Shown here: positions 1-64,000 of the stretch, one piece after another | Layout: each line of letters begins with the position of its first letter | Numbering within the stretch: the first letter of the stretch is position 1 | DNA from: Parietichytrium sp. I65-24A | Lineage: Eukaryota > Sar > Bigyra > Thraustochytrida > Thraustochytriidae | Assembly: GCA_012862575.1 (NCBI GenBank) | Contig: BLSF01000001.1 | Location: 558,001 to 622,000, forward strand | Direction: 5' to 3' | DNA length: 64,000 bases | The notes under the pieces: model-generated | Told to the model about the DNA's origin: nothing | The model's input: only the letters and a program-made list of their open reading frames with translations | Databases searched by the model: none | Position numbers and translations under genes: made by a program

Positions 1-729
1 CTTTCCCAAAAAAAAATTTTTTTCATCGCCCGCCTGAGAGAGTCAGAGATGTGTAGAGAGATAGGAATAGATATCGGCACTCTAGTCTAGACACATCGAC
101 TGCAAGAGAGCCGTGGGCTTTCCGAGTTGGGGTGAGCCAAGAATGAAATTCATGACAACATGAATTTCGGAATGGATGCTGGTAGCGAGCGAGTGAGCGA
201 GCGAGTGAGTGAGTGAGCGAGTTGGAGTGAGTTGGGAGCGACTGTGATCTCGTGAGATGACTTCACTGTCAATTGATAAGTTTACTGAGTTGTCGTGAGG
301 TGTGAGTTTTGTGAGGGGCAGGAACGCTGTACTCAGAATACTCAGTACCAAGCTATCTAGGCTTGCATTGGCAATAATTGAGCGCGGGAGAGAGAGCGGG
401 GAATGTGGATGGGATGGGAAGAGGTCGCAAGGCAACGCCTTTCAACACGCAGCTGCACACCGGCCAAACCTGTGAACGTTTGATCTCTGAAAGAGCATCT
501 GGCGCCTCGTATTTCGCAGGCCCCGTGTAAAGTAAGGGGCTGATAGTTCCTCCCGAGCTCTGCGGAAAGGTGAACCGTCCAGTTCGTTTTCGTTTCTCCC
601 CCGGAAAGAGCGAGTGGCAGATTTTCATTACAGAACGTTGACGCCGCCAGTCCAAGGGCAAAGGCGAGCTCAGAGGCGAGAGGTGAGAGGCTCGCTTGTC
701 GCACGCAAGATACCGACTCGAGCAGCAAC
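1..729. other. upstream intergenic region with GAGT/GAGC simple repeat
   Basis: No credible coding frame. It holds an imperfect GCGAGTGA-type tandem repeat at about 185-225 and a GA-rich stretch near 385-400. The final 150 bases are probably the 5' leader of the receptor gene starting at 730. No tRNA-like or promoter element was recognised. Confidence 0.6.
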
Positions 730-1872
730 ATGGTTCGCGCAGTGGTATCCCTCGCAATGGTCGTTGCTGGGCTGCTCGCAGAGAGCGCTGACGCAGCAAG
801 CTATAATCTGTCACCAACAGAGGGAGAATGCATTACAAGCACTCTCACTTCTGGCGATGAAATCGGAAGCTATTGGGTGTTTAATGGAGAGCAGATCTCG
901 CAAATAAACTGCAATATTCAGGAGCTGAGGGCGGTCATTGCGACAGGGACCTTCACACTGACATCGACTTTCCGGGTCAATACATTCATCGGGTCTCCAG
1001 GAAAGTTTTACATGATTGATAATCAGGATGGCTTCCATGTGCATCCTTCGTCTGGAGCTGTATACTCCAGAATCCACAAGTCGGAAACTGAACGGTCGTG
1101 TGATTACACCCCACAGATCACGACCGGAGTTTGGTATGATTTCACATTGGCATGTAATTCAGGAACCTGCACCAAGTACATTGGTTCTACCGAGTTGTGC
1201 ACGTTCTCCAGTGACTTTTCTCAACTGTCGGGGTCCAACACCCTATACATTGGCGGGGCGCCAACGGTGGGGTACTCCAACGCGCACCTTCGCGGGCTCT
1301 ACTGGGTAGACACCTTTCAACTTCCAACGGCCAATCCGACTTCAAATCCAACTAATCCTCCGGCCACCAGTCCCCCAACCAGTCCGGTCGCGAGTCCAAC
1401 CACTCCAACAAGCTCCCCGACAAAAAACCCTACGATGCAGGGACAAACGTACTCCCCCACAATTTCGACGCCCTCCGTTGCCCCAAGCCTCTCAATATCG
1501 CCCAAGCCACCCACAGACTCGCCAGGCACCGAAGACGCGGAGGGCAAGTCCAGCAACGACTCGCTTCTCTATGTGTGCGTCATCTTTGCTGTCGTTGTCA
1601 TCATCGTTGCTGGTGTGTACTACAGAAAGGGCCGCAACCAAGCTCAACAGTCGGCGATGTTGCCCAATCCGGAGTACGGCGGGGGCGGCCACAGCTCTAA
1701 AGTTACGTTCAGGACAGACAGGAGTACCGGCGCTTCGACTCAGTTTGACAGTGCGGACTTTCGTTCGCATGAGTCAGTGTCCACTACTAGGTCATCGAGG
1801 AGGCCGTTGTTTCGCTTTACATTCCGGCCAGTTTCAAAACCCGTCAACGAAAAGCTGCAGCTCGAAGTCTGA
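730..1872 (+). CDS. LamG-like stalked type I membrane protein, paralog A
   Basis: 380 residues. An N-terminal signal peptide (about 1-22) is followed by a six-cysteine ectodomain (about 25-198) that looks like a concanavalin/LamG-type beta sandwich: a GVWYD strand, a C-x5-C and a downstream Cys, and a closing G-L-Y-W-V-D-T-F strand. Next come a Pro/Thr/Ser stalk built of NPTS/SPTT units (about 200-255), one transmembrane helix (about 277-298, ending YYRKG) and a cytoplasmic tail. The tail has RNQAQQ next to the membrane and ends with RFTFRPVS and a terminal LEV. The ATG at 730 directly starts the signal peptide in good context (caacATGG). The gene at 4258 is a tandem paralog with the same Cys spacing and the same tail motif. 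Role inferred: surface adhesion or carbohydrate sensing. The ligand is unknown and the LamG assignment is by pattern only. Confidence 0.8.
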   Translation: MVRAVVSLAMVVAGLLAESADAASYNLSPTEGECITSTLTSGDEIGSYWVFNGEQISQINCNIQELRAVIATGTFTLTSTFRVNTFIGSPGKFYMIDNQDGFHVHPSSGAVYSRIHKSETERSCDYTPQITTGVWYDFTLACNSGTCTKYIGSTELCTFSSDFSQLSGSNTLYIGGAPTVGYSNAHLRGLYWVDTFQLPTANPTSNPTNPPATSPPTSPVASPTTPTSSPTKNPTMQGQTYSPTISTPSVAPSLSISPKPPTDSPGTEDAEGKSSNDSLLYVCVIFAVVVIIVAGVYYRKGRNQAQQSAMLPNPEYGGGGHSSKVTFRTDRSTGASTQFDSADFRSHESVSTTRSSRRPLFRFTFRPVSKPVNEKLQLEV

Positions 1873-4257
1873 AGAAGCCCATATTATCTGAATTCTGACA
1901 ATCTATGTGGACCTTTTTTGTCCGCTATAGCCCAGCAACAAGCTAGCTAGGCTAGAGCACGCGAATACATGGAGTTGACATGCTGCGCAGAGTCATTGAG
2001 TGGCAACAGTGAAATTTATTCAACGCCGTCACAGCCCGTAAAATATTTAAAAGCCGTACACTAAGTGAACTTGCAGAGTAGAAGAAACACCCGCCTCGCG
2101 CCACGTTCAGGCCGATTGTTCGACCGAGGATGGTGCGGGCACGAATCATACCATGTCGAATGTCGTCATGGCTTTCGCCGCTATTTGTTCCCGTTTTTTT
2201 GCGCCAAGGATGCGTGGTTTCAGACACGAACGCAAACCTAGAGACGGGAATGAGGTGGTGCCCGTCTCCGACGCTATACAATTCTCCCACTTCTGAGCTG
2301 CCTGGAACTCTTGGCGTTTGTCATTCATCCCAGGTCGCGTGTTCTTGCTTGACAGAAAGTCTCTTTTTTTTGGGTGAAAAAGCATAGGGGCCTGTTTTAC
2401 CCAGACTAGCGCGCCATGATCAGAGATTATAGATCATACCAGTACTAGTACCGGAACCCGAAGGACCCGTCCGGGATCGTCAAGAGGCCATCGTTGCGAA
2501 GCTCTTGTTAGATGAGTCCACATGGGTCCCTAACTTACTAGCTAGCTAGAAGCAGGGGTCTCCTCCTTCACTGGCTCAACTGTACCCCCACCCATCAATT
2601 TCCCGTCCGCCGAGATCTTCTCATTGCTATTCTGGCCACACTACTCTTGCCAACCTACTATCTCGAACAGCGATCGTAGTCTCCGAGCGCTCGTCGGTAC
2701 CAGTATGTAATTTTGTGTCATCCAACTTTCCATTGGCATTCCCTGTTCCCCGTTCTCTACATTCTCTACATAAACAAGATCCAAAAACAAGGAACAAATA
2801 ATTGCCCGCGTAGGAGTGGTGTGTACTATACCCAAAACACTGGCTGATCCCTACCGCGACCAGCCGTGAATCGTTCAAGTTCACTGCGCGCGCGAAGTAA
2901 CTGTCAGTCAATTGTACTAGTACTAGTACTCAGTACTTCTTGACAAGTCGCGAAAGAACGTTGTGAAATTCGGGACTCGATTGGACGTTTGTCTGTCTGT
3001 CTGTCTGAATAATCTCAACCAAGAGATGGTCGGCTAACCTGCGGAAGAAAGAGTCCGAGCCTGAGGTAACCGCTTTCGCTGTCAACCGCTTCACAAGTGC
3101 TCGCACATTGAATCAACGGCGAGTTTCTGGTTTAGCATCGACAAATGGGTTAGTTAGATGGAAGATGATGGAAGCAAGGAATGCAGTTCGCGAAACATCG
3201 CGACCGGCAACTGTGAGCCTGAACGCTGGTACGCTGGTACGGTGGTACGGTGTTTCCTTCGAGGCCACGTTCCGCGGTCTCGGCTTGATATGGCTTGATG
3301 CTCGATGGCCTTGATGGTATGGGTATGATACCAAAGCCAAGCTCTGGCGTAGTTTTGGTGTCCGTGATCAGACCATGGCTGTCGATGACTGCCATCACAC
3401 TTTGCCGTGCCTGCGTTATGTAGCGCTACGGACTAGATGTGCACCCACCTGAGTGAGGCAGGCGTCGATGTGCTACTGTGGCCTCTGGGATCGGTTTGAC
3501 TTATTGACACTCAGCACTCTGTAACCCTTCCATAGACCAGCCGTGAAAGCTGCGACACAGTGAAAGGTGGTGATGAAGTGGTGAACCCCCGCTACTGTCA
3601 GCGCTGGCTGTGACTACCTTCTAGCTTCCAGTTTTAGCCCGTCTCCCCTTCTCACATCTTCTCGCCTCTCCCCGTTCCCCCCCGTCCCCCCCCCCCTCCT
3701 CTCTCTTCTCTCGCTTCCCCGATCGTATCATATCGTATCCACATCATCGCAATCGTTGCATCCTCCTTGGACGGCGGTGTCCGAACCAACTAGCTTGAGT
3801 CAGGATTACGGTACTAGAAAGTTGCCATCCAAGTAGCCCAAGTGGGCAGAGTTGGTAACTCTATCTCATTGATGACAGCGATGGGTGTGCGAAGAGGCAG
3901 GAACACATTGCGGAAGTGACGGCTAGCCAGGGTCAGTTGATGTCAGTTGATGTCAGCTGTCGTTGACTGGACTTCAAGTGGCAGAGAGAGAGAGAGAGAA
4001 AGAGAGAGAGGCGGCGACTGCAACAAGGAAGGGACTGAGAATTTGAGCTTAGGGGCAGGAAGAAACCACCTGCTGTTGCCTGCCTTGGTCTTGGGGGAAG
4101 ACGGAGAGGTGAGGGCGGGTCCGTGCGGAACGGAAAAGCAGGGCCCGCAAGACGAGCAGAGCAAGCAAGGCGCTGTGCACAAGGTGAGTGGATCTCATAG
4201 GTTCACAGGTCACGGTTGTAATCTAAGTTGGCCGGGTCCGGGGCAACGCAAAGAAAG
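1873..4257. other. intergenic region between tandem receptor paralogs
   Basis: About 2.4 kb without a supportable gene. It contains short simple repeats: CTAGTA/ACTAGT near 2915-2935, (GTCT)n at 2991-3007, a poly-C stretch at 3676-3697 and (GA)n at 3983-4010. The last 100-200 bases probably form the leader of the gene at 4258. Confidence 0.6.
3983..4010. repeat. GA dinucleotide microsatellite
   Basis: An almost pure run of GA, broken once by AA, in the presumed upstream region of the second receptor paralog. GA tracts recur upstream of several genes in this window (31.25 kb, 40.7 kb, 48.25 kb). Confidence 0.9.
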
Positions 4258-5529
4258 ATGGCCCGCCGCCGCAACTTTGCGTTGCTGCTGGCAGCGGCTG
4301 CCTACAGAGCGGGCACAGACGCGGCGAAAATAGAGCTCAGCCCCGCCTCAGGTCGGTGCAATGAAGGGTATCTGGATTCGGAGAACGATAAAACGTACTG
4401 GGTGAATTACGGATACGAGTTTATGGAGGCGGGCTGCACGATCAGCGACACGTATACTTGGATCAGCGGCGGGACCTATTCAATCTCATCCATCTTCAGA
4501 ATCTCAAACTGGTCAGAAACCGAAGGATATTTTTATATCTTCGATAGCGGGTACAGCTGGGCAATGGAGGCCCGCCCAAATGCTCTCCGCTATCAGGTTG
4601 GACCGAGCTTGTCTGGAAGCTGCTCGTTGTCCACTGCGTTGTCTCTTGGTGTGTGGTATGAGGCCTCTATATCTTGCAAAGCCTATGCATGCGAAATGTA
4701 CCTGGACTCGGAACGTTTGTGCGCATTCACTCTTAATTCTTCGACTCTGCAGTACGTCGAAACACTTTACATGCTCAGCGGTTGGACCAAAAATTACTCT
4801 TCCAAAGGGGACCTGGAGAAAGTGGAGATATATGACACGTATGTGCAGTTCGGAGCGATAGATTCGTCAACCGATTCGCCAACACCTGTGGCAACCGATT
4901 CGCCAACACCTGGCGGAGCCAATTCGCAGACAAGTAGTCCAACAATTGGAAATATTCTTGTAGCCAGTCCTGCCCCGACACCTTCGACCAACTCCCCGAC
5001 GGCCCTGGCAGCCAATTCGACCGGGGAGAGCAGCAAGGAATCTGCTCCTGTAGTGCCCATTGCCATCGGTGGGTCGGTAGGTCTTTTTGTTCTCCTAGGA
5101 GCTGTGGTGTTTGCGGTGGTGTATCGGAAGAAATCCTTTGGCGGCGATGGCAAAGGTGACAATTTTAGACCACCGAGTTTATTTGTCCCCATCAGTCCAA
5201 ATCTCAAGAAGAAGAAAAAGCTTTCAAAAAGCGGCCACGCAAATGACGGCAGAGCTGTCTCGCCACCATCCTCGTCTAGTTTACAGTCTTCTCCCGGTAT
5301 GCCGGCGAGCCATCCATACGTCGAGAACAAAAAGGCTGACAAAACCCCTCCCGCCCTTCCACCCCGTGGAGACGGAAAGCAGACCCCAAAGAAGGGGGTT
5401 GCTGCAGAGAAAGGAGCCCCGCCGCCATTGCCGAAGCGAAAATCCCGCAAGCCTGCAGTCTTGAGATACACCTTTCGGCCAGTATCACGTGCACCCAAAC
5501 GATCCAACTCCATCCTTCTTGAGGTTTGA
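4258..5529 (+). CDS. LamG-like stalked type I membrane protein, paralog B, with SH3- and PDZ-ligand tail
   Basis: 423 residues from ATG 4258; the frame extends upstream only through a non-ATG codon, and 4258 begins a proper signal peptide. The ectodomain matches paralog A: SP-x2-G-x-C start, YWV, GVWYE and the same C-x5-C spacing. A stalk of DSPTP/NSPT units and a transmembrane helix (roughly 263-284, ending YRKK) follow. The cytoplasmic tail is longer than in A. It has a basic KKKKK patch, two PxLPxR motifs of the class II SH3-ligand type (PALPPR and PPLPKR) and the shared motif RYTFRPVS before a terminal LLEV. By the usual rule, a C-terminal hydrophobic-x-hydrophobic sequence is a class II PDZ ligand. 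It was probably produced by tandem duplication with paralog A. Function inferred: receptor or adhesion protein linked to cytoplasmic scaffolds. Confidence 0.8.
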   Translation: MARRRNFALLLAAAAYRAGTDAAKIELSPASGRCNEGYLDSENDKTYWVNYGYEFMEAGCTISDTYTWISGGTYSISSIFRISNWSETEGYFYIFDSGYSWAMEARPNALRYQVGPSLSGSCSLSTALSLGVWYEASISCKAYACEMYLDSERLCAFTLNSSTLQYVETLYMLSGWTKNYSSKGDLEKVEIYDTYVQFGAIDSSTDSPTPVATDSPTPGGANSQTSSPTIGNILVASPAPTPSTNSPTALAANSTGESSKESAPVVPIAIGGSVGLFVLLGAVVFAVVYRKKSFGGDGKGDNFRPPSLFVPISPNLKKKKKLSKSGHANDGRAVSPPSSSSLQSSPGMPASHPYVENKKADKTPPALPPRGDGKQTPKKGVAAEKGAPPPLPKRKSRKPAVLRYTFRPVSRAPKRSNSILLEV

Positions 5530-5868
5530 GAAAGCCTTCACTTTCTCGGGTATATTTCTGTGCATTCACTGCCTTTGTTCGATATTCTGTGCCATTCAAT
5601 ACGTTTAGACCTTTGAAAAATACAACACTCTTACCTTCTAATCCTGGAGCCTTCTTTCCTGCACACAGGAATGAAAACCTCTGGTTTTCTTTCAAACCTT
5701 CAATCAATACATTACGAAAACGATTAAAGAAAATGGGCACCATCCCAAACAGAGTAAGAAACTAGTAGTTAGAGCAAGAAAAGAAAATTAAAAAAGCGCA
5801 TCAACAATTTATTGTTTTCAAGAGTCATTTTAATAAAAAGAATTTACAAGTTTGCAATTTGTACAACA
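5530..5868. other. convergent 3' region
   Basis: A short AT-rich space between the 3' ends of the receptor paralog B (plus) and the HIT-like gene (minus). It holds AATAAA hexamers on both strands (plus at 5832-5837, minus at 5808-5813), consistent with two converging transcription units. No gene is seen. Confidence 0.6.
5808..5813 (-). terminator. poly(A) signal AATAAA of the HIT-like gene
   Basis: The plus strand reads TTTATT, so the minus strand reads AATAAA about 56 bases past the stop codon of the HIT-like gene. It is placed as expected for a eukaryotic cleavage/polyadenylation signal. Assigned by motif and position only. Confidence 0.5.
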
Positions 5869-6771
5869 TCAATCACTCTGATAAACGTCCTTCATGCTCC
5901 GGCCTTCTGCAAGAAATCTGAGCACGGTGCTTGCGCTGATCCAATTGTCCCTATATTCCTTCGAGTAACCAAACTCTGTGAGCGGGCCGACCAAAACATG
6001 CATGTGAAGATACCCCACGGAAGGCATGACGTGAAAGCCAAGTTGAAGATTCTCGGGCCGAAGCCAATACTCGACACTGTGGCCATGGAGCTCGTTGTCG
6101 CGCTTGTCCCAAGTTTGTAGAAAATATGACCTATTTGACTCGACAAACTTCAGTGCACGGTCGCACATGACTTGAACGAGCTCAAGATGCTCAGGCTCGA
6201 GATCAAATACCCATCGCAACTTGATTGAGCCGCTTCTATTAAGCCCGAATCGAGCAGTCGGGATAATTAGCATGTGCCACACGAGTGCGAGATCCCTCCC
6301 AGACACGCCGCGGAACCCGAGCACCATCGAGTCGTCGACATAGTACCCAACGCGACCGCTTTCATTTGGCCTTCCTGGCACTACCTCGCGTGACGCAATT
6401 TTAGCAAACACTTTGTCCCCTTTCTCTTGCGCGCCATCGGTGAGACAAGCCTTGTCGATGTTCTCCGCTTTCTCCGCGTACTTGCCCGTTTTGCACTTGG
6501 AACTCGCCAGTTGCTCCATAGCCGAGGACTCTTTCTCGTCCATGTCCACGGTCAAGGAATAGAACAGCGTGCTGCGATCAAACCATATCCCTCCTCCGCA
6601 GCCTGCTCCCGAGATATCCTCTTTTCGCTTATTCCGTCTCCGTGTCGGCGACAGCCTCTTCAACTTGAGGGCAGCCCGCATTTCCGCACGCTCCTTCCGT
6701 GCCAGGCCTGTGATATGTTTGCGAGTTCTCCGGATCTCTTCGATCTCGCCAACCTCGCGGAACTTGCGCAT
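5869..6771 (-). CDS. HIT-superfamily nucleotide hydrolase/transferase-like protein
   Basis: 300 residues from ATG 6771. The open frame continues upstream but has no further ATG. The N-terminal third is basic and charged, possibly a nucleic-acid-binding or localisation extension. The C-terminal half has a HIT-like layout: a strand reading ALVWHMLIIPTARF, a helix (HLELVQVMCDRALKFV), then GFHVMPSVGYLHMHVLVGPL. Family knowledge: the HIT signature is His-x-His-x-His followed by hydrophobics, and the middle His is the nucleophile. Here the first His is Tyr (Y-L-H-M-H-V) and the nucleophile and third His remain. Aprataxin-, HINT- or DcpS-like roles are all possible and I cannot separate them. The start is uncertain, since a later Met could also be used. 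Confidence 0.55.
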   Translation of the reverse strand: MRKFREVGEIEEIRRTRKHITGLARKERAEMRAALKLKRLSPTRRRNKRKEDISGAGCGGGIWFDRSTLFYSLTVDMDEKESSAMEQLASSKCKTGKYAEKAENIDKACLTDGAQEKGDKVFAKIASREVVPGRPNESGRVGYYVDDSMVLGFRGVSGRDLALVWHMLIIPTARFGLNRSGSIKLRWVFDLEPEHLELVQVMCDRALKFVESNRSYFLQTWDKRDNELHGHSVEYWLRPENLQLGFHVMPSVGYLHMHVLVGPLTEFGYSKEYRDNWISASTVLRFLAEGRSMKDVYQSD

Positions 6772-6913
6772 GCGTCCAGCCTCCGCCACCTTACTTTCCG
6801 CTCTTTTCCTCCCTTTCCCTTCGAATGACGCACTTGACAGTTGCCTCCTCGACACCTCGCCTTTCGCACTTGCGACCAATTGCAGCTCTGTCCTATTCCT
6901 TCGTCCAATTCGA

Positions 6914-6968
6914 CTTTGAACTTTCAACTTTCAACACTCAACTTTCAACTTTCAACTTTGAACTTCCA
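6914..6968. repeat. CAACTTT-type tandem repeat
   Basis: Seven-base units CAACTTT and GAACTTT follow each other with one interruption (CAACACT). The array sits just upstream of the HIT-like gene, read on its strand. No coding potential is evident. Confidence 0.85.
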
Positions 6969-8392
6969 CTTCCGCCTCGTGCTTTTCCGCTTTGCACCTT
7001 TCGCGTTTGCACCTTTGTCTCCTTTGTTTCATCAATCATCAACCCTGCTCTTCATTCTTCGAGGGACTACCGGGATGGATAGCGGCGGGTAGGAGGGAGC
7101 GAAACGTGGGTCTACGCTGGGTGATAGCGAGAGACTAGTGCATAGCACGCACCGCGGTCTTCTGGGCCAGTAAGAGATGATAGCGCGAGGGTAGGAGGGA
7201 GAGGGAAGTTGTGGGGGAAAGGAGGGAAAGGGCTTTGATTGTTTGTTTTTCTTTCTGAGTTGGTTGCTCTGTTGATCTCCTTTTAGCTGACTGTGAGTTA
7301 ATATCTGTGAAGTTGTGAAGAAAACCACTGTGTGGTTGGACGATACACGGACAAAGAAAAAGAAAAAAGAGAAAGAGAAAATGGATAGAGTGAAAGAACT
7401 CCTCCACGCGGGTTTCACTCATGTACGACTAGCCAGGCCCACACAACTACTGAGGTACTGCATACGTGCGCTAAGAACAAGTTACCTGCCCGAAACTGGA
7501 TTGTGAGGCAAACTTTGAATCGTTTAATAAGCAAAACCATGGCTGGCCCTACCACGCGCTCTTGAAGGCTGGGGTGGTTAAGTATTATTATATAAGATAG
7601 CGAGATCAACTTCGTGTGATCGCCAAGTTAGGAGCCAAACCAGTAGGATCAACCATATGTCCTTTAGGACCTGGCTCCACCAAGGCTCGCTCTTTGACGC
7701 AGTTTCAAATGCATGTTCACGCTTTGACTAACAGTAAACTAAAAGCGTAAGCGACATAACAAAATCGAGCTCCTGAAAGCATCGAGATTGATTCCTCCCA
7801 CGACAATTGACGACGCGAAAATGAATAACTTACACATTACAATACACCCCGTTTTACATCACCAGGATCGATTAGTCGCTTAGCCGAATGGTGTAGTCCC
7901 GAGAAACCAAACTGGGCAACCCAGCAGCTAGGATGAGAGGTAGAGGCCGCGTACGAGTAGGCAGGTTGTTAGTCAGAAAGGTAGACGTTGGTGCAGGTTG
8001 TGAAGAAGGAGGAATGAAGAAGACCAGACTCCTTTGCAAGTGCAGTGTATCTTTGCAAGTGCGTGATCAGTAAAGCATTTGGTTGATTTTTTTCTGAATT
8101 CTGGAAGAATTCGTAGACGCCGACCTTCTAAGCCACACAACTCTTTGGTGGAAATTTGTTGTGCTAGTACTGCGAGCAGTACTGACAGTGAATACTGGTA
8201 CCGGTTCGATGTTTTGCTGCCACAGCCTGAGCAACCCGCATTTACCCGGACTCTTCGCCGAGCCCAGCCCATTCATGATCAACAGTCCCTGGACGAGCTG
8301 TCTCCACTGGTTCTGCTTTGTTCTGCTTCTCGGAGGGACGATTGAGGAAATTGAGGAAATCGAGGAATGGCAAAGACAAAAAGTTTACAGTT

Positions 8393-8398
8393 TTTATT
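8393..8398 (-). terminator. poly(A) signal AATAAA of MED6
   Basis: TTTATT on the plus strand gives AATAAA on the coding strand only about 15 bases past the MED6 stop. The distance is short but usable. Assigned by motif and position. Confidence 0.45.
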
Positions 8399-8412
8399 AA
8401 AGGACAAAAAAT

Positions 8413-9147
8413 TCAGGTTTGCTGAGCAGGCGTGGAGGCAGCTGCCGGAGCTTGCGCACCCTCTGCATCCTTTCGCGGCTCCGATTTGGTTTCTGGGTTT
8501 GGCAATTCCGACGAGGTAGCCGATGAGTCAGAAGTTGGCTCTGGCGGGACGAATTCGGAAACCAGATCCTTCAAAATGGATCCAATTTCCTCTTCCCCTC
8601 TGCGCTCCAGCTGCTCGTCCCGCCTTTTCCTCCGCATTTCATAGGCCACGCCCTCCGAAGATTGCCGCCACAATTTTAGCGCAGGGTCGTCGCCCTCGAA
8701 ATGCCAGGTGAACCCTTTGCTTGGTGCATATCGCACCGACTTGTACAGCAGGTCGAACGCGTGTTGCACGTGCGTGGATGTCTTTAAGAGACGAGTCACT
8801 ATGAGACGCTGCAGGGTGGGGGCAGCGTAAATAGTTTTGTCCAAGATGTAATAAAGCCCCAGCCTGCGAACTATGCTATGGGACACCCGTTCCTGCTTGA
8901 CAACAATAAACAAGACAGGTTCGTGCCCGCTGTGCAGCAGTCTGTACTCGATACCCTTCATACTGTTCAGCACCTCCAGACCGAGCCGCTGCATCCTCAC
9001 CATCTCGTTGTTTGACTTTTTGTCGTAAAATGGGCTCAGCGCAAAGTAATCGAGAGCGTTGTTTGGATGCAGCCCATTCATGCGAATGAAATTATCATCC
9101 AGAAACGCCAGCTCTGCAATCTCATCTTCTCGAAGATTCGACGCCAT
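8413..9147 (-). CDS. MED6: Mediator complex subunit 6
   Basis: 244 residues, complete, ATG at 9147. MED6 is a head-module subunit of Mediator, which links transcription activators to RNA polymerase II. The diagnostic stretch is near the N-terminus: a Phe-Leu-Asp-Asp start, GLHPNNALDYFALSPFYD, then SNNE and an MQ pair. It is followed by GIEYRLLHSG and an FIVVKQERVS strand. The MED6 core spans about residues 8-150, ending near FDLLYKSVRYAPSKGF with a Trp-His pair. The C-terminal 90 residues are charged and then Pro/Ala/Ser-rich, as is common in MED6. Length fits the family (about 220-300). It is transcribed away from the GT90 gene across a 1 kb divergent spacer. Confidence 0.9.
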   Translation of the reverse strand: MASNLREDEIAELAFLDDNFIRMNGLHPNNALDYFALSPFYDKKSNNEMVRMQRLGLEVLNSMKGIEYRLLHSGHEPVLFIVVKQERVSHSIVRRLGLYYILDKTIYAAPTLQRLIVTRLLKTSTHVQHAFDLLYKSVRYAPSKGFTWHFEGDDPALKLWRQSSEGVAYEMRRKRRDEQLERRGEEEIGSILKDLVSEFVPPEPTSDSSATSSELPNPETKSEPRKDAEGAQAPAAASTPAQQT

Positions 9148-10179
9148 CTCGCCGTGAGGGGCGAGCCCGCGCCAGCGGAGCTTGACAGCTACTCGCTCTT
9201 GCTGGTTGTCGATTCACCAAGGTCGCTCACCCCTGCTCCGCTTGGTCCGCCGGCCGGACTAAAAACTAAAAAGCGACACGCCTGCCGAGCAACCCCGAGT
9301 AACACGCGCTGTCGGCCAAAGCCTCCAATGACGTAGCCCGTCGCAAACAATCTTCGATCTTCACGCCCACCGTGATTCGCGCCTTCAAGATGACAAGCCG
9401 GAAACAGCCCTTTTCCTCTCGTTCGAGCGTCCTTCCCGCAAACAAGCCTAACAATCAACCAATCCAAACCAACCTATCGCCGGTTATCAGTCAGGGACGC
9501 CCCAGCGCGCCAACAACCACGGAGAGCGTGGACCATACACGCCGGCTCAAGTTCGAGGCTCGCGCGACGTATTGCCAAGGTACCAAGGTGGCTCGAGATT
9601 CAGCCGCAGACTTATTCCTGGCGCTCCAGTATGCTCCAGTGCCGCTGCTGCTCTGCCGCTGCTGCTCGACGCTTAACCAGAGCTGGAAAGACACCATTGT
9701 TCTTAATTTGTGCGATAAGACCGGCCGGAGCCTTACCCAGAGCGGGAAAGTACTGCTGATTTGATTGACTACAGAGCTAGTGTTCACTGTTCAAGGTGAA
9801 TGAAATAAGAAAGAAGTGAAATTGTTTCTGAATGACAAACGACCTGGAAACAAACGAATGATTGATTGGTTTTATCTCGCTGCGAAAGCGGATGTGAAAT
9901 GAAATTGACTGCGGATGAATTGACTGATTCGATGCATTGCATATTGCATGGATGAAAAGGTTGCACTGCTTCGCGAAAGTTTCCCTCGTTCACCGTCAAT
10001 CAGTCAAGTTGCTAACAACGAGTCGAATGAACCAAACCAACTCTCCAGACAAAGCAGACAAAGTAGACAAAGTAGACAAGACTCGAAAGGCGCGGCCCGA
10101 CCGCAGTTGTAGCAGTGGCCGAGGAGGGTGGAGGAGGGCCAGAGTGGAGGTAGACTACACATCAGTCGCAGTTGGTGAA
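9148..10179. other. divergent spacer between MED6 and GT90 gene
   Basis: About 1 kb between two divergent start codons, so it should hold both promoters. Imperfectly duplicated segments occur near 9625-9760 (GCCGCTGCTGCTCT units, and AGAGCTGGAAAG versus AGAGCGGGAAAG). Frames here are short and low in coding signal. ATG 10027 lies in frame with the GT90 gene but has a poor context. Confidence 0.5.
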
Positions 10180-11721
10180 ATGAGGCCTCGGAGAGCCAGA
10201 ACTTGGTGGGGGGGCGCGTGGCGGAATGACTCGAGGTTGAAGGCGCTCCTGGCGCTGACCGCTGCGGCCTTGGTCGTCATGCGAAACTACTCCTCTTCGG
10301 ATGCTGTCAAGAATCACGCGCCACACTATTCGAGCGAGTCTAGATTGATCGATGTGGACAGAGTAGGCAAGAGACTGCGTGAGCCGGTGGACCCCGAGGT
10401 AAACGGCTTCGTTCCAGAGATACTTCCGCCTAGATATTCGCCAGTAGTGAGTATTTCGAACGAGCTAGCAGAGTGTAAAACAAAAGATCAAATGCCTTTG
10501 GCAGCCGCAATCCAGGCTGCTCAAAGCGCCAAGTGCTCGGCACCAATGTCCTTCAAAGATTTTGTCTGCCGGATGCAATGCGATGAGACGGAGCCTGAGC
10601 TGGAGCATTCCATGAGGATCTACCAGACCTCAAAGTACACATTTGTTCACCTTTGGGAGTTGTGTCAGGATGGAAAGGTATCAGCGCTGATTTGGATTCA
10701 CGACCAGCAGGCAAAATTCTTTGTGTGCGGGCGCAAGACTCGTGTGCAAGGCCGAAATCAGTTTCAAGCACTTCGTTCGTTGTGGAGCATGCTCCTTTGC
10801 ATGGCCTACATCCCCAATGTTCTCGTTGCCTTCGACAATCTGGACTGGGCCGCTCCTTCGGGCGAACCGGACGTGCCGGGCTATATTCAACCTCTACCCG
10901 CTGTTCTCAGGTACACAGGCTCGCCTTCACACCCTTCAGTGTTAGTGCCCACCGATGCATACGTCAGGGCGACCACGCATTGCAACATTGCCGAGCCGAG
11001 CATTGGGGACCGCTACACAGTTTGTCGTCAGATAGACTCTGATATATCCAGCCTAAACAGACCTTGGGACGAGAGAGAAACGGTCGTTTTCTGGCGAGGA
11101 TCGTCGACGGGCGTGCCTCTCGATCCGCTAATCCTTGAGTACCTGCCCCGCCCCGCACTCGTTAAAAAGTTTCTCGACGTGCCTGGTTTTGATGTTGGCT
11201 TTGTTGGAGGCCCACCGCCGACTCGCGAGAGAACATACAAGGACTTTTTTCAAAAGGGTAGCAAACCTTCGGTGCCCTCCAGCCATTTCGCTCACTACAA
11301 GTATCTCATTCACTGCGACGGGCACACAGCAAGCTGGGGGCTCGCGCAAAAGTTGACTACGAAAAGCGCGATCCTTTGGATCGCTTCGAATTTCTATTAT
11401 CGTGAGTTTTATTACGCACACCTCCGGCCATGGGAGCACTATATCCCCATCGATTCCGACCTCAGCAATCTGCGCGGTACCAAAGATTGGCTCTTTAGTG
11501 CGTACGGAAGCGACGCTGCCCGCAATATCGCAGCAAGGGCTCGGAATCTGGTGGAGTCTCGTCTTCGCCCTGAAGCGACATACTGCTACCTGTTTAGACT
11601 CTTGTACACAATGGCAGAAGCTCAAAAAACGGAACCATCGCCTGAGCATCTCTCGCAGATTGGGATCCCTGTGCACCATTTCGTAGACTTTGAAGAGCTC
11701 CAACATCTTCACGGCCAGTAG
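10180..11721 (+). CDS. GT90/CAP10-family glycosyltransferase, type II membrane protein
   Basis: 513 residues from ATG 10180. The frame is open further upstream, but 10180 gives a short basic N-terminus followed by a signal anchor (LLALTAAALVVM, about residues 26-40), the usual topology of Golgi/ER enzymes. Hallmarks of glycosyltransferase family 90 (CAP10, KDELC/POGLUT relatives): VVFWRGSSTG at about 302-311, then YKYLIHCDGHTASWGLAQKL from about 373, then FYYAHLRPWEHYIPID and a final helical domain. Members transfer xylose, glucose or mannose to proteins or glycans. The exact donor and acceptor cannot be read from the sequence. The 3' end lies only 27 bases from the stop of the convergent membrane-protein gene. 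Confidence 0.8.
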   Translation: MRPRRARTWWGGAWRNDSRLKALLALTAAALVVMRNYSSSDAVKNHAPHYSSESRLIDVDRVGKRLREPVDPEVNGFVPEILPPRYSPVVSISNELAECKTKDQMPLAAAIQAAQSAKCSAPMSFKDFVCRMQCDETEPELEHSMRIYQTSKYTFVHLWELCQDGKVSALIWIHDQQAKFFVCGRKTRVQGRNQFQALRSLWSMLLCMAYIPNVLVAFDNLDWAAPSGEPDVPGYIQPLPAVLRYTGSPSHPSVLVPTDAYVRATTHCNIAEPSIGDRYTVCRQIDSDISSLNRPWDERETVVFWRGSSTGVPLDPLILEYLPRPALVKKFLDVPGFDVGFVGGPPPTRERTYKDFFQKGSKPSVPSSHFAHYKYLIHCDGHTASWGLAQKLTTKSAILWIASNFYYREFYYAHLRPWEHYIPIDSDLSNLRGTKDWLFSAYGSDAARNIAARARNLVESRLRPEATYCYLFRLLYTMAEAQKTEPSPEHLSQIGIPVHHFVDFEELQHLHGQ

Positions 11722-11748
11722 CACTCGTCGGTCCCCCTCTCTTGACGT

Positions 11749-13114
11749 TCATAAGTCATCTTCGGCAACACTGAGATGGCCGGCGGATCGTTGCCCCCCA
11801 ACCCCGTCCTGACCTGCTTCACTTTGATCCTCTTCTTCGCTTTCCTTGGGAGGGCCGCTTTCATCGCCCCCGTTATTTAAAGCGAACTGCTCGCTGAGAC
11901 TGTCTCGCTGTGCCTCTTCGCTGGCCTTCGAACCTTTATTAACTCGCTTTTTCTTCTTCGATGGCGATGTTACTGGTTCTTTCACCTCGTCCTTAGCCGG
12001 GGCAAGCGCTTGATCTCCCTCTCCGCTTTGCGCAGGAAACTCTTGACCTTTATTGGCCAGCGCGTCTGCCTTGGCTTGATCTTTCTGTAGCTTCTTCTTC
12101 TTCTTCTTTGACATGTACGCCCATACTTCCTTCATTGTCCCCTTGTGCTCCATCATAAACTCCTCGACCATGACTATTCTCTGGATAATTTCTTCGGGCC
12201 CCATTTTCCCCAACGGTTTGGAAATTTGGTTTTGATCTTGTTCGGTGGGGTCCAACGCATGTGCTTGGATGGATGCTTTGTACACTTCGCTACGCTCCTT
12301 GAAACGAGAAAAATTTAGTGCTGCAGTACTTGGAAGCAGATTTGCAAATAGATAGATGACGGCACAGGTGCAAAGTATAGCGCTATTTCTGCTTTGGCTT
12401 TCGCACAGCGTGGTGGATGGAGCCTCGCACGACGGCGACTCCTCATAGGTGCAAATATTATCGATCGCACAGAGCGATTCAGTGAAATTGTTGCAGCCCT
12501 TGTACGCAATCTGATTTAAAGCACAACTGCTTTTCATGAACGGTATCGCCCCCATGAAAAGTCCGAAAAGAACACCTCCACACGCAACGCTACTCGGGCT
12601 GGTCAGCATTTCATCTCACCTTTGTACAACTTTAAGACCCCGTGATTCAATCTCCATCAACTTTACTTACCTCAAAACTGAAAATAAGGTTGCGAGGCCA
12701 GAATCTCCAGCGCAATACGACACCGTTCCCATCAGGAACAGAAGGCTCGCAAAAGATACGGCAACAATTCCGTAAATCTGAATTTGCTCGGACATGCTTC
12801 CATACAGACCCAGAACAACTGCAGCCGGAACCAAGTTCACCACCAGCTGGATCCAAAGCCACCTCTTTCCAAGCTTGGCTTTGGCGTCCAAGTCTTTGGC
12901 GGCCTGCAAAGTCAAACAACCATTTCCCATTAGAGACCACTCCTGGAGCTCAACGAGTGCGCCCGTCACAACAACTTACCTGCTCCAAGACGGCTGTGCT
13001 TCCGCCGCCTATCGGCTTCACTGCCTGATTTGGTCCCTCATCCCCCAGCAACAATGGCAACAGTGGCAGCGCTATTCTCAACACCCATTTCAGCCAGCTC
13101 GATCCTTTCGCCAT
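11749..13114 (-). CDS. multi-pass membrane protein of unknown function (3 exons)
   Basis: Reconstructed from three exons on the minus strand: 13114-12980, 12903-12671 and 12598-11749, giving 405 residues. Introns are 76 bp (phase 0) and 72 bp (phase 2). Both start GTAAGT and end CAG/CCAG, and the reading frame is continuous across both. The product begins MAKGSSW with a hydrophobic leader, then has about four transmembrane segments: VNLVPAAVVLGLY, GIVAVSFASLLFLMG, VACGGVLFGLFMGAIPF and ILCTCAVIYLFANLL. A Cys-rich loop of about 45 residues lies between the last two. The cytoplasmic C-terminus is long, lysine-rich and then acidic. I do not recognise a family. Exon 3 alone looks like a 286-residue gene starting at 12609, but that ATG falls inside the proposed intron. 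Confidence 0.65.
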
Positions 13115-14548
13115 TCTTCAGCCCGCGCTGGCTGGGGATTCACTGCACCTTTGCACAAGGGACCACGCTCTCCTGACATGGACTGGCTCAACCCACCACC
13201 CTCTTCTCGGCGATCAAATTCTTACATTCAATTTCACCAGGGCCTCAGTTGAATACTGCACGTTTTCAATCCGCATTCATCACCTAGTTAGTTGTATATG
13301 CATGCAAACTCCTCACGCGGAGAAGCGAGAGTGAAAAGCCCTGACGCAACTTCACCATGATCAAGTGCCAAACTGCACATACTTGCCCAGTGTCTTCATC
13401 TCTTTGCTTCTTGTTTTCTAGTTGCACCCAAAACTCAAATCGCATCCAAACAAAAACACCTCGTTTCAATTGAAATCGAGCCGTTACAGATACGTTCATA
13501 TTGTTCGTGAGCAGCGAGCTGTTCTTTTCGAGTGCACACGTTCCGTGCTACTGCACTGTTATTTGTGTGCAGTAGCACTACCAGTGTTCAATGTTGGCGT
13601 GCGCCTCAAGAGGGAAGGAAGCACTTGCATGAGATGCATGAGCATCCATTGATGGCGGCATTGGCGTTCGTTCTGTGAGAGGGTTCGGCTGCCTGTCTGT
13701 GTGTTGTTAGTTCAATCCCGGTGTGCAGCATCTCCAGGGAAACGAGAGTGGATGCAACACTTGTGCGATAAATTTTGTTTTGATTGTGGATTTGCATTTG
13801 CATTTGCATTTGGGAATTGTGACGGCCTCAATCAATTGCGAGGGCAAGGGCGAGAATGAAGGAGCGGGCGGGGTGCACGTGCTTCCGATATCTTCTTTCA
13901 TGTTGCCCCACGTGATACGCCCACCAAAAACCAATGCAGACGAACTGGCAGCAGGGGTTGCTGTAGTAAAATGGGGAGTTGGAATCCGGCTCGGCCTGAT
14001 AGTGAAGGAAAGCATGTGTAATTGCCACAGCAAACTAAATTTACGGGGAGCAATTTCGCCCGTCCCGCACGACAATTGGATATTCGGAACGCAGCAATCA
14101 CCACAAAGCTGTATGTAATCTTTCTGAATTCTGGTCTTTCTGGCGCCAATCCGTGATCAATCCAAATAAAAGGTGTTGGATTTGGAGGAGGGACCGACCG
14201 GGTGTGCACAGTAAGCTTAAAAGAACTCAACTCACGTGCGCCAAAAACCAAACCAATTCAAGTGAACATGTGGCACACGACCAAAATTTGGGGACCAAGG
14301 AATCAACAGATAGATAGGACCCTGGCTGTTCACGATAGCTGTCAATAATATTGCATCTGACACACGCAGCAAAGATAGCCGTGATTGCATTACTTAGTGT
14401 CTAATCCAGTGTAGGAAACCTGGAAATTAAACAACCTGTGAGTGTCAAAACATTGCCGCCCAAGTTGGCCTGAGCCCGACACCTCAAAGCAAACACCAAA
14501 CGTGGAGGCACAAAGACAAACTCGAACCACAGTGGACCTTTCGCCGTC
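13115..14548. other. intergenic region with TTTGCA hexamers
   Basis: About 1.4 kb between divergent genes (unknown membrane protein minus, LPMO-like plus). A (TTTGCA)3 run is at 13791-13811. A GTTCAATCC stretch at 13710 resembles a tRNA B box, but no T-arm pairing or A box was found. No gene is called. Confidence 0.6.
13791..13811. repeat. TTTGCA hexanucleotide repeat
   Basis: Three perfect TTTGCA units followed by TTT. ATTTGCAT cores resemble octamer elements, but no regulatory meaning is claimed. Confidence 0.8.
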
Positions 14549-15601
14549 ATGAAGCTTGACCTTGCATGTTTTCTCGCGCTTTGCGCGGGCCTCGTCCACG
14601 ACGCCAACGCGCACGCTAGGTTCCATTGCCCCGTCCCGCGCTCCTCCGCATCAGGCAACAAGGTTGGGTCGTGCGGAAATGTTCCGAAAGGCGTTTCAGT
14701 GACGACTCTTGCACCTGGCCCTCAGACCATCCACTTTGAAGAAACCATTGCGCACAACGGCGCTCCGTTTCGCATCGCGCTTTCTGTGAACGGAGATGAC
14801 AATTTCGAAGATTGTATTCTCCTCAATCACATTCCGAACACGGGAAGCGGGGTAAAGACGTTCTACTCCATCACGGTGGATATTCCAGATGTGGACTGTC
14901 CGTCTTGCTCTCTACAGCTGATTCAAATCATGACTGACAAGATTACGGACGCCACCTGCGAGTTCGATCCGCAGGACACCCAATCGACCTTGCCTGGCAA
15001 GTGCTTTAGCAACTATTTTTCGTGCACGGATGTGGCCATCTCCGGAACGACCCCAATTGCAGACTTTACTTGCCCTTCTCAGCCTACAAACTGGCCATAT
15101 GCTGCCAAGCCCACCTACACCTATGACAAGGGGCTAGTTTCCACATGGACCGGCGCGAACGACATCAATGTTCTTAGCACTGTTGATGCGTCCTACCAGA
15201 CCTTGACTGGATTTTGCGCCGAGGCTGCAAATCTTCCTGGACAACCAACAGTCCCAACACCTCCTCCTGTCACAACTCCCACCGCTCCGACTGGCTCCGG
15301 AACTGGAACTGGAACCGGAACCGGAACTGGGTCTGGAACTCCCACAACGAACAGTGACACGGACACCGCAGAGTCATCTGGCGACAGCAACCTTGCACTC
15401 ATCGCAGGTCTCGGTGGCGCAGGTGTGCTCATTATTGGTGGAGTCCTGTACACTCGCAATAGGGCGAGGAACCAGGCACAGCAAGTCATGGGCTTTCAAA
15501 ACCACCACAATCCACAGTGGACACAAAACCAGGCAAACTACTACAATCCAGAGGATCCTCAGGGACACATGCCACCTCCAAAAGGCCCGCCACGAATTTA
15601 A
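14549..15601 (+). CDS. membrane-anchored lytic polysaccharide monooxygenase-like protein
   Basis: 350 residues, ATG at 14549. The predicted signal peptide ends ...DANA, leaving His22 (HARFHCPVPRS) as the mature N-terminus. Family knowledge: LPMOs bind copper through an N-terminal His and a second His, the histidine brace. A second candidate is His69 in AHNGAPFRIAL. The segments GDDNFEDCILLNHIP and DCPSCSLQLIQIMTDK resemble LPMO-like domains known from proteobacteria and protists. The catalytic-like domain spans about 22-228. A Pro/Thr and Gly-Thr-repeat linker, a transmembrane helix (about 280-301) and a cytoplasmic tail follow, with RNQAQQ next to the membrane as in the receptor at 730. It would act on polysaccharide outside the cell while tethered. 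Activity is not proven, as LPMO-like copper proteins without oxidase activity exist. Confidence 0.65.
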   Translation: MKLDLACFLALCAGLVHDANAHARFHCPVPRSSASGNKVGSCGNVPKGVSVTTLAPGPQTIHFEETIAHNGAPFRIALSVNGDDNFEDCILLNHIPNTGSGVKTFYSITVDIPDVDCPSCSLQLIQIMTDKITDATCEFDPQDTQSTLPGKCFSNYFSCTDVAISGTTPIADFTCPSQPTNWPYAAKPTYTYDKGLVSTWTGANDINVLSTVDASYQTLTGFCAEAANLPGQPTVPTPPPVTTPTAPTGSGTGTGTGTGTGSGTPTTNSDTDTAESSGDSNLALIAGLGGAGVLIIGGVLYTRNRARNQAQQVMGFQNHHNPQWTQNQANYYNPEDPQGHMPPPKGPPRI

Positions 15602-15627
15602 GACGTTTTTTTCTCTATGATTTGTAC

Positions 15628-15633
15628 AATAAA
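15628..15633 (+). terminator. poly(A) signal AATAAA of the LPMO-like gene
   Basis: AATAAA 27 bases past the stop, before the convergent Hint gene whose stop is at 15675. This leaves a 73-base space shared by two 3' ends. Confidence 0.6.
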
Positions 15634-15674
15634 CGGAGCTCTATGTTTTAAATAATTCTGCCGTTCCCCTCGAA

Positions 15675-16346
15675 TCAAAAGAGTATTTGCCCCAGTCTCT
15701 CTTTGGTTTCCGAGTACGCCGGCCAAAGCGAATGAACGATGAGGTCATGGTACAGTTTGTACGCTTTTGCAGGGAGGTTGCGCTCAAGCATCGAACTCCA
15801 AGCTAAGCAGCTACGTTCCACACTTTCAACCCATTTTGAGCGCTCTCGAGCTGCGATATATACGACAAAGTCATTCACCATCAATGTTTCGGACATTGTC
15901 AACAGAACTATTCTTCTCGTGTGCGCCTTCTTAATAGTCATCGAATCAACCCGTTTCCACCCACTAGCCATCAACACCTGCGAGCCCACCTGAACTTGAT
16001 GAGCATGCACCTTTCTCCCATGCTCATCTTCCTGCGAGCCCACCATTAGCGTCTGGTCCGGCCCGATCTCCAGACTCTTGCCTCCTGCCTTAATCTGTAC
16101 AACTTGCAAGTTTTCGCGGTGCGGCGACTTTTTAGAAAACAGCACCGGCTGCATCGTCACTCTCGCATCCGAACTGGTTTCCCACAAGTTTTCAGAGTCC
16201 AATGCGGAGACTGCGACGAGGTCCCCAACCGACACCTCCGTGGCGCCGTAACGCTTGCCTGCTATCCCTTGCAATACGCAGACCTCCGTCAGGTAAGCGC
16301 TCGCGCGAGTCACAGCGAGCACTGCAAGGAGCCCGACGCGCCTCAT
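15675..16346 (-). CDS. secreted protein with degenerate Hint (hedgehog/intein) domain
   Basis: 223 residues, ATG at 16346, with a signal peptide ending about ASA17. A Hint-like module follows almost at once. Cys23 (CVLQGIAGK) sits where the nucleophile lies, and then come EVSVGDLVAV, a strand-rich middle (LEIGPDQTLMV), VQVGSQVL, and V-D-S-M-T then IVLLTMSETLMVNDFVVYIA. Family knowledge: hedgehog-type Hint domains need Thr-x-x-His (as in LTLTPAH). Here that position reads I-G-P-D-Q (Gly95 and Gln98), so the general acid/base residues are missing although Cys23 is kept. The C-terminal 65 residues are helical and may be a partner region. There is no separate N-terminal signalling domain. Autoprocessing activity is doubtful. 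Confidence 0.6.
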   Translation of the reverse strand: MRRVGLLAVLAVTRASAYLTEVCVLQGIAGKRYGATEVSVGDLVAVSALDSENLWETSSDARVTMQPVLFSKKSPHRENLQVVQIKAGGKSLEIGPDQTLMVGSQEDEHGRKVHAHQVQVGSQVLMASGWKRVDSMTIKKAHTRRIVLLTMSETLMVNDFVVYIAARERSKWVESVERSCLAWSSMLERNLPAKAYKLYHDLIVHSLWPAYSETKERLGQILF

Positions 16347-18515
16347 ACCTTCCGACTCTCCTCTACCAACGTCTCCCGGTTTCTCGGGTACTCGGATACT
16401 CAGGTACTCGGATTGTCAGTTGACTGTGCGAACTGACACGCCGTGAGAGACCTGCAGCGTATCTTTGGCTAGCTACTTTAGCTGGCAGGAGACGCGGACG
16501 AGCAGCACTTCGGTATGTATACTTGGAATACGTTCTGATCATCTGGCAGCGACCAACCGTGTCGATCAAAAAGCCTTCTAATTCGTTAATTAGAAAAGCT
16601 TTTCATTTCCACATCCGAGTCATTCCACATCCACGAAACCCTTTTGCTGCGCGCATCTCTTTCTCAAATCGACATTCACAGTCAATCAAAATTGACAGTG
16701 AATGGTGAGTGAATGTAGAAGTAAAAGTAGAATCTATTGGCACAACTTGATTATCTTAAATACTCTCGTGTGCACTACTGGTACGGCATAGGGATTACCG
16801 CTGCTCGACATCGTTCACTTGAGCAGCGACAATGATGCCAGCGATGCCAGCTCGCGCTTTCTGAATTCTGCATCCAGGACCACTTCTCAACTACTTCAAG
16901 TTGAAGTTGAAGAAACGAATAAACAGAAACAAAACAAAGAAAAAGTAAGAAAAAAACCTGTACAGCTCTTGCAAGCTCATCTACACAAATCCATAGTCTC
17001 CGAATTTTGAATTTTAAAATTCCAGTCTTAATGTTTATAGTGGCTGCACAATAGCGTCGTTAAGACCAACCCTGACTGAAAGTGCCCTAAACCCTCCGAA
17101 TATAGATACATTTTCAACTGAGCAGACAGAGACCAGTGAAAACAAACACACCACCATCCAGCCAAGTCAGCGAAGTGGCAGACTCCGATCAACGCTCAGT
17201 GCTGAGTACGCAGTGAAAGATCAAAAGAGTTGGGACTCCACGCGCTCGCGGGACGGAACGGGACAGGAAATCTATCTGCAAACATCGAGATGATGCTGCA
17301 AGTATTGGCGGGTCGCGAAGGGTCGGCGGACATGGCGGTGGGATGCCCCGGGAGGAGGCGGGTTCAGGCGCTTCCCCTGGACTTCCTGGAGCTAGGAGAT
17401 GCACAAAGCGAAGAGATCGCTTGCGAATATGAGGGACAGGTCGCCAGCAAGAGCCAGAAGAGAATACGCGTGGGGACGCCCAGGAAAAGTGCTACGAAGA
17501 AGAGCAGAAGAGAGAGCCGGCGATTGGAGGCGTCGGCTTGCAATGATGAACAATAGCGTGTGTTGTGCAAGATCGCTTTCAGACAGCGGTTCTGGCTTCT
17601 GCTTTGTCTGCTTTGCCTTGGGTATCTATCGGTCGGAACTAGTCCCTTGCCCAGCGGTTGCCGAGTACTCCTGGCCTTGGTTATTCTCACTTTTTTACCA
17701 TGTACCATGCCTTGTAATTGACGAGTAGCGCGCCCGCCAGTTCTCACGCGGGTTGCTGTCACTCGAGAGTGTTTTTATAAGAAATCCACAATTTTCGTTC
17801 ATTTGATCCCTTCTCCCATTAACCAAAACAAGACCGACGGGGAGTTCTTGTCCCCAAAATTACGTTTGCTCTTTTCTCCAGGAATGCGAATGCAAGCTCC
17901 AAAATCAAAACAGCTCCGAGACGCCGTGGGTTTTTGTCCCACTGCGGCGCAACCGCAGCCCAGAGTTCCGAAACCCAGCAATGAATTGACAGTGACGCTG
18001 ATCTGCTCGAACTCCCAAACCGTTCCCAATGCCTTTCATTTTTCACCTTATCTCACCCACATGAACAGAAATTTGTCACACACAGAGTTCAGTCCATACC
18101 CAATTACTGGAAACCATATTAAAATGATGAAAAGCGGCATAGAAATTGAACTGCCCATCGTGAAAACAACAAACCGGTGCTGCTCTCACCTCTGGATTCT
18201 CTGGATTCTCTGAATTCTCTGGATGATCGAACTCGCCTCATCTCCTTTCTTGAATTCTTGAACAAAAGAATTAGTCCAATCAGATCCAACGTGCTTTGTC
18301 TGGTATCCACAACCCACCAATTTGCCCCATAAGCATCATTTACTCGCATCCTTGGCAACCTTGCGGGAGTTGCGGACCTGGCGTTCCGTACGAGGAGAGT
18401 AGCATCCGCTAAGGAGGCGAGGTACAGGGTACAGCCGAAAAAGGCCGAGGTGAAGAGCTGCGGCATACGGGAAAGGGAAGAGGAAAAGCCCGAGCGGCGC
18501 TTAAAAGAGCGCAGG
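16347..18515. other. intergenic region
   Basis: About 2.2 kb without a supportable gene. Small repeats: CGGGTACT/CGGATACT near 16382-16412 and a (TCTCTGGAT)n-like run at 18190-18225. Several frames of 75-136 codons occur, but none shows a domain, consistent composition or a start context. The last 100-150 bases are GA-rich and probably form the leader of the karyopherin gene. Confidence 0.55.
18190..18225. repeat. CTCTGGATT tandem repeat
   Basis: About four imperfect nine-base units (CTCTGGATT, once CTCTGAATT) in an intergenic region. Confidence 0.75.
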
Positions 18516-21500
18516 ATGGGCGAAAGTGCGGAGGATATTATTCACACTCTGTTTGCTGTAAGTTGTAAAAGGTGCGGCTGGGGAAACCCAGGATGGACAA
18601 GGGATGTATGTATGTTGTATGTGGAGCAGCGGCGAAGGTGCGGGACAGAAGCTAACGGTGCGCGTGGGTTTGTTGATCGGTCGATGTGTGTGGGGCCGCT
18701 GGCGAAACAGACTTCTCAAGAGAATGAGAGAAGAAAGGCGAACGCGTGGGTGCAAGAGTTTAGTCTCAAGCCGGAGGCGTGGAGCACGGCGCTGGAGTTG
18801 CTCGAATCTCATAAACCTAAGGTGCAGTTTTACGCATCGACGATCCTTCACTCCAAGGTGGAGCGCGAGTGGTTTGATCAATCGGATAACTTCAAGCATG
18901 AGCTCCATGTCAAAATTTTGGGGCACGTCCAGCGTTATGTTCAAAGCCCTGATGGCGGGCTGGAGAGATTGACCTTCAACCGACTATGTCTCGTACTGGC
19001 CAAGATCACCATTCGGACCCCGCCAATGCTGGAGGGCTTCCTCGGACAGGTATGGGCGTTTTTAAAAGTTGGCCTCGGAGATGTTTCGGAGCAATCGTCG
19101 CCTGTGGTAAGGGATCGAGCGCTATACGCTGCCACACAACTACTCAAAGTGGTTGCGGAAGAGTGTGATTCGGACAAAACTCCTCATCACGACCTCGTCC
19201 CGATAGACTCGGAAAGCATCGAATACCGAATGAGTGCCTCGCTTGGACAGGTATTAGAAGCTATCCATCGACTGATACAGCACGACAACCTCGCGATCAA
19301 AATTCGGGGCTATGAGTGTTTGCAGGAGTGGGCAAAGAATCGGATTACGCTTTTGACAATTGCGCGGTACAACCTGTTGATGCCGGCAATTGCGGCCATC
19401 CACTCCTTCGAAGATCCTGATCTCATGAAAGCCGCATGTTTGGCGCTCGGAGAGTGCGTCAAACAAGATACTCCGGAAAAGAAGCAGGACCTTCCAGAGT
19501 GCGCTGATATGCTTCGGGCTTTGGATGTTGTTGTGGAAGGCGTACTGGCTTGCAGATCAATGCTTGGTGTGCCGGTGTCTAGCGAGAACGAAGCCCGTCT
19601 TGAGAGTACATACTTGGCTCTGTGTCCACTGGTCATTACCGTAGCGGAAAGACAGATGGACAGAGTAGTTGCTGGGGCCACCCACAATCTCCTCTTGCTA
19701 GTTGATATGGTCATGAGCCTAACGGCTTGTCAGTTTCGCAACGTGGCAGTCCTCACACTGTGCTTTTGGCTCCAGATTCAAGACTACAAGATAGACGAGC
19801 GTCACGAGTCTTTGTGCCAACCTTGCTACCTCAAGCTGCTGGAAGTGCTTCTGCGGCAATGCAAACTTTCTTCGGACGACCCCGACTTGGAAGACGAGGA
19901 GCTTGTGACTTTTCGTGACAGCTCGGATGGCGCCAGAGAGCCATTTCTTGCGACTTATTATGTGCTTGGACCTCAATTCGTGCATTTATTGTACGAGATC
20001 ATCACGCACACCAACGACTGGGCCGAGTTTGAAGCCGCATTATTCGCCTTGTCATCGGCAGTAAAAGATATTCTCAAACAGATACAGGATGGTGGGCCAC
20101 AAGCGGATGGGGTGCGCAAGGCCTTGGAGGCGATCTTAGCAGATGTTCCGAATCACCCACTCTTTCGGTGCAATGAGGCCAATATGCGCACAGGGGCGTC
20201 TTTCATAGGGTCCAGCGCAAGGCTCATCGCAAGAATGGATAGAAGTGTAATCGAAAAGTCGTTGGAGTTTCTTGCCGTTGCGATTGGCTTCTCCACGGAC
20301 CTTAGCACGGTTGCCGCTAATTCTTTCCAATTAGTTTGCAAAGAATGTTGCATGGAACTCGCACTTTACCCTGAGGGAGTCAAGTCCTTAGCGCAACGAA
20401 TTGAATCTTCGTTTGCATCCTTTCCTGCAAAGAAGCGAAATGAAAGCCAGAGCTCCGACTTTGGCGGAAGTTCGAATAATTTTCCGCCACAAGAAGCACG
20501 CGTCGGGTTTGCGCAAGCTATCACCCGCGTTGCCTCTCTTATGAAGCTGGACGCGTGCACCGAAACACTAGCAGCTTTGCTGAACCCTGTCTTGGACAGG
20601 CTTGGCCGCAGCGTAGCTGCTGCACACTCGACGAATGTCATAATTGAGCTGGAAGTTTTGAAAGCCTCCATTAATATTGTGGCGTTCTCCAGCGATTCGA
20701 GTGCCGCCTCCCACCCAGTCGCAGAGATCTTGAAAGGTACTCTGCCAATTCTGCAGAATATCTACGAAACGCCAGACTTGAAGTCTAATACTGACGTCGT
20801 GGACTCACTCTATGCACTTATTTCAACCTTCATACTTTGTGCTAAAGAGGTTCTTGCACCGCACCTTAGCTCACTCCTGCACGCCGCAATTGGCCAGCTT
20901 GAGACAACTTGGTCGCCTTGCTGCATCTGTTGTATTGGCAAAGCGGTTGAAATTTACGCTAAATACTCTGAGCTGACCGCTGGATTCGTTCAGCTTTACG
21001 CACGGCTTCTGCAAGCCATGATCTGCGCGGTAAGGGATGGCCATGCCTCGGAGCGTCCAACTTTGGTGACGGAGTTCTTTGACACTGCCAAAATCTTCTT
21101 CATCTTTCGCCCTGAGGCAACATTTGAGGGTGATGCAGTAAACATCGTCTTCCAGATTGCAGCACAGTGTCTATCGTTGACGGACGCTGCCATCGTCAAC
21201 TCTTGTACCTCATTTTTAATCACAATGCTGCAGACCTTTAAGCCACGATCGAAACTGCCGCAGCACTGCTCTGCTTTGCTTCACGCAGCGATCGTAGATC
21301 ATGGCAAACCAATCGTCTCCAAACTAGCGATCGGGCTCAGCGGGGCACACTCATATGACGCCGTAAAGAGGAATGCGAGCTGTCTGGCCGGTTTGGCAAA
21401 TGCGCATCCGAACGTTGTACAGGAAGGCTTCTACAATGCTTTTGTTTCCAGCCCTCAAAGTTTTTCTGCGATGACTGATGTGAGCAAAGAGGCACTAATC

Positions 21501-21692
21501 ACTGTAATACCCGTTGTCTCTGATGCGGGGAACAAGTTTATAGAGGTTTTGGAGAAGTTTCACAAGCTCTGCAAGCGCGATATGAAGCCAGACACCTTTG
21601 TGGAATACCTTAAAGAGGTCGAGCTTTGCATCGCAGATATGAAAGCAAATGCGCCGCCTCCCCCTCCGAACGATCTAATCGACCTGAGTTGA
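18516..21692 (+). CDS. importin-beta superfamily transport receptor (TNPO3/IPO13-like karyopherin)
   Basis: Two exons, 18516-18557 and 18711-21692, giving 1007 residues. The 153-bp intron starts GTAAGT and ends ACAG, is in phase 0, and holds a CTAAC branch-like site at 18652-18656. It is divisible by three and free of stops, so an unspliced reading inserts 51 odd residues (SCKRCGWGN...) between HTLFA and TSQENERRKANAWVQEF. That junction is otherwise the standard importin-beta N-terminus. The rest is all-helical HEAT-like repeats, for example QFYASTILHSKV and LTFNRLCLVLAKI. Length and the N-terminal pattern best fit the transportin-3/importin-13 group, which moves SR proteins and other cargo through nuclear pores in a Ran-dependent way. 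Exportin-T is a less likely alternative. The C-terminus is Pro-rich, ending DLIDLS. Confidence 0.7.
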   Translation: MGESAEDIIHTLFAVSCKRCGWGNPGWTRDVCMLYVEQRRRCGTEANGARGFVDRSMCVGPLAKQTSQENERRKANAWVQEFSLKPEAWSTALELLESHKPKVQFYASTILHSKVEREWFDQSDNFKHELHVKILGHVQRYVQSPDGGLERLTFNRLCLVLAKITIRTPPMLEGFLGQVWAFLKVGLGDVSEQSSPVVRDRALYAATQLLKVVAEECDSDKTPHHDLVPIDSESIEYRMSASLGQVLEAIHRLIQHDNLAIKIRGYECLQEWAKNRITLLTIARYNLLMPAIAAIHSFEDPDLMKAACLALGECVKQDTPEKKQDLPECADMLRALDVVVEGVLACRSMLGVPVSSENEARLESTYLALCPLVITVAERQMDRVVAGATHNLLLLVDMVMSLTACQFRNVAVLTLCFWLQIQDYKIDERHESLCQPCYLKLLEVLLRQCKLSSDDPDLEDEELVTFRDSSDGAREPFLATYYVLGPQFVHLLYEIITHTNDWAEFEAALFALSSAVKDILKQIQDGGPQADGVRKALEAILADVPNHPLFRCNEANMRTGASFIGSSARLIARMDRSVIEKSLEFLAVAIGFSTDLSTVAANSFQLVCKECCMELALYPEGVKSLAQRIESSFASFPAKKRNESQSSDFGGSSNNFPPQEARVGFAQAITRVASLMKLDACTETLAALLNPVLDRLGRSVAAAHSTNVIIELEVLKASINIVAFSSDSSAASHPVAEILKGTLPILQNIYETPDLKSNTDVVDSLYALISTFILCAKEVLAPHLSSLLHAAIGQLETTWSPCCICCIGKAVEIYAKYSELTAGFVQLYARLLQAMICAVRDGHASERPTLVTEFFDTAKIFFIFRPEATFEGDAVNIVFQIAAQCLSLTDAAIVNSCTSFLITMLQTFKPRSKLPQHCSALLHAAIVDHGKPIVSKLAIGLSGAHSYDAVKRNASCLAGLANAHPNVVQEGFYNAFVSSPQSFSAMTDVSKEALITVIPVVSDAGNKFIEVLEKFHKLCKRDMKPDTFVEYLKEVELCIADMKANAPPPPPNDLIDLS

Positions 21693-21707
21693 AACGAACT
21701 TTCCTTC

Positions 21708-21801
21708 CCGGCGTCTTTTTGGGTGTCTCTCGGGCGAGTGCCAAGCGTGTCCAGCCGGCGTCTTTTTGGGTGTCTCTCGGGCGAGTGCCAAGCGTGTCCA
21801 G
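21708..21801. repeat. perfect 2 x 47 bp tandem repeat
   Basis: Copies at 21708-21754 and 21755-21801 are identical. They lie in the 238-bp space between the karyopherin stop and the convergent RasGAP-like stop, hence in one or both 3' untranslated regions. The unit contains a TTTTTGGG run and GGGCGAGTGCC. Confidence 0.95.
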
Positions 21802-21930
21802 AGATGTCCATGGGCTTTTCTGTCGGATATAAATCAGTACAGCACCAGTTGTCCAAAAGAAAAAAATTCTTCGTGAAAGATTCGCTAGACTACATTTTGT
21901 TGTTTTGCAGTACACGTTCATCTGTAGTAC

Positions 21931-24900
21931 TCATGGCTGTACAAAACTCTTTCTAGAGAAAGAAGCGCGTGAACCCCTTCTTTCAACTACTGATGCTGAA
22001 CGTCGGCTGCGAGAGTCATCATCCACTCTCACAGGGGTTTGGCTTCCCCCGTTCCCATCACCATCCCCAAATTTGTTGTCGCCATTTTGTACTTCATAGG
22101 CCTTACCAAGGTCATCACCGTCCTCCTCGTCGTCCTCGTCGTTCAGATCTCTGTCACTGTGATCGCCAGAGTCGTCGTTGTGGACGTCGTCATCATCATC
22201 ATCGTCGTCATCGTCGTCATCGTCGTTGTCATCATCATCCTCTTCATCTTCTCCTTCATCGCCCGGTTCTTCGTCCACATCCTCATCATTTTCCTCGTTA
22301 TCGTCCGCAGATTTTTCCCTGGCGGCTTCCTCTGCTTTCAAGGCTGCTTCTTCGCTCTGGCGTTTTTGTTCGGCCTCGGCAGCAGCTCGCTGCGCGGCCA
22401 GAATCTTGCGCTGTTCCATCTCCTCATTCCTCCGTTTTCGTATGTTCCTGGCGTCCATGGAGTCGCACTTATCTTGAAAAAGGCGAATCTCAGCTTCTAG
22501 TTGGTCCAGAAGATCAGGTCGCACTGGTTCCTCTGAGCTCTGGTAGACTCTCCTCAAAAGCTGCAAGGAGCAGAGCTGTAGGTGGAACCCGAGCTCAGAG
22601 ACAAGGTTGCACCTTTGCAAGACCGGCTCCAAAACCTTTGGTGGACATAGAGCTTGCGTAAAGTTATAAATCATTGGATAGCGCACAGTGTCACCACTGG
22701 CTTCCTCGCCGTCGTGACTTTTCTGTCCATCGACGTCCAACTGAGGAGTGGCCGAACGGTCCGTCTCCCCACTAAGACTTTTGGTCGAATTTTTTCGCTT
22801 GAGGAAACGAGAGAATAAACCAGATGATGGTTTTTGGTCGTCATCATCTCGCTTCTTGAGCAGGCCACCGAATGTCATTCCCTGCTTAGCTTTCTTCTCG
22901 TCCGGGTCCACTTGGCCAGCTTCTGGCCCCCCGCAAATGTTTTGAACGACTGAGTAAAACAGCGTGGCGATAATTTGATAATTGGAATTATTGCGCTTTT
23001 CCGGTTTTTCGCAAATTCCGAAATCCCAGGGCTGCAACAACAGAGGGATGATGCAGCGCACGAAAACAAAGTTACGAAGGATGAGCTTAACTCTGGAATA
23101 ATCAAACTTTGGGTCAAAGCATGAATCGTCAGACCCTTCCACAGCCTTTCCTGAAGTAGCAGCCGACAACAGGCTGTGCTCGCGCTTTTGCAGCAGGGCC
23201 CACGGGCTCTGATCATCTGGAGCTTGGATCTCATTTGCGCGCTCAACAATCATCCATCTAGTGAGCATCAGCGGAGACAAGTCCAAGCACGACTCCTCAT
23301 GCTCAAACAAAAACGTGCTTGGGAAAGCGCACCCATCTGAGATGATGCGCAGTAGGAACGAGCAAATAGGTCCCGAAAGTGGGGGCTTGTCTTCGGTAAT
23401 GGATCTCTGGATAAGCTCAAGAATGCCCCGCAACCGGGTTTTAACCCGCAGTACGAGTCGGTCAAGCTCGTCATGTGCGTCATCCTCATCCTTAGCTTTT
23501 CTTCCTTTGGGACGCCGTTGTTTAATTGCACGGGGGTCTAAGATCAAATCTTTTCTCATGAGGTCAGTCAAAGGCTGAGCCAGCACACTAGCTAGCCAAG
23601 TCTTCACCTTGTCACTGAACCAGCCAATAGCGCGCTGCATCTCTCCAGCATCATCTTTGACCAGCTGTTGCCTCTTACAAAAAGCCAACCGCTTCATTCG
23701 ATTCAGGGCAATGATCGAGAGCGCTATGGCGCGAAACAGTGCCTTCCCTTTGAGTATGTCTTCTGGAGGTGGGCTCTTCACCCCATCTTTGAGCCATCTG
23801 TACATCGGGCGGCCCTTTCCAAAAGCTATTACCCTGTTAAGTCGTCTTCTATCGGCAATTGCTTTGCTATCATCTGTCCCGTCTCCCTTTCCCTCCGCCT
23901 TCTCGCCTTCTGTATCGCTCAAATCAAAGAGATCCGCGTCTTCATCCATAATTCGCTCAAATATATCCTTTTCTCCCGAAGGCACTTCCGGGTCCACCTT
24001 GTCTGGATCGACGAACCGAGGAACATGACTGGAGGGCACGGCATTAGTCGTGATTGACGACTGGCCAGAAGGTTCTGTGCGTGAATTCCAAAGCGGGTGC
24101 TCGCTGTCGGCAGACTCTACTGGAATCCTTGCCGGTGAGATGGAATATTTGTACGATGGGGGCGCACCACTTTGTGCAGGTTGGTCTGCTCGGAGGTGTT
24201 GTTGATGGTGCAAGAGCAGAGGCAGAATGCTGGCTTCTGACATTTTCCGCAAGTCGTTGGCCTGAGGAACATCTTTAAGCTTTTCCAGGATGCCCTGCAT
24301 CAGTTCATTGCTGCTGGAGACGATTTTTTCTTCAAGGCGTCTCTCGAATCTTTCGCGCTGATTTTGTCGAACCTTTTCTTGCAGCTCGCCGTCGAGGTCT
24401 TGTAATATAGTCATCATGGTTTGCTGTTGCGCCCGAGCTTGTGTTTCTAGCAGCGTTCTCAAACCATCTCGTTCCCGCATTCGATTCACCCCAAAATCGT
24501 GTGCGGATTCGCGATGAACCCGCGGCGCGGGGTTCACCCGGTCCGGCTTCCCCCTACCCCGGCTCCATTTCTTGTGAATAAATCTGCGCGTCCTGGAAGA
24601 GCCCCATTGTCTACGGCGACCTTTCGATCCCTCCTCCCGCCATTCATACTCGTCATCGTCAGTCGAAGAAAGCGACGACTCCGACTCCGATTCCGATTCT
24701 GAAGGCGATGATGATGAGGACGAGGAGGATGAGCTGGTTTCATCGCTGCTTGTACTTTCTTTAAGCCCAGCCTGGTCCTGATAGCTCACCTGCCAAGGTT
24801 GATAAATTTCGGGATCGCCGCCTCGCTCTTGCTGCTGCTTCTGCTGCTGTTGTTGTTGCTGCTGCTCTTTCGCCAACTTGAGCTTGGTTTTTGCAATAGC

Positions 24901-24951
24901 AAGTTTCAACTTCAATATTTGCGCCGATGTCTCCAGCCCTTTCGAGCTCAT
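21931..24951 (-). CDS. large low-complexity protein with a possible RasGAP-like helical domain
   Basis: 1006 residues, ATG at 24951. N-terminus: coiled coil with a poly-Gln tract (about 30-42), then Ser/Asp-rich and basic low-complexity regions. A folded helical core runs roughly 370-690. Its latter part (about 500-675) reads like the C-terminal half of a RasGAP domain: an FVFVRCIIPLLLQPWDFGI segment that parallels the FLR-x3-PA signature, then YQIIATLFYSVVQNICGG in the place of the usual helix ending in VIQNLA. I cannot identify an arginine finger. C-terminus: charged coiled coil (about 820-880), an Asp/Glu tract of about 50 residues with 13 Asp in a row, and an Arg/Ser tail. A GTPase-regulator role is inferred only from the core. 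It could equally be a cytoskeletal scaffold. Confidence 0.5.
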   Translation of the reverse strand: MSSKGLETSAQILKLKLAIAKTKLKLAKEQQQQQQQQKQQQERGGDPEIYQPWQVSYQDQAGLKESTSSDETSSSSSSSSSSPSESESESESSLSSTDDDEYEWREEGSKGRRRQWGSSRTRRFIHKKWSRGRGKPDRVNPAPRVHRESAHDFGVNRMRERDGLRTLLETQARAQQQTMMTILQDLDGELQEKVRQNQRERFERRLEEKIVSSSNELMQGILEKLKDVPQANDLRKMSEASILPLLLHHQQHLRADQPAQSGAPPSYKYSISPARIPVESADSEHPLWNSRTEPSGQSSITTNAVPSSHVPRFVDPDKVDPEVPSGEKDIFERIMDEDADLFDLSDTEGEKAEGKGDGTDDSKAIADRRRLNRVIAFGKGRPMYRWLKDGVKSPPPEDILKGKALFRAIALSIIALNRMKRLAFCKRQQLVKDDAGEMQRAIGWFSDKVKTWLASVLAQPLTDLMRKDLILDPRAIKQRRPKGRKAKDEDDAHDELDRLVLRVKTRLRGILELIQRSITEDKPPLSGPICSFLLRIISDGCAFPSTFLFEHEESCLDLSPLMLTRWMIVERANEIQAPDDQSPWALLQKREHSLLSAATSGKAVEGSDDSCFDPKFDYSRVKLILRNFVFVRCIIPLLLQPWDFGICEKPEKRNNSNYQIIATLFYSVVQNICGGPEAGQVDPDEKKAKQGMTFGGLLKKRDDDDQKPSSGLFSRFLKRKNSTKSLSGETDRSATPQLDVDGQKSHDGEEASGDTVRYPMIYNFTQALCPPKVLEPVLQRCNLVSELGFHLQLCSLQLLRRVYQSSEEPVRPDLLDQLEAEIRLFQDKCDSMDARNIRKRRNEEMEQRKILAAQRAAAEAEQKRQSEEAALKAEEAAREKSADDNEENDEDVDEEPGDEGEDEEDDDDNDDDDDDDDDDDDDVHNDDSGDHSDRDLNDEDDEEDGDDLGKAYEVQNGDNKFGDGDGNGGSQTPVRVDDDSRSRRSASVVERRGSRASFSRKSFVQP

Positions 24952-26130
24952 CTCTTCACATCTGAGCTGGCCGAGACGGTACGATGGCCGCTGGCCCTCT
25001 CGCTTGGCCGTCGCCGTCTTTCAGAACTCGTGCCTGCTTTTCGTCGCAATTTCAGCGCCAGGATGCGGCACGGACGAATGCTATATCAGGCTCGACTGAA
25101 CCTTGCCGCCACCGTGACTCAGAATAGATTGATGGGTGATGGGCACCCGTTTGTGTGAGTAGATGAGAGAATGAATGAACGAACGTTCAAAAACACGAGA
25201 AAGCGAAGTAAGCCCTCGGCGTCCCCGACAGAGCGCCAAGTACATTCTCTCAAGTACCACGGGATGGATGGTGTCCAAGCGCAGTACGAGCCTCGCTGCG
25301 GCTGTCTAGAACGAGGGTGTGACAGTGAGTAGACTACTAGTTGCCCTTGTGTTGAACAGTGTTGAACTTGTTGAAGCCTTGAACGGCCTTGGCGTAACGG
25401 ACACTTTTTGCACTCGAGGATACGAGATGATACGAGGCAGAGATGAAATAGAGATTGGGAATCGAAAAAAGGGGAGAGCGTGATGGGATTGATGGTCTGA
25501 CCAGTCTGACCGCCTTTGTGAAGAAGAGCTTTTCAGGGTTGCCACGTTTGATGTGCAGGGTTGTAGATTCACGGTGGGTGTACTGTACTGTAAAGCAGTC
25601 CGGGGACCCGGCCCTCGAATCGCCGCCAAGGTCGGAAGCCTTGTCCATGGCTGCGAAAGCACGAGGAATCGGGAGGACTGTTTGAATCGACCCCCTTAGC
25701 GGCATTACGAAATAAATGCCTTGCGTTGGGGGTAGAACATTCTCTGCCAAACCGCAGAAGACTCAGGACGCAAAAAGAATATGTGGTTGGTTTATCTTAT
25801 TCACACCATGGAATTTTCAAAGATTATCGTAGATGATGTATTTCACATGCGTCCCGGCCAAGTCTCCGTCCTAAAACAAAGATAAAATGACCCTCTCATT
25901 CTCCCAAGTGATGGTTTTGAAACCTTGATCGAGGCAATGATGGCCTTGAAACCTTGGTCGAAACATTACAACGCCACGGCTCCCTTTTCTGTGCAGACAC
26001 TCTCCTTTGTATTCTTCAAGCAGATTTGGGTCAATTTCACGATCTTTCAGACCCGAATCATCTCCACGCAGCTGAGACGCAGGTATCAGTACGAAATCGC
26101 AGCCAACAAACGAACCAGCGTGCTTTCAAA
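24952..26130. other. divergent spacer
   Basis: About 1.2 kb between divergent starts (RasGAP-like minus, subtilisin-like plus). No gene recognised. The subtilisin frame is open upstream from 25954 but only through a non-ATG codon, so that stretch is treated as 5' leader. Confidence 0.55.
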
Positions 26131-27408
26131 ATGCGGGGCCCCTCTTTTGCGGCGCAGTGCGTTGCAGGTGTTTTGGCCTGCTGCTGGAACACTGGAACCG
26201 CGGCCGAAGCCACTGCTCTGCGAGGGCTGAAGACAGAGAATTCTTGGATTGCGGTCTTTCGCGGGAGCGAGCTCCGTTGCGACGCCATCCAAGCGAATAT
26301 TGATGCCCTGCGAGATGAAGCACAGATCACCAGCGACGCCGATCCTTCCGAGGCATTTGCGTATGGAAAACTCTGCGTCGTCACTTTCAAAGCTACCGGA
26401 AATATCATCAATCTGGTGAATTTGATTGATGGTCTCACCTACGTCGAGATGGATACCACGATTCAAGCTCCAAATGCGGCTGTCGAGAACGCCACGGAGA
26501 CGCACAGCTGGGCGCTGGACCGGATCGACCAGTACAATCTTCCATTGGACAATGCATCTTTCAACACGTCGCATCAAGGATCGAATGTAAATATTTACGT
26601 CCTTGGCACAGGCGTTGAAGTCGATCATCAGGAATTTGGTGGGCGCGCAAACCACGGCGCGAACTTTGTTGAGGGCGAAACAATGGAAGATTTGAACGGC
26701 CATGGAACTCAAATGGCAAGTATTGCTGCAGGATCAAGTGTTGGAGTCGCCAAAAACGCCACCATCGTATCTGTAAAGGTTTTGGGGAGCACGGGAAGCG
26801 GTCTGGTAAGCGGCGCGATTGCCGGAATGCATTACGCAGTCACTCGCCAAGTAGAGTCATTCGACAGCGAGTCTGCAGTTATCCTCCTTCCCTTTAGCTC
26901 ACAGTACGCAACGTCCCTCAATGATGCCGCTCGCGCGGCGTCAAGAGCCGGCATGATCGTCGCAATCGCAGCTGGAAACAAAGATACAGACGCATGCAAT
27001 CTCTCGCCCGCAAGCGCAGGAGGTAAAGCTAGACGTGGCGGCGTGATTACGACTGCGAGTTCCACTCGATCCGATCAGCTTGCAAACTCTTCCAACTTCG
27101 GTGCTTGCGTAGACATTATTGCCCCTGGGGAAGACCTGATAGCCGCAAGTCACACGGGGCAAGGCAACTACACCATCACGTCTGGAACTTCAGCAGCGGC
27201 TTCCTTGACTGCTGGTGTCGCAGCGACAATGCTGGAGAAGCACTCTGTCGCCAAGAGCTCCGCTCAAACGGAGCTCATGTACAATGCGGCCATTGGTCTG
27301 GTCAACGTGACTGACGACACCCCGAACCTTCTTTTGCAGACGTCCCGCACGTTGGTAGGCCCTACTTCGGCGCCATCTCTTGCCCCCACTTCCACAGCAG
27401 AGTTTTGA
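26131..27408 (+). CDS. subtilisin-fold (S8) secreted protein lacking the catalytic Asp
   Basis: 425 residues from ATG 26131 (context caaaATGC), which begins a signal peptide (about 1-29). An inhibitor-I9-like propeptide follows (about 39-115: SWIAVFRGSELRC, then VVTFKATG and YVEMDTTIQA). The S8 domain spans about 128-408. His191 (NGHGTQMASIAAG), oxyanion Asn283 (AIAAGNKDTDAC) and Ser354 (TSGTSAAAS) are in place. The Asp of the triad, expected in an I-x-D-T-G motif, is Gly159 (YVLGTGVEVDHQEF), which takes one base change from GAC to GGC. The usual Met-Ala-x-Pro after the Ser is also altered. It ends with a short PTSAPSLAPTS tail with no membrane anchor. Closest in pattern to proteinase K. Predicted to be a pseudoprotease or a very weak enzyme, possibly a binding protein or inhibitor decoy. 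Confidence 0.85.
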   Translation: MRGPSFAAQCVAGVLACCWNTGTAAEATALRGLKTENSWIAVFRGSELRCDAIQANIDALRDEAQITSDADPSEAFAYGKLCVVTFKATGNIINLVNLIDGLTYVEMDTTIQAPNAAVENATETHSWALDRIDQYNLPLDNASFNTSHQGSNVNIYVLGTGVEVDHQEFGGRANHGANFVEGETMEDLNGHGTQMASIAAGSSVGVAKNATIVSVKVLGSTGSGLVSGAIAGMHYAVTRQVESFDSESAVILLPFSSQYATSLNDAARAASRAGMIVAIAAGNKDTDACNLSPASAGGKARRGGVITTASSTRSDQLANSSNFGACVDIIAPGEDLIAASHTGQGNYTITSGTSAAASLTAGVAATMLEKHSVAKSSAQTELMYNAAIGLVNVTDDTPNLLLQTSRTLVGPTSAPSLAPTSTAEF

Positions 27409-27964
27409 TTGACATATCTCACTATCTACCTCCAAAAAAGAAAACAAATGAACATACCAGTACCTCGACTCTTCTTGCGGCCTTTGATCTCCATCGCGCC
27501 AGCACTATGCAGTACACAGTACGCAGAACGCAGAATGCAAAACTTGGAGCTGCCTTTCTATTCGCGCATTTTTTTGTTGGTTCCGACTGATTTTTTTCCA
27601 AAAATCTGTCAAGCAATCAACCAATCACTCTCAAAATAAAACAAGTTCACACGTGGTTGAACATCCATTTCATTGTCGGAACTGTCAGACAAACTCGACG
27701 AAACAAAACAAACAAATTTGTTCGGATACTAACGAGAACAAGAACGAGGACGTAGCGCATGGAACCCATTTCCGGTCTCGCTATCCACGTCGTAGCGCGA
27801 AGGTGCGCCGAGAAGAGCAAGCAACGAAAGTTAGCCAAGGCGCAGGAGCTCTCAGCCACCTCGTTGGGAGCCAAATCAGGTCGGCCAGTGCAGCGTAGGG
27901 CTGCGGCGCGCTCGAGTACGGCCCGCTGCGAACTACAACTCTTGCAAGGTCTCGCACTGGAGGG
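27409..27964. other. intergenic spacer
   Basis: About 560 bases between two plus-strand genes, AT-rich first (3' end of the subtilisin-like gene), then GC-rich with several short overlapping frames that show no family signal. Presumed promoter and leader of the glycosyltransferase-like gene. Confidence 0.5.
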
Positions 27965-28939
27965 ATGGCGAACAAGAGGCGGGCGCTGCGGAAAGGTGAT
28001 AACGGAGAGCGCGTGTCCTCAAAGAAGCGGCCCAGAACGGGAAAAGCAGAGGCGGAAGGAGAATCAGAAGAGGCGAATGAAGCAGTTCGCACTGAGGATG
28101 TTAAAATTGCATTCGTAGTGCGCACGCACGCACCCACGGAGAGCGCTCTGGAGAGGGTGATCGGCTGGGCTAGGGAGGTAGGGACACTCGCGCACTTTTG
28201 GGTGCATGTGGATCTAGGTATGGAGAAGGATCACAAAGTCGATCGCAGTCGGCCGGGGGCAGTGGCTGAAAGGTTTGCAAGCGCGGCTGCAGCGGCTGGC
28301 GTGCAGGTGAGATTGTTCGAGTACAATGAAGTCGACATGTGGAAGGCTTACCCCACCTTGAGAAATGAGATGATGGAAATTAAGCAGGTCAAGTCGGCCC
28401 GAAGACACGGGTACTCGCTGGCGTGGGGATTTCACAACGAGGCGATCAACCTGTGGTTTCAATCGCTGGAGCAAAAGTATGACTTTGTGTGGGTGTTTGA
28501 GGACGATGTAGGATTTACAGGCTCCATAGCAACTTTTTTGGAGAACTATCGAGAAGACTTCAAAACCGACCTACTCGCAGACGACTTTGTGCAAGCCACG
28601 CCAAGCTGGTATTGGACTGAAACGGTGTCAGAGGCCTATTCATTCGCGATCACGCACCAGAAAAGATTCAAGGCTCGGGAGCACGTGCAAAGAGTTTCCA
28701 AAAGGTTTCTTGACAAGCTGCATAGCTTTTCGTTGGACCAAAAGATGATAGGATGGAGCGAAGCTTCGAGCCCAACACTCTGCGAACACGCTGGATTGGT
28801 ATGGGAGCAAATTAATAGAGACTTCATCGGCAAACCTTTTGCTTGGGATGGCCGTGTCACAGAAATAGAGTGGAAGAAATGGATGACAATGCGCAGCCCT
28901 CGGCCCAAAAATAAGTTGTATCATGCTTTAAAGTACTAG
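27965..28939 (+). CDS. putative nucleotide-sugar glycosyltransferase-like protein
   Basis: 324 residues, ATG at 27965. The N-terminus (about 45 residues) is basic and charged, without a signal peptide. From about 46 it looks like a GT-A fold: KIAFVVRTHAPTES (first beta strand), LAHFWVHVDLG, a middle helix (HGYSLAWGFHNEAINLWF) and a DXD-like strand VWVFEDDVGFTGS at about 177-189, expected to bind metal and nucleotide sugar. It then has a Trp/Tyr-rich stretch (ATPSWYWTETVSEAY) and a final HAGLVWEQINRDF segment. I do not recognise the CAZy family. Similar EDD-containing proteins are common in protists. Lack of a membrane anchor suggests a cytosolic enzyme, or a missed upstream exon. Confidence 0.55.
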   Translation: MANKRRALRKGDNGERVSSKKRPRTGKAEAEGESEEANEAVRTEDVKIAFVVRTHAPTESALERVIGWAREVGTLAHFWVHVDLGMEKDHKVDRSRPGAVAERFASAAAAAGVQVRLFEYNEVDMWKAYPTLRNEMMEIKQVKSARRHGYSLAWGFHNEAINLWFQSLEQKYDFVWVFEDDVGFTGSIATFLENYREDFKTDLLADDFVQATPSWYWTETVSEAYSFAITHQKRFKAREHVQRVSKRFLDKLHSFSLDQKMIGWSEASSPTLCEHAGLVWEQINRDFIGKPFAWDGRVTEIEWKKWMTMRSPRPKNKLYHALKY

Positions 28940-28994
28940 CTCAGTAGAAAACCAAATCCTCCAGCTCTTTTTAGATCAAAGCCGTCGGATGTGC

Positions 28995-29051
28995 GCATCT
29001 GCAAGAGCATCTGCCAAAGCATCTGCAAGAGCATCTGCACGCATCTGCACG
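28995..29051. repeat. GCATCTGC-based tandem repeat
   Basis: Five imperfect units beginning GCATCTGC with spacers AAGA, CAAA, AAGA, A, A. The first four GCATCTGC cores are spaced 12-14 bases and the last 10 bases. It lies about 55 bases past the glycosyltransferase-like stop, so it may be transcribed in its 3' UTR. Confidence 0.85.
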
Positions 29052-31250
29052 TGATGGATCTCCCATATTGATTTATAGTATCCTCTGCCTTCAAGTTACC
29101 TCGGTCTCCGGAATACTCTCCGGACAGAACTCGTTTGTCGCCCCGTTTTCTTCAAGGCAAGTCAACTAGCGCACCGCCTCTGCCATTTCGTAACACGACA
29201 CTTTGGCTCTCGACCTTTACGGATCCGGCGAACGAGATTACGCCGGGATCTTCCAACGAGATCCGCCTCAGAGAAGCAAAGGAGACAAACCTAAGACAAA
29301 CCTTTACCACCCCTCTCTTACTCCATTCTGTGCAGCCCACCGGACCAAATTGTCTAGCTTGGCAACGTTTCTGGCAACGATCTCAATGCCAGTTCCAACC
29401 ACCTCCCTCCAAACAAACGCCGTGGCTCTGGTTCAAGTTGACATTTTGATTGAGAGAATCGACATACTGAATCGACAATGAAAAGTTCGCCTTCGTCTGT
29501 CTGTCGAGACGGTTCTCGGTTCGGTCGATTTATAGGCGCCAAGTCTAGCAGACGTATAGAACACCGCCTCTTACAGGTCGCAAACTCACTGATGGAACGC
29601 GATGACACGCAATGAGCAGCGACGAGCTGGGTCGTTCGTACACTCACACGCGGACAGCGTCGCCTCGGTGCTACTCGGTTTTACCACAATCCCTCCTGCT
29701 GTGCGAGGTGGTTTGCAGCCAAGCCAGCCAGCCAACTTGAATGCCACAAATGCCACAGACTAATACTTCAAGTTGCCTATGCTACAACCGGCTCTACGTG
29801 CCATCAGTCGACGTCGTGAACACACGACTCACATCTCCACATTCACCACACTCACCACACTCCCTGGTTTTGAACAAAAGCTTCATTCGTCGTAGCGCTC
29901 GTTCTACATTCTCCTGTTCTGCTCATTCTGCTCCTTAGGAATCCCTCGTTCGGGTTTGTCGCCTCCATCTTCTCCACGTGCGGCCTCCGATTCCTCCTGC
30001 GGTGGCTTGCTGCTCGCGCGGCTGGCGAGTTCGGACAGTGAGATTGCAAAAGTGTGCACCTCCTAGGTCGATGAATGTCGATGACAGGTCTCGCTGGCCG
30101 AGAGTACGCGTACTGACAGTACCGAGTGCAATCATCGCCACCGGTGGCACCACCCATCCACTCGCTATCTTAGAGCCGCAGAGCCGATCGCTTTTCCTGA
30201 TGGCTTTGATGGCTGAGCTCTCTCAAACATTCTCAAACCCAGCGAAACACATTTTGCAAATACAATGCAATTTTCTCTGTTCTGCACCGTCAAGTTCGAC
30301 TGCAAATATCTAAAAAGAGTGAGAGTGAAGTGAAAGTGAAAGAGTGAAAGAGAGAGAAAGCAAGAACAACGTCACAATAGTCACACGATTGCATGATACG
30401 TCTTACAACTTGATTTCAATTGATGCATGTTGCAGGGACGTAAGAACGTAAGGACGGAGGAAAGAAGAGCTAAAGAGCTAATGACTGCGAATACAAACGT
30501 GATGACGCCCGACGAGAGGGTGGTAGTAATCCTAACCGGTCTATTACTATTAAGAGGTAGTTGCGTGACAGCAGAGCTAGCAGGAACTCTGGCCTCCGAG
30601 CAGTTCATCCGTGTGTGTGTCTAAGTACTATTAAGGTGTAAGGCTAGGCGCCTCTCGGTATATTCAAAGGTACGGTAAGCCGTACAGTGAGCGGCGTGTA
30701 GAGAAAGGAAATGTACCAAGAGCGATGACAGTGAATACCATAGTGTTGAGACTAAGAGGCGCATTGTGTGCTCTTGAGTTCGGACGTGTGAAAGCTAGTG
30801 GTACTTGACATTTACTTATAAGGCTAAGACCCCGACAGAACGATCAGCCGTGCACTCTTATACATAAACCGTATCAGCCTGGTAGCTACCACTACTCCCA
30901 CATTTCAGTGTTCCCTTCGTAGCACCTGCCTACACCTGTCTACCTACCACCCACCGAGTCCTACCCACCTTCCCTAACCACGCCCTACCCCTCTCCACCG
31001 ATCGCGCCAACCGCGCTAGCCGACGCGGGACTACTCCAAACCATAATTCAGAGTAGACTTGGGAGGGAAAGAGAAGAAGTCTCCGTAGGCCAGGCACTAG
31101 ATCCCCAATTAGGAGGAGATGGGAGGCCGCTATGTAAAGCGGTAGACAGAGGTGTAGGCCTCGAGAGAAGAGTGAAGGGAGGCAGAGAAGTCAGAGAAGT
31201 GGAGAAAGCAAAAGCTTTGCACTTTTGGAAGAGACAGAGAGAGAAAAATA

Positions 31251-31279
31251 GAGAGAGAGAGAGAGAGAGTAGAGAGAGT
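31251..31279. repeat. GA dinucleotide microsatellite
   Basis: A GA run with one TA interruption about 150 bases upstream of the GPCR start codon. Confidence 0.9.
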
Positions 31280-31431
31280 GTACTCCCAGTCAATATACTC
31301 AAAAGTCAGTACTCACAAAGGGTACTCGCAGTAAGTGCGCGCAGTGGACGAAACGCTTGCCCCGCAGCAGTGGCCAATAGGAAAGAGAGCAAAGAGAGCA
31401 AAGAGAGGAAAGAGCTGGGGCGCGAGGGACG

Positions 31432-34197
31432 ATGCGAAGGGCCCTCATAGCGGTGGCGATGGTCGCCGCGGCGCACGGCGGCGCAGTGAAAATGGGCCTG
31501 TTTGCGTATCTGGAACTGGAGAACGAGTTCTGGCTGTCCATGGCGGTGGGGGCCGCCTTCGGGATGAAACACTGCAATGAGAGGTATGCCGGGATCATAG
31601 AGGCTATTTCGGAGTCAAGTCTGCAAAGGTGTAGCGGGCTCGAGTTTCAGTATCAGTTGTACAATACAGAAGTGTCCCCATCAAAGGCTGTGAGTGACTT
31701 CTTAGCGGGAAGCGATACCATGGATTTGATCATTGGAGCTGTGTACTCCTCCGTGAGTATACCGCTCTCAACCGTGGCCAACGTGAAGAAAAGGCCATCC
31801 ATCAGCTTTTCGTCCACATCGCCGCAGCTCAACGACCGTATTTCTGGAACCAGCCTGTTCACAAGAACAATTCCATCTGACAGCGAGACAGCACAGGTGA
31901 TGTGCATCCTCTTCGACAAGATGTCGCTCGACAATGTAGCACTGATATACATTGATGACGGCTACGGTGTGGGGTACCGGGATGCATTGACGACCAATTG
32001 CGGGGAGCGCGATATAACCGTGCACGCCACCAGCTTCGAGTCTGGCAACTCGCAGAGCGTTGATTTTGCCTTGGAGTACATCAGAGATCGAAGATTAAAC
32101 ATCATTGTAGTGGCGTCGTTCGATGAGGACCTCGGCTCGATCATGAAGCAAACGATCGCCAGTGGCCTCACAGGCGAGGGAAAGCTTCTTGTGTTTAGCG
32201 ACGGCGTCACGACCGACGGCGTGCAATCATACTTGAGCGAAAACCAGGATGAAGAGACCGTGGAGGCTTTTCGACATTCGATCAGAATACAAGCAGAAGG
32301 AAGCAACCCTAGCGCTGAGTTTCTTCGCTTTCAAGATGAATGGGTTAATGAGTTTCCCAAGCACGTGGACTTTATTAATTCGCTCATGCCCAGCGAGGAC
32401 TTCTACATCAACGAGACATTCTTCGAAGCGACTCGGTATCTCGGAGGCTATGCGCCATTCGCATACGACGCATCAGCGTTGGGATGCCGTGCAATTTGCA
32501 ACACTATATCTTCGAGCGCCAACGCCACCCCAGGGTCTACCGATGGTGACGCGATCTACACCGCCGTTTTGGATGATTTCTTTATCGGATCCTCGGGAGA
32601 GATCGATATTGAAGCTACCACGGGAACACGAAAATTGTCGACAGCGACTTTTCTTGCATCTGGATTCGAATTTGTCCACGGGGACCTGATAACAGTCGAA
32701 GCAAAAAGTGCGGCGCTTTACAGCTCGGACGAATGGACTCTCTCTGACTCGTTTCCGCAAGTTCCATCTTCTGTGTCGTTCTCCACGGAGCACAACTATA
32801 TGAACATGGGTCTCAAATGGGCCTCCGTATGCCTTGCAGTCGGCCTAATTTTCGTATGCATGTTCCTCATCGGTTTCACTTGGCAAAAGAGATTCACCAG
32901 AATCATTTCCCGCGCTCAGCCCTCGATTATGAACCTGTTTCTCATGGGTATCATTCTATCAACGATTTCCACTCTCTTCATCGGACTTGAGGATGTTGAC
33001 AGCGCGTTCTCCGACGTCTTTTTAGACTTTTCCTGTGCTGCATTTTTCTGGTTCTGGTCGGTGGGAACTGCTCTTACTTTCGGATCTCTTGTTGCCAAGT
33101 TGTACAGGATCTGGAGGATCTTTTCCAATAAAAATCTGAGACGGATCAAGATCACCAATAGGGATTTGTATATCTTCATTGGAGCAATTTGCTCCGTTGA
33201 TCTTGTGGTCCTGACCGTATGGAGCATCGTTGCACCAATGAAATACCATAGGGAAACACTGCGAACTGATATATACGGCAACAACATCGAGGACTATGGC
33301 GAGTGCTTCTCTGAGCATAGCTCGGTGTTTATCACTCTTCTCCTCGCATATCAGGTCGTTCTCTTCGTGGCAGGAGTAATCTTCAGCTACAAGGTGCGCA
33401 AAGCCGATTCTGAGTACCAAGAGAGCCGATGGATTATGATCTCACTGGTGAGTCAGTGCCAAATGTACCTCCTTGGAGTTCCGTTGGTGTTCGCTTTTGG
33501 ACCTGAGAGCTCTGATTATCGCTTCTTGGTCATGTTTTTCGTGATCTGGGCGAACAATGTTATCATGGTAGCAGTTCTCTACATTCCGAAGATGCGGGCG
33601 CTCAGCAAGAACATCAAGCGCGCCGCAAGCGCCAATAGCGCGACAGGATTCCCTGGAGGAGTATACACAACCGGAGTCAAGCTACCTGCCATGGCAGATA
33701 ACTTACTCGAGGAGGTCTCCAGCGGGTCATCGCCTAAACCGAAGCGACTGTCCACATCTCCGCAGAACAGCGTGCTAGAGCTCTTCCACCTGAGGAGGTC
33801 AGCGAGCTCGCGACTCGTGGTAAACCATCGCGAAGCTTGCACGCAATGGAACGACCAAGACGCCGAGCGCGCTGCAGGTAAAGGTATCGAGGAGAAAAGC
33901 TTGATGCTCGTCACCGAAAATGAGCAGCCAAAACTGCATGATGACCCTTCAGTATTTTCGCAAGAAAGCCCGCACGTTCACTTTATTCTCCCAAGCGCAA
34001 GTCCGCGCAGCTCTTTGAGGCTCGGCCGATCAAAGATTGCGCATGGCGGCTTGGTTCGTTGTCACTCGCTCTCAGACATACCAGATGTGGAATTGGAGCC
34101 CGACTCCCAGACCGACTCTGTCGAAAAGACTGCTGACGACCAAACACAAACAAAGGATGTCTCGATAGACATCTCTGACGACTTAATTGTAACTTGA
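31432..34197 (+). CDS. class C G-protein-coupled receptor, GABA-B-receptor-like
   Basis: 921 residues, ATG at 31432. A signal-peptide-like N-terminus (MRRALIAVAMVAAAHGG) leads into a bilobed ligand-binding (ANF/Venus-flytrap) region of about 20-450: AFGMKHCNERYAG, then LIIGAVYSSVSIPLSTVA, then DNVALIYIDDGYGVGYRDAL and INETFFEATRYLGGYAPFAYDA. A 7TM class C bundle follows at about 456-722, beginning WASVCLAVGLIFVCMFLIGF. It has the E-C-F loop cysteine, YRIWRIF at the end of TM3 and IPKMRAL after TM7. A 200-residue Ser-rich cytoplasmic tail follows. There is no Cys-rich domain between the two modules, which places it with GABA-B-type and not metabotropic-glutamate-type receptors. The ligand is unknown; in protists such receptors may sense amino acids. 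A Pumilio-type element lies just after the stop. Confidence 0.85.
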   Translation: MRRALIAVAMVAAAHGGAVKMGLFAYLELENEFWLSMAVGAAFGMKHCNERYAGIIEAISESSLQRCSGLEFQYQLYNTEVSPSKAVSDFLAGSDTMDLIIGAVYSSVSIPLSTVANVKKRPSISFSSTSPQLNDRISGTSLFTRTIPSDSETAQVMCILFDKMSLDNVALIYIDDGYGVGYRDALTTNCGERDITVHATSFESGNSQSVDFALEYIRDRRLNIIVVASFDEDLGSIMKQTIASGLTGEGKLLVFSDGVTTDGVQSYLSENQDEETVEAFRHSIRIQAEGSNPSAEFLRFQDEWVNEFPKHVDFINSLMPSEDFYINETFFEATRYLGGYAPFAYDASALGCRAICNTISSSANATPGSTDGDAIYTAVLDDFFIGSSGEIDIEATTGTRKLSTATFLASGFEFVHGDLITVEAKSAALYSSDEWTLSDSFPQVPSSVSFSTEHNYMNMGLKWASVCLAVGLIFVCMFLIGFTWQKRFTRIISRAQPSIMNLFLMGIILSTISTLFIGLEDVDSAFSDVFLDFSCAAFFWFWSVGTALTFGSLVAKLYRIWRIFSNKNLRRIKITNRDLYIFIGAICSVDLVVLTVWSIVAPMKYHRETLRTDIYGNNIEDYGECFSEHSSVFITLLLAYQVVLFVAGVIFSYKVRKADSEYQESRWIMISLVSQCQMYLLGVPLVFAFGPESSDYRFLVMFFVIWANNVIMVAVLYIPKMRALSKNIKRAASANSATGFPGGVYTTGVKLPAMADNLLEEVSSGSSPKPKRLSTSPQNSVLELFHLRRSASSRLVVNHREACTQWNDQDAERAAGKGIEEKSLMLVTENEQPKLHDDPSVFSQESPHVHFILPSASPRSSLRLGRSKIAHGGLVRCHSLSDIPDVELEPDSQTDSVEKTADDQTQTKDVSIDISDDLIVT

Positions 34198-34514
34198 TTT
34201 TGTAAATACATATTATGATACACGAATGTTTCCTTCCCGATTTGGAAAATACACTCTTTGTGCGTTCAAGGTGTCTATCTCGAGGCTACAAGAATTTCGA
34301 AACCTAGATCGACCTTCTGCATCGGGAACTGAGCCCTTCAACACCGCTTGAAACTTGACGCTGAACTGATATAAATTAATTTGGAGGCCTTGAGGGAAAA
34401 AAGTTTGACTTGAAAAAAATTTCATTGTATGGAATGTGATGTATCAGCAAGAGCGAGCGACAAAGGCCTAACTACCCAACGACACAATCGTAATTGGGGC
34501 AAAGTAACAACAAT
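34198..34514. other. convergent 3' region
   Basis: 317 bases between the GPCR stop (plus) and the eIF5A stop (minus). AT-rich. It contains TGTAAATA at 34201-34208 on the GPCR strand. No gene is seen. Confidence 0.55.
34201..34208 (+). promoter_or_regulatory. candidate Pumilio response element (UGUAAAUA)
   Basis: UGUAAAUA fits the UGUANAUA consensus bound by Pumilio proteins with the standard repeat code. It begins three bases after the GPCR stop codon, and the same window encodes a Pumilio protein with that code. An eight-base match is easily found by chance in AT-rich 3' DNA. Confidence 0.3.
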
Positions 34515-35086
34515 TTACTGCTCCTTGAAGTCAGTGATGACCTCGGACTCCATTGCCTTGGTAACAAGAACGGTGACCTCCTTCTCAGCCTCAAGAGCAG
34601 CGCGGATCTTTGGTCCGAGCTCCTTGTCTGGGGAGTTCTCATCTGGGCACTTGAGATCCTCGCGGGTGTCTCCGTCCTCAGTCATGAGGGAGCAGAAGCC
34701 ATCCTCGGTGACATCGAGGAGGGAGTAGGAAGTGACGGTCACGAATGGAGCAGCCATGTTGTGGGAGGTTGGGGAGATATCCACCTTCTTCTGGCCGGTA
34801 AAGATATCAATTCCGGTGATGTTTGCCTTGGCCTGTGTACACGCACAACAAAAACAACATGTCAGCATTTCTTCAGGCGCGCCTTCAACCCACCGTCGAC
34901 AAAGTTTTATGAATAACGTTAACGTACGTGTCCGTGCTTTCCGGTCTTGGAGGTGGTCACCTCAACAACCTTGCAAGGGAATCCCTTGAGGAGGACGATC
35001 ATGCCCTTCTTCACCTCACCAGCGCGGATTGGGTAGGTCTTCTCACCGACCTCACCTCCCTTGCCGAAATCTGCCTCATCAGCCAT
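34515..35086 (-). CDS. eIF5A: translation initiation factor 5A (2 exons)
   Basis: Exons 35086-34928 (53 codons) and 34832-34515, 158 residues. The 95-bp intron starts GTACGT, ends ACACAG, is in phase 0 and has a CTGAC branch-like site about 35 bases from its end. The joined protein carries the invariant loop TSKTGKHGHAK, with Lys50 the expected hypusine site. An SH3-like N-terminal domain (YPIRAGEVKKGMIVLLKGFPCKVVEV) and an OB-fold C-terminal domain flank it. eIF5A helps ribosomes through proline stretches and in termination. The intron falls exactly within the hypusine loop codons (after HGH). Length and sequence are typical; this is the surest gene in the window. The coding DNA uses C-ending codons strongly, as expected of a highly expressed gene. 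Confidence 0.97.
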
Positions 35087-36971
35087 TTTTTCTAGTTTTT
35101 CTTTTCCTTTCCGAAACTACTTCTCTACGACACACACAATTGAATCTGTCAGCTCTTCCGCGGCTCGCCTCCATCGTCTCTTCTCCCTCACTGCGCTCCC
35201 CGCCTTCCCGCCTTCCCGCCTCCCAGCACCCGCTTCTACCCTCCCCCCTAAGTGAGCTAAGACGCCCCTTCCAGCGCCTCTGCTGCGCACCGCGACGGAA
35301 GGCGCAACTCAACCTCAACGTGGTTCCTGCGGTTCCCGCGGTTCCCGCGGTTCCCGCGAGGACGCGGCCGCCCACGATATTCGCCCCCAGATGTCCCGCC
35401 CGCGCTCCTTCCTTCCTTCCGGCCACACAACTTACCCTTTCGTCGCTCGATGCAGGTCTGCGATGGATCAGTGGACGCTGCCTGCGCCGCCGACCACCTA
35501 CGCCTTACCATAGGGCTCCTTATCACTCCCTCCCTTGCTTCCCTTATTCCCTCCCTTCCTTCCCAGCCCCATCTACGCCACCCAGTAGCACTGCGTAAGC
35601 CCCTGCAGCATAGCGGGTCTTAACTCAGTACTATCTGAGGATAGTGGAGTCTAGCGGATGCGCAACTGGGCAGCGCACACTCGCGCACTTGGAAGGTAGG
35701 AGTCTTATGTTATTGTTTTAGTTAGATTGCGAGTAATGCAGGGAGACGGTAGGAGACTAAGAGAGGGGTATTGGCGATTAGGAAGCGCGAGAGAACGAGG
35801 GAGTGATCGCTGAGTGGTAGGGCGTTTAAGGGAGACTGCTAGCTAATGGAAGCAAGGGAAAGGGCGAGAAACTAGCCGGCCCGGTAAAGGGTTTTTGAGG
35901 TGTGCAGTGCTGATGAAAGCACAGCAACATGTGCGGAAGATGAGAGACATGATGACGTAACACTGGTTGGGTAGGGTTGCGCAAGAATGGATGGCTCTGA
36001 AATGAACTAGCCGAGTCTGGTGCGATATGTGTATGATTTCAAGCCCAGAGCCGTATCACACGACAAAGAGCGCGATCTCTTTCCAGGAATGTGACAAAAC
36101 CTCATAGCCTCAGCTATCCCATACACATAATACACAATTTTCCACGTATTATTACTCGGTACCACTTACTGCGAGCGCCAGTGCAGCACGCACAGTTAAA
36201 AAATACTACATTAAGATATACACACCATTAGGGCTAAGATAAGGATAGTTCTTACGTAGCGTGGTACACGAGGGCAAACTAGCTTGTAGCACTCATTCCC
36301 ATCACAAACTAGCTAGGCATATCTAGCTAGGCATTACTACTCTCAAGAGACAACTTTCTCTTAACCGGAGCCCTAAACTCTCTGTTAGCTAGATAGATAG
36401 AAGCACTATGCTAGAGTGCTAAATAGGGTACGATTTGGCATTTGGCGATTTGGTCTATTTGGTCTATTTGTGACGATGTGTACGTAGTGTGGACGTGGAT
36501 GAAAATGGGGGACTGCTGAATACATTATTCTGTTCTGACGAAATGGTTTTGCAAAGCAGCAAAATGATGTTAGATTGCAGTAGAACCCATTTCCTTTCGT
36601 CGGAAACGCAACACGGGCGTTGCGTTCAGCACCGCCCAACACCGGCGCCGCGGGCGACGCGTGTGCGGGTGGGTTGGTGCCCAACACCGATGTCGGGCGC
36701 TGGTTCTGCGCATTAAGCAAAAGATTAGACCCGGGTGGAACGCAAGTGCACAATGGCTTGTGGGAGAGCCAAATCAGCGAGAGAGCTTGACTTGACCAGG
36801 AGAGAGTGCTGAAAAGACGCTCTGTAAGCTCACAATCATCTGTAGATCTTCGTAATCGATCGAGGTTCCGAAGGGCGAGGGCGCACGAATGAAAGTTCGG
36901 TTCTATCGTGGTAGCGACTACGCAAGAGTGCGGTTCCATCGCGGCTGAACGAAGCACCAGAGGGTTCCCAG
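35087..36971. other. intergenic region upstream of eIF5A
   Basis: About 1.9 kb. The first 500 bases are C/T-rich with GGTTCCCGC units at 35322-35357 and produce long but featureless frames. A bidirectional promoter is unlikely, since the next gene (coiled coil, minus) ends here. The rest is AT-rich with CTAGCTAG-like motifs near 36295-36395. No gene is recognised. Confidence 0.55.
35322..35357. repeat. GGTTCCCGC tandem repeat
   Basis: Four nine-base units, the first GGTTCCTGC and the others GGTTCCCGC, about 240 bases upstream of the eIF5A start codon on its strand. Confidence 0.9.
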
Positions 36972-38726
36972 TTAACAAGAAAGCTGGTGGATCGTTGCTG
37001 CTTGCTCCTTGATCCTGGCCTGTAGACTTTCGATCTCCTCTGTCATGCGCTCGCACTTGGCCGAGAACGCCAACTTTATCGACTCCAGGTCACGGTCCTT
37101 TTTGGCAACAAACGTCCGTTGCTCGGTTTCCAATTCCTCTCGCATTTTCGCGCGCTGCTCCTCGCAATTGCATCCCCCACGCTTGTCTTGAAGCAGACGC
37201 AAGGCTTCGTTCCTTGACTTGAAGAGTCCTTTGCTGGCTTGCTGCAAGCTCTCCAGAGCAGACTTGCCTTCCCTAACTGCAGTCTCTGCCTTCGCGCGAG
37301 CCCTCTTCTCCTTCTCAAGATGGATCTCCACCTCACCAAGTCTGGTGCTCAAGCGGCTCGCCTCCTGTTCTGCAGCAAACGCGCGCTGTGATAAGCTCCC
37401 AAGCTCTCTCTCGGCAACGTCGGCCCGGGACGAGTCCAGCGTTGTTCTTCCCTCTAGCTCTGATGCCTGAGCTTCTGCGCGCTCAGCGCGATCGATGATG
37501 CGGGTGTTCTCGCGATCGAGAGAATTTAATTTCGCACGTAGCATTTCGACAGCGCCTCGGAGAGAAGAAACTGCATTTCTCTCTTGCTCGCGCTCCGCCT
37601 CAGCTTGGGCGCGTTTCTGGAAATGCTCTTTGCATTGTCTTGCGGATTCTGCCAGCTCGCCCTGCAATTCCTTAATTTTCATCTTTGCGTTGCCAAGAGA
37701 CTCCCTGAGCTCAGCGCTCTGCATATCCCCTTCTCCCCGCAGAAGATCCACAGTTGACCGAAGCTTTTCATTTTCCTTCTCAAGATCGTCTCGACGCGAT
37801 CGCTGCGTTTCGAGCTGAAGTCTGAGCTCACTTGTCTCTCGTTGGAACCGGGACATACTCTTCTCAAGTTTCGAGGTCTTGCCTTCCAACGATTTCGTTT
37901 GCGCCCTCAGCTTGGTGCGCAGTTCATCCGCCTCAATAGTAGCCTTTCTGAGTTGCTCACGAGCCAAATCGTAATTCAGTCGAATTTGCTGCAGCTCGTA
38001 GTCATGGGATCGCTTAGCCTCGTCGAACTCTCGCCACGCCTTTTGAGTCTCGTCCTCAAGAACCTTTGCAAAATCCTCCCGGCTCTTCAATGCCCGGCGT
38101 TGATCATCTTTCACGCCACCGAGTTCGCGCTTGGTTTCTGCAAGTTCTACCACAAGATTTTTGCAACGCTGACGCTCCTGAGCAAGTGTGGAGACCACGC
38201 TGTCATACCGCTTTTGCAACTCGCCAAATTTGCGAACCAAGTTCTCCTCTATCTCTCTGCGATGGTCCAAACCCCTGACCGTTCGTTTGTAAGGAGAGGA
38301 GTTTTTGCCAAATATCCGGAGCTGTTCATTTGTCTCGAAACGGTCCCTGCTGCTGAGCCGGCTATTGCTCAGCTCAAACGCATCACTTTCTGGCGTGTCT
38401 AGCTTCATTTCTCGCATGGGACTCCCGATAATGGAGGTGCTCAAGTTGGTGATTGTGCCATCCTCTGTGAGGACCTGCACCACCCTCTCAAGCTCTTTCG
38501 CAACCTCCAAGTTCTTCTTCAGCAATTCAGCCATGTTGTGCTTCTTCCCAACCTTGATGTCCTGGCTCTCGTTCAGTAGCGCGGTCGACACATTCACACA
38601 GTGTTCCGCTTGTCTACGCAGATGGGCAATCATCTCCTCTTTGCCTTCCTCGTCCACAAGGATTTCCATCACTTCTGACAGGGACCCCATGCTCTCGTCG
38701 AGAGCGGCCTTGAGCTTGGCTGCCAT
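36972..38726 (-). CDS. long coiled-coil protein, function unknown
   Basis: 584 residues, ATG at 38726. The N-terminal 95 residues are helical without strict heptads (SLSEVMEILVDEEGKEEM, then CVNVSTALLNESQDI). A Ser-rich, Pro-containing linker with likely phosphorylation sites follows (about 95-150: IIGSPMRE, LDTPESD, NSSPYKRT). Residues about 155-575 are an almost unbroken heptad-rich coiled coil, dense in Glu, Lys, Arg and Leu, interrupted by GGCNCEEQ near 525. No motor, zinc or membrane domain is seen. Candidates by architecture are basal-body/centrosomal or Golgi tether proteins, but sequence alone does not decide. Confidence 0.7.
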   Translation of the reverse strand: MAAKLKAALDESMGSLSEVMEILVDEEGKEEMIAHLRRQAEHCVNVSTALLNESQDIKVGKKHNMAELLKKNLEVAKELERVVQVLTEDGTITNLSTSIIGSPMREMKLDTPESDAFELSNSRLSSRDRFETNEQLRIFGKNSSPYKRTVRGLDHRREIEENLVRKFGELQKRYDSVVSTLAQERQRCKNLVVELAETKRELGGVKDDQRRALKSREDFAKVLEDETQKAWREFDEAKRSHDYELQQIRLNYDLAREQLRKATIEADELRTKLRAQTKSLEGKTSKLEKSMSRFQRETSELRLQLETQRSRRDDLEKENEKLRSTVDLLRGEGDMQSAELRESLGNAKMKIKELQGELAESARQCKEHFQKRAQAEAEREQERNAVSSLRGAVEMLRAKLNSLDRENTRIIDRAERAEAQASELEGRTTLDSSRADVAERELGSLSQRAFAAEQEASRLSTRLGEVEIHLEKEKRARAKAETAVREGKSALESLQQASKGLFKSRNEALRLLQDKRGGCNCEEQRAKMREELETEQRTFVAKKDRDLESIKLAFSAKCERMTEEIESLQARIKEQAATIHQLSC

Positions 38727-40823
38727 TCTCTGGCGCCAAATCCAACAATCGCCCGATGCTCAGCTCCCTCGCGCTTGCTGTCTCCCAGTTGCCTTTGGAA
38801 TGCTCAGTGGCAAAGCCATATCAGCGTACATCTTGGAAGGCGGCATACCAACGCCTAGTGTCCGAGGCACATTCATTCCACTTGCAACAAAATGGAAGCC
38901 TCTGGACGCAGCCGCCCTCTGGAGAACAAACAGCAGACAATATGATTTTTTATTCGCTTTCGAACGTCCTGGATTGCCGATAAACTGCACTTTTCAGCTT
39001 GCAACTTCTTCCAGAAAAGTTTCTCCATCTTGACTCCAATTTGAACTCAAAGCGGAGCTCAGTTCATAGCCCAAGCAAGGCTTGATGTTTGGCCAACGTA
39101 CCTTTTTTTTGTCACCACACTGTCCACACTGCTGGTCATCTACCCTATCAGAAAGCCAAGGGCAGAAACTATACGTTTAAAATAAGAGTCTCTATCAGAG
39201 AACAAAGAGCTCTTCCCGAGAGTCTCGTTCGCGAGCATTCCTGAACAACGTGAAACCGTTTCTTCTTGGTAAGCCTTCTCATAGTACATTGGGTAAGAAT
39301 TCAGGGGCGCGTGGAAGCGTGTGGCGAGAAAGCATCCTAAAGGAAAGGCTAGCAGCAAGTGACACACAAGTGGTGGTTTTGAAACCGTCTTTGCTTTTTT
39401 TGCATTCGCATTCGCATTCGCTTTTTTTTTTTTCTAAGCTTGAGCATTCTGTTGTTTCAGTTCACGATCACAATTTAGAACAGATGTTTCCTTTGGATTG
39501 AGCATGCTTTCCAGCTTCTTTGCTGTAGCTCCTGGTGTCCATTGCCTGGCGGTGGAGAGCTTCCAAAACAAAAAAGTGCGCGTACCCGAGCTGCATTTAG
39601 TTGCACGACACCCATTTTAATTTACAGGTTACCGACAGCGGCTCACTGAGCGAGCGTACTTCTCGGCATTGAACGTGGCCGATTTCGTCACCAACCATCT
39701 CCGCACATCTCCTTTCCGGCACATGCCCTCCACCAATTCATTCATTGTCTAACCACGAAATCCACGAGCACCAATCGTCCAGTGAACGCGAGACTGCGGC
39801 TCTGGGACAACAGCACTGCCAGTCGGTCAGTGCCAACTGCTCAGCACGATACCACAGCGGACTCTCCCGGACGACGGCAGCTCGCATTTCCCGAATTGAC
39901 TGTAAAGTAAAATAAAAAGCATGCTTCGGTTCCAACCCCCTTCGCCAAATCCCTGCACATCAAAAGACATGCGTGGAGGAGAACTGATACTGCGCCTGCA
40001 TTATATTGAAAGTAACTGGAAAGCTCTTGCCAGTACTGCCAGCGAAGAGACAGTACTCAGTACTCCCTCGCAGGCTGGCAGCCAAAGCGATTGGACTCTC
40101 AAATTTCGTTTCCTGAATGTCCTGAATGCATTGAATGAATGGAATGGGTGGGAACTTTGCACATCTTTTCTCCTTTCCACTTTCCTCGCCTCTACTCTCT
40201 CCACTCTTCCAAAATATTCCACCACATTACCATTACCCCACGCACTAAGTACCCAATAATACTTATCCATCCATCCATCTAACTCGCTAGCTAGCCTCTA
40301 ACTAAAGAATAATTAGGCTGCAGCTACCATATGCGGCTCCCCTATACTAGATGTAGAACAGTTGTTTACTCTAGCTAGGCTAGCGCCCCCCACCAACCAA
40401 CCACTGCTACTGGCATCCTATCTGCGCCTAACCAGCCATTCACTCTCCTCTCCCATACTCCTACCATCGCGCCTATGCCTGATTACCCCCAAGTATCAAA
40501 TGCTACCGACTCCAGTAGAATTCCACGATTACCCGGCCCTATCGCGAGGCCTATCTGCGGTCTCGGCCAGCGAATTAGCGATGGCTAAGGATAGATAGGA
40601 CGCACGAGGAGGAGTAGCAGGAGCAGTAGCCGCGAGTAGACGAGCCTCGATGTGAGTGAGTGAGCGGCGATCAATGGAAACTAGTGTGTGGGAGATAGAG
40701 AGAGAGAGAGAGAGAGAGAAAGAAAAAGAAAAAAGAAAAAAAGAAAGGAAAAAAGGGAAAAGCGACCGAGGCAAAAGAACGAAACAATCAAAAGCAAAGC
40801 AAAGCAAAGAAAGGAAAAGAGGA

Positions 40824-40854
40824 AAACAAACAAACAAACAAACAAACAAACAAA
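40824..40854. repeat. (CAAA)n microsatellite
   Basis: About seven consecutive CAAA units, preceded by an A/G-rich tract, upstream of the Pumilio gene. Confidence 0.9.
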
Positions 40855-40918
40855 GGAAGAACAAAGAACGCAGAGGTGCGCCTCGGCCGTCGCGTGCAAA
40901 GGGAGAGCGTGGCGTCCT

Positions 40919-40962
40919 TGTGTGTCAGTGTGTCAGTGTGTCCGTGTGTCAGTGTGTCCGTG
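40919..40962. repeat. TGTGTCAG/TGTGTCCG tandem repeat
   Basis: Five units of eight to ten bases, alternating CAG and CCG endings, between the (CAAA)n run and the Pumilio start codon. Confidence 0.85.
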
Positions 40963-41169
40963 CGTCGCTTGGCTAGCTTGGCTGCACACTCGCTCCATCG
41001 GTCGTTCCGGACGCTCTTGTAGGCTGGCAAAGAGCGCGGCAGTGTGTGCACGCGCGTTGTGGCACTCTGCCCATCTCCCATTTCCCATCTCCCGTCTCAG
41101 TGCGCGGAAGGGAAGGGAAAGGAAGAGGCGCAAGGTGGTGCTGGGGCTGGGCAGATTGTAACGGCGGAG

Positions 41170-43980
41170 ATGGAGGGCGGTCGGCGGCACGACGGTGCCA
41201 GCGAGGAGTTTGAGGATGAACTGGAGAACATCACGAAGGATATGAACATGTACGACGGTCTGGACAGCGGAGACGAGGACACGGAGGAACCGTCAAGGCC
41301 AACGTCCGCGCCGCCGACGCTGGACATATCGAACACGAACCTGTTTGCGTTCACGGCTGCGTTCGCACAACAAGCTTCGGAGGATACCTTTCCGATGATC
41401 GATGAGAACTTTACTGCCATTGGCTCCAGCGGAGGCATCTCCCCCTCTTCGGCCTCGTCGACCAACATCTCGCCTTTTGCTGCCGGAATGCCCATTTCCA
41501 AGAATGGGGCCCCCACGAACCGCGGAGATCCTCGCAAACGCACGCAGAGCATCGAAAAGTTCTTGGCGCAATCCCCGGGGAGTATCTTGGGACCGCGCAA
41601 AAAGTTCGGTCTAACTGCCACAGGTGCCCCGAGAACCTCTACAGGGCTAAAGTCTGTGGGATCTGGCATTGGTTTCGACAATCTGGAAGAACCTATAAAC
41701 TATGCTGGCACGGAGAGCCCTGGTCACTCCCTGCGTGGCGTCCGCAAACGTTTGGACGCTCTTAACCTAAGCACTTTTAATAGCGACGAATCGTACATGC
41801 ACGGGCACGGAGCGGATCTTGACTTTGGATCGCTGTCTTTCATCGGGTCTCATCACCAGCAGCAGCATCTTAAAGGTGCGCAGCAGCATGAAGTTTCTGG
41901 AACTGGACTCAGGCCGGAGGCCGCAGCTTCCGGTCATGCTTCTCCAGCGGGCAGCAACGCTCCGTCGCCAAGCGGGCAACGGTCGCCGCCTATCCGCTCC
42001 CCTGGCGTGGAAGGTGGCCCAGTTAGTTTTGGTAGCGTGGTTCTTGGTGATGATCAGGGAGACCGGAGCCCGTCGCACCAAGTCCCCATGGATGACTCCC
42101 ATGCTGGAGCCGGGCAGATGCATGCATCGTCGGGAATGCATCATCATACCACCTCTGCGCAGCAGCAATACGGCCATGGTGAGTATGGATCCAATCGCTA
42201 CGATATGTACTCTGCAAACAGCAACGGTAATCAGATGTACCTGCGCCAAGGAATGTACCCTCAGGACCCCTACGCGATGCACCAGCAGGGTATGCATCAG
42301 CAACAGTCCGGTCCAATTTATGTCCAGATGCAGTCAGGTGATGTTGAACATATGATGCAATCTGGATATTACCATGGCGCACAACACGGACATTCGAACC
42401 ATTCCCACGGAAGTAATATGAACGTGTTTCACGCAGCTTCAGGGTCCTCCAATACAGACTCTGGCTCCGGCATGCAGCAACAGTTTCTACATCATCTGGG
42501 CGACCCTTCCATGAGTGGTCTTCAGAAAGTCATTCTGCCTAATGGCGTGGAGGCCATGGTTGTTCCGATGCTTCCTCCCGGCATGTCCTGGAACACCGCA
42601 GGAGTAGGAATGCACGGGCAGGTACCTCCACCACCTCCGCCGCCACCCGGAAATGCCATGCCCGGCTCTTCAGCTGCAAACGGATCCGCTTCAATGGATT
42701 CCCAGTATCACTCGAGAGATGCCAATCAGATGCCCGCAGCTGGCGGAATGGGTAACAACATCATCGGAAACGGTCGCGGCCAGAACAAGCGTGCTGGACA
42801 AGGCGGGCAGGCGCAGAAGGGAGACAGGACTGCCGCCAATGCTGCTGGAAACAAGTCCTCAAAGGGACCGAAAGGCAAAGGCGACAATCACGGCAGCAAT
42901 GCCAAGTCTGCTCAGGAGCAAAATTCGATCATCTCCGCGAGCGCTCCTCTGAGCGATTATGTGGGCCATATCTTCCAGCTGTCTCAGGAGCAAAACGGGT
43001 GCCGCTTTTTGCAACAAAAGGTGGACCGTGACGGCGAGTCTGCATGTGCACTCATCCTGGACGAGGTGCGAGATAGACTGGTAACTTTGATGATGGATCC
43101 TTTTGGCAACTATTTATTTCAAAAACTGTTGGAGCATGCAAACTCTGAGCAACGGCAATTGATGCTGAGCGAAACCCGCGATCACCTCGTTCAAGCAGCT
43201 CTCAACCTTCACGGTACTCGCTCTGTGCAAAAGTTTATCGAAGTGTGTGGTAAGAGCTCCCCTTCCCTTGACCAGCTGCAGGTGGTGATCGATCAGCTGA
43301 AGCCTTTTATCACAAAGATGAGCATGGACACGAATGGAAACCACGTGGTGCAGCGCTGTTTGCAGTGCATTCCTCGCGCAAAGGTTGGCTTTGTGTACGA
43401 CACTGTTGTAAACGACGTCATGATCATCACTCGCCATCGGCACGGGTGCTGTGTCTTTCAGCGCTGCATTGATGCAGCCGACCCGGAGCAGCGAAACTCG
43501 CTCATCAACAAGGTCGTAGAGCATGCAATTGATCTCATGCAGGATCCATTTGGCAACTACGTTGTGCAATATGTGCTGGAACATTCGCAGAAGCGCGAAG
43601 CGAACCGGATTATTTCGCAGTTGCCCGGCAAGCTCACTGACTTGTCCATGCAAAAGTTTTCATCGAACGTTGTAGAAAAGTGCTTGCAACATGCCTCCAC
43701 TGATGAGCTGGAGCCCCTCATCACCGAGCTCTGTGAGTCTGAGACGATGCGTAGGTTTTTGAATGATCAGTATGCCAACTACGTGGTTCAACGCTCCATT
43801 CAAGTTGCTGATGACAAGCAAGGGCTTCGTCTAGTGCAGGCGATCCGGCCGCACCTCACTACCCTCGCTGCGAGCAACGCCTCGTGCGCCAGGCGCGTGT
43901 CTGGCCGTGTCATCAAGCGCTTCCCTTCCCTACTCACAGACAAACTTTTCTCGGCTTACTTTCAGAAGGAAAAATATTAG
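41170..43980 (+). CDS. Pumilio/PUF family RNA-binding protein
   Basis: 936 residues from ATG 41170. The N-terminal 590 residues are low complexity: acidic start, Ser/Gly/Pro, then a His/Met/Gln/Tyr-rich prion-like stretch (about 250-440) and a poly-Pro run near 490. The C-terminal Pumilio homology domain (about 595-935) has eight helical repeats. The base-reading triplets visible in order are CRFLQ, NYLFQ, TRSVQ, NHVVQ, CCVFQ, NYVVQ, SNVVE and NYVVQ. By the known PUF code (repeat 8 to 1) these read U-G-U-A-U-A-U-A or very close, as for fly Pumilio and human PUM1. Repeat 5 has Cys where Arg usually stacks, and repeat 3 has Thr. It would bind 3' UTRs and repress or destabilise mRNAs. Confidence 0.92.
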   Translation: MEGGRRHDGASEEFEDELENITKDMNMYDGLDSGDEDTEEPSRPTSAPPTLDISNTNLFAFTAAFAQQASEDTFPMIDENFTAIGSSGGISPSSASSTNISPFAAGMPISKNGAPTNRGDPRKRTQSIEKFLAQSPGSILGPRKKFGLTATGAPRTSTGLKSVGSGIGFDNLEEPINYAGTESPGHSLRGVRKRLDALNLSTFNSDESYMHGHGADLDFGSLSFIGSHHQQQHLKGAQQHEVSGTGLRPEAAASGHASPAGSNAPSPSGQRSPPIRSPGVEGGPVSFGSVVLGDDQGDRSPSHQVPMDDSHAGAGQMHASSGMHHHTTSAQQQYGHGEYGSNRYDMYSANSNGNQMYLRQGMYPQDPYAMHQQGMHQQQSGPIYVQMQSGDVEHMMQSGYYHGAQHGHSNHSHGSNMNVFHAASGSSNTDSGSGMQQQFLHHLGDPSMSGLQKVILPNGVEAMVVPMLPPGMSWNTAGVGMHGQVPPPPPPPPGNAMPGSSAANGSASMDSQYHSRDANQMPAAGGMGNNIIGNGRGQNKRAGQGGQAQKGDRTAANAAGNKSSKGPKGKGDNHGSNAKSAQEQNSIISASAPLSDYVGHIFQLSQEQNGCRFLQQKVDRDGESACALILDEVRDRLVTLMMDPFGNYLFQKLLEHANSEQRQLMLSETRDHLVQAALNLHGTRSVQKFIEVCGKSSPSLDQLQVVIDQLKPFITKMSMDTNGNHVVQRCLQCIPRAKVGFVYDTVVNDVMIITRHRHGCCVFQRCIDAADPEQRNSLINKVVEHAIDLMQDPFGNYVVQYVLEHSQKREANRIISQLPGKLTDLSMQKFSSNVVEKCLQHASTDELEPLITELCESETMRRFLNDQYANYVVQRSIQVADDKQGLRLVQAIRPHLTTLAASNASCARRVSGRVIKRFPSLLTDKLFSAYFQKEKY

Positions 43981-44105
43981 CGTAATATACTTGTCTTTTA
44001 CACAAAATCAAGTGCGATTTCACCTGAAGCACCTTTGCCTTATGTTTCTTCTCGTTGGTCGGCCAAAATGCCAGTCTTATTCTTTTTTTTTCTGTTTTTA
44101 CTGTT

Positions 44106-44111
44106 AATAAA
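44106..44111 (+). terminator. poly(A) signal AATAAA of the Pumilio gene
   Basis: AATAAA 126 bases past the Pumilio stop and 72 bases before the convergent ketohexokinase stop. Confidence 0.5.
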
Positions 44112-44182
44112 GTTAAGACCCGAGCGTTTCTGTGCTTATCGCAGACACGTCAACAACAAAATGTTTTAAGCAAACAATAAAA

Positions 44183-45539
44183 TCAAGAGTTGAGGCCGAT
44201 TCCCATCGCGTCGAGTCGATGAGACAAACCGTCAAATCCCTGTTGTTCGCACTTGACGGACGCGATATCGCAAGCAAGCCGCATAGCATCTGCTAGCCTG
44301 AATTCCCGGATCAGACCGATAACCAGCCCAGCATTAAAAGTATCTCCTGCTCCAATGGTGTCCACTACCTTGGCTGCGGGGCGCGCAGGAACGTGGAAAA
44401 CCTCCACTCCTTGACTCAGTGCTGCTGTGTCCGCAACATCCGAACCGAGTTCGCAACCGTACGCGCCTTCAGTGCCCCAGGTGACCACGATTTTTGCATT
44501 TGGCCTCCATTGAGACTTAGGGAGCGTAGTTTGAATGAACTCCTTAGCCGAATTTGAACCCGACTTTTCTACAAAAGCCTTTGAAAATATAATCACATCG
44601 GCATAAGACGTCAAGTCTAAGATATTGTCTGGTGGTCTGGCTTTTTCGATCTCTAAGGAGATCGTACAGCTTCCCGCAACATACTGCATCATTAGCATCG
44701 TTTCTTTGACGCCTCGCCCTTCAAAATGAATCCACTTGTATCCGAACGGAATGTACATTGAGGCAAAGTCCTCGGCAGAAAGTTCCGGCAAGCCCTTGTT
44801 GTGAATGATGGTCCTGGACCCTGGGCACTGTAAGATGAACGAGCACGGGACCAGCCCGTTCGCGGCGTCCGTCAAGATCCCTACGTCCGTCACCTGGGCT
44901 TTCTCCAAGCTCTGTCGCACGAACGCAGCTGTGGGATCCACGTGATCCGCCGCAGTTGCATACATGAGCGACACGCCGGCGCCATCGCACTGCGCAGCCA
45001 CAGACGCCATGTTGGCACCGTTCCCGCCCAACCTCCTGCTCCGTTCCTTCGAGCGCACTTCCTCGTCCTCCCTACAGCAGTGCACCCATCCCACGCAAGC
45101 AATGTTAGTCGCAAATCGTGCACTCCCGCATTCACACATGCTGCACTCCGCACAACCACAACCACAACACCCCACAACACAATGCCACGCACTTGTCGCA
45201 TCCCCAGATTCCCAATGCTGTTTCACGCTACGCTCATTGCAAAAGCACTCACCGAGGAAACTCCGCTAGCCGATCCACCACGTCCACGCACGCCACGCCC
45301 ACTACCAACACCCCGGCAGACCTGGGCCGCAGCCTTCTGCCCACCGCCTCTCGTTCCTCCGCACTGCTCAACGAGCGCTTCTCGCCAGTGCGAGCTTGCC
45401 TGCCGGCGCCCGTGCGGGGACCTGACTCATCCACGTCATCCACGTCATCCACGTCATCTGCGTCATCTGCGTCGTCGCCTCTGGCGCGGGTCTGTTGCTC
45501 CTGGTCCTGAGCGTGCGCTGCTCCGAAGCTGCGGAACAT
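44183..45539 (-). CDS. ketohexokinase-like PfkB sugar kinase (2 exons)
   Basis: Exons 45539-45253 and 45071-44183, 391 residues. The 181-bp intron begins GTGAGT and ends TGTAG, is in phase 2 and has a CTAAC branch site about 33 bases from its end. The splice restores the standard N-terminus of ketohexokinase: VLVVGVACVDVVDRLAEFPR joins EDEEVRSKERSRRLGGNGAN. Other marks are the CSFILQCPGSRTIIHNKGLPELSAEDF substrate region, KWIHFEGRG, and DTIGAGDTFNAG, the PfkB ATP/catalytic signature with its catalytic Asp. Ketohexokinase phosphorylates fructose at C1; related PfkB kinases use other ketoses, so the substrate is inferred. The N-terminal extension of about 70 residues holds an Asp-rich stretch coded by nine-base repeats and is not part of the fold. 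The only in-frame ATG of exon 1 is 45539. Confidence 0.85.
45425..45480. repeat. coding nine-base repeat in ketohexokinase exon 1
   Basis: GTCATCCAC and GTCATCTGC units repeat in tandem (about six). On the minus strand they encode the acidic DDVDD/DDADD stretch of the N-terminal extension. Likely unstable in length. Confidence 0.8.
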
Positions 45540-45928
45540 TGGGCTCGTATGTGTCGTCAATGTTTCCACTCAGCTGCAGTTTCGGCGAACACCGACTACT
45601 GCCAGTCCGCGGTTGCTTTTTTTTTGAGCTTGGGGTACGCGAGGACTTGGAGAAGGAAGGGCTGCTGGGAGGTCGGTTTGAAAGTCCGTACTCGGCGATG
45701 TACAGTGAACAGAGAGATTGATCCGCATACGAGTATGGACGGAACAGATGAACAAAGATCAGAATCAGAATTCAGAATTCAGAACACATCTGAACAGCAC
45801 GCTTTGGTTGACGCGCATTGACTGTGAATGAAATTCCCTCAAAGCCGAGGACTGACCGCGAAAGCATTCGTTCGGGGTCTCGAAAAAACATAGATCGCTC
45901 AATTTGTAACGGGCTATATCGTGCCAAT

Positions 45929-45973
45929 CGATGACCTGATACCTGATGACCTGATGACCTGATGACCTGATGA
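45929..45973. repeat. GATGACCT tandem repeat
   Basis: Units CGATGACCTGATAC, CTGATGA and repeated ACCTGATG: about five imperfect eight-base units, some 400 bases upstream of the ketohexokinase start. Confidence 0.8.
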
Positions 45974-48244
45974 ACAGCTCCAAGAGCACTCACTGCCTAC
46001 CTCCGAAGTTGCGTTCGACGTGAATTTTGCGTCGTGGAAGATTTGGTGCAACCAGAGCTAGAGTAGACGTCTCATGGATTTTTATCGGGGGGATGACAAA
46101 GAATTGCGTGATCTTTGCGCCGACTCGGCCCAACTCCTAGTGATGAGGAAGTGTCGGTTGGAGACTTTAGTTGAAACTCGCGACAGCTTTTTGAAGTCAT
46201 CACCTTCGCGGAGCGATCCAAGGTGTTGGTCTCTTTCGTTTCATTGGCGCTCTTCTCAAGAATGATGAGCTTTGCGCTGGGCAGAACGCTGAACTTCGAA
46301 CTTCAACTTCAACTTGTTCAACGGCTAGTTGTTCCAGACATGCTCCACTCCGACTCCGGCTCGGGCCGCCCAAAGATGAGCACTGAGACTGGAGACTGCA
46401 CACGAGTCGCAGGTTGCAGCTTAAAAGGTTAATGTGAGGGACTTGCTCTGCTCTGAGATGCTCAGGGCGTGAAGGCGGTTGCGCCACTTCAAGATTGAAA
46501 ACTCACCATGTCAAACCAACAAATACTGAAACGCTAACGGCCCCATTGCACGGACTCTCGGTTAACGGGACCACACAGAGGTGAGGCAAATGCAGCGTTG
46601 CCATGAAATATTGAGAGGAAGCTGCGGAGCAAGTGCTCTCATCAAAGCATGTGCTAGTTCCAAACCCGTGAGCCAACAAAACAAATGCAAGCGTTTCGAC
46701 AGCGCGCTTTTCGAAAAGAAAGCAATATCAAGAACTTTGGTTTCGTTTGGCGGCCGCGGAAACGAAAATGCAACGCCCTTCAAGACTGTGGCAGCTAGGC
46801 AACTCGAACCCGGACTTTACTACACCATTCAGCAACGAACTACAAGTTCCTTCGCAGCACTCACATCACTCCGCCGAAATGCATAAACTTCTCGCTCCGC
46901 AAAATCGCATCCTACCGGATAGGTTTGCTGACTGTGAAGGTAACCAACTTGGCATTCCCTTCTGTGCAGTGACGGACCTGCGTTGGCATCGATCGCAGCA
47001 AAAGATTAAATGTCCTTGCTTACATGGGTTTGATCTTGAGATTGAAAGAGCGCAGCGGTGCAGGGCACATTGCCCGCTTCACACGGCCAACACTGAGCGT
47101 CTCAACACACCTAGAGGTTGGGCGGTTCTAAATGCTTATTTATCTCTTGCCGTGTGTGGAGGAGGGAAAGAATGCCCCAAGCCGCTCCCACCGCTGCCAG
47201 ATTAGTGCCAAACAACCTCTGAAACTTTTCCCTTTTTCCTCCTCCATTCCATTGCCACGGACTCTGGATTACCGAGACTTTTTTTTTTTTAAATACTATT
47301 TCTTCATTCAATGCAATGAACATTGCAGAGGATAAAAAAGAGAAACGGTGGCTCGGATGTGCTCGGATTGATTGACTTGATTGACTGACAGTGAGTGTCA
47401 CAACAACATCCATCAATGTAAAAGTTACCGTTCGTGGGCGTTGCTACGGTGGCGCAGGCAACTAGAACCACACAGCGCCGTCACTAGGATGTACATTCGC
47501 CTGCCACAGAGAACGATAGCGCAGGCTAGGACCTGTCGAATAGAAAAGGAAAATATGAGCGTTACGTTTCCCCGGCGGAGTGTTTTAAGTTAAGCCCGAG
47601 TTAGTGAACGTGAATTTGACAAAGTATGACAACAGAAGTCTCGAGGCAAAGCAAACAAACAAAAAATTATATAATATGAAAAAGAGGTCATGGAATGCAT
47701 GATGAGCATGTTTCAGGCTGTAATTTACGGATTCAGAATTCAGGCACTGAGCACTTACCAGCGGTCAGCTGAAAGCGCCGCTTCAACAAATTTGCCAAGT
47801 TGATGGGCATTATACCGCTGCTCGCGAATTAGGTTGAAGGGGCGAGGTCATTGAAGGACTCACGGAGTGCAATTATATGTGGAATTAATTCAAGCCCCGC
47901 CCCAACTTGCACAGAGAGAGAGAGTAACGGAGAGAGAGACTCGCCCCGCACTCTATGCAAGATTGCAGCTGTATATTGTGCGAAGTACATGTCGATTTTC
48001 TGATTCATTGTGCGTTGACAGAAATTGTCGCTGGGTAGCAACCTCACTGTCCTTTGATGAAACATCTACTTCACTCGAGCTTACAGCAGATCGGAGTTGT
48101 GGTGGGAGATGCCAGACCCCCCCCCCCTCCCCCCCCCCTTCCGCTCTCTTTCCCTCCCGCCCCAAAAAAGGTAAGTGGGGTTGCATAGCATAGCAGCACA
48201 CATACACTCACTCATCACATATCATCACATGGCCAAACTCCACC

Positions 48245-48248
<4 letters not shown>

Positions 48249-48276
<28 letters not shown>

Positions 48277-48373
48277 GCTTAGACGAGGGAGCAGCTACTC
48301 CGCCTCTTCCTTCTCCNNNNNNNNNNNNNNNNNNNNNNNNNTACTACTACTACTACACACACGACACGACGAC

Positions 48374-48408
<35 letters not shown>

Positions 48409-48446
48409 CTTAGACAGGGAGCAGCTACTCCGCCTCTTCCTTCTCC
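48249..48446. repeat. duplicated GA-run block flanking an assembly gap
   Basis: The block (GA)n-GGCTTAGAC-GGGAGCAGCTACTCCGCC-TCTTCCTTCTCC occurs at 48249-48316 and again at 48377-48446. Between them lie the 25-N gap and a TAC/ACG-rich stretch. The copies differ by a single-base indel in the unique part and by GA-run length. This is either a true tandem duplication or a failed join of overlapping contig ends. Confidence 0.9.
48317..48341. other. assembly gap (25 N)
   Basis: Twenty-five N bases, a fixed-size placeholder of a scaffold gap. The real length is unknown. Confidence 1.
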
Positions 48447-48868
48447 TTGTTGAAGGTCCAAAGAGACCGAGTTAGTCAGCCGTCGTAGTTCGTGAGCCCG
48501 AGCCTGAGCCTGAGCCGCGCTTGTTGACTTGAACTGACGGACGGGGAATTGACAGAGAGCGCTTCGATGCAACCTGTAATACTCCGGACACCTGCGAAGT
48601 CCCTATCACAAGCATCGCAATCCCGTTCGTAGCCGTTCTGCGGCACAGTCCGTGACATAGCAGCACTGCACACAGGCGACATAGTCAGTGCCGGCGAGTT
48701 GTTGTCGTGGCTGTTGCTGTTCGTGCGGCCGCACCGGCAGAGGAGGAGGGAACAGCGGCTGGCAGCGCTTGGAAAGGGCTGCTGCGCGCTCGTTTCGGAG
48801 GCCTGGAGTTTCATTTATTATTTCGAGGAGAGTTGGCAGCAGGTAATACGTTTGCAGGCCTGGCCGCC

Positions 48869-51800
48869 ATGGAATCCACAGATGCACATGGTCATGTGCA
48901 GTCTCCCGGAGACTTGAGAAAAGGAGAACTAGATGGGAGACATGCCATGGGAGTGAAGGCGTCGACAATGCTCAAGATCATACCGAATGGTGACCATAGG
49001 AACTCAAGGATTAGCCCGACGGCTGCTTTAGCACAAAGAGGAACTACGGCAAATCGATTCAGAAAGAGCTCAACTTCATCTGAAGCGAGAGTCGCCCTAT
49101 TCGCCATCCTGATCAGCCAAATTATCATCGTGCCGTTCCGACTTGGCTTCTCAAACAAAGGTGCAATCGACAAAAGCGCTCTTTGGTATATTATCTTGGA
49201 GTTGGCTCTTTTGGACACTTTTCCTACATACCTCACATTCCATTTCTTTGTTGGCATCTTGAGTGGGAAGACAAAGCAAGGAGCTCGAGAACTAAAGCGA
49301 GGCAGCTCAGAGACCCAACTTTCCACAGTAGAGCGGCTCGCGGAGCTTGCTAAGCGTAAGAAAACGCGGCAGTGGCTGGCTGTCTTCAAGTACGCGTTTA
49401 CTTTTGCTGTGAACACGCCATTTATAGAACTTGCGAGTATGCTTATCGCCCAATTTGTGGCACAGCAAGGACTGACTGCCTGGGCATGGACGAGGATAAT
49501 CAAGCTCTTGCGAGCAGTTGACTTGTTCTCGTTTGTTGATGCCTTGGGCGCCTCTCTGAACAAGAAGAAGATTGGTTTATCCGCTTCGGAGCTCAGATGT
49601 ATTTTGATATTCTTCTTCGCGCTACTTGTTGCACATATTTCGGCTTGCGCATGGCACGTCCTAACACTGGAACAGATCAGCACGCCTCTCACTACAAGCG
49701 AGGCATATCTAGATGCTGTATATTTCACTCTCACGACCATCAGCACCTGCGGCTTTGGGGACGTCGTTCCGATCAACTTTGAGCAAGTGGCCTTCACGGT
49801 AGCTCTAGAGCTTGCAGCCATCTCAATCTATATCATTCTTCTCTCAGCTCTGACATCGCTGATCAGCAACCGCGACGCAACCAGACTGGCTCATCACAAA
49901 CGGCACTTTCAGGTTCGCAACTACTTGTCCGAAAATTTTGTTTCGCCAGTGCTGATTGCCCGCACCAATAGGGTGTTTGATCTCTTGTGGGCTCGTATGG
50001 GCGGCTACGATGACAATGTTCTTCTAAAACAGCTGCCACACTACATTCAGACCAGCATCAAGGTTGAGCTATTCGCGCCACACATCTTCTCCAAAAGCCT
50101 TTTTCAACGGTGCAATTTGGATGTAATCCAAGCGCTAGTGTCAACGGCTGAGCTGGAGACGTTCCTTTCGAATGAGCGGCTTTACAACAGGAATGAAGAA
50201 GCCATCAAATTCTACGGCGTCACCTCGGGAAAGTTCATTTTGAGCATTCGGGCTAAGAGTTCGGAAGAGCGCGGAAGCACGTTGGTGGAGCTCCAGTGCA
50301 TTGAAGGAGATGTATTCGGTCACCATGAGTGCATCGCCGGCCAGGTATACGCAAGCGGTGCTTATGCGTCAATGCAATTTGGATTCTCGGAAGCCTTCAT
50401 CATCACAAGAGATGCGCTAAAGTCCGTGATTCCAAAGAGCGTGTACGACCAAATAGCTGCCGACGCTATGCGCGAGATAGTAGAGGAGACATGGAAATCC
50501 GACCATCGTCTTAGCGAAGGAGCCCTGGAGAACTCCTCATTCAAAAGGCTTAACACGGGCTTTGAAAGCCTGAGTATAATCCCGCGTGGAGCGCTCCAGT
50601 TTTTTGCGACTAAAAACTCGCAACAAGATATTGATTCCGTTGCAAAGGATTCGGACTCTCAAGTAGCAGGTAGGCAGGGAAATAAAATTGTTCCATACCC
50701 CTCCTCGCATTCAAGTGCTGCAAGTGACGGGTGGGTCGGGCCAGGAGGACCAAAGCAATCTCAAGATCATGCTAGTATGTTTGGGAGGCGACAGAGTAGC
50801 TTGTTGGCTACACAGATTCAACGTCAGTCTTTGAAAGCCGGGTCGATGAAGAGAAGTTTTGGAGCAGCCCCAAGATGTCTGAAGAAGCCAGAGGAGGAAA
50901 CATTGGGGTCACTTGCTCTGAACAGCTGTGCAGGCGTCGGATGCCTCATATACTGGATCCTGTCGCCTTGTTCCGTGGTTTTCATCACATCCTTCTCTGA
51001 TCCACTCGTATACATTCAGTATGTTGCGGACTTGTTCTTCTGGTTCTTCTTTGGCAGATTGGTCATTTTGTCAATCGCGCAGCACAGACGTTGTCCAATA
51101 TCGAGACGAAGCATCGCTTATTTGGGCGTGAATCTGCTGCTTTTACTCCCTTACGATGCGTTCATAATGGCGCTACCCACGGCATCATCCGCATCTTGGG
51201 CATCCCTGCGCATGGTCAAGATTGGTATCGCTGTTCAGTTTCCCCTGTATCTTTCATACATGGAGTTTCTTTTGGAAAGGCGTTTTGGCCGGCTTGACAC
51301 CTCTCTGATTCTAGCTCTCAGGCTCCTGCTGGCAATTCTGCTGTTTGCGTGGTGGATTGTTTGTGCATTGGTGGCCGTGGACTACACTAGTGGAGTCAGT
51401 GTGTCAGATCCATCTGAGCTGAGGTCTTCTTGGTCGACAATAGATAACGTTCTGCAGCGAGAGTGCGGAGCTGGAGAATGTAGCCTGTCCATGAAGGTCA
51501 CTCGAGCCATCTACTGGACATTCACGGTGATCACTACCGTAGGCTATGGTGACATTCCCACGTTAGATACAAGCCAAAAATTAGTGACGGTGTGTGGCAT
51601 CTCCTTTGTAAGCCTGCTGCTTTACCCAGCGATTGTATCAAATGTGAGTGTGCTGCAGTCCGTTCAATCTGACGGACAAATTGATCTTGAAAACAGAAAC
51701 AACACCCCTCGCGATGTTCTCGCGATGCAAGCAAAGACCGCATTCATGGTCAACCAGTACCCAGATCCGTCCAGGAAAGATGTCAAAGTGTACGTCGAAC

Positions 51801-54800
51801 ATGTCACAATGAAAGGGACTACTTTGAGAGACGTTACCACGCAGGTGCCACACTGGCTTGGAAAGCAGATTGCAGGTGATATTCTTGGATCGCTCATTCG
51901 GTCGAGTGCCACATTAGACGCAGAACTCCAACACAAGCAGATTGGAGGGCCCGAGGTGGTCGCTCCACACTCCTACGGAAATGCCACTATCAGATATCAA
52001 GGCATTTTCAAGCACGTTTCGGAGGAATGTTTGATGGAAATATGCTATCATCTGGAAAGTGAATTTGCCCCACCATTCCGAACCATTGTAAGTCTCGGCG
52101 ACTCTCCAACGACTGTATTTTTTTGCGAGAAGGGTAAACTTGAGGCATTTTCCCCCTTTGCTTCCGTAAAAGATGATCAGACGGCAACAAAGAAGAGAGG
52201 AGGAAGGCGAGGCAGCAAGTCCGGCCAACGAAACTCTATAAAGCTATCGTATCAGCAAGACGAGCTTTCACGGGACGTGCTAGTCGAGGAGGAGATTCGG
52301 CCGGGTAAATACTTTGGAGTTGTCGAGGCTATTAAATGTGAGTCATTTCGCAGCGGAGTCAGAACCGTGGAGAGCTCTTCACTGCTGACAATATCATCGA
52401 AAAAGCTCTGCAGTATTTTGAACCACTTCCCGGCAGACGACGATCTTCTTCAAGGATTGGCCGATGAGGCTGCCTGTCGCCGCATTCCTTCGCAAGCAAA
52501 GGAGACGGACACCCGCCCGCCACTCAAAATGCAAAGGACCACCACACTTCGCCGCGGGAGCGTGGCTGGAATAGCTAGTGATTCCGTGGACTTTAAAGCG
52601 TGGATCATCTTTCCCTCCTCATCGAAGCAACTGGCGTTGGACCTTGTTGCGATGTTCTTCATCCTACTCACCCAGCTTCTCGTGCCACTCGAAATTGGAG
52701 CAATCACCAACTCTTTTTGCACCGCAAGCGCGTACCCTTGGATCAAAGCATTTTTGATCATAAACGTTGTGACGGACATATACGCGGCTATTGACTTGTG
52801 TTTGCATGCTTTTGTGTTCGCAGTTCGAAGCGAGAGTTTCTATCTCACGAGTCACAAAGAGATTTTCTCGGCTTATATCCGGTCGAGACGATTCCTGATC
52901 GACATGATCGCGACCATCCCTTTTGACTGGATTGTCCTTGCCTTCCTAGGAGGCGGGACGGAAAATCTGTACATCGCCCTTTGGTTCAGAGTACCAAAGC
53001 ATATTCGTTTGTTGCAGATCAAGTCATACGAAATTGAACTGGTCCATGTGCTCCAGGATAAGATGAGGATCAGCGCCAACAAAGTAAAGCTGCTACAACT
53101 GCTCGGAGTCCTCACTGCCTTTGCTCATTGGCTCACTTGTCTTTGGCTTCGTCTTTCTCACCTAGAAATCAGCTGGGCAAGGTATGACTGTGTTCTGCTT
53201 GGCACTTGCTTTAGCGAAACGGACAATGCGGGAGCTGAAGATAACGCCACTTCCGAAGGAGACTGCAAGGATTATAGTATCGTGCAGCTCTACGTCAGGG
53301 GAGTGTACTGGGTGTTTGTGACTCTAAATTCCGTGGGCTTTGGGGACATCGTCCCGTCTTCTGTGCTTGAAACTGTTTTCGCTATTGGGGTCATGTTTTT
53401 AGGCGCCGGGATGTATGCATTCTTGATTAGTAATTTGGCCATTGTGGTTGCGAATCTAGATAAAACGGCAACTCACCACGCAGACTTCCAGGAGCAAATG
53501 AGAATATTTGTAGCGCATCGCAGGCTTCCGCAATTTCTCCGCGACAAAATCTTCAACTACTTGGACTACCATTGGCAAAATAATCTTGGAGGCGACCCAG
53601 AGGAGATTGTGACTTTCCTTCCGCGGTCCGTGCAAATTGACATCAAGGCGTCCTTAGACGCTGGACAACTAAGCGAAGTAGCGCTTTTCAAGGGTCTCCC
53701 CCCGCAAGCTTTCACAGCACTCATAAAGAGTTTGCACATGAGGTCTTTTTCACCTGGTGACCTCGTATACAACGACGGCGACTGTGCAACTTCCCTGTAC
53801 GTTCTCGTCAAAGGCTCGGCATGTCGGCTTGACGCATCTGGAGTCACCACAGTCTCAAAGCATGACAATGCCGGGGTTTTCGGAGTTGAGGAATTCTTCG
53901 ACTGCACTCCACTTTCGACGGTCTTGCAGGCGAAGACGTTCTGTGAAATGCTTGTGCTTGACAGGGAAGACCTGCAGACTATCCTCGAAAGTTACGACTG
54001 TGAGGAGCAAGTGCGAAGCAATGCTGCTTCCCTCCAGAGTGAGTCGGAGACTCTAAAATTGGCTGGAAACCTGAAGAACAGAAAGGTTACCAAGATGCTT
54101 GCTGACGAACCGATCGTTCTTGACACGAGCGGAGTTGTACCCGGGAACCACAGAAGGATGGCTTTCGAAGCGTTCGTTGTGTTAACTCTCGTCTATGTGG
54201 CCGTGAGCGTCCCATTCAGAATTGCATTTTTCGCCGAGGACAGCACTCGCTCTCAAGACTCTGAAATTTTTGTGGGGTGGATGATTTTTGATGTTCTATT
54301 TGTGAATGTCATCGGAGCGATAGATGCATTTAACCATGCGAGACGATACGCCTATTTCTTGGATGGCGATATAATCTGTGATCGAAAGAAGATTCGCAAG
54401 AATTATCGAGCCACTTGGCGAAATACTGACATCGTCTCCCTGGCTTCTATGGACCTTTTTATCTTTGCTGTCGCTGTAGTTGTCGCCCCCGACCAAAAGT
54501 TCCGAGTTTGGTCGTGGTCGAGAATTTTGACAACTGGAAGATTGGCCAGAATGTCCGGCTATTATCTGCCGCTCATTGAATATCACCTCCACGAATACCA
54601 GATCGGGATCAGCGCGAGTTCTATGAGAGTGCTTGTGAAAGTCTTCATCTCATTGTTCATAATGCATTGGGTGGCGTGTGGCTGGTTCTTCATCGCCATG
54701 AAGGAGAGCTTGATGACCTCGTGGCTCTCAGGGGCGAAGGCAACCCTCTCGAAAAATGTTTTCGACGGTCTTTCCATCTCTGAGGCGTACTTGATGTCTT

Positions 54801-55663
54801 GCTACTTTACGGTGACAACCTTCACCACTGTTGGATTCGGAGATTTGCGTGCTCAAACGTTGTCAGAGACTTTATTCGCGATCCTAGTTCTGCTAACTGC
54901 TCTATTTGTGTACGCCGATTTAGTAGCAAATATGACGAATGCAATTCAGAATGTCGACGCGTCAAACAGCAGACTGCACTCCCTTCACGTTGCGATTCGG
55001 CGTATGGTAAAGTCTCGCAATTTGAACGAACAGATTGCCAACCAAGTAGAGGAGTTCCTGGATTCAAACTTGTTGCTGTCTAAACATGGCATTCGGGAAG
55101 CCAACTTGCTAAAGTATTTGCCAAAGAGTATGAGACTGGAAATTGCGATGCATATGCACGCGCACGCATTCTTGCGATCCCCTGGATTCAATCTCGTTCC
55201 GAAGGCGCTGATTCGTGAGATTGTCCTGCTTTTGAAGAACCGCGGAATGGTGAGTGGGGATGTTTTTTGCTTTCAGGGCGGCCAAGTCACCGAGCTGTGC
55301 ATCATTCGAACCGGGGCGCTTCATTTGTTGAACGAAGCAGATGTGGACGCACTTCCAGAGGTCAAGCAGACAAGTCGTTTAGAGCCAAGCAACTCCAGGA
55401 CCTCCAGTAGATTGGGATTTAAAAACGAGTCTGCGCTGAACCTGGGCATCCTGAAACCAAAGGTGGCAAGAGTTGGCGACATGCTCGGACAAGAATGCTT
55501 GCTCGGGCTCCTGGCTTCGTTTACCATCCTTAGTGGCGGTTTGACCGAAATCTATGTCATCTCTATTGAAGCCTTGAACAGCTGCCTTCAACACCACCCT
55601 CTCCACCGCCAAGTCATTTTGACCGGGGCGAAGGAAGCGCTTGAAAAGATGGTCAAGCTTTGA
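48869..55663 (+). CDS. four-repeat cyclic-nucleotide-gated K+ channel (CNGK/tetraKCNG-like)
   Basis: 2264 residues from ATG 48869 in a perfect GCCGCCATGG context. One polypeptide contains four successive channel units, each with six membrane spans, a pore, a C-linker (for example LPRSVQIDIKASL) and a cyclic-nucleotide-binding-like domain. The selectivity filters are TCGFGD (293-298), TVGYGD (890-895), SVGFGD (1488-1493) and TVGFGD (1987-1992), all of the K+ type. Family knowledge: most CNG/HCN channels are assembled from four separate subunits. The sea-urchin and fish sperm CNGK (tetraKCNG) protein has this pseudotetrameric single-chain layout and a similar length. The binding domains are degenerate. 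Only repeat 2 keeps an Arg-Thr pair (Arg1165) at the phosphate-binding site, and repeat 3 is otherwise best preserved but has Leu there. Expected role: plasma- or ciliary-membrane hyperpolarisation in response to cGMP or cAMP. No intron is needed. Confidence 0.85.
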   Translation: MESTDAHGHVQSPGDLRKGELDGRHAMGVKASTMLKIIPNGDHRNSRISPTAALAQRGTTANRFRKSSTSSEARVALFAILISQIIIVPFRLGFSNKGAIDKSALWYIILELALLDTFPTYLTFHFFVGILSGKTKQGARELKRGSSETQLSTVERLAELAKRKKTRQWLAVFKYAFTFAVNTPFIELASMLIAQFVAQQGLTAWAWTRIIKLLRAVDLFSFVDALGASLNKKKIGLSASELRCILIFFFALLVAHISACAWHVLTLEQISTPLTTSEAYLDAVYFTLTTISTCGFGDVVPINFEQVAFTVALELAAISIYIILLSALTSLISNRDATRLAHHKRHFQVRNYLSENFVSPVLIARTNRVFDLLWARMGGYDDNVLLKQLPHYIQTSIKVELFAPHIFSKSLFQRCNLDVIQALVSTAELETFLSNERLYNRNEEAIKFYGVTSGKFILSIRAKSSEERGSTLVELQCIEGDVFGHHECIAGQVYASGAYASMQFGFSEAFIITRDALKSVIPKSVYDQIAADAMREIVEETWKSDHRLSEGALENSSFKRLNTGFESLSIIPRGALQFFATKNSQQDIDSVAKDSDSQVAGRQGNKIVPYPSSHSSAASDGWVGPGGPKQSQDHASMFGRRQSSLLATQIQRQSLKAGSMKRSFGAAPRCLKKPEEETLGSLALNSCAGVGCLIYWILSPCSVVFITSFSDPLVYIQYVADLFFWFFFGRLVILSIAQHRRCPISRRSIAYLGVNLLLLLPYDAFIMALPTASSASWASLRMVKIGIAVQFPLYLSYMEFLLERRFGRLDTSLILALRLLLAILLFAWWIVCALVAVDYTSGVSVSDPSELRSSWSTIDNVLQRECGAGECSLSMKVTRAIYWTFTVITTVGYGDIPTLDTSQKLVTVCGISFVSLLLYPAIVSNVSVLQSVQSDGQIDLENRNNTPRDVLAMQAKTAFMVNQYPDPSRKDVKVYVEHVTMKGTTLRDVTTQVPHWLGKQIAGDILGSLIRSSATLDAELQHKQIGGPEVVAPHSYGNATIRYQGIFKHVSEECLMEICYHLESEFAPPFRTIVSLGDSPTTVFFCEKGKLEAFSPFASVKDDQTATKKRGGRRGSKSGQRNSIKLSYQQDELSRDVLVEEEIRPGKYFGVVEAIKCESFRSGVRTVESSSLLTISSKKLCSILNHFPADDDLLQGLADEAACRRIPSQAKETDTRPPLKMQRTTTLRRGSVAGIASDSVDFKAWIIFPSSSKQLALDLVAMFFILLTQLLVPLEIGAITNSFCTASAYPWIKAFLIINVVTDIYAAIDLCLHAFVFAVRSESFYLTSHKEIFSAYIRSRRFLIDMIATIPFDWIVLAFLGGGTENLYIALWFRVPKHIRLLQIKSYEIELVHVLQDKMRISANKVKLLQLLGVLTAFAHWLTCLWLRLSHLEISWARYDCVLLGTCFSETDNAGAEDNATSEGDCKDYSIVQLYVRGVYWVFVTLNSVGFGDIVPSSVLETVFAIGVMFLGAGMYAFLISNLAIVVANLDKTATHHADFQEQMRIFVAHRRLPQFLRDKIFNYLDYHWQNNLGGDPEEIVTFLPRSVQIDIKASLDAGQLSEVALFKGLPPQAFTALIKSLHMRSFSPGDLVYNDGDCATSLYVLVKGSACRLDASGVTTVSKHDNAGVFGVEEFFDCTPLSTVLQAKTFCEMLVLDREDLQTILESYDCEEQVRSNAASLQSESETLKLAGNLKNRKVTKMLADEPIVLDTSGVVPGNHRRMAFEAFVVLTLVYVAVSVPFRIAFFAEDSTRSQDSEIFVGWMIFDVLFVNVIGAIDAFNHARRYAYFLDGDIICDRKKIRKNYRATWRNTDIVSLASMDLFIFAVAVVVAPDQKFRVWSWSRILTTGRLARMSGYYLPLIEYHLHEYQIGISASSMRVLVKVFISLFIMHWVACGWFFIAMKESLMTSWLSGAKATLSKNVFDGLSISEAYLMSCYFTVTTFTTVGFGDLRAQTLSETLFAILVLLTALFVYADLVANMTNAIQNVDASNSRLHSLHVAIRRMVKSRNLNEQIANQVEEFLDSNLLLSKHGIREANLLKYLPKSMRLEIAMHMHAHAFLRSPGFNLVPKALIREIVLLLKNRGMVSGDVFCFQGGQVTELCIIRTGALHLLNEADVDALPEVKQTSRLEPSNSRTSSRLGFKNESALNLGILKPKVARVGDMLGQECLLGLLASFTILSGGLTEIYVISIEALNSCLQHHPLHRQVILTGAKEALEKMVKL

Positions 55664-55965
55664 TCTTGCGTAATTTTGTTGTGACCTATATAATTTTCCA
55701 ACTTGTCTTTTCGTCTTCGTTCCTTCGTTTGCTCAGAAATCGCTTTGATTCTGCCAATCTCGGCAGGGTCAGGATTCACGCGTGAACAGTCTGAAAGGAG
55801 AACGATCAAATGCGATTCTTTTTTACAAAGGTAATATATGTGTACAGATTTTTTGTTAGTTCCCCTTCCTCTTTGTGCCCGTACTCGAGTACGTACTTCC
55901 TGAACAGAGGGATGACAAAGTTTATTCCAATCAGCAGCAATTGGAGAGCTATGGTAGCCATCCGC
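55664..55965. other. convergent 3' region
   Basis: 302 bases between the channel stop (plus) and the SMYD-like stop (minus). TTTATT at 55921-55926 gives AATAAA for the minus-strand gene. No gene is seen. Confidence 0.55.
55921..55926 (-). terminator. poly(A) signal AATAAA of the SMYD-like gene
   Basis: AATAAA on the minus strand, about 40 bases downstream of the SMYD-like stop codon. Confidence 0.5.
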
Positions 55966-57489
55966 CTACTGACCCATTGCAGCAACCAAATTTTGCTGGG
56001 ATTTTGCTATGTAGGACTCGCCTTCTGAGCCGAAACAAAGGCGAGCAATCTCTTGGGCTTTGGATCGAGCCAGCTGAGACTCCGCATTGCGACCCGCCAT
56101 GGCGTAAGCCTCCGAGAGCATTAGCTCGAGGTCAACTCGGAACGGATGCGGCCGCGGGCATATTATCCTTGCGCTGGAGGTGACGCCTTGCATGGAAGAA
56201 ACACGAAAGGCGTTCTCCTTCGTGTTACTGCCCACTCCCTGCTCCTGTCTTGAAGCGGCCTGAAATGACTTGAGTGCGATCTGATACATGCAGTTGAAAA
56301 TGCGATGGTGCTCGCGGCGAGTGATCCCCGACTTGATTACTTCTGCGGCCTCTGCCATCGTCTCGGGCGGCCGCTCGTCCATAAACTTGTCGTGCAGCAC
56401 GCATCGCATGATGTCGCGCTCGCTGAGCATCGCCCCACACGTGAGGCAAGACCAGTTGCGCCTGGTGGTCCCAAGTCCCTTGGGACACACGATGTGCTCC
56501 AGCCTCTCCTTGCGCAGCTCCGTACTCGCCCACGTCTGCGACTCCACCGGGCACATAAAACACCGCGTCGTGTCAGGCAGGGTCGTGCACCCCTGGCACG
56601 TGCACTCGAACCCGAACGCCGCCATCAGCACCGCCCTGCGCGTCTGCACTGGTTCAAACGCCAGATCTCCGCACAGATCCACCGTCAGCGGCTCGTCCGC
56701 GCCCACGCTCTGCACAGCGTGCACCACCATCGCGCCGTCCGCGCGCATGCTCGCCACGCAGTTGGCTGCGCAGCTGTGCCTGAACCGCGCCAGGCCCGGG
56801 TACAACCCGACGCTTGCGCCGTCGCTCGCGCGGAAGCTCAGCACGCGCAGCCCCACCAGCACTTCTCCCAGCGCCTCCTGCGACCGCACGTGCGCCGGCA
56901 GCAGCGCTCCCACCACTGCGTCTTCCACCACCGCGCGCGCCGCGGAGGCGTCCGATCCCTCCGATTTCTCCGATTTATCCAGTTTCTCCGATTTATCCGA
57001 GCCCTCGGAGCGAGGACGCCCCAGCAGCGCGCGAGCGTCCGCGGCTAGCCGCGCACAGGCCTGAGGGTCCTCGAGGACGGTGCGCCACGCGGCAAGGAGC
57101 AGCACGGACACGTGGTCGCCGAGGCCTGCGGAACGCAAACGCGCCAGGACGTACGCGCGGTGACGCGCGACGTGACGCGGCAGGTCCTTGAGTCCCCGGC
57201 AGGATGTCCCCGCGCACTCCGATGAACCACAACCGCTGCACCCGGAGAGGTACGCGCTCGCCAGCGGGGACTCCTCCCACACGCACGTCCCCGCGCGCCG
57301 GGACACCATCTCGGCCGACCCCGCAACTCGCCCACCACCGCCCAAACAATTACTCCGAGGACACACTGGGACGCGCTGGGACGCGTTCGTCTGTTGGTTG
57401 GTTGGTTGGTTGATTGGTTGGTTGGTTGGTGGGTTGGAAGCTACTGAGTGAGCCTTTCGAAGCGGCTCTCTGTGTTGTCTGGAAATCAT
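55966..57489 (-). CDS. SMYD-like SET-domain protein with altered catalytic residues
   Basis: 507 residues from ATG 57489; a later ATG at 57309 would cut off part of the SET N-terminal strand. The start of the SET fold is GGRVAGSAEMVSRRAG then CVWEESPLASAY, aligned with the usual GRGLFA...GE..L.E.PLA. Residues about 90-115 are Cys-rich (GCSGCGSSECAGTSC), perhaps a remnant MYND-type zinc site. The SET core is YPGLARFRHSCAANC, then DEPLTVDLCGDL and the post-SET FGFECTCQGC, followed by C-terminal helices with another Cys group (CFMCP, CLTCG). Family knowledge: SMYD proteins carry Asn-His-Ser-Cys and a Tyr after the G-E-E-L strand. Here these are Arg-His-Ser-Cys and a Tyr-less V-D-L. Methyltransferase activity is therefore doubtful. 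A KSEK repeat near 183-197 and an Asn-Gln-Pro-Thr repeat near the N-terminus come from simple DNA repeats. Confidence 0.65.
   Translation of the reverse strand: MISRQHREPLRKAHSVASNPPTNQPINQPTNQQTNASQRVPVCPRSNCLGGGGRVAGSAEMVSRRAGTCVWEESPLASAYLSGCSGCGSSECAGTSCRGLKDLPRHVARHRAYVLARLRSAGLGDHVSVLLLAAWRTVLEDPQACARLAADARALLGRPRSEGSDKSEKLDKSEKSEGSDASAARAVVEDAVVGALLPAHVRSQEALGEVLVGLRVLSFRASDGASVGLYPGLARFRHSCAANCVASMRADGAMVVHAVQSVGADEPLTVDLCGDLAFEPVQTRRAVLMAAFGFECTCQGCTTLPDTTRCFMCPVESQTWASTELRKERLEHIVCPKGLGTTRRNWSCLTCGAMLSERDIMRCVLHDKFMDERPPETMAEAAEVIKSGITRREHHRIFNCMYQIALKSFQAASRQEQGVGSNTKENAFRVSSMQGVTSSARIICPRPHPFRVDLELMLSEAYAMAGRNAESQLARSKAQEIARLCFGSEGESYIAKSQQNLVAAMGQ
57391..57437. repeat. GGTT tetranucleotide repeat
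   Basis: About eleven GGTT units with one GATT. On the minus strand it reads as the Asn-Gln-Pro-Thr repeat near the N-terminus of the SMYD-like frame, or lies in its leader if ATG 57309 is used. Confidence 0.9.
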
Positions 57490-58552
57490 TTGGAAGACAT
57501 TGGAAGACGTGTGAATTGGTGTATTTTTTTCCTCACTCACATCGCTCACAGTCAATCTCACTTATGGATAGTCATAGTCTGTCATGGTTAGAGTTAGACA
57601 AGAAATGGACTACGTAGCAACTACATTATCATTCTCAGCACTCTCATAGGCTTGGATAGTGGTACTGGTAATATGTGCTAGGCTCCTATGTTGAATTCCT
57701 ACGTGAAACGCTGGTAATATAAAGTTGTTTTCGGTAAGACTGCTATTTGTTGCCCGAGTTCTATGCTTCTTTATCGAGAACTAAGGACGGAACTTGAGGG
57801 GTGAGTTTGCTATCGGTCCCTATGGGATGCTAATTAACTGTAAATTAATCGAATGATAGATGTTGTACAAACGCCTACCAATTTCCCTCGGCCGCCACTC
57901 GCAGATATATCCTCTTCCGTGGATCCAAGCAGCCAATGCCGACTCTTCGCCCTCTAAACTCCACGAGAACCAGGGTTCTTCGGTTTTGTTTCGGTTCTTC
58001 AGTTCCTAATTTCTATTTACTGTTAGATGATCATCGAAGAATGATGGCTACTAAGGTGACTGTTTCTATGATCTTACTTGATATCTTATGATGCGCTACA
58101 GGCATCTACAGGCGATTACAGGCGAAAGTCTGATGAAAAGCGTTCCGCAGAAAGCAAGGCTAATCTAGTAGCCGGGCAGAGGAAGTCAGTGGCGGTCCCC
58201 GCGGACAGGCGCGTGTCAGTAGCTGTGGGAGGAAGAAAGAGGAACTACTTTTAATTTCATAGTATAATTCGAAGTGCGCAAAGTTGGGTCGCGCCCGGCG
58301 TTGTGACCTCTGTGAAATCCACTGCGACGAGAGAGTGAGCAGACCAGACAGGTACTTTTTTGCTGTGCGCGTGTGTGCGTTTGTGCGTGGGTGTGTGGCA
58401 CTTGTTCAATTCTTTCGACGTCGAAAAGGTTAATTACGCAAAACTATTCTACGGCTCCAAGTCGTGGCTGGCGGAAAGCGCCTGGCGAGGTGGAGTGTTA
58501 GGTTAGAGCCCAGGTTTGGGCGCCCCGGCGGGGGGGGAGGTTTTGAGCGGAT
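57490..58552. other. divergent spacer
   Basis: About 1.1 kb between the SMYD-like start (minus) and the VPS13-like start (plus). AT-rich, with CAGGCRATTACAGG-like units near 58098-58124 and a GTGTGTGCG run near 58368-58398. No gene is recognised. Confidence 0.55.
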
Positions 58553-61500
58553 ATGGTTCTCTCCGGTCTGCTGAAAAAGGTGCTGGACAAATTTGCGGAC
58601 GAGTATCTGGAAGGCAAGTATGACGTAGCTGTGAGCCTCTTCGGGGCCCATGCAGTCTCACTGGAGAACTTGGAGCTCAAATGCTCCACTTTGAATGACC
58701 TGATCTTTTCGCAAGGGCTACCTTTGCAGCTCTCCCGGGGCCACATCGGATTGGCCCAGCTGGACGTTCCATTCGCGCGACTAGGGTCCAAACCAGTGCG
58801 CCTACGTGTTTCAGATGTCTTGCTACTCGGAAGATTCACTGTGGAAGGAGAGTGGAACGAGCAGAAAGCGGCCGAGGAGATAGACAGCGCGGTCCGAGCG
58901 GCGATTGCAGGACTTTTGGCAGCTGCACACCCACCTACGGAGAGCGAACTGTTGGCGGCTGGCAATGAAGGTGGCCTCGGGTACTTTACGAGCATGGGCA
59001 TGTTGAATCGAACATTGACCCGAATTCTCGACAACATTGAGGTGGTCTTGGAAAATGTCACTTTGCGGATAGAAATGCCCTGGGTGCGAGAACCCCTTCG
59101 TACGTTCGGCAAGCCAAATGGCGGTGCTGAGCCTCACGGGCGCAGATTTCGTCAACAGGGGGTTTATTTCGGCGGCCTGCCTCGGGAGTGGAGCCCGAGA
59201 CAGGATCCGTGCCTTGCTATAGAGGCTCATGTCGCGAAAGCAAGTATGATTACCACCAACGAGAACTGGGAGCCACATTTCGATGACGACTGCGACTTTA
59301 TTGTATTTAAACTTGTTTGCCTGGATGGGGTGTACCTACGAATGATTCCTAATACCGAGTCTCTGGAGAAGGCCGACTCTACCGACGCTTCCGATATTGA
59401 TGACGGGGCGGCTCGAGACCCGATCAACAAAATTGTCAAACGCTACACAGCGTCTCTGAAGATAAACGAGGCTGTAGTACCCGTTATTTCACCATTTGCA
59501 ATGGACCTTCGTGCTCGGCTGAACACCGCCTTCCATGTTGGACCAGCTGAGCCGCACAGACTTGACGGACGTCTGAAAATCACGCCCATCACTGTTGGGA
59601 TTGGACAAGTCGAGCTCGAGCACACGATGCTGGTGTTCAGCCACTTTGCACGCCACGGTGTTTGGTACTCACGTGTCGAAGACAGGAGAAGGCGCACATA
59701 TGATAAAGTGCTTGTTTCCAGACGAGCCCAGACCAACACGTCTCCTCATATGGAGTACAAAAGCCTGTGTGCACGGCGGGCGAAATTGTATGCCACGAAA
59801 AATGCGCAGAATGAGGTCGCTCAATTCAATGCAAAGCCTGAGCTGAAAAATCTGGAGATATGGCTGCCTTTCGAAATCGTGGAGAAAACGATTGCCGACG
59901 CGGCGAGCAAATCGTACACACAAAAGCGCTTTAGAATGCGCAGGTCGGTCTCATCCAGTAGGAACAGCGATTCGGACGCACTGGATTCGCACGAATCTTC
60001 ACTAAATACGAGCTATGGGGAACGGAGGCACGGGCGTAACCACAGTGATTCAAGAGCCTCAGGCGAACTTCGCGGTATCTCAGACGGCGCTTGGAAACAC
60101 GAAGCTATGGTGGCTGCTTCCGGGTGGAGCAAAAACCAAGGAGACAGCCCGTCGTCCTCACAGAGGGGCACGCCTCCAAGGCACGCTCACATCCGAACCG
60201 ATGCCGACCAGGAGGATGATGAAGAAGAAGAGGAGTGGAAGCAGGCAGCCATGGAACTCGAATCAAGCTTTGCTCCAAAGCCATCTAAGCATGGCGTGCC
60301 AGCACCGTTTGAACTGCGTCCTGACGAAATTGAAATCACGTTCACTGAGCAAGAACTTGGCATAGTTCTGGACCAAAGCATAGCCTCAGACGCGGTTGCT
60401 GTGGTCTCTTGCATCCCCGGCTCCCAAGCCGCCCGCACCAGACTTATCGAGCCTGGTATGGTGATTACTGCCATCCGGGGCTACTCTACGGAGAATATGA
60501 CATGTCGGCAACTTACGAAATCGCTCGATGAAACGAAACGTCCTGTCACGATACGCTTCAAAGGAACAGAAAGAACGGCCCAAGCTGCTTCTAAATTTGT
60601 TAGAGGCACAAAAGTAGACTTTTTCCGGCTCATCGTCGCTTGCGATGGATTGGATCTGACCCTCTACCCTGGCTCCGCTTCCGAGCCATCCAACGCCCCG
60701 GTGACTACCTTGCGCACAATTGGAATTGCGGGTCTATACAATATTCTCTCTGCCGGGGCAGCTGTCGGTCTTTTCAATCGCCTGGCCCACACTGTGGAGA
60801 CCAATATTGAGCTTGGTGTACTCTTCTTGGACGTCATCGATTATTCACAAGTTGCTACCACGCTAGACTCGGGCACGTGCTCCCATCTTCTGTCTTCTGT
60901 GCCATATTACGATGAAAATGGGGTGATGAGTGACCGCTGCCGCTTTGAAAGCGACAATGAGCCATTCTTCTCATCCAAAGACGACGCATTGTTTGACCTT
61001 GGATGGAATCCATTCAAGGACATCAAGGATGACTGTGCCCTCGCTCTTCTTGACAACGAGGCGTGGGTTCGCCACGTATTTGCCTCCAACTTATTCTCGT
61101 GGGTGCGATTTGGTGGAGCGGCCGCACGGAAGGTAGTTGCGGTGCGTTTAAGTGAGGTCTGGTCTGTCACGAAGTCTTTTGATCGCTGGTTAGCACTCGC
61201 CAAAGAAATATGGGCCATGGGCTCCTCAAGCACATTTTTAGCAGTCTCACCTCGCTTTCATCAAGAATTTATCCTTCGTACCAATCGCTACCTGGATATT
61301 GTGGTCTACTCTTTCAAACACCCCCTTGTAAAGTGTTCCATCGACGGGCTCCACCCAGACAACTTAATGGAGACCAACGGGAATGAAAGCGCAGCCGCTG
61401 CGGCTGTGGCCGCTGCAGAGGAGGATTTTCTTAACCGAGGGTCCTCTAACCCGAACTTGAACGCTCAATCTCATGCACACTCGTTTAAGGAGCTGGCGAA

Positions 61501-64000
61501 GAGTGCACCCGCGCTCCCTCAGCCACGGCGGAAGAAGACCTTGTACTTTTCACCTCATCCCTCCTCCAATCATGAGAACGAACTCACGATCGATGTACAG
61601 GTAGGAGATGTTGAAATATGCTTCAGGAAACGACTTGGTATACGATTGTTGCGAATCGGTGAAGACCTGGCAGAATGGACAAAAGATATCTTCGGCTTTA
61701 AGCCGGCCGTCGAAGCAGCTACTGATGTTGCTGAGGACCAGCTCTCGGAGTCCGAGCTCGTCAAGATGGCACTGTCCCCATGGACGTCATTTGATGTTAA
61801 GCGGTTTGAAGTTGAGGCCTGGAGGGTTATCATTCCAAGCGATGCATTTTCTTCACCACCGGTGATTGACAAGCACACCCTCGATCTGGTGGTTCTCACT
61901 GTCGGTCCTATTCATGCCACCAATCCGCCCAGTAAAGGGCGGGAGAGGAGGCAAGACAAATTCCATTTCGAAGGCATCAAGTTTCGGTTAGGTTGCGCTT
62001 TACTCCCAAATCGAACCTTAAAGCGGCAGACATCAAGTCGACAATCCCGGTTCCTTTCTGCCGTGGGAAGTTCTCACTTCTTTGATGCAGTGTCCTCGCC
62101 CGACATCCCTGAATTCGGTCCTTCTGAGGTTGCAAGTCTGAGGTCAGACTCCTCAGACGACATTGATTTTGAGGATGCACGCTCGGAGGCAAGTTCCACT
62201 GGCGAAAACCACATTTCTGAGGAGGACGAAACACTACCTGCCCCACCGTCCTTTCGAGAACTCCGCACACAAAATGAGGATCATAGTTTCCGGGAGATTG
62301 AACCAGGCATGCGGAGGCAGGTAAGTTGGGATTCCAATTCAAGTGCCCGTGTCACACCCGAACCTGTATCGCACGATAAAGTCACGGTGAATTTCTTGTC
62401 ATTTTCAATCGCTTCCTTGAGCATAGGCTTGATGGGCTCGCCGTTTTCACTGTACCCTCTTCAGGTGGAGGCCAAGATTGGTCTTTGCAAGATCTCAATT
62501 TCAGACGCTCAACTCAGACGCATCATGATAATCGCCGGAGCTCTCAGTGCAATTCCTGACGAGTTTTTCAACAGAAGGACAAGTGCGAAATCCGTAGACG
62601 AGCGCGCCGGTCGGATAAAAGCAGACATCACTCGATTTGCAAACTCTACGAACACCGCAGAGGCAATGCAAAAGCTGGAGAGAGGATTATGGACTTGCTG
62701 CTTGCCGCTCTTCTTTTCGCCCAATGACAAAGCTCAACCCAAGAATCAGGGCGAGGAGCATAATTGGGTTTTGGCGCACCCAATAGAGCGCGGGCTTGCA
62801 GAAGAGCTTAACGAGCAGGTGCTTCTTTTTCTCGGAAACGATTTTGGACCGGAAGTCGCTTCAAAAGCCCCTCCGGCATGGATGGCGGGGAAGACATTAG
62901 ACGATGCAATACACCGAGTTGGGGTCTTCTTCTTTGGGCAACAGTGGTCGTCTGAACAAAAGAGTACGAATGATAATGCGAACAAGCCGACTTTAAAAAG
63001 TGTGGCACGGCTTGTTGAGAGAGTGAAGAAAATGCGAAACAGTTTGAGCTCGTTCAAAGCGCGGGGAACGTCGGCCGAGACCATGCACGACCTATCCAAT
63101 GAAAGACGAACTACCTCTCTATCTGCCGGTGCAATCGGGGGAAAGACTGACCTGGGCAAGTCCGCGGAGGATTTTCTCCGCCTCAAACAACTCATGAATA
63201 TGAGAATCCGAGTGGAGGTATCCGACTTGCGCATCTCATTGTTCTCACGCCTGAAAGTCAGACTTCGAAAAGCGACGGGAAGTTTAACATACTCGACGAA
63301 CCCAAACATCACTCGTGTCGGGTTGCGAGTGCACAAAATACGCATCGAGCAGTTTGACGGTTATGATATGAGAGATGTCAATGTTGTCACCCGGCGCCAA
63401 GAAGACGACGATGCCAGTGCAAATAGTTTGGAGATTTTCTATTCCGTCATCACTCCAGAAGCCAATGTCTCCGAAGGCGCGGACCTTTCTAGCGAGTGTC
63501 CAGACGAGGAGGAAGCGATTGGAATGGGGTACAGGGAGAGTAGGTCTAGTTCGACAGAGTCGTCGTTTGTTGACCAGAATCAAGTAAAGCCGGGTGACGT
63601 CTCAGGGTATGCATCAGATAGCGTCTCGCTGTCTGGAAATTTTAGTCCGCTGGACGATTCCGCATTTTCTGTGTCGGACAACGACGCCACCTTCACAGAA
63701 CGCGAGTCATTCCTCAGACATATCGATCGAGCAAGGCGGCGCTTACGGCGACGCTCGGCACGCCTGCACCACGGGATGACTTTGCAGCTCCCCGCTGTTG
63801 CTAAAGTCCTCAGCTCTCTAAAGAAGGTCGAAGAGCTGGTCATTGATGGGGCAGCTTCTAAAGTTCTGGAGGGTAGCTTTCGTTCCAACAAAGCTTTCTC
63901 TGGGGGGGAAGAGCTTTGGGCTAACTTGAAACCGGGCAATACAATGATGGATCGGGCCGCTCTGATTCAAAATACATTATCATCGCTACTCGACAAGGAA
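58553..64000 (+). CDS. VPS13-like bridge lipid-transfer protein with embedded PDZ-like domain (partial)
   Basis: Open from ATG 58553 to the window edge, 1816 codons in one frame with no stop, so the gene continues beyond. The N-terminus matches the chorein domain: MVLSGLLKKVLDKFADEYLE, then VSLFGAHAVSLENLELK, PLQLSRGHIGLAQLDVPF and VLLLGRF (about 1-110). Family knowledge: VPS13, ATG2 and relatives form long hydrophobic grooves that move lipids at membrane contact sites. Later repeats such as LTIDVQVGDVEICF and MRIRVEVSDLRISLFSRLKVRLRKATG fit repeating-beta-groove units. A PDZ-like module sits at about 590-675: ITFTEQELGIVLDQS, a GSQAARTRLIEPGMVITAI stretch and PVTIRFKG. Acidic and Ser-rich low-complexity linkers separate the modules (about 460-580, 1180-1235 and 1640-1700). 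The C-terminal half (DH-like/VAB/ATG2-C regions) is not in view. Confidence 0.8.
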   Translation, partial: MVLSGLLKKVLDKFADEYLEGKYDVAVSLFGAHAVSLENLELKCSTLNDLIFSQGLPLQLSRGHIGLAQLDVPFARLGSKPVRLRVSDVLLLGRFTVEGEWNEQKAAEEIDSAVRAAIAGLLAAAHPPTESELLAAGNEGGLGYFTSMGMLNRTLTRILDNIEVVLENVTLRIEMPWVREPLRTFGKPNGGAEPHGRRFRQQGVYFGGLPREWSPRQDPCLAIEAHVAKASMITTNENWEPHFDDDCDFIVFKLVCLDGVYLRMIPNTESLEKADSTDASDIDDGAARDPINKIVKRYTASLKINEAVVPVISPFAMDLRARLNTAFHVGPAEPHRLDGRLKITPITVGIGQVELEHTMLVFSHFARHGVWYSRVEDRRRRTYDKVLVSRRAQTNTSPHMEYKSLCARRAKLYATKNAQNEVAQFNAKPELKNLEIWLPFEIVEKTIADAASKSYTQKRFRMRRSVSSSRNSDSDALDSHESSLNTSYGERRHGRNHSDSRASGELRGISDGAWKHEAMVAASGWSKNQGDSPSSSQRGTPPRHAHIRTDADQEDDEEEEEWKQAAMELESSFAPKPSKHGVPAPFELRPDEIEITFTEQELGIVLDQSIASDAVAVVSCIPGSQAARTRLIEPGMVITAIRGYSTENMTCRQLTKSLDETKRPVTIRFKGTERTAQAASKFVRGTKVDFFRLIVACDGLDLTLYPGSASEPSNAPVTTLRTIGIAGLYNILSAGAAVGLFNRLAHTVETNIELGVLFLDVIDYSQVATTLDSGTCSHLLSSVPYYDENGVMSDRCRFESDNEPFFSSKDDALFDLGWNPFKDIKDDCALALLDNEAWVRHVFASNLFSWVRFGGAAARKVVAVRLSEVWSVTKSFDRWLALAKEIWAMGSSSTFLAVSPRFHQEFILRTNRYLDIVVYSFKHPLVKCSIDGLHPDNLMETNGNESAAAAAVAAAEEDFLNRGSSNPNLNAQSHAHSFKELAKSAPALPQPRRKKTLYFSPHPSSNHENELTIDVQVGDVEICFRKRLGIRLLRIGEDLAEWTKDIFGFKPAVEAATDVAEDQLSESELVKMALSPWTSFDVKRFEVEAWRVIIPSDAFSSPPVIDKHTLDLVVLTVGPIHATNPPSKGRERRQDKFHFEGIKFRLGCALLPNRTLKRQTSSRQSRFLSAVGSSHFFDAVSSPDIPEFGPSEVASLRSDSSDDIDFEDARSEASSTGENHISEEDETLPAPPSFRELRTQNEDHSFREIEPGMRRQVSWDSNSSARVTPEPVSHDKVTVNFLSFSIASLSIGLMGSPFSLYPLQVEAKIGLCKISISDAQLRRIMIIAGALSAIPDEFFNRRTSAKSVDERAGRIKADITRFANSTNTAEAMQKLERGLWTCCLPLFFSPNDKAQPKNQGEEHNWVLAHPIERGLAEELNEQVLLFLGNDFGPEVASKAPPAWMAGKTLDDAIHRVGVFFFGQQWSSEQKSTNDNANKPTLKSVARLVERVKKMRNSLSSFKARGTSAETMHDLSNERRTTSLSAGAIGGKTDLGKSAEDFLRLKQLMNMRIRVEVSDLRISLFSRLKVRLRKATGSLTYSTNPNITRVGLRVHKIRIEQFDGYDMRDVNVVTRRQEDDDASANSLEIFYSVITPEANVSEGADLSSECPDEEEAIGMGYRESRSSSTESSFVDQNQVKPGDVSGYASDSVSLSGNFSPLDDSAFSVSDNDATFTERESFLRHIDRARRRLRRRSARLHHGMTLQLPAVAKVLSSLKKVEELVIDGAASKVLEGSFRSNKAFSGGEELWANLKPGNTMMDRAALIQNTLSSLLDKE

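Follow-up and report, generated by a model that had tools for sequence, protein, structure and literature searches.

The window analysed here is a stretch of 64,000 nucleotides from Parietichytrium sp. I65-24A. Within it lies a gene whose product is best read from its sequence as a single-chain, four-repeat, K+-type channel of the CNBD superfamily (KCNH/CNG/SthK-like), in a protist. The open frame runs from 48707 to 55663 on the forward strand and begins with GTG. Taken from the first in-frame ATG (48869) to the stop (55663), the coding sequence (48869..55663, +) specifies 2264 aa. This ATG lies in the context GCCGCCATGG, which is strong and Kozak-like, and it is the single such start. Codon-frequency scoring, trained on other channel genes of the same genome, placed frame 1 at the top of the six frames in 36 of 37 windows of 60 codons and in all of the inter-repeat linkers. 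The frame contains no N. The coding signal in one frame, linkers included, and the lack of N thus indicate one coding sequence and not adjacent genes run together. A chance origin of a frame this long at approximately 50% GC, (61/64)^2264, is out of the question. The uninterrupted 2264-codon frame described in the first-pass annotation was therefore borne out. Elsewhere in the window, a class C GPCR (ANF_receptor and 7tm_3), resembling GABA-B and taste receptors, is encoded at 31432-34194 (+).

Pfam matches to the channel comprised Ion_trans (four), Ion_trans_2 (four), and cNMP_binding (three). A profile built from the same genome’s single-repeat channels marked the repeats at residues 71-559, 685-1224, 1236-1738, and 1739-2264. 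Each of the four has six transmembrane segments (6TM), a pore loop, a C-linker, and a CNBD. All of the features given below are on the forward strand.

Repeat 1 (49079..50545, HMM envelope) contains S1-S6, a C-linker, and a CNBD whose core lacks ligand residues. Its S4, WAWTRIIKLLRAVDLF (49481..49528), has three K/R, and its selectivity filter is TCGFGD (residue 293; 49745..49762). The phosphate-binding cassette region, FGHHE... (50312..50371), has no Glu/Arg at the ligand positions. A cytoplasmic linker of ~125 aa (50546..50920), in which the coding frame is maintained, leads to repeat 2 (50921..52540, HMM envelopes). Repeat 2 is the most divergent, with 6TM, C-linker, and CNBD, an S4, WASLRMVKIGIAVQF (51197..51241), with two K/R, and the filter TVGYGD (residue 890; 51536..51553). 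Its cassette region, FGVVE...FRSG (52310..52369), has Val for Glu and an Arg one position off. Repeat 3 (52574..54082) is the most canonical, and KCNH2 (E 4e-38) and SthK are its nearest relatives by sequence. The S4, LWFRVPKHIRLLQIK (52979..53023), has four K/R, the filter is SVGFGD (residue 1488; 53330..53347), SVGFG being like hERG, and the cassette region, FGVEE...PLST (53876..53935), lacks Glu/Arg at the ligand positions. The junction between repeats 3 and 4 carries the motif NLKNRKVTKML (54068..54100). Repeat 4 (54083..55660), again with 6TM, C-linker, and CNBD, is nearest to KCNH5/KCNH1 by sequence (E 2e-32). It has an S4, WSWSRILTTGRLARM (54509..54553), with three K/R in the core and four in the aligned stretch, the filter TVGFGD (residue 1987; 54827..54844), and a cassette region, LGQE... 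(55481..55537), without Arg.

The K+ signature T/S-x-G-Y/F-G is thus present in all four pore loops, with Cys in place of Val in repeat 1. The filter motifs and their positions match exactly those listed in the first-pass annotation, which was also right about the Phe in three of the four filters and the Cys in the first. Its expectation of an asymmetric pore is supported. The repeats differ in other ways as well. Identity between them is 17-20%, which is no higher than their identity to other channels. The turret, measured from the S5 Cys to the filter, spans 32, 57, 63, and 49 aa in repeats 1 to 4 and contains zero, two, three, and one cysteines, respectively. Linker lengths are also unequal, the first being ~125 residues and the following two short.

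AlphaFold2 models were made for repeats 1 and 2, the two weakest and most divergent. The helices of a 6TM part are present in both (pLDDT 71 and 65), as are a C-linker and the beta-roll of a CNBD. Because of these models, repeats 1 and 2 can both be credited with a CNBD despite the Pfam count of three, which agrees with the earlier claim of a C-linker and CNBD-like region in each repeat. The best PDB matches to the models were SthK, CNGA, AKT1, GORK, and HCN, with Z of 17-20 over ~350-390 residues (SthK Z 20 for repeat 1; GORK/CNGA Z 18-19 for repeat 2). The large overall rmsd of these matches reflects uncertain domain packing in the models. VIA and Foldseek did not discriminate among CNG, SthK, and plant K+ channels as relatives (Z differences <3). 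By sequence, the nearest solved relatives are KCNH2, KCNH1/5, and SthK. No CNGK entry is among the PDB matches listed for the channel, including those of repeats 3 and 4. A scan of viral contigs with the channel profile gave, among the matches listed, mainly the pore region at low identity.

Cyclic-nucleotide-binding CNBDs carry a Gly-Glu in the phosphate cassette, followed by an Arg about 10 residues on. The Arg is described as crucial in the work on zebrafish CNGK (PMC4749565). In the alignment, the Glu position is occupied in repeats 1 to 4 by His, Val, Val, and Gln, and the Arg position by Tyr, Phe, Leu, and Ser. A one-residue alignment gap could bring the displaced Arg of repeat 2 into register. 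Channels of the same genome serve as controls. The single-repeat channels L027 and L028, and repeats 2 and 3 of the four-repeat protein L023, keep both Glu and Arg, and the cassette of single-repeat L006 has Asp and Arg. The label “CNG” given by the first-pass annotation is unsupported because these phosphate-cassette residues are absent from all four CNBDs. Since they are missing here and kept elsewhere in the genome, direct gating of the four-repeat channel by cAMP or cGMP is unlikely.

The S4 segments have 2-4 K/R per repeat, compared with 4-7 in the same genome’s single-repeat channels with K+ filters. The highly charged S4 of voltage-gated KCNH channels was not found in the four repeats, and KCNH S4 segments are more strongly charged. 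With so few charges, voltage sensitivity should be weak. Three RRxS sites are located in cytoplasmic linkers or loops. This number is close to that expected by chance or slightly above, so kinase control was not raised to an explanation, and such regulation of the channel is only a possibility.

The source genome (42.5 Mb, 172 contigs) was searched for paralogues. Three further four-repeat frames were identified, ranging from 2446 to 2727 aa. L023 (2530 aa) has the filters TVGFGD, TVGYGD, a degenerate VAVVIGD, and SVGFGD. The filters of L024 (2727 aa) are TVGYGD, TVGFGD, TVGYGD, and TVGYGN, and those of L025 (2446 aa) are TVGYGD, TVGFGD, GVGYGD, and TVGYGN. There is also one two-repeat frame, L026 (1498 aa), and there are about ten single-repeat CNBD channels. 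An independent census based on the pore family PF07885 found three or four pore matches in exactly the four four-repeat frames and two in L026. L023 (G000:C5:382500-392400, 1046-8635, minus strand), with its degenerate third filter and the canonical nucleotide-binding residues of repeats 2 and 3, could possibly be a nucleotide-regulated pseudotetramer with just three K+ filter loops. Two single-repeat 6TM-CNBD proteins, at L030 1272-2729 (+) and L031 1753-3144 (-), have an intact nucleotide cassette and no K+ filter (FFGEG and LLGDG, respectively). These are perhaps non-conducting subunits or voltage-sensor proteins. At one contig end (G000:C16; L029 1-1740), a Copia-like polyprotein is directly upstream of an 18S rRNA 3’ tail. 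Both this tail and the second one, at L022, are truncated, which leaves the rDNA incompletely assembled. Pattern searches for 18S yielded 3’ tails only, and the tail appears stramenopile-like. No strong match to PfaD was obtained, which speaks against a typical DHA-producing thraustochytrid.

The history of the repeats was explored with a tree under a mixture model, using bacterial and KCNH outgroups, and alternative groupings were compared by AU tests. The bacterial outgroup came from single-repeat CNBD channels found in bacterial genomes. Repeats 2, 3, and 4 of L024 each group with the same-numbered repeat of L025 (supports 96/84, 99/94, and 98/99). The common ancestor of the two genes therefore already had at least these three repeats and, most simply, would have had all four. 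A register shifted by two between L024 and L025 was rejected (AU p=0.0025). The two repeats of L026 are sisters and adjoin single-repeat L027, a placement that marks the two-repeat gene as a separate duplication. Repeats 1, 3, and 4 of the window protein cluster (94/83), a grouping that is weak owing to long branches, and the free tree joins repeat 1 with repeat 4. With branches of this length, attraction could distort the placement. Positional orthology of the window protein with L024/L025 is indistinguishable among registers 0, 1, and 2 (AU 0.13, 0.10, and 0.14) and marginal in register 3 (0.045). Monophyly of the window protein’s own repeats fits as well (AU 0.41). Positional orthology with L023 was rejected in all four registers (AU p=0.017-0.049), as was positional orthology over all four of the four-repeat proteins (AU p=0.0097). 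Because L023 cannot be matched repeat by repeat, the four-repeat layout may have more than one origin, even within this genome. The window protein, L024, and L025 all carry a junction motif, NL[NK]xxK[VL][TN]K, between repeats 3 and 4, and L024 has it between repeats 2 and 3 as well. It was found in no other channel protein examined. As it was defined from the very proteins that share it, its weight is no more than supportive. The most economical interpretation is a single old four-repeat family, comprising the window protein, L024, and L025, with possibly a second origin for L023. The first-pass annotation had offered either an ancient pseudotetramer or an independent internal duplication. 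The latter fits better, although not as a recent or local event. The duplication appears to be old because there are three more four-repeat genes, two of which share an ancestor with at least three repeats.

Other explanations can be considered for the architecture and its origin. As the evidence is genomic DNA only, the gene could be four neighbouring single-repeat genes or sets of exons joined in reading, or an assembly concatenation. This is highly improbable given the coding signal in one frame across the linkers, the one Kozak-like start, the absence of N, and the same layout at three other loci; the repeats are also too divergent for a collapsed array. The protein could also be a true CNGK/tetraKCNG orthologue, an ancient pseudotetramer, either inherited from a shared ancestor of animals and this protist or acquired through gene transfer, with a later loss of pseudo-symmetry. 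The architecture is identical, the filters are GFG/GYG as in CNGK (PMC4749565), and the CNGK-like pairing of repeat 1 with 3 and 2 with 4 is not rejected (AU p=0.21). Zebrafish CNGK, which is gated by pH, provides a precedent for the loss of cyclic-nucleotide gating in a family member (PMC4749565). However, tetra-repeat CNBD channels are known from metazoans and choanoflagellates, with two-repeat ones in oomycetes and dinoflagellates; among labyrinthulomycetes, diatoms, and brown algae, the same survey found no tandem forms (PMC7576140). Four-repeat CNBD channels outside animals and choanoflagellates are not described in the literature found. By published description, CNGK is pseudo-symmetric: its four domains are nearly identical and its linkers uniformly short (PMC6259924). 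This is not the case for the window protein. L023, a second four-repeat gene, is unmatched to the window protein repeat by repeat. CNGK orthology is considered unlikely. Of the CNGK/tetraKCNG layout claimed by the first-pass annotation, the four repeats in one chain stand; the pseudo-symmetry of published CNGK descriptions was not found. An origin independent of animal CNGK, which was compared by description only, is favoured.

It is also conceivable that cyclic nucleotides bind to the CNBDs of the four-repeat channel and gate it. Cyclase and phosphodiesterase domains are numerous in the genome, which also encodes flagellar radial-spoke proteins; the CNBD fold persists in the models of repeats 1 and 2, and the sequence is still compatible with non-canonical nucleotide binding. 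However, the cassette Glu and Arg are in register in none of the four repeats, and repeat 3, which in sea urchin holds the working site, reads FGVEE...PLST. No link between the organism’s cyclase/phosphodiesterase and flagellar machinery and the four-repeat channel was seen. Gating of this kind is considered quite improbable, more so than orthology with CNGK. Among the enzymes themselves, a 2603-codon frame (G000:C41, ~204196-211554) contains two cyclase domains and PDEase_I in a fused cyclase-phosphodiesterase, and frames on C83 and C31 resemble it.

The preferred reading, which we regard as probable, is a pseudotetrameric K+ channel of the CNBD superfamily with a gating ring that is not steered by direct nucleotide binding and with an origin independent of CNGK. 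The four repeats would fold around one shared pore, and the filter would be made of the four non-identical K+ signature loops seen in the sequence. The four C-linker/CNBD discs would form the usual gating ring beneath the pore. Since no repeat keeps the nucleotide contacts and the S4 segments are weakly charged, the ring is most likely a structural or protein-regulated gating module, like that of KCNH or of the pH-gated zebrafish CNGK. Candidate stimuli other than direct cAMP/cGMP include pH, Ca2+/calmodulin, lipid, and phosphorylation of the linkers. The channel is predicted to hyperpolarise the cell or to set its resting potential. It would be a member of a small, old family of four-repeat genes, most likely produced by internal duplication independent of animal CNGK.

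There may be an even chance that a four-domain, single-chain K+ channel was invented in this protist lineage independently of animals, perhaps twice, and is now asymmetric in the manner of Nav/Cav. If so, there is a family of asymmetric 24-TM K+ channels with repeat-specific turrets and filters and silenced nucleotide sites, and of the two inventions one would have given rise to the window protein and its relatives L024 and L025, and the other to L023. In Nav/Cav, linking four domains in one chain leaves each domain free to specialise. The only four-domain single-chain K+ channels described so far are the near-symmetric CNGKs of animals and choanoflagellates. Four mutually diverged four-repeat genes in one protist provide a second case for the effects of chaining. 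The case bears on where along the chain the filter, the voltage sensor, and the ligand site are retained, and on whether pseudotetramers recur.

Several known systems resemble the window protein in part. The sperm-type K+ channel CNGK of sea urchin, zebrafish, and choanoflagellates shares the one chain, the four 6TM-CNBD repeats, and the GFG/GYG K+ filters. Against CNGK as known here by description, the window protein has repeats of 17-20% identity, unequal turrets and linkers, canonical ligand residues in none of its four CNBDs, and membership in a four-gene family. The two-repeat channels of oomycetes and dinoflagellates are likewise tandem CNBD channels of protists with diverged, specialised repeats, but they have two repeats and not four. 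Among solved channels, KCNH (EAG/ERG) comes nearest in sequence to repeats 3 and 4, with an SVGFG filter and a CNBD that is not nucleotide-gated, but is built from four separate single-repeat chains. SthK and other bacterial CNBD K+ channels resemble repeats 1 and 2 in fold and repeat 3 in sequence. Unlike the window protein, these are single-repeat homotetramers with a working ligand site. In its degree of repeat specialisation, the window protein is nearer to Nav/Cav, while its layout is that of CNGK.
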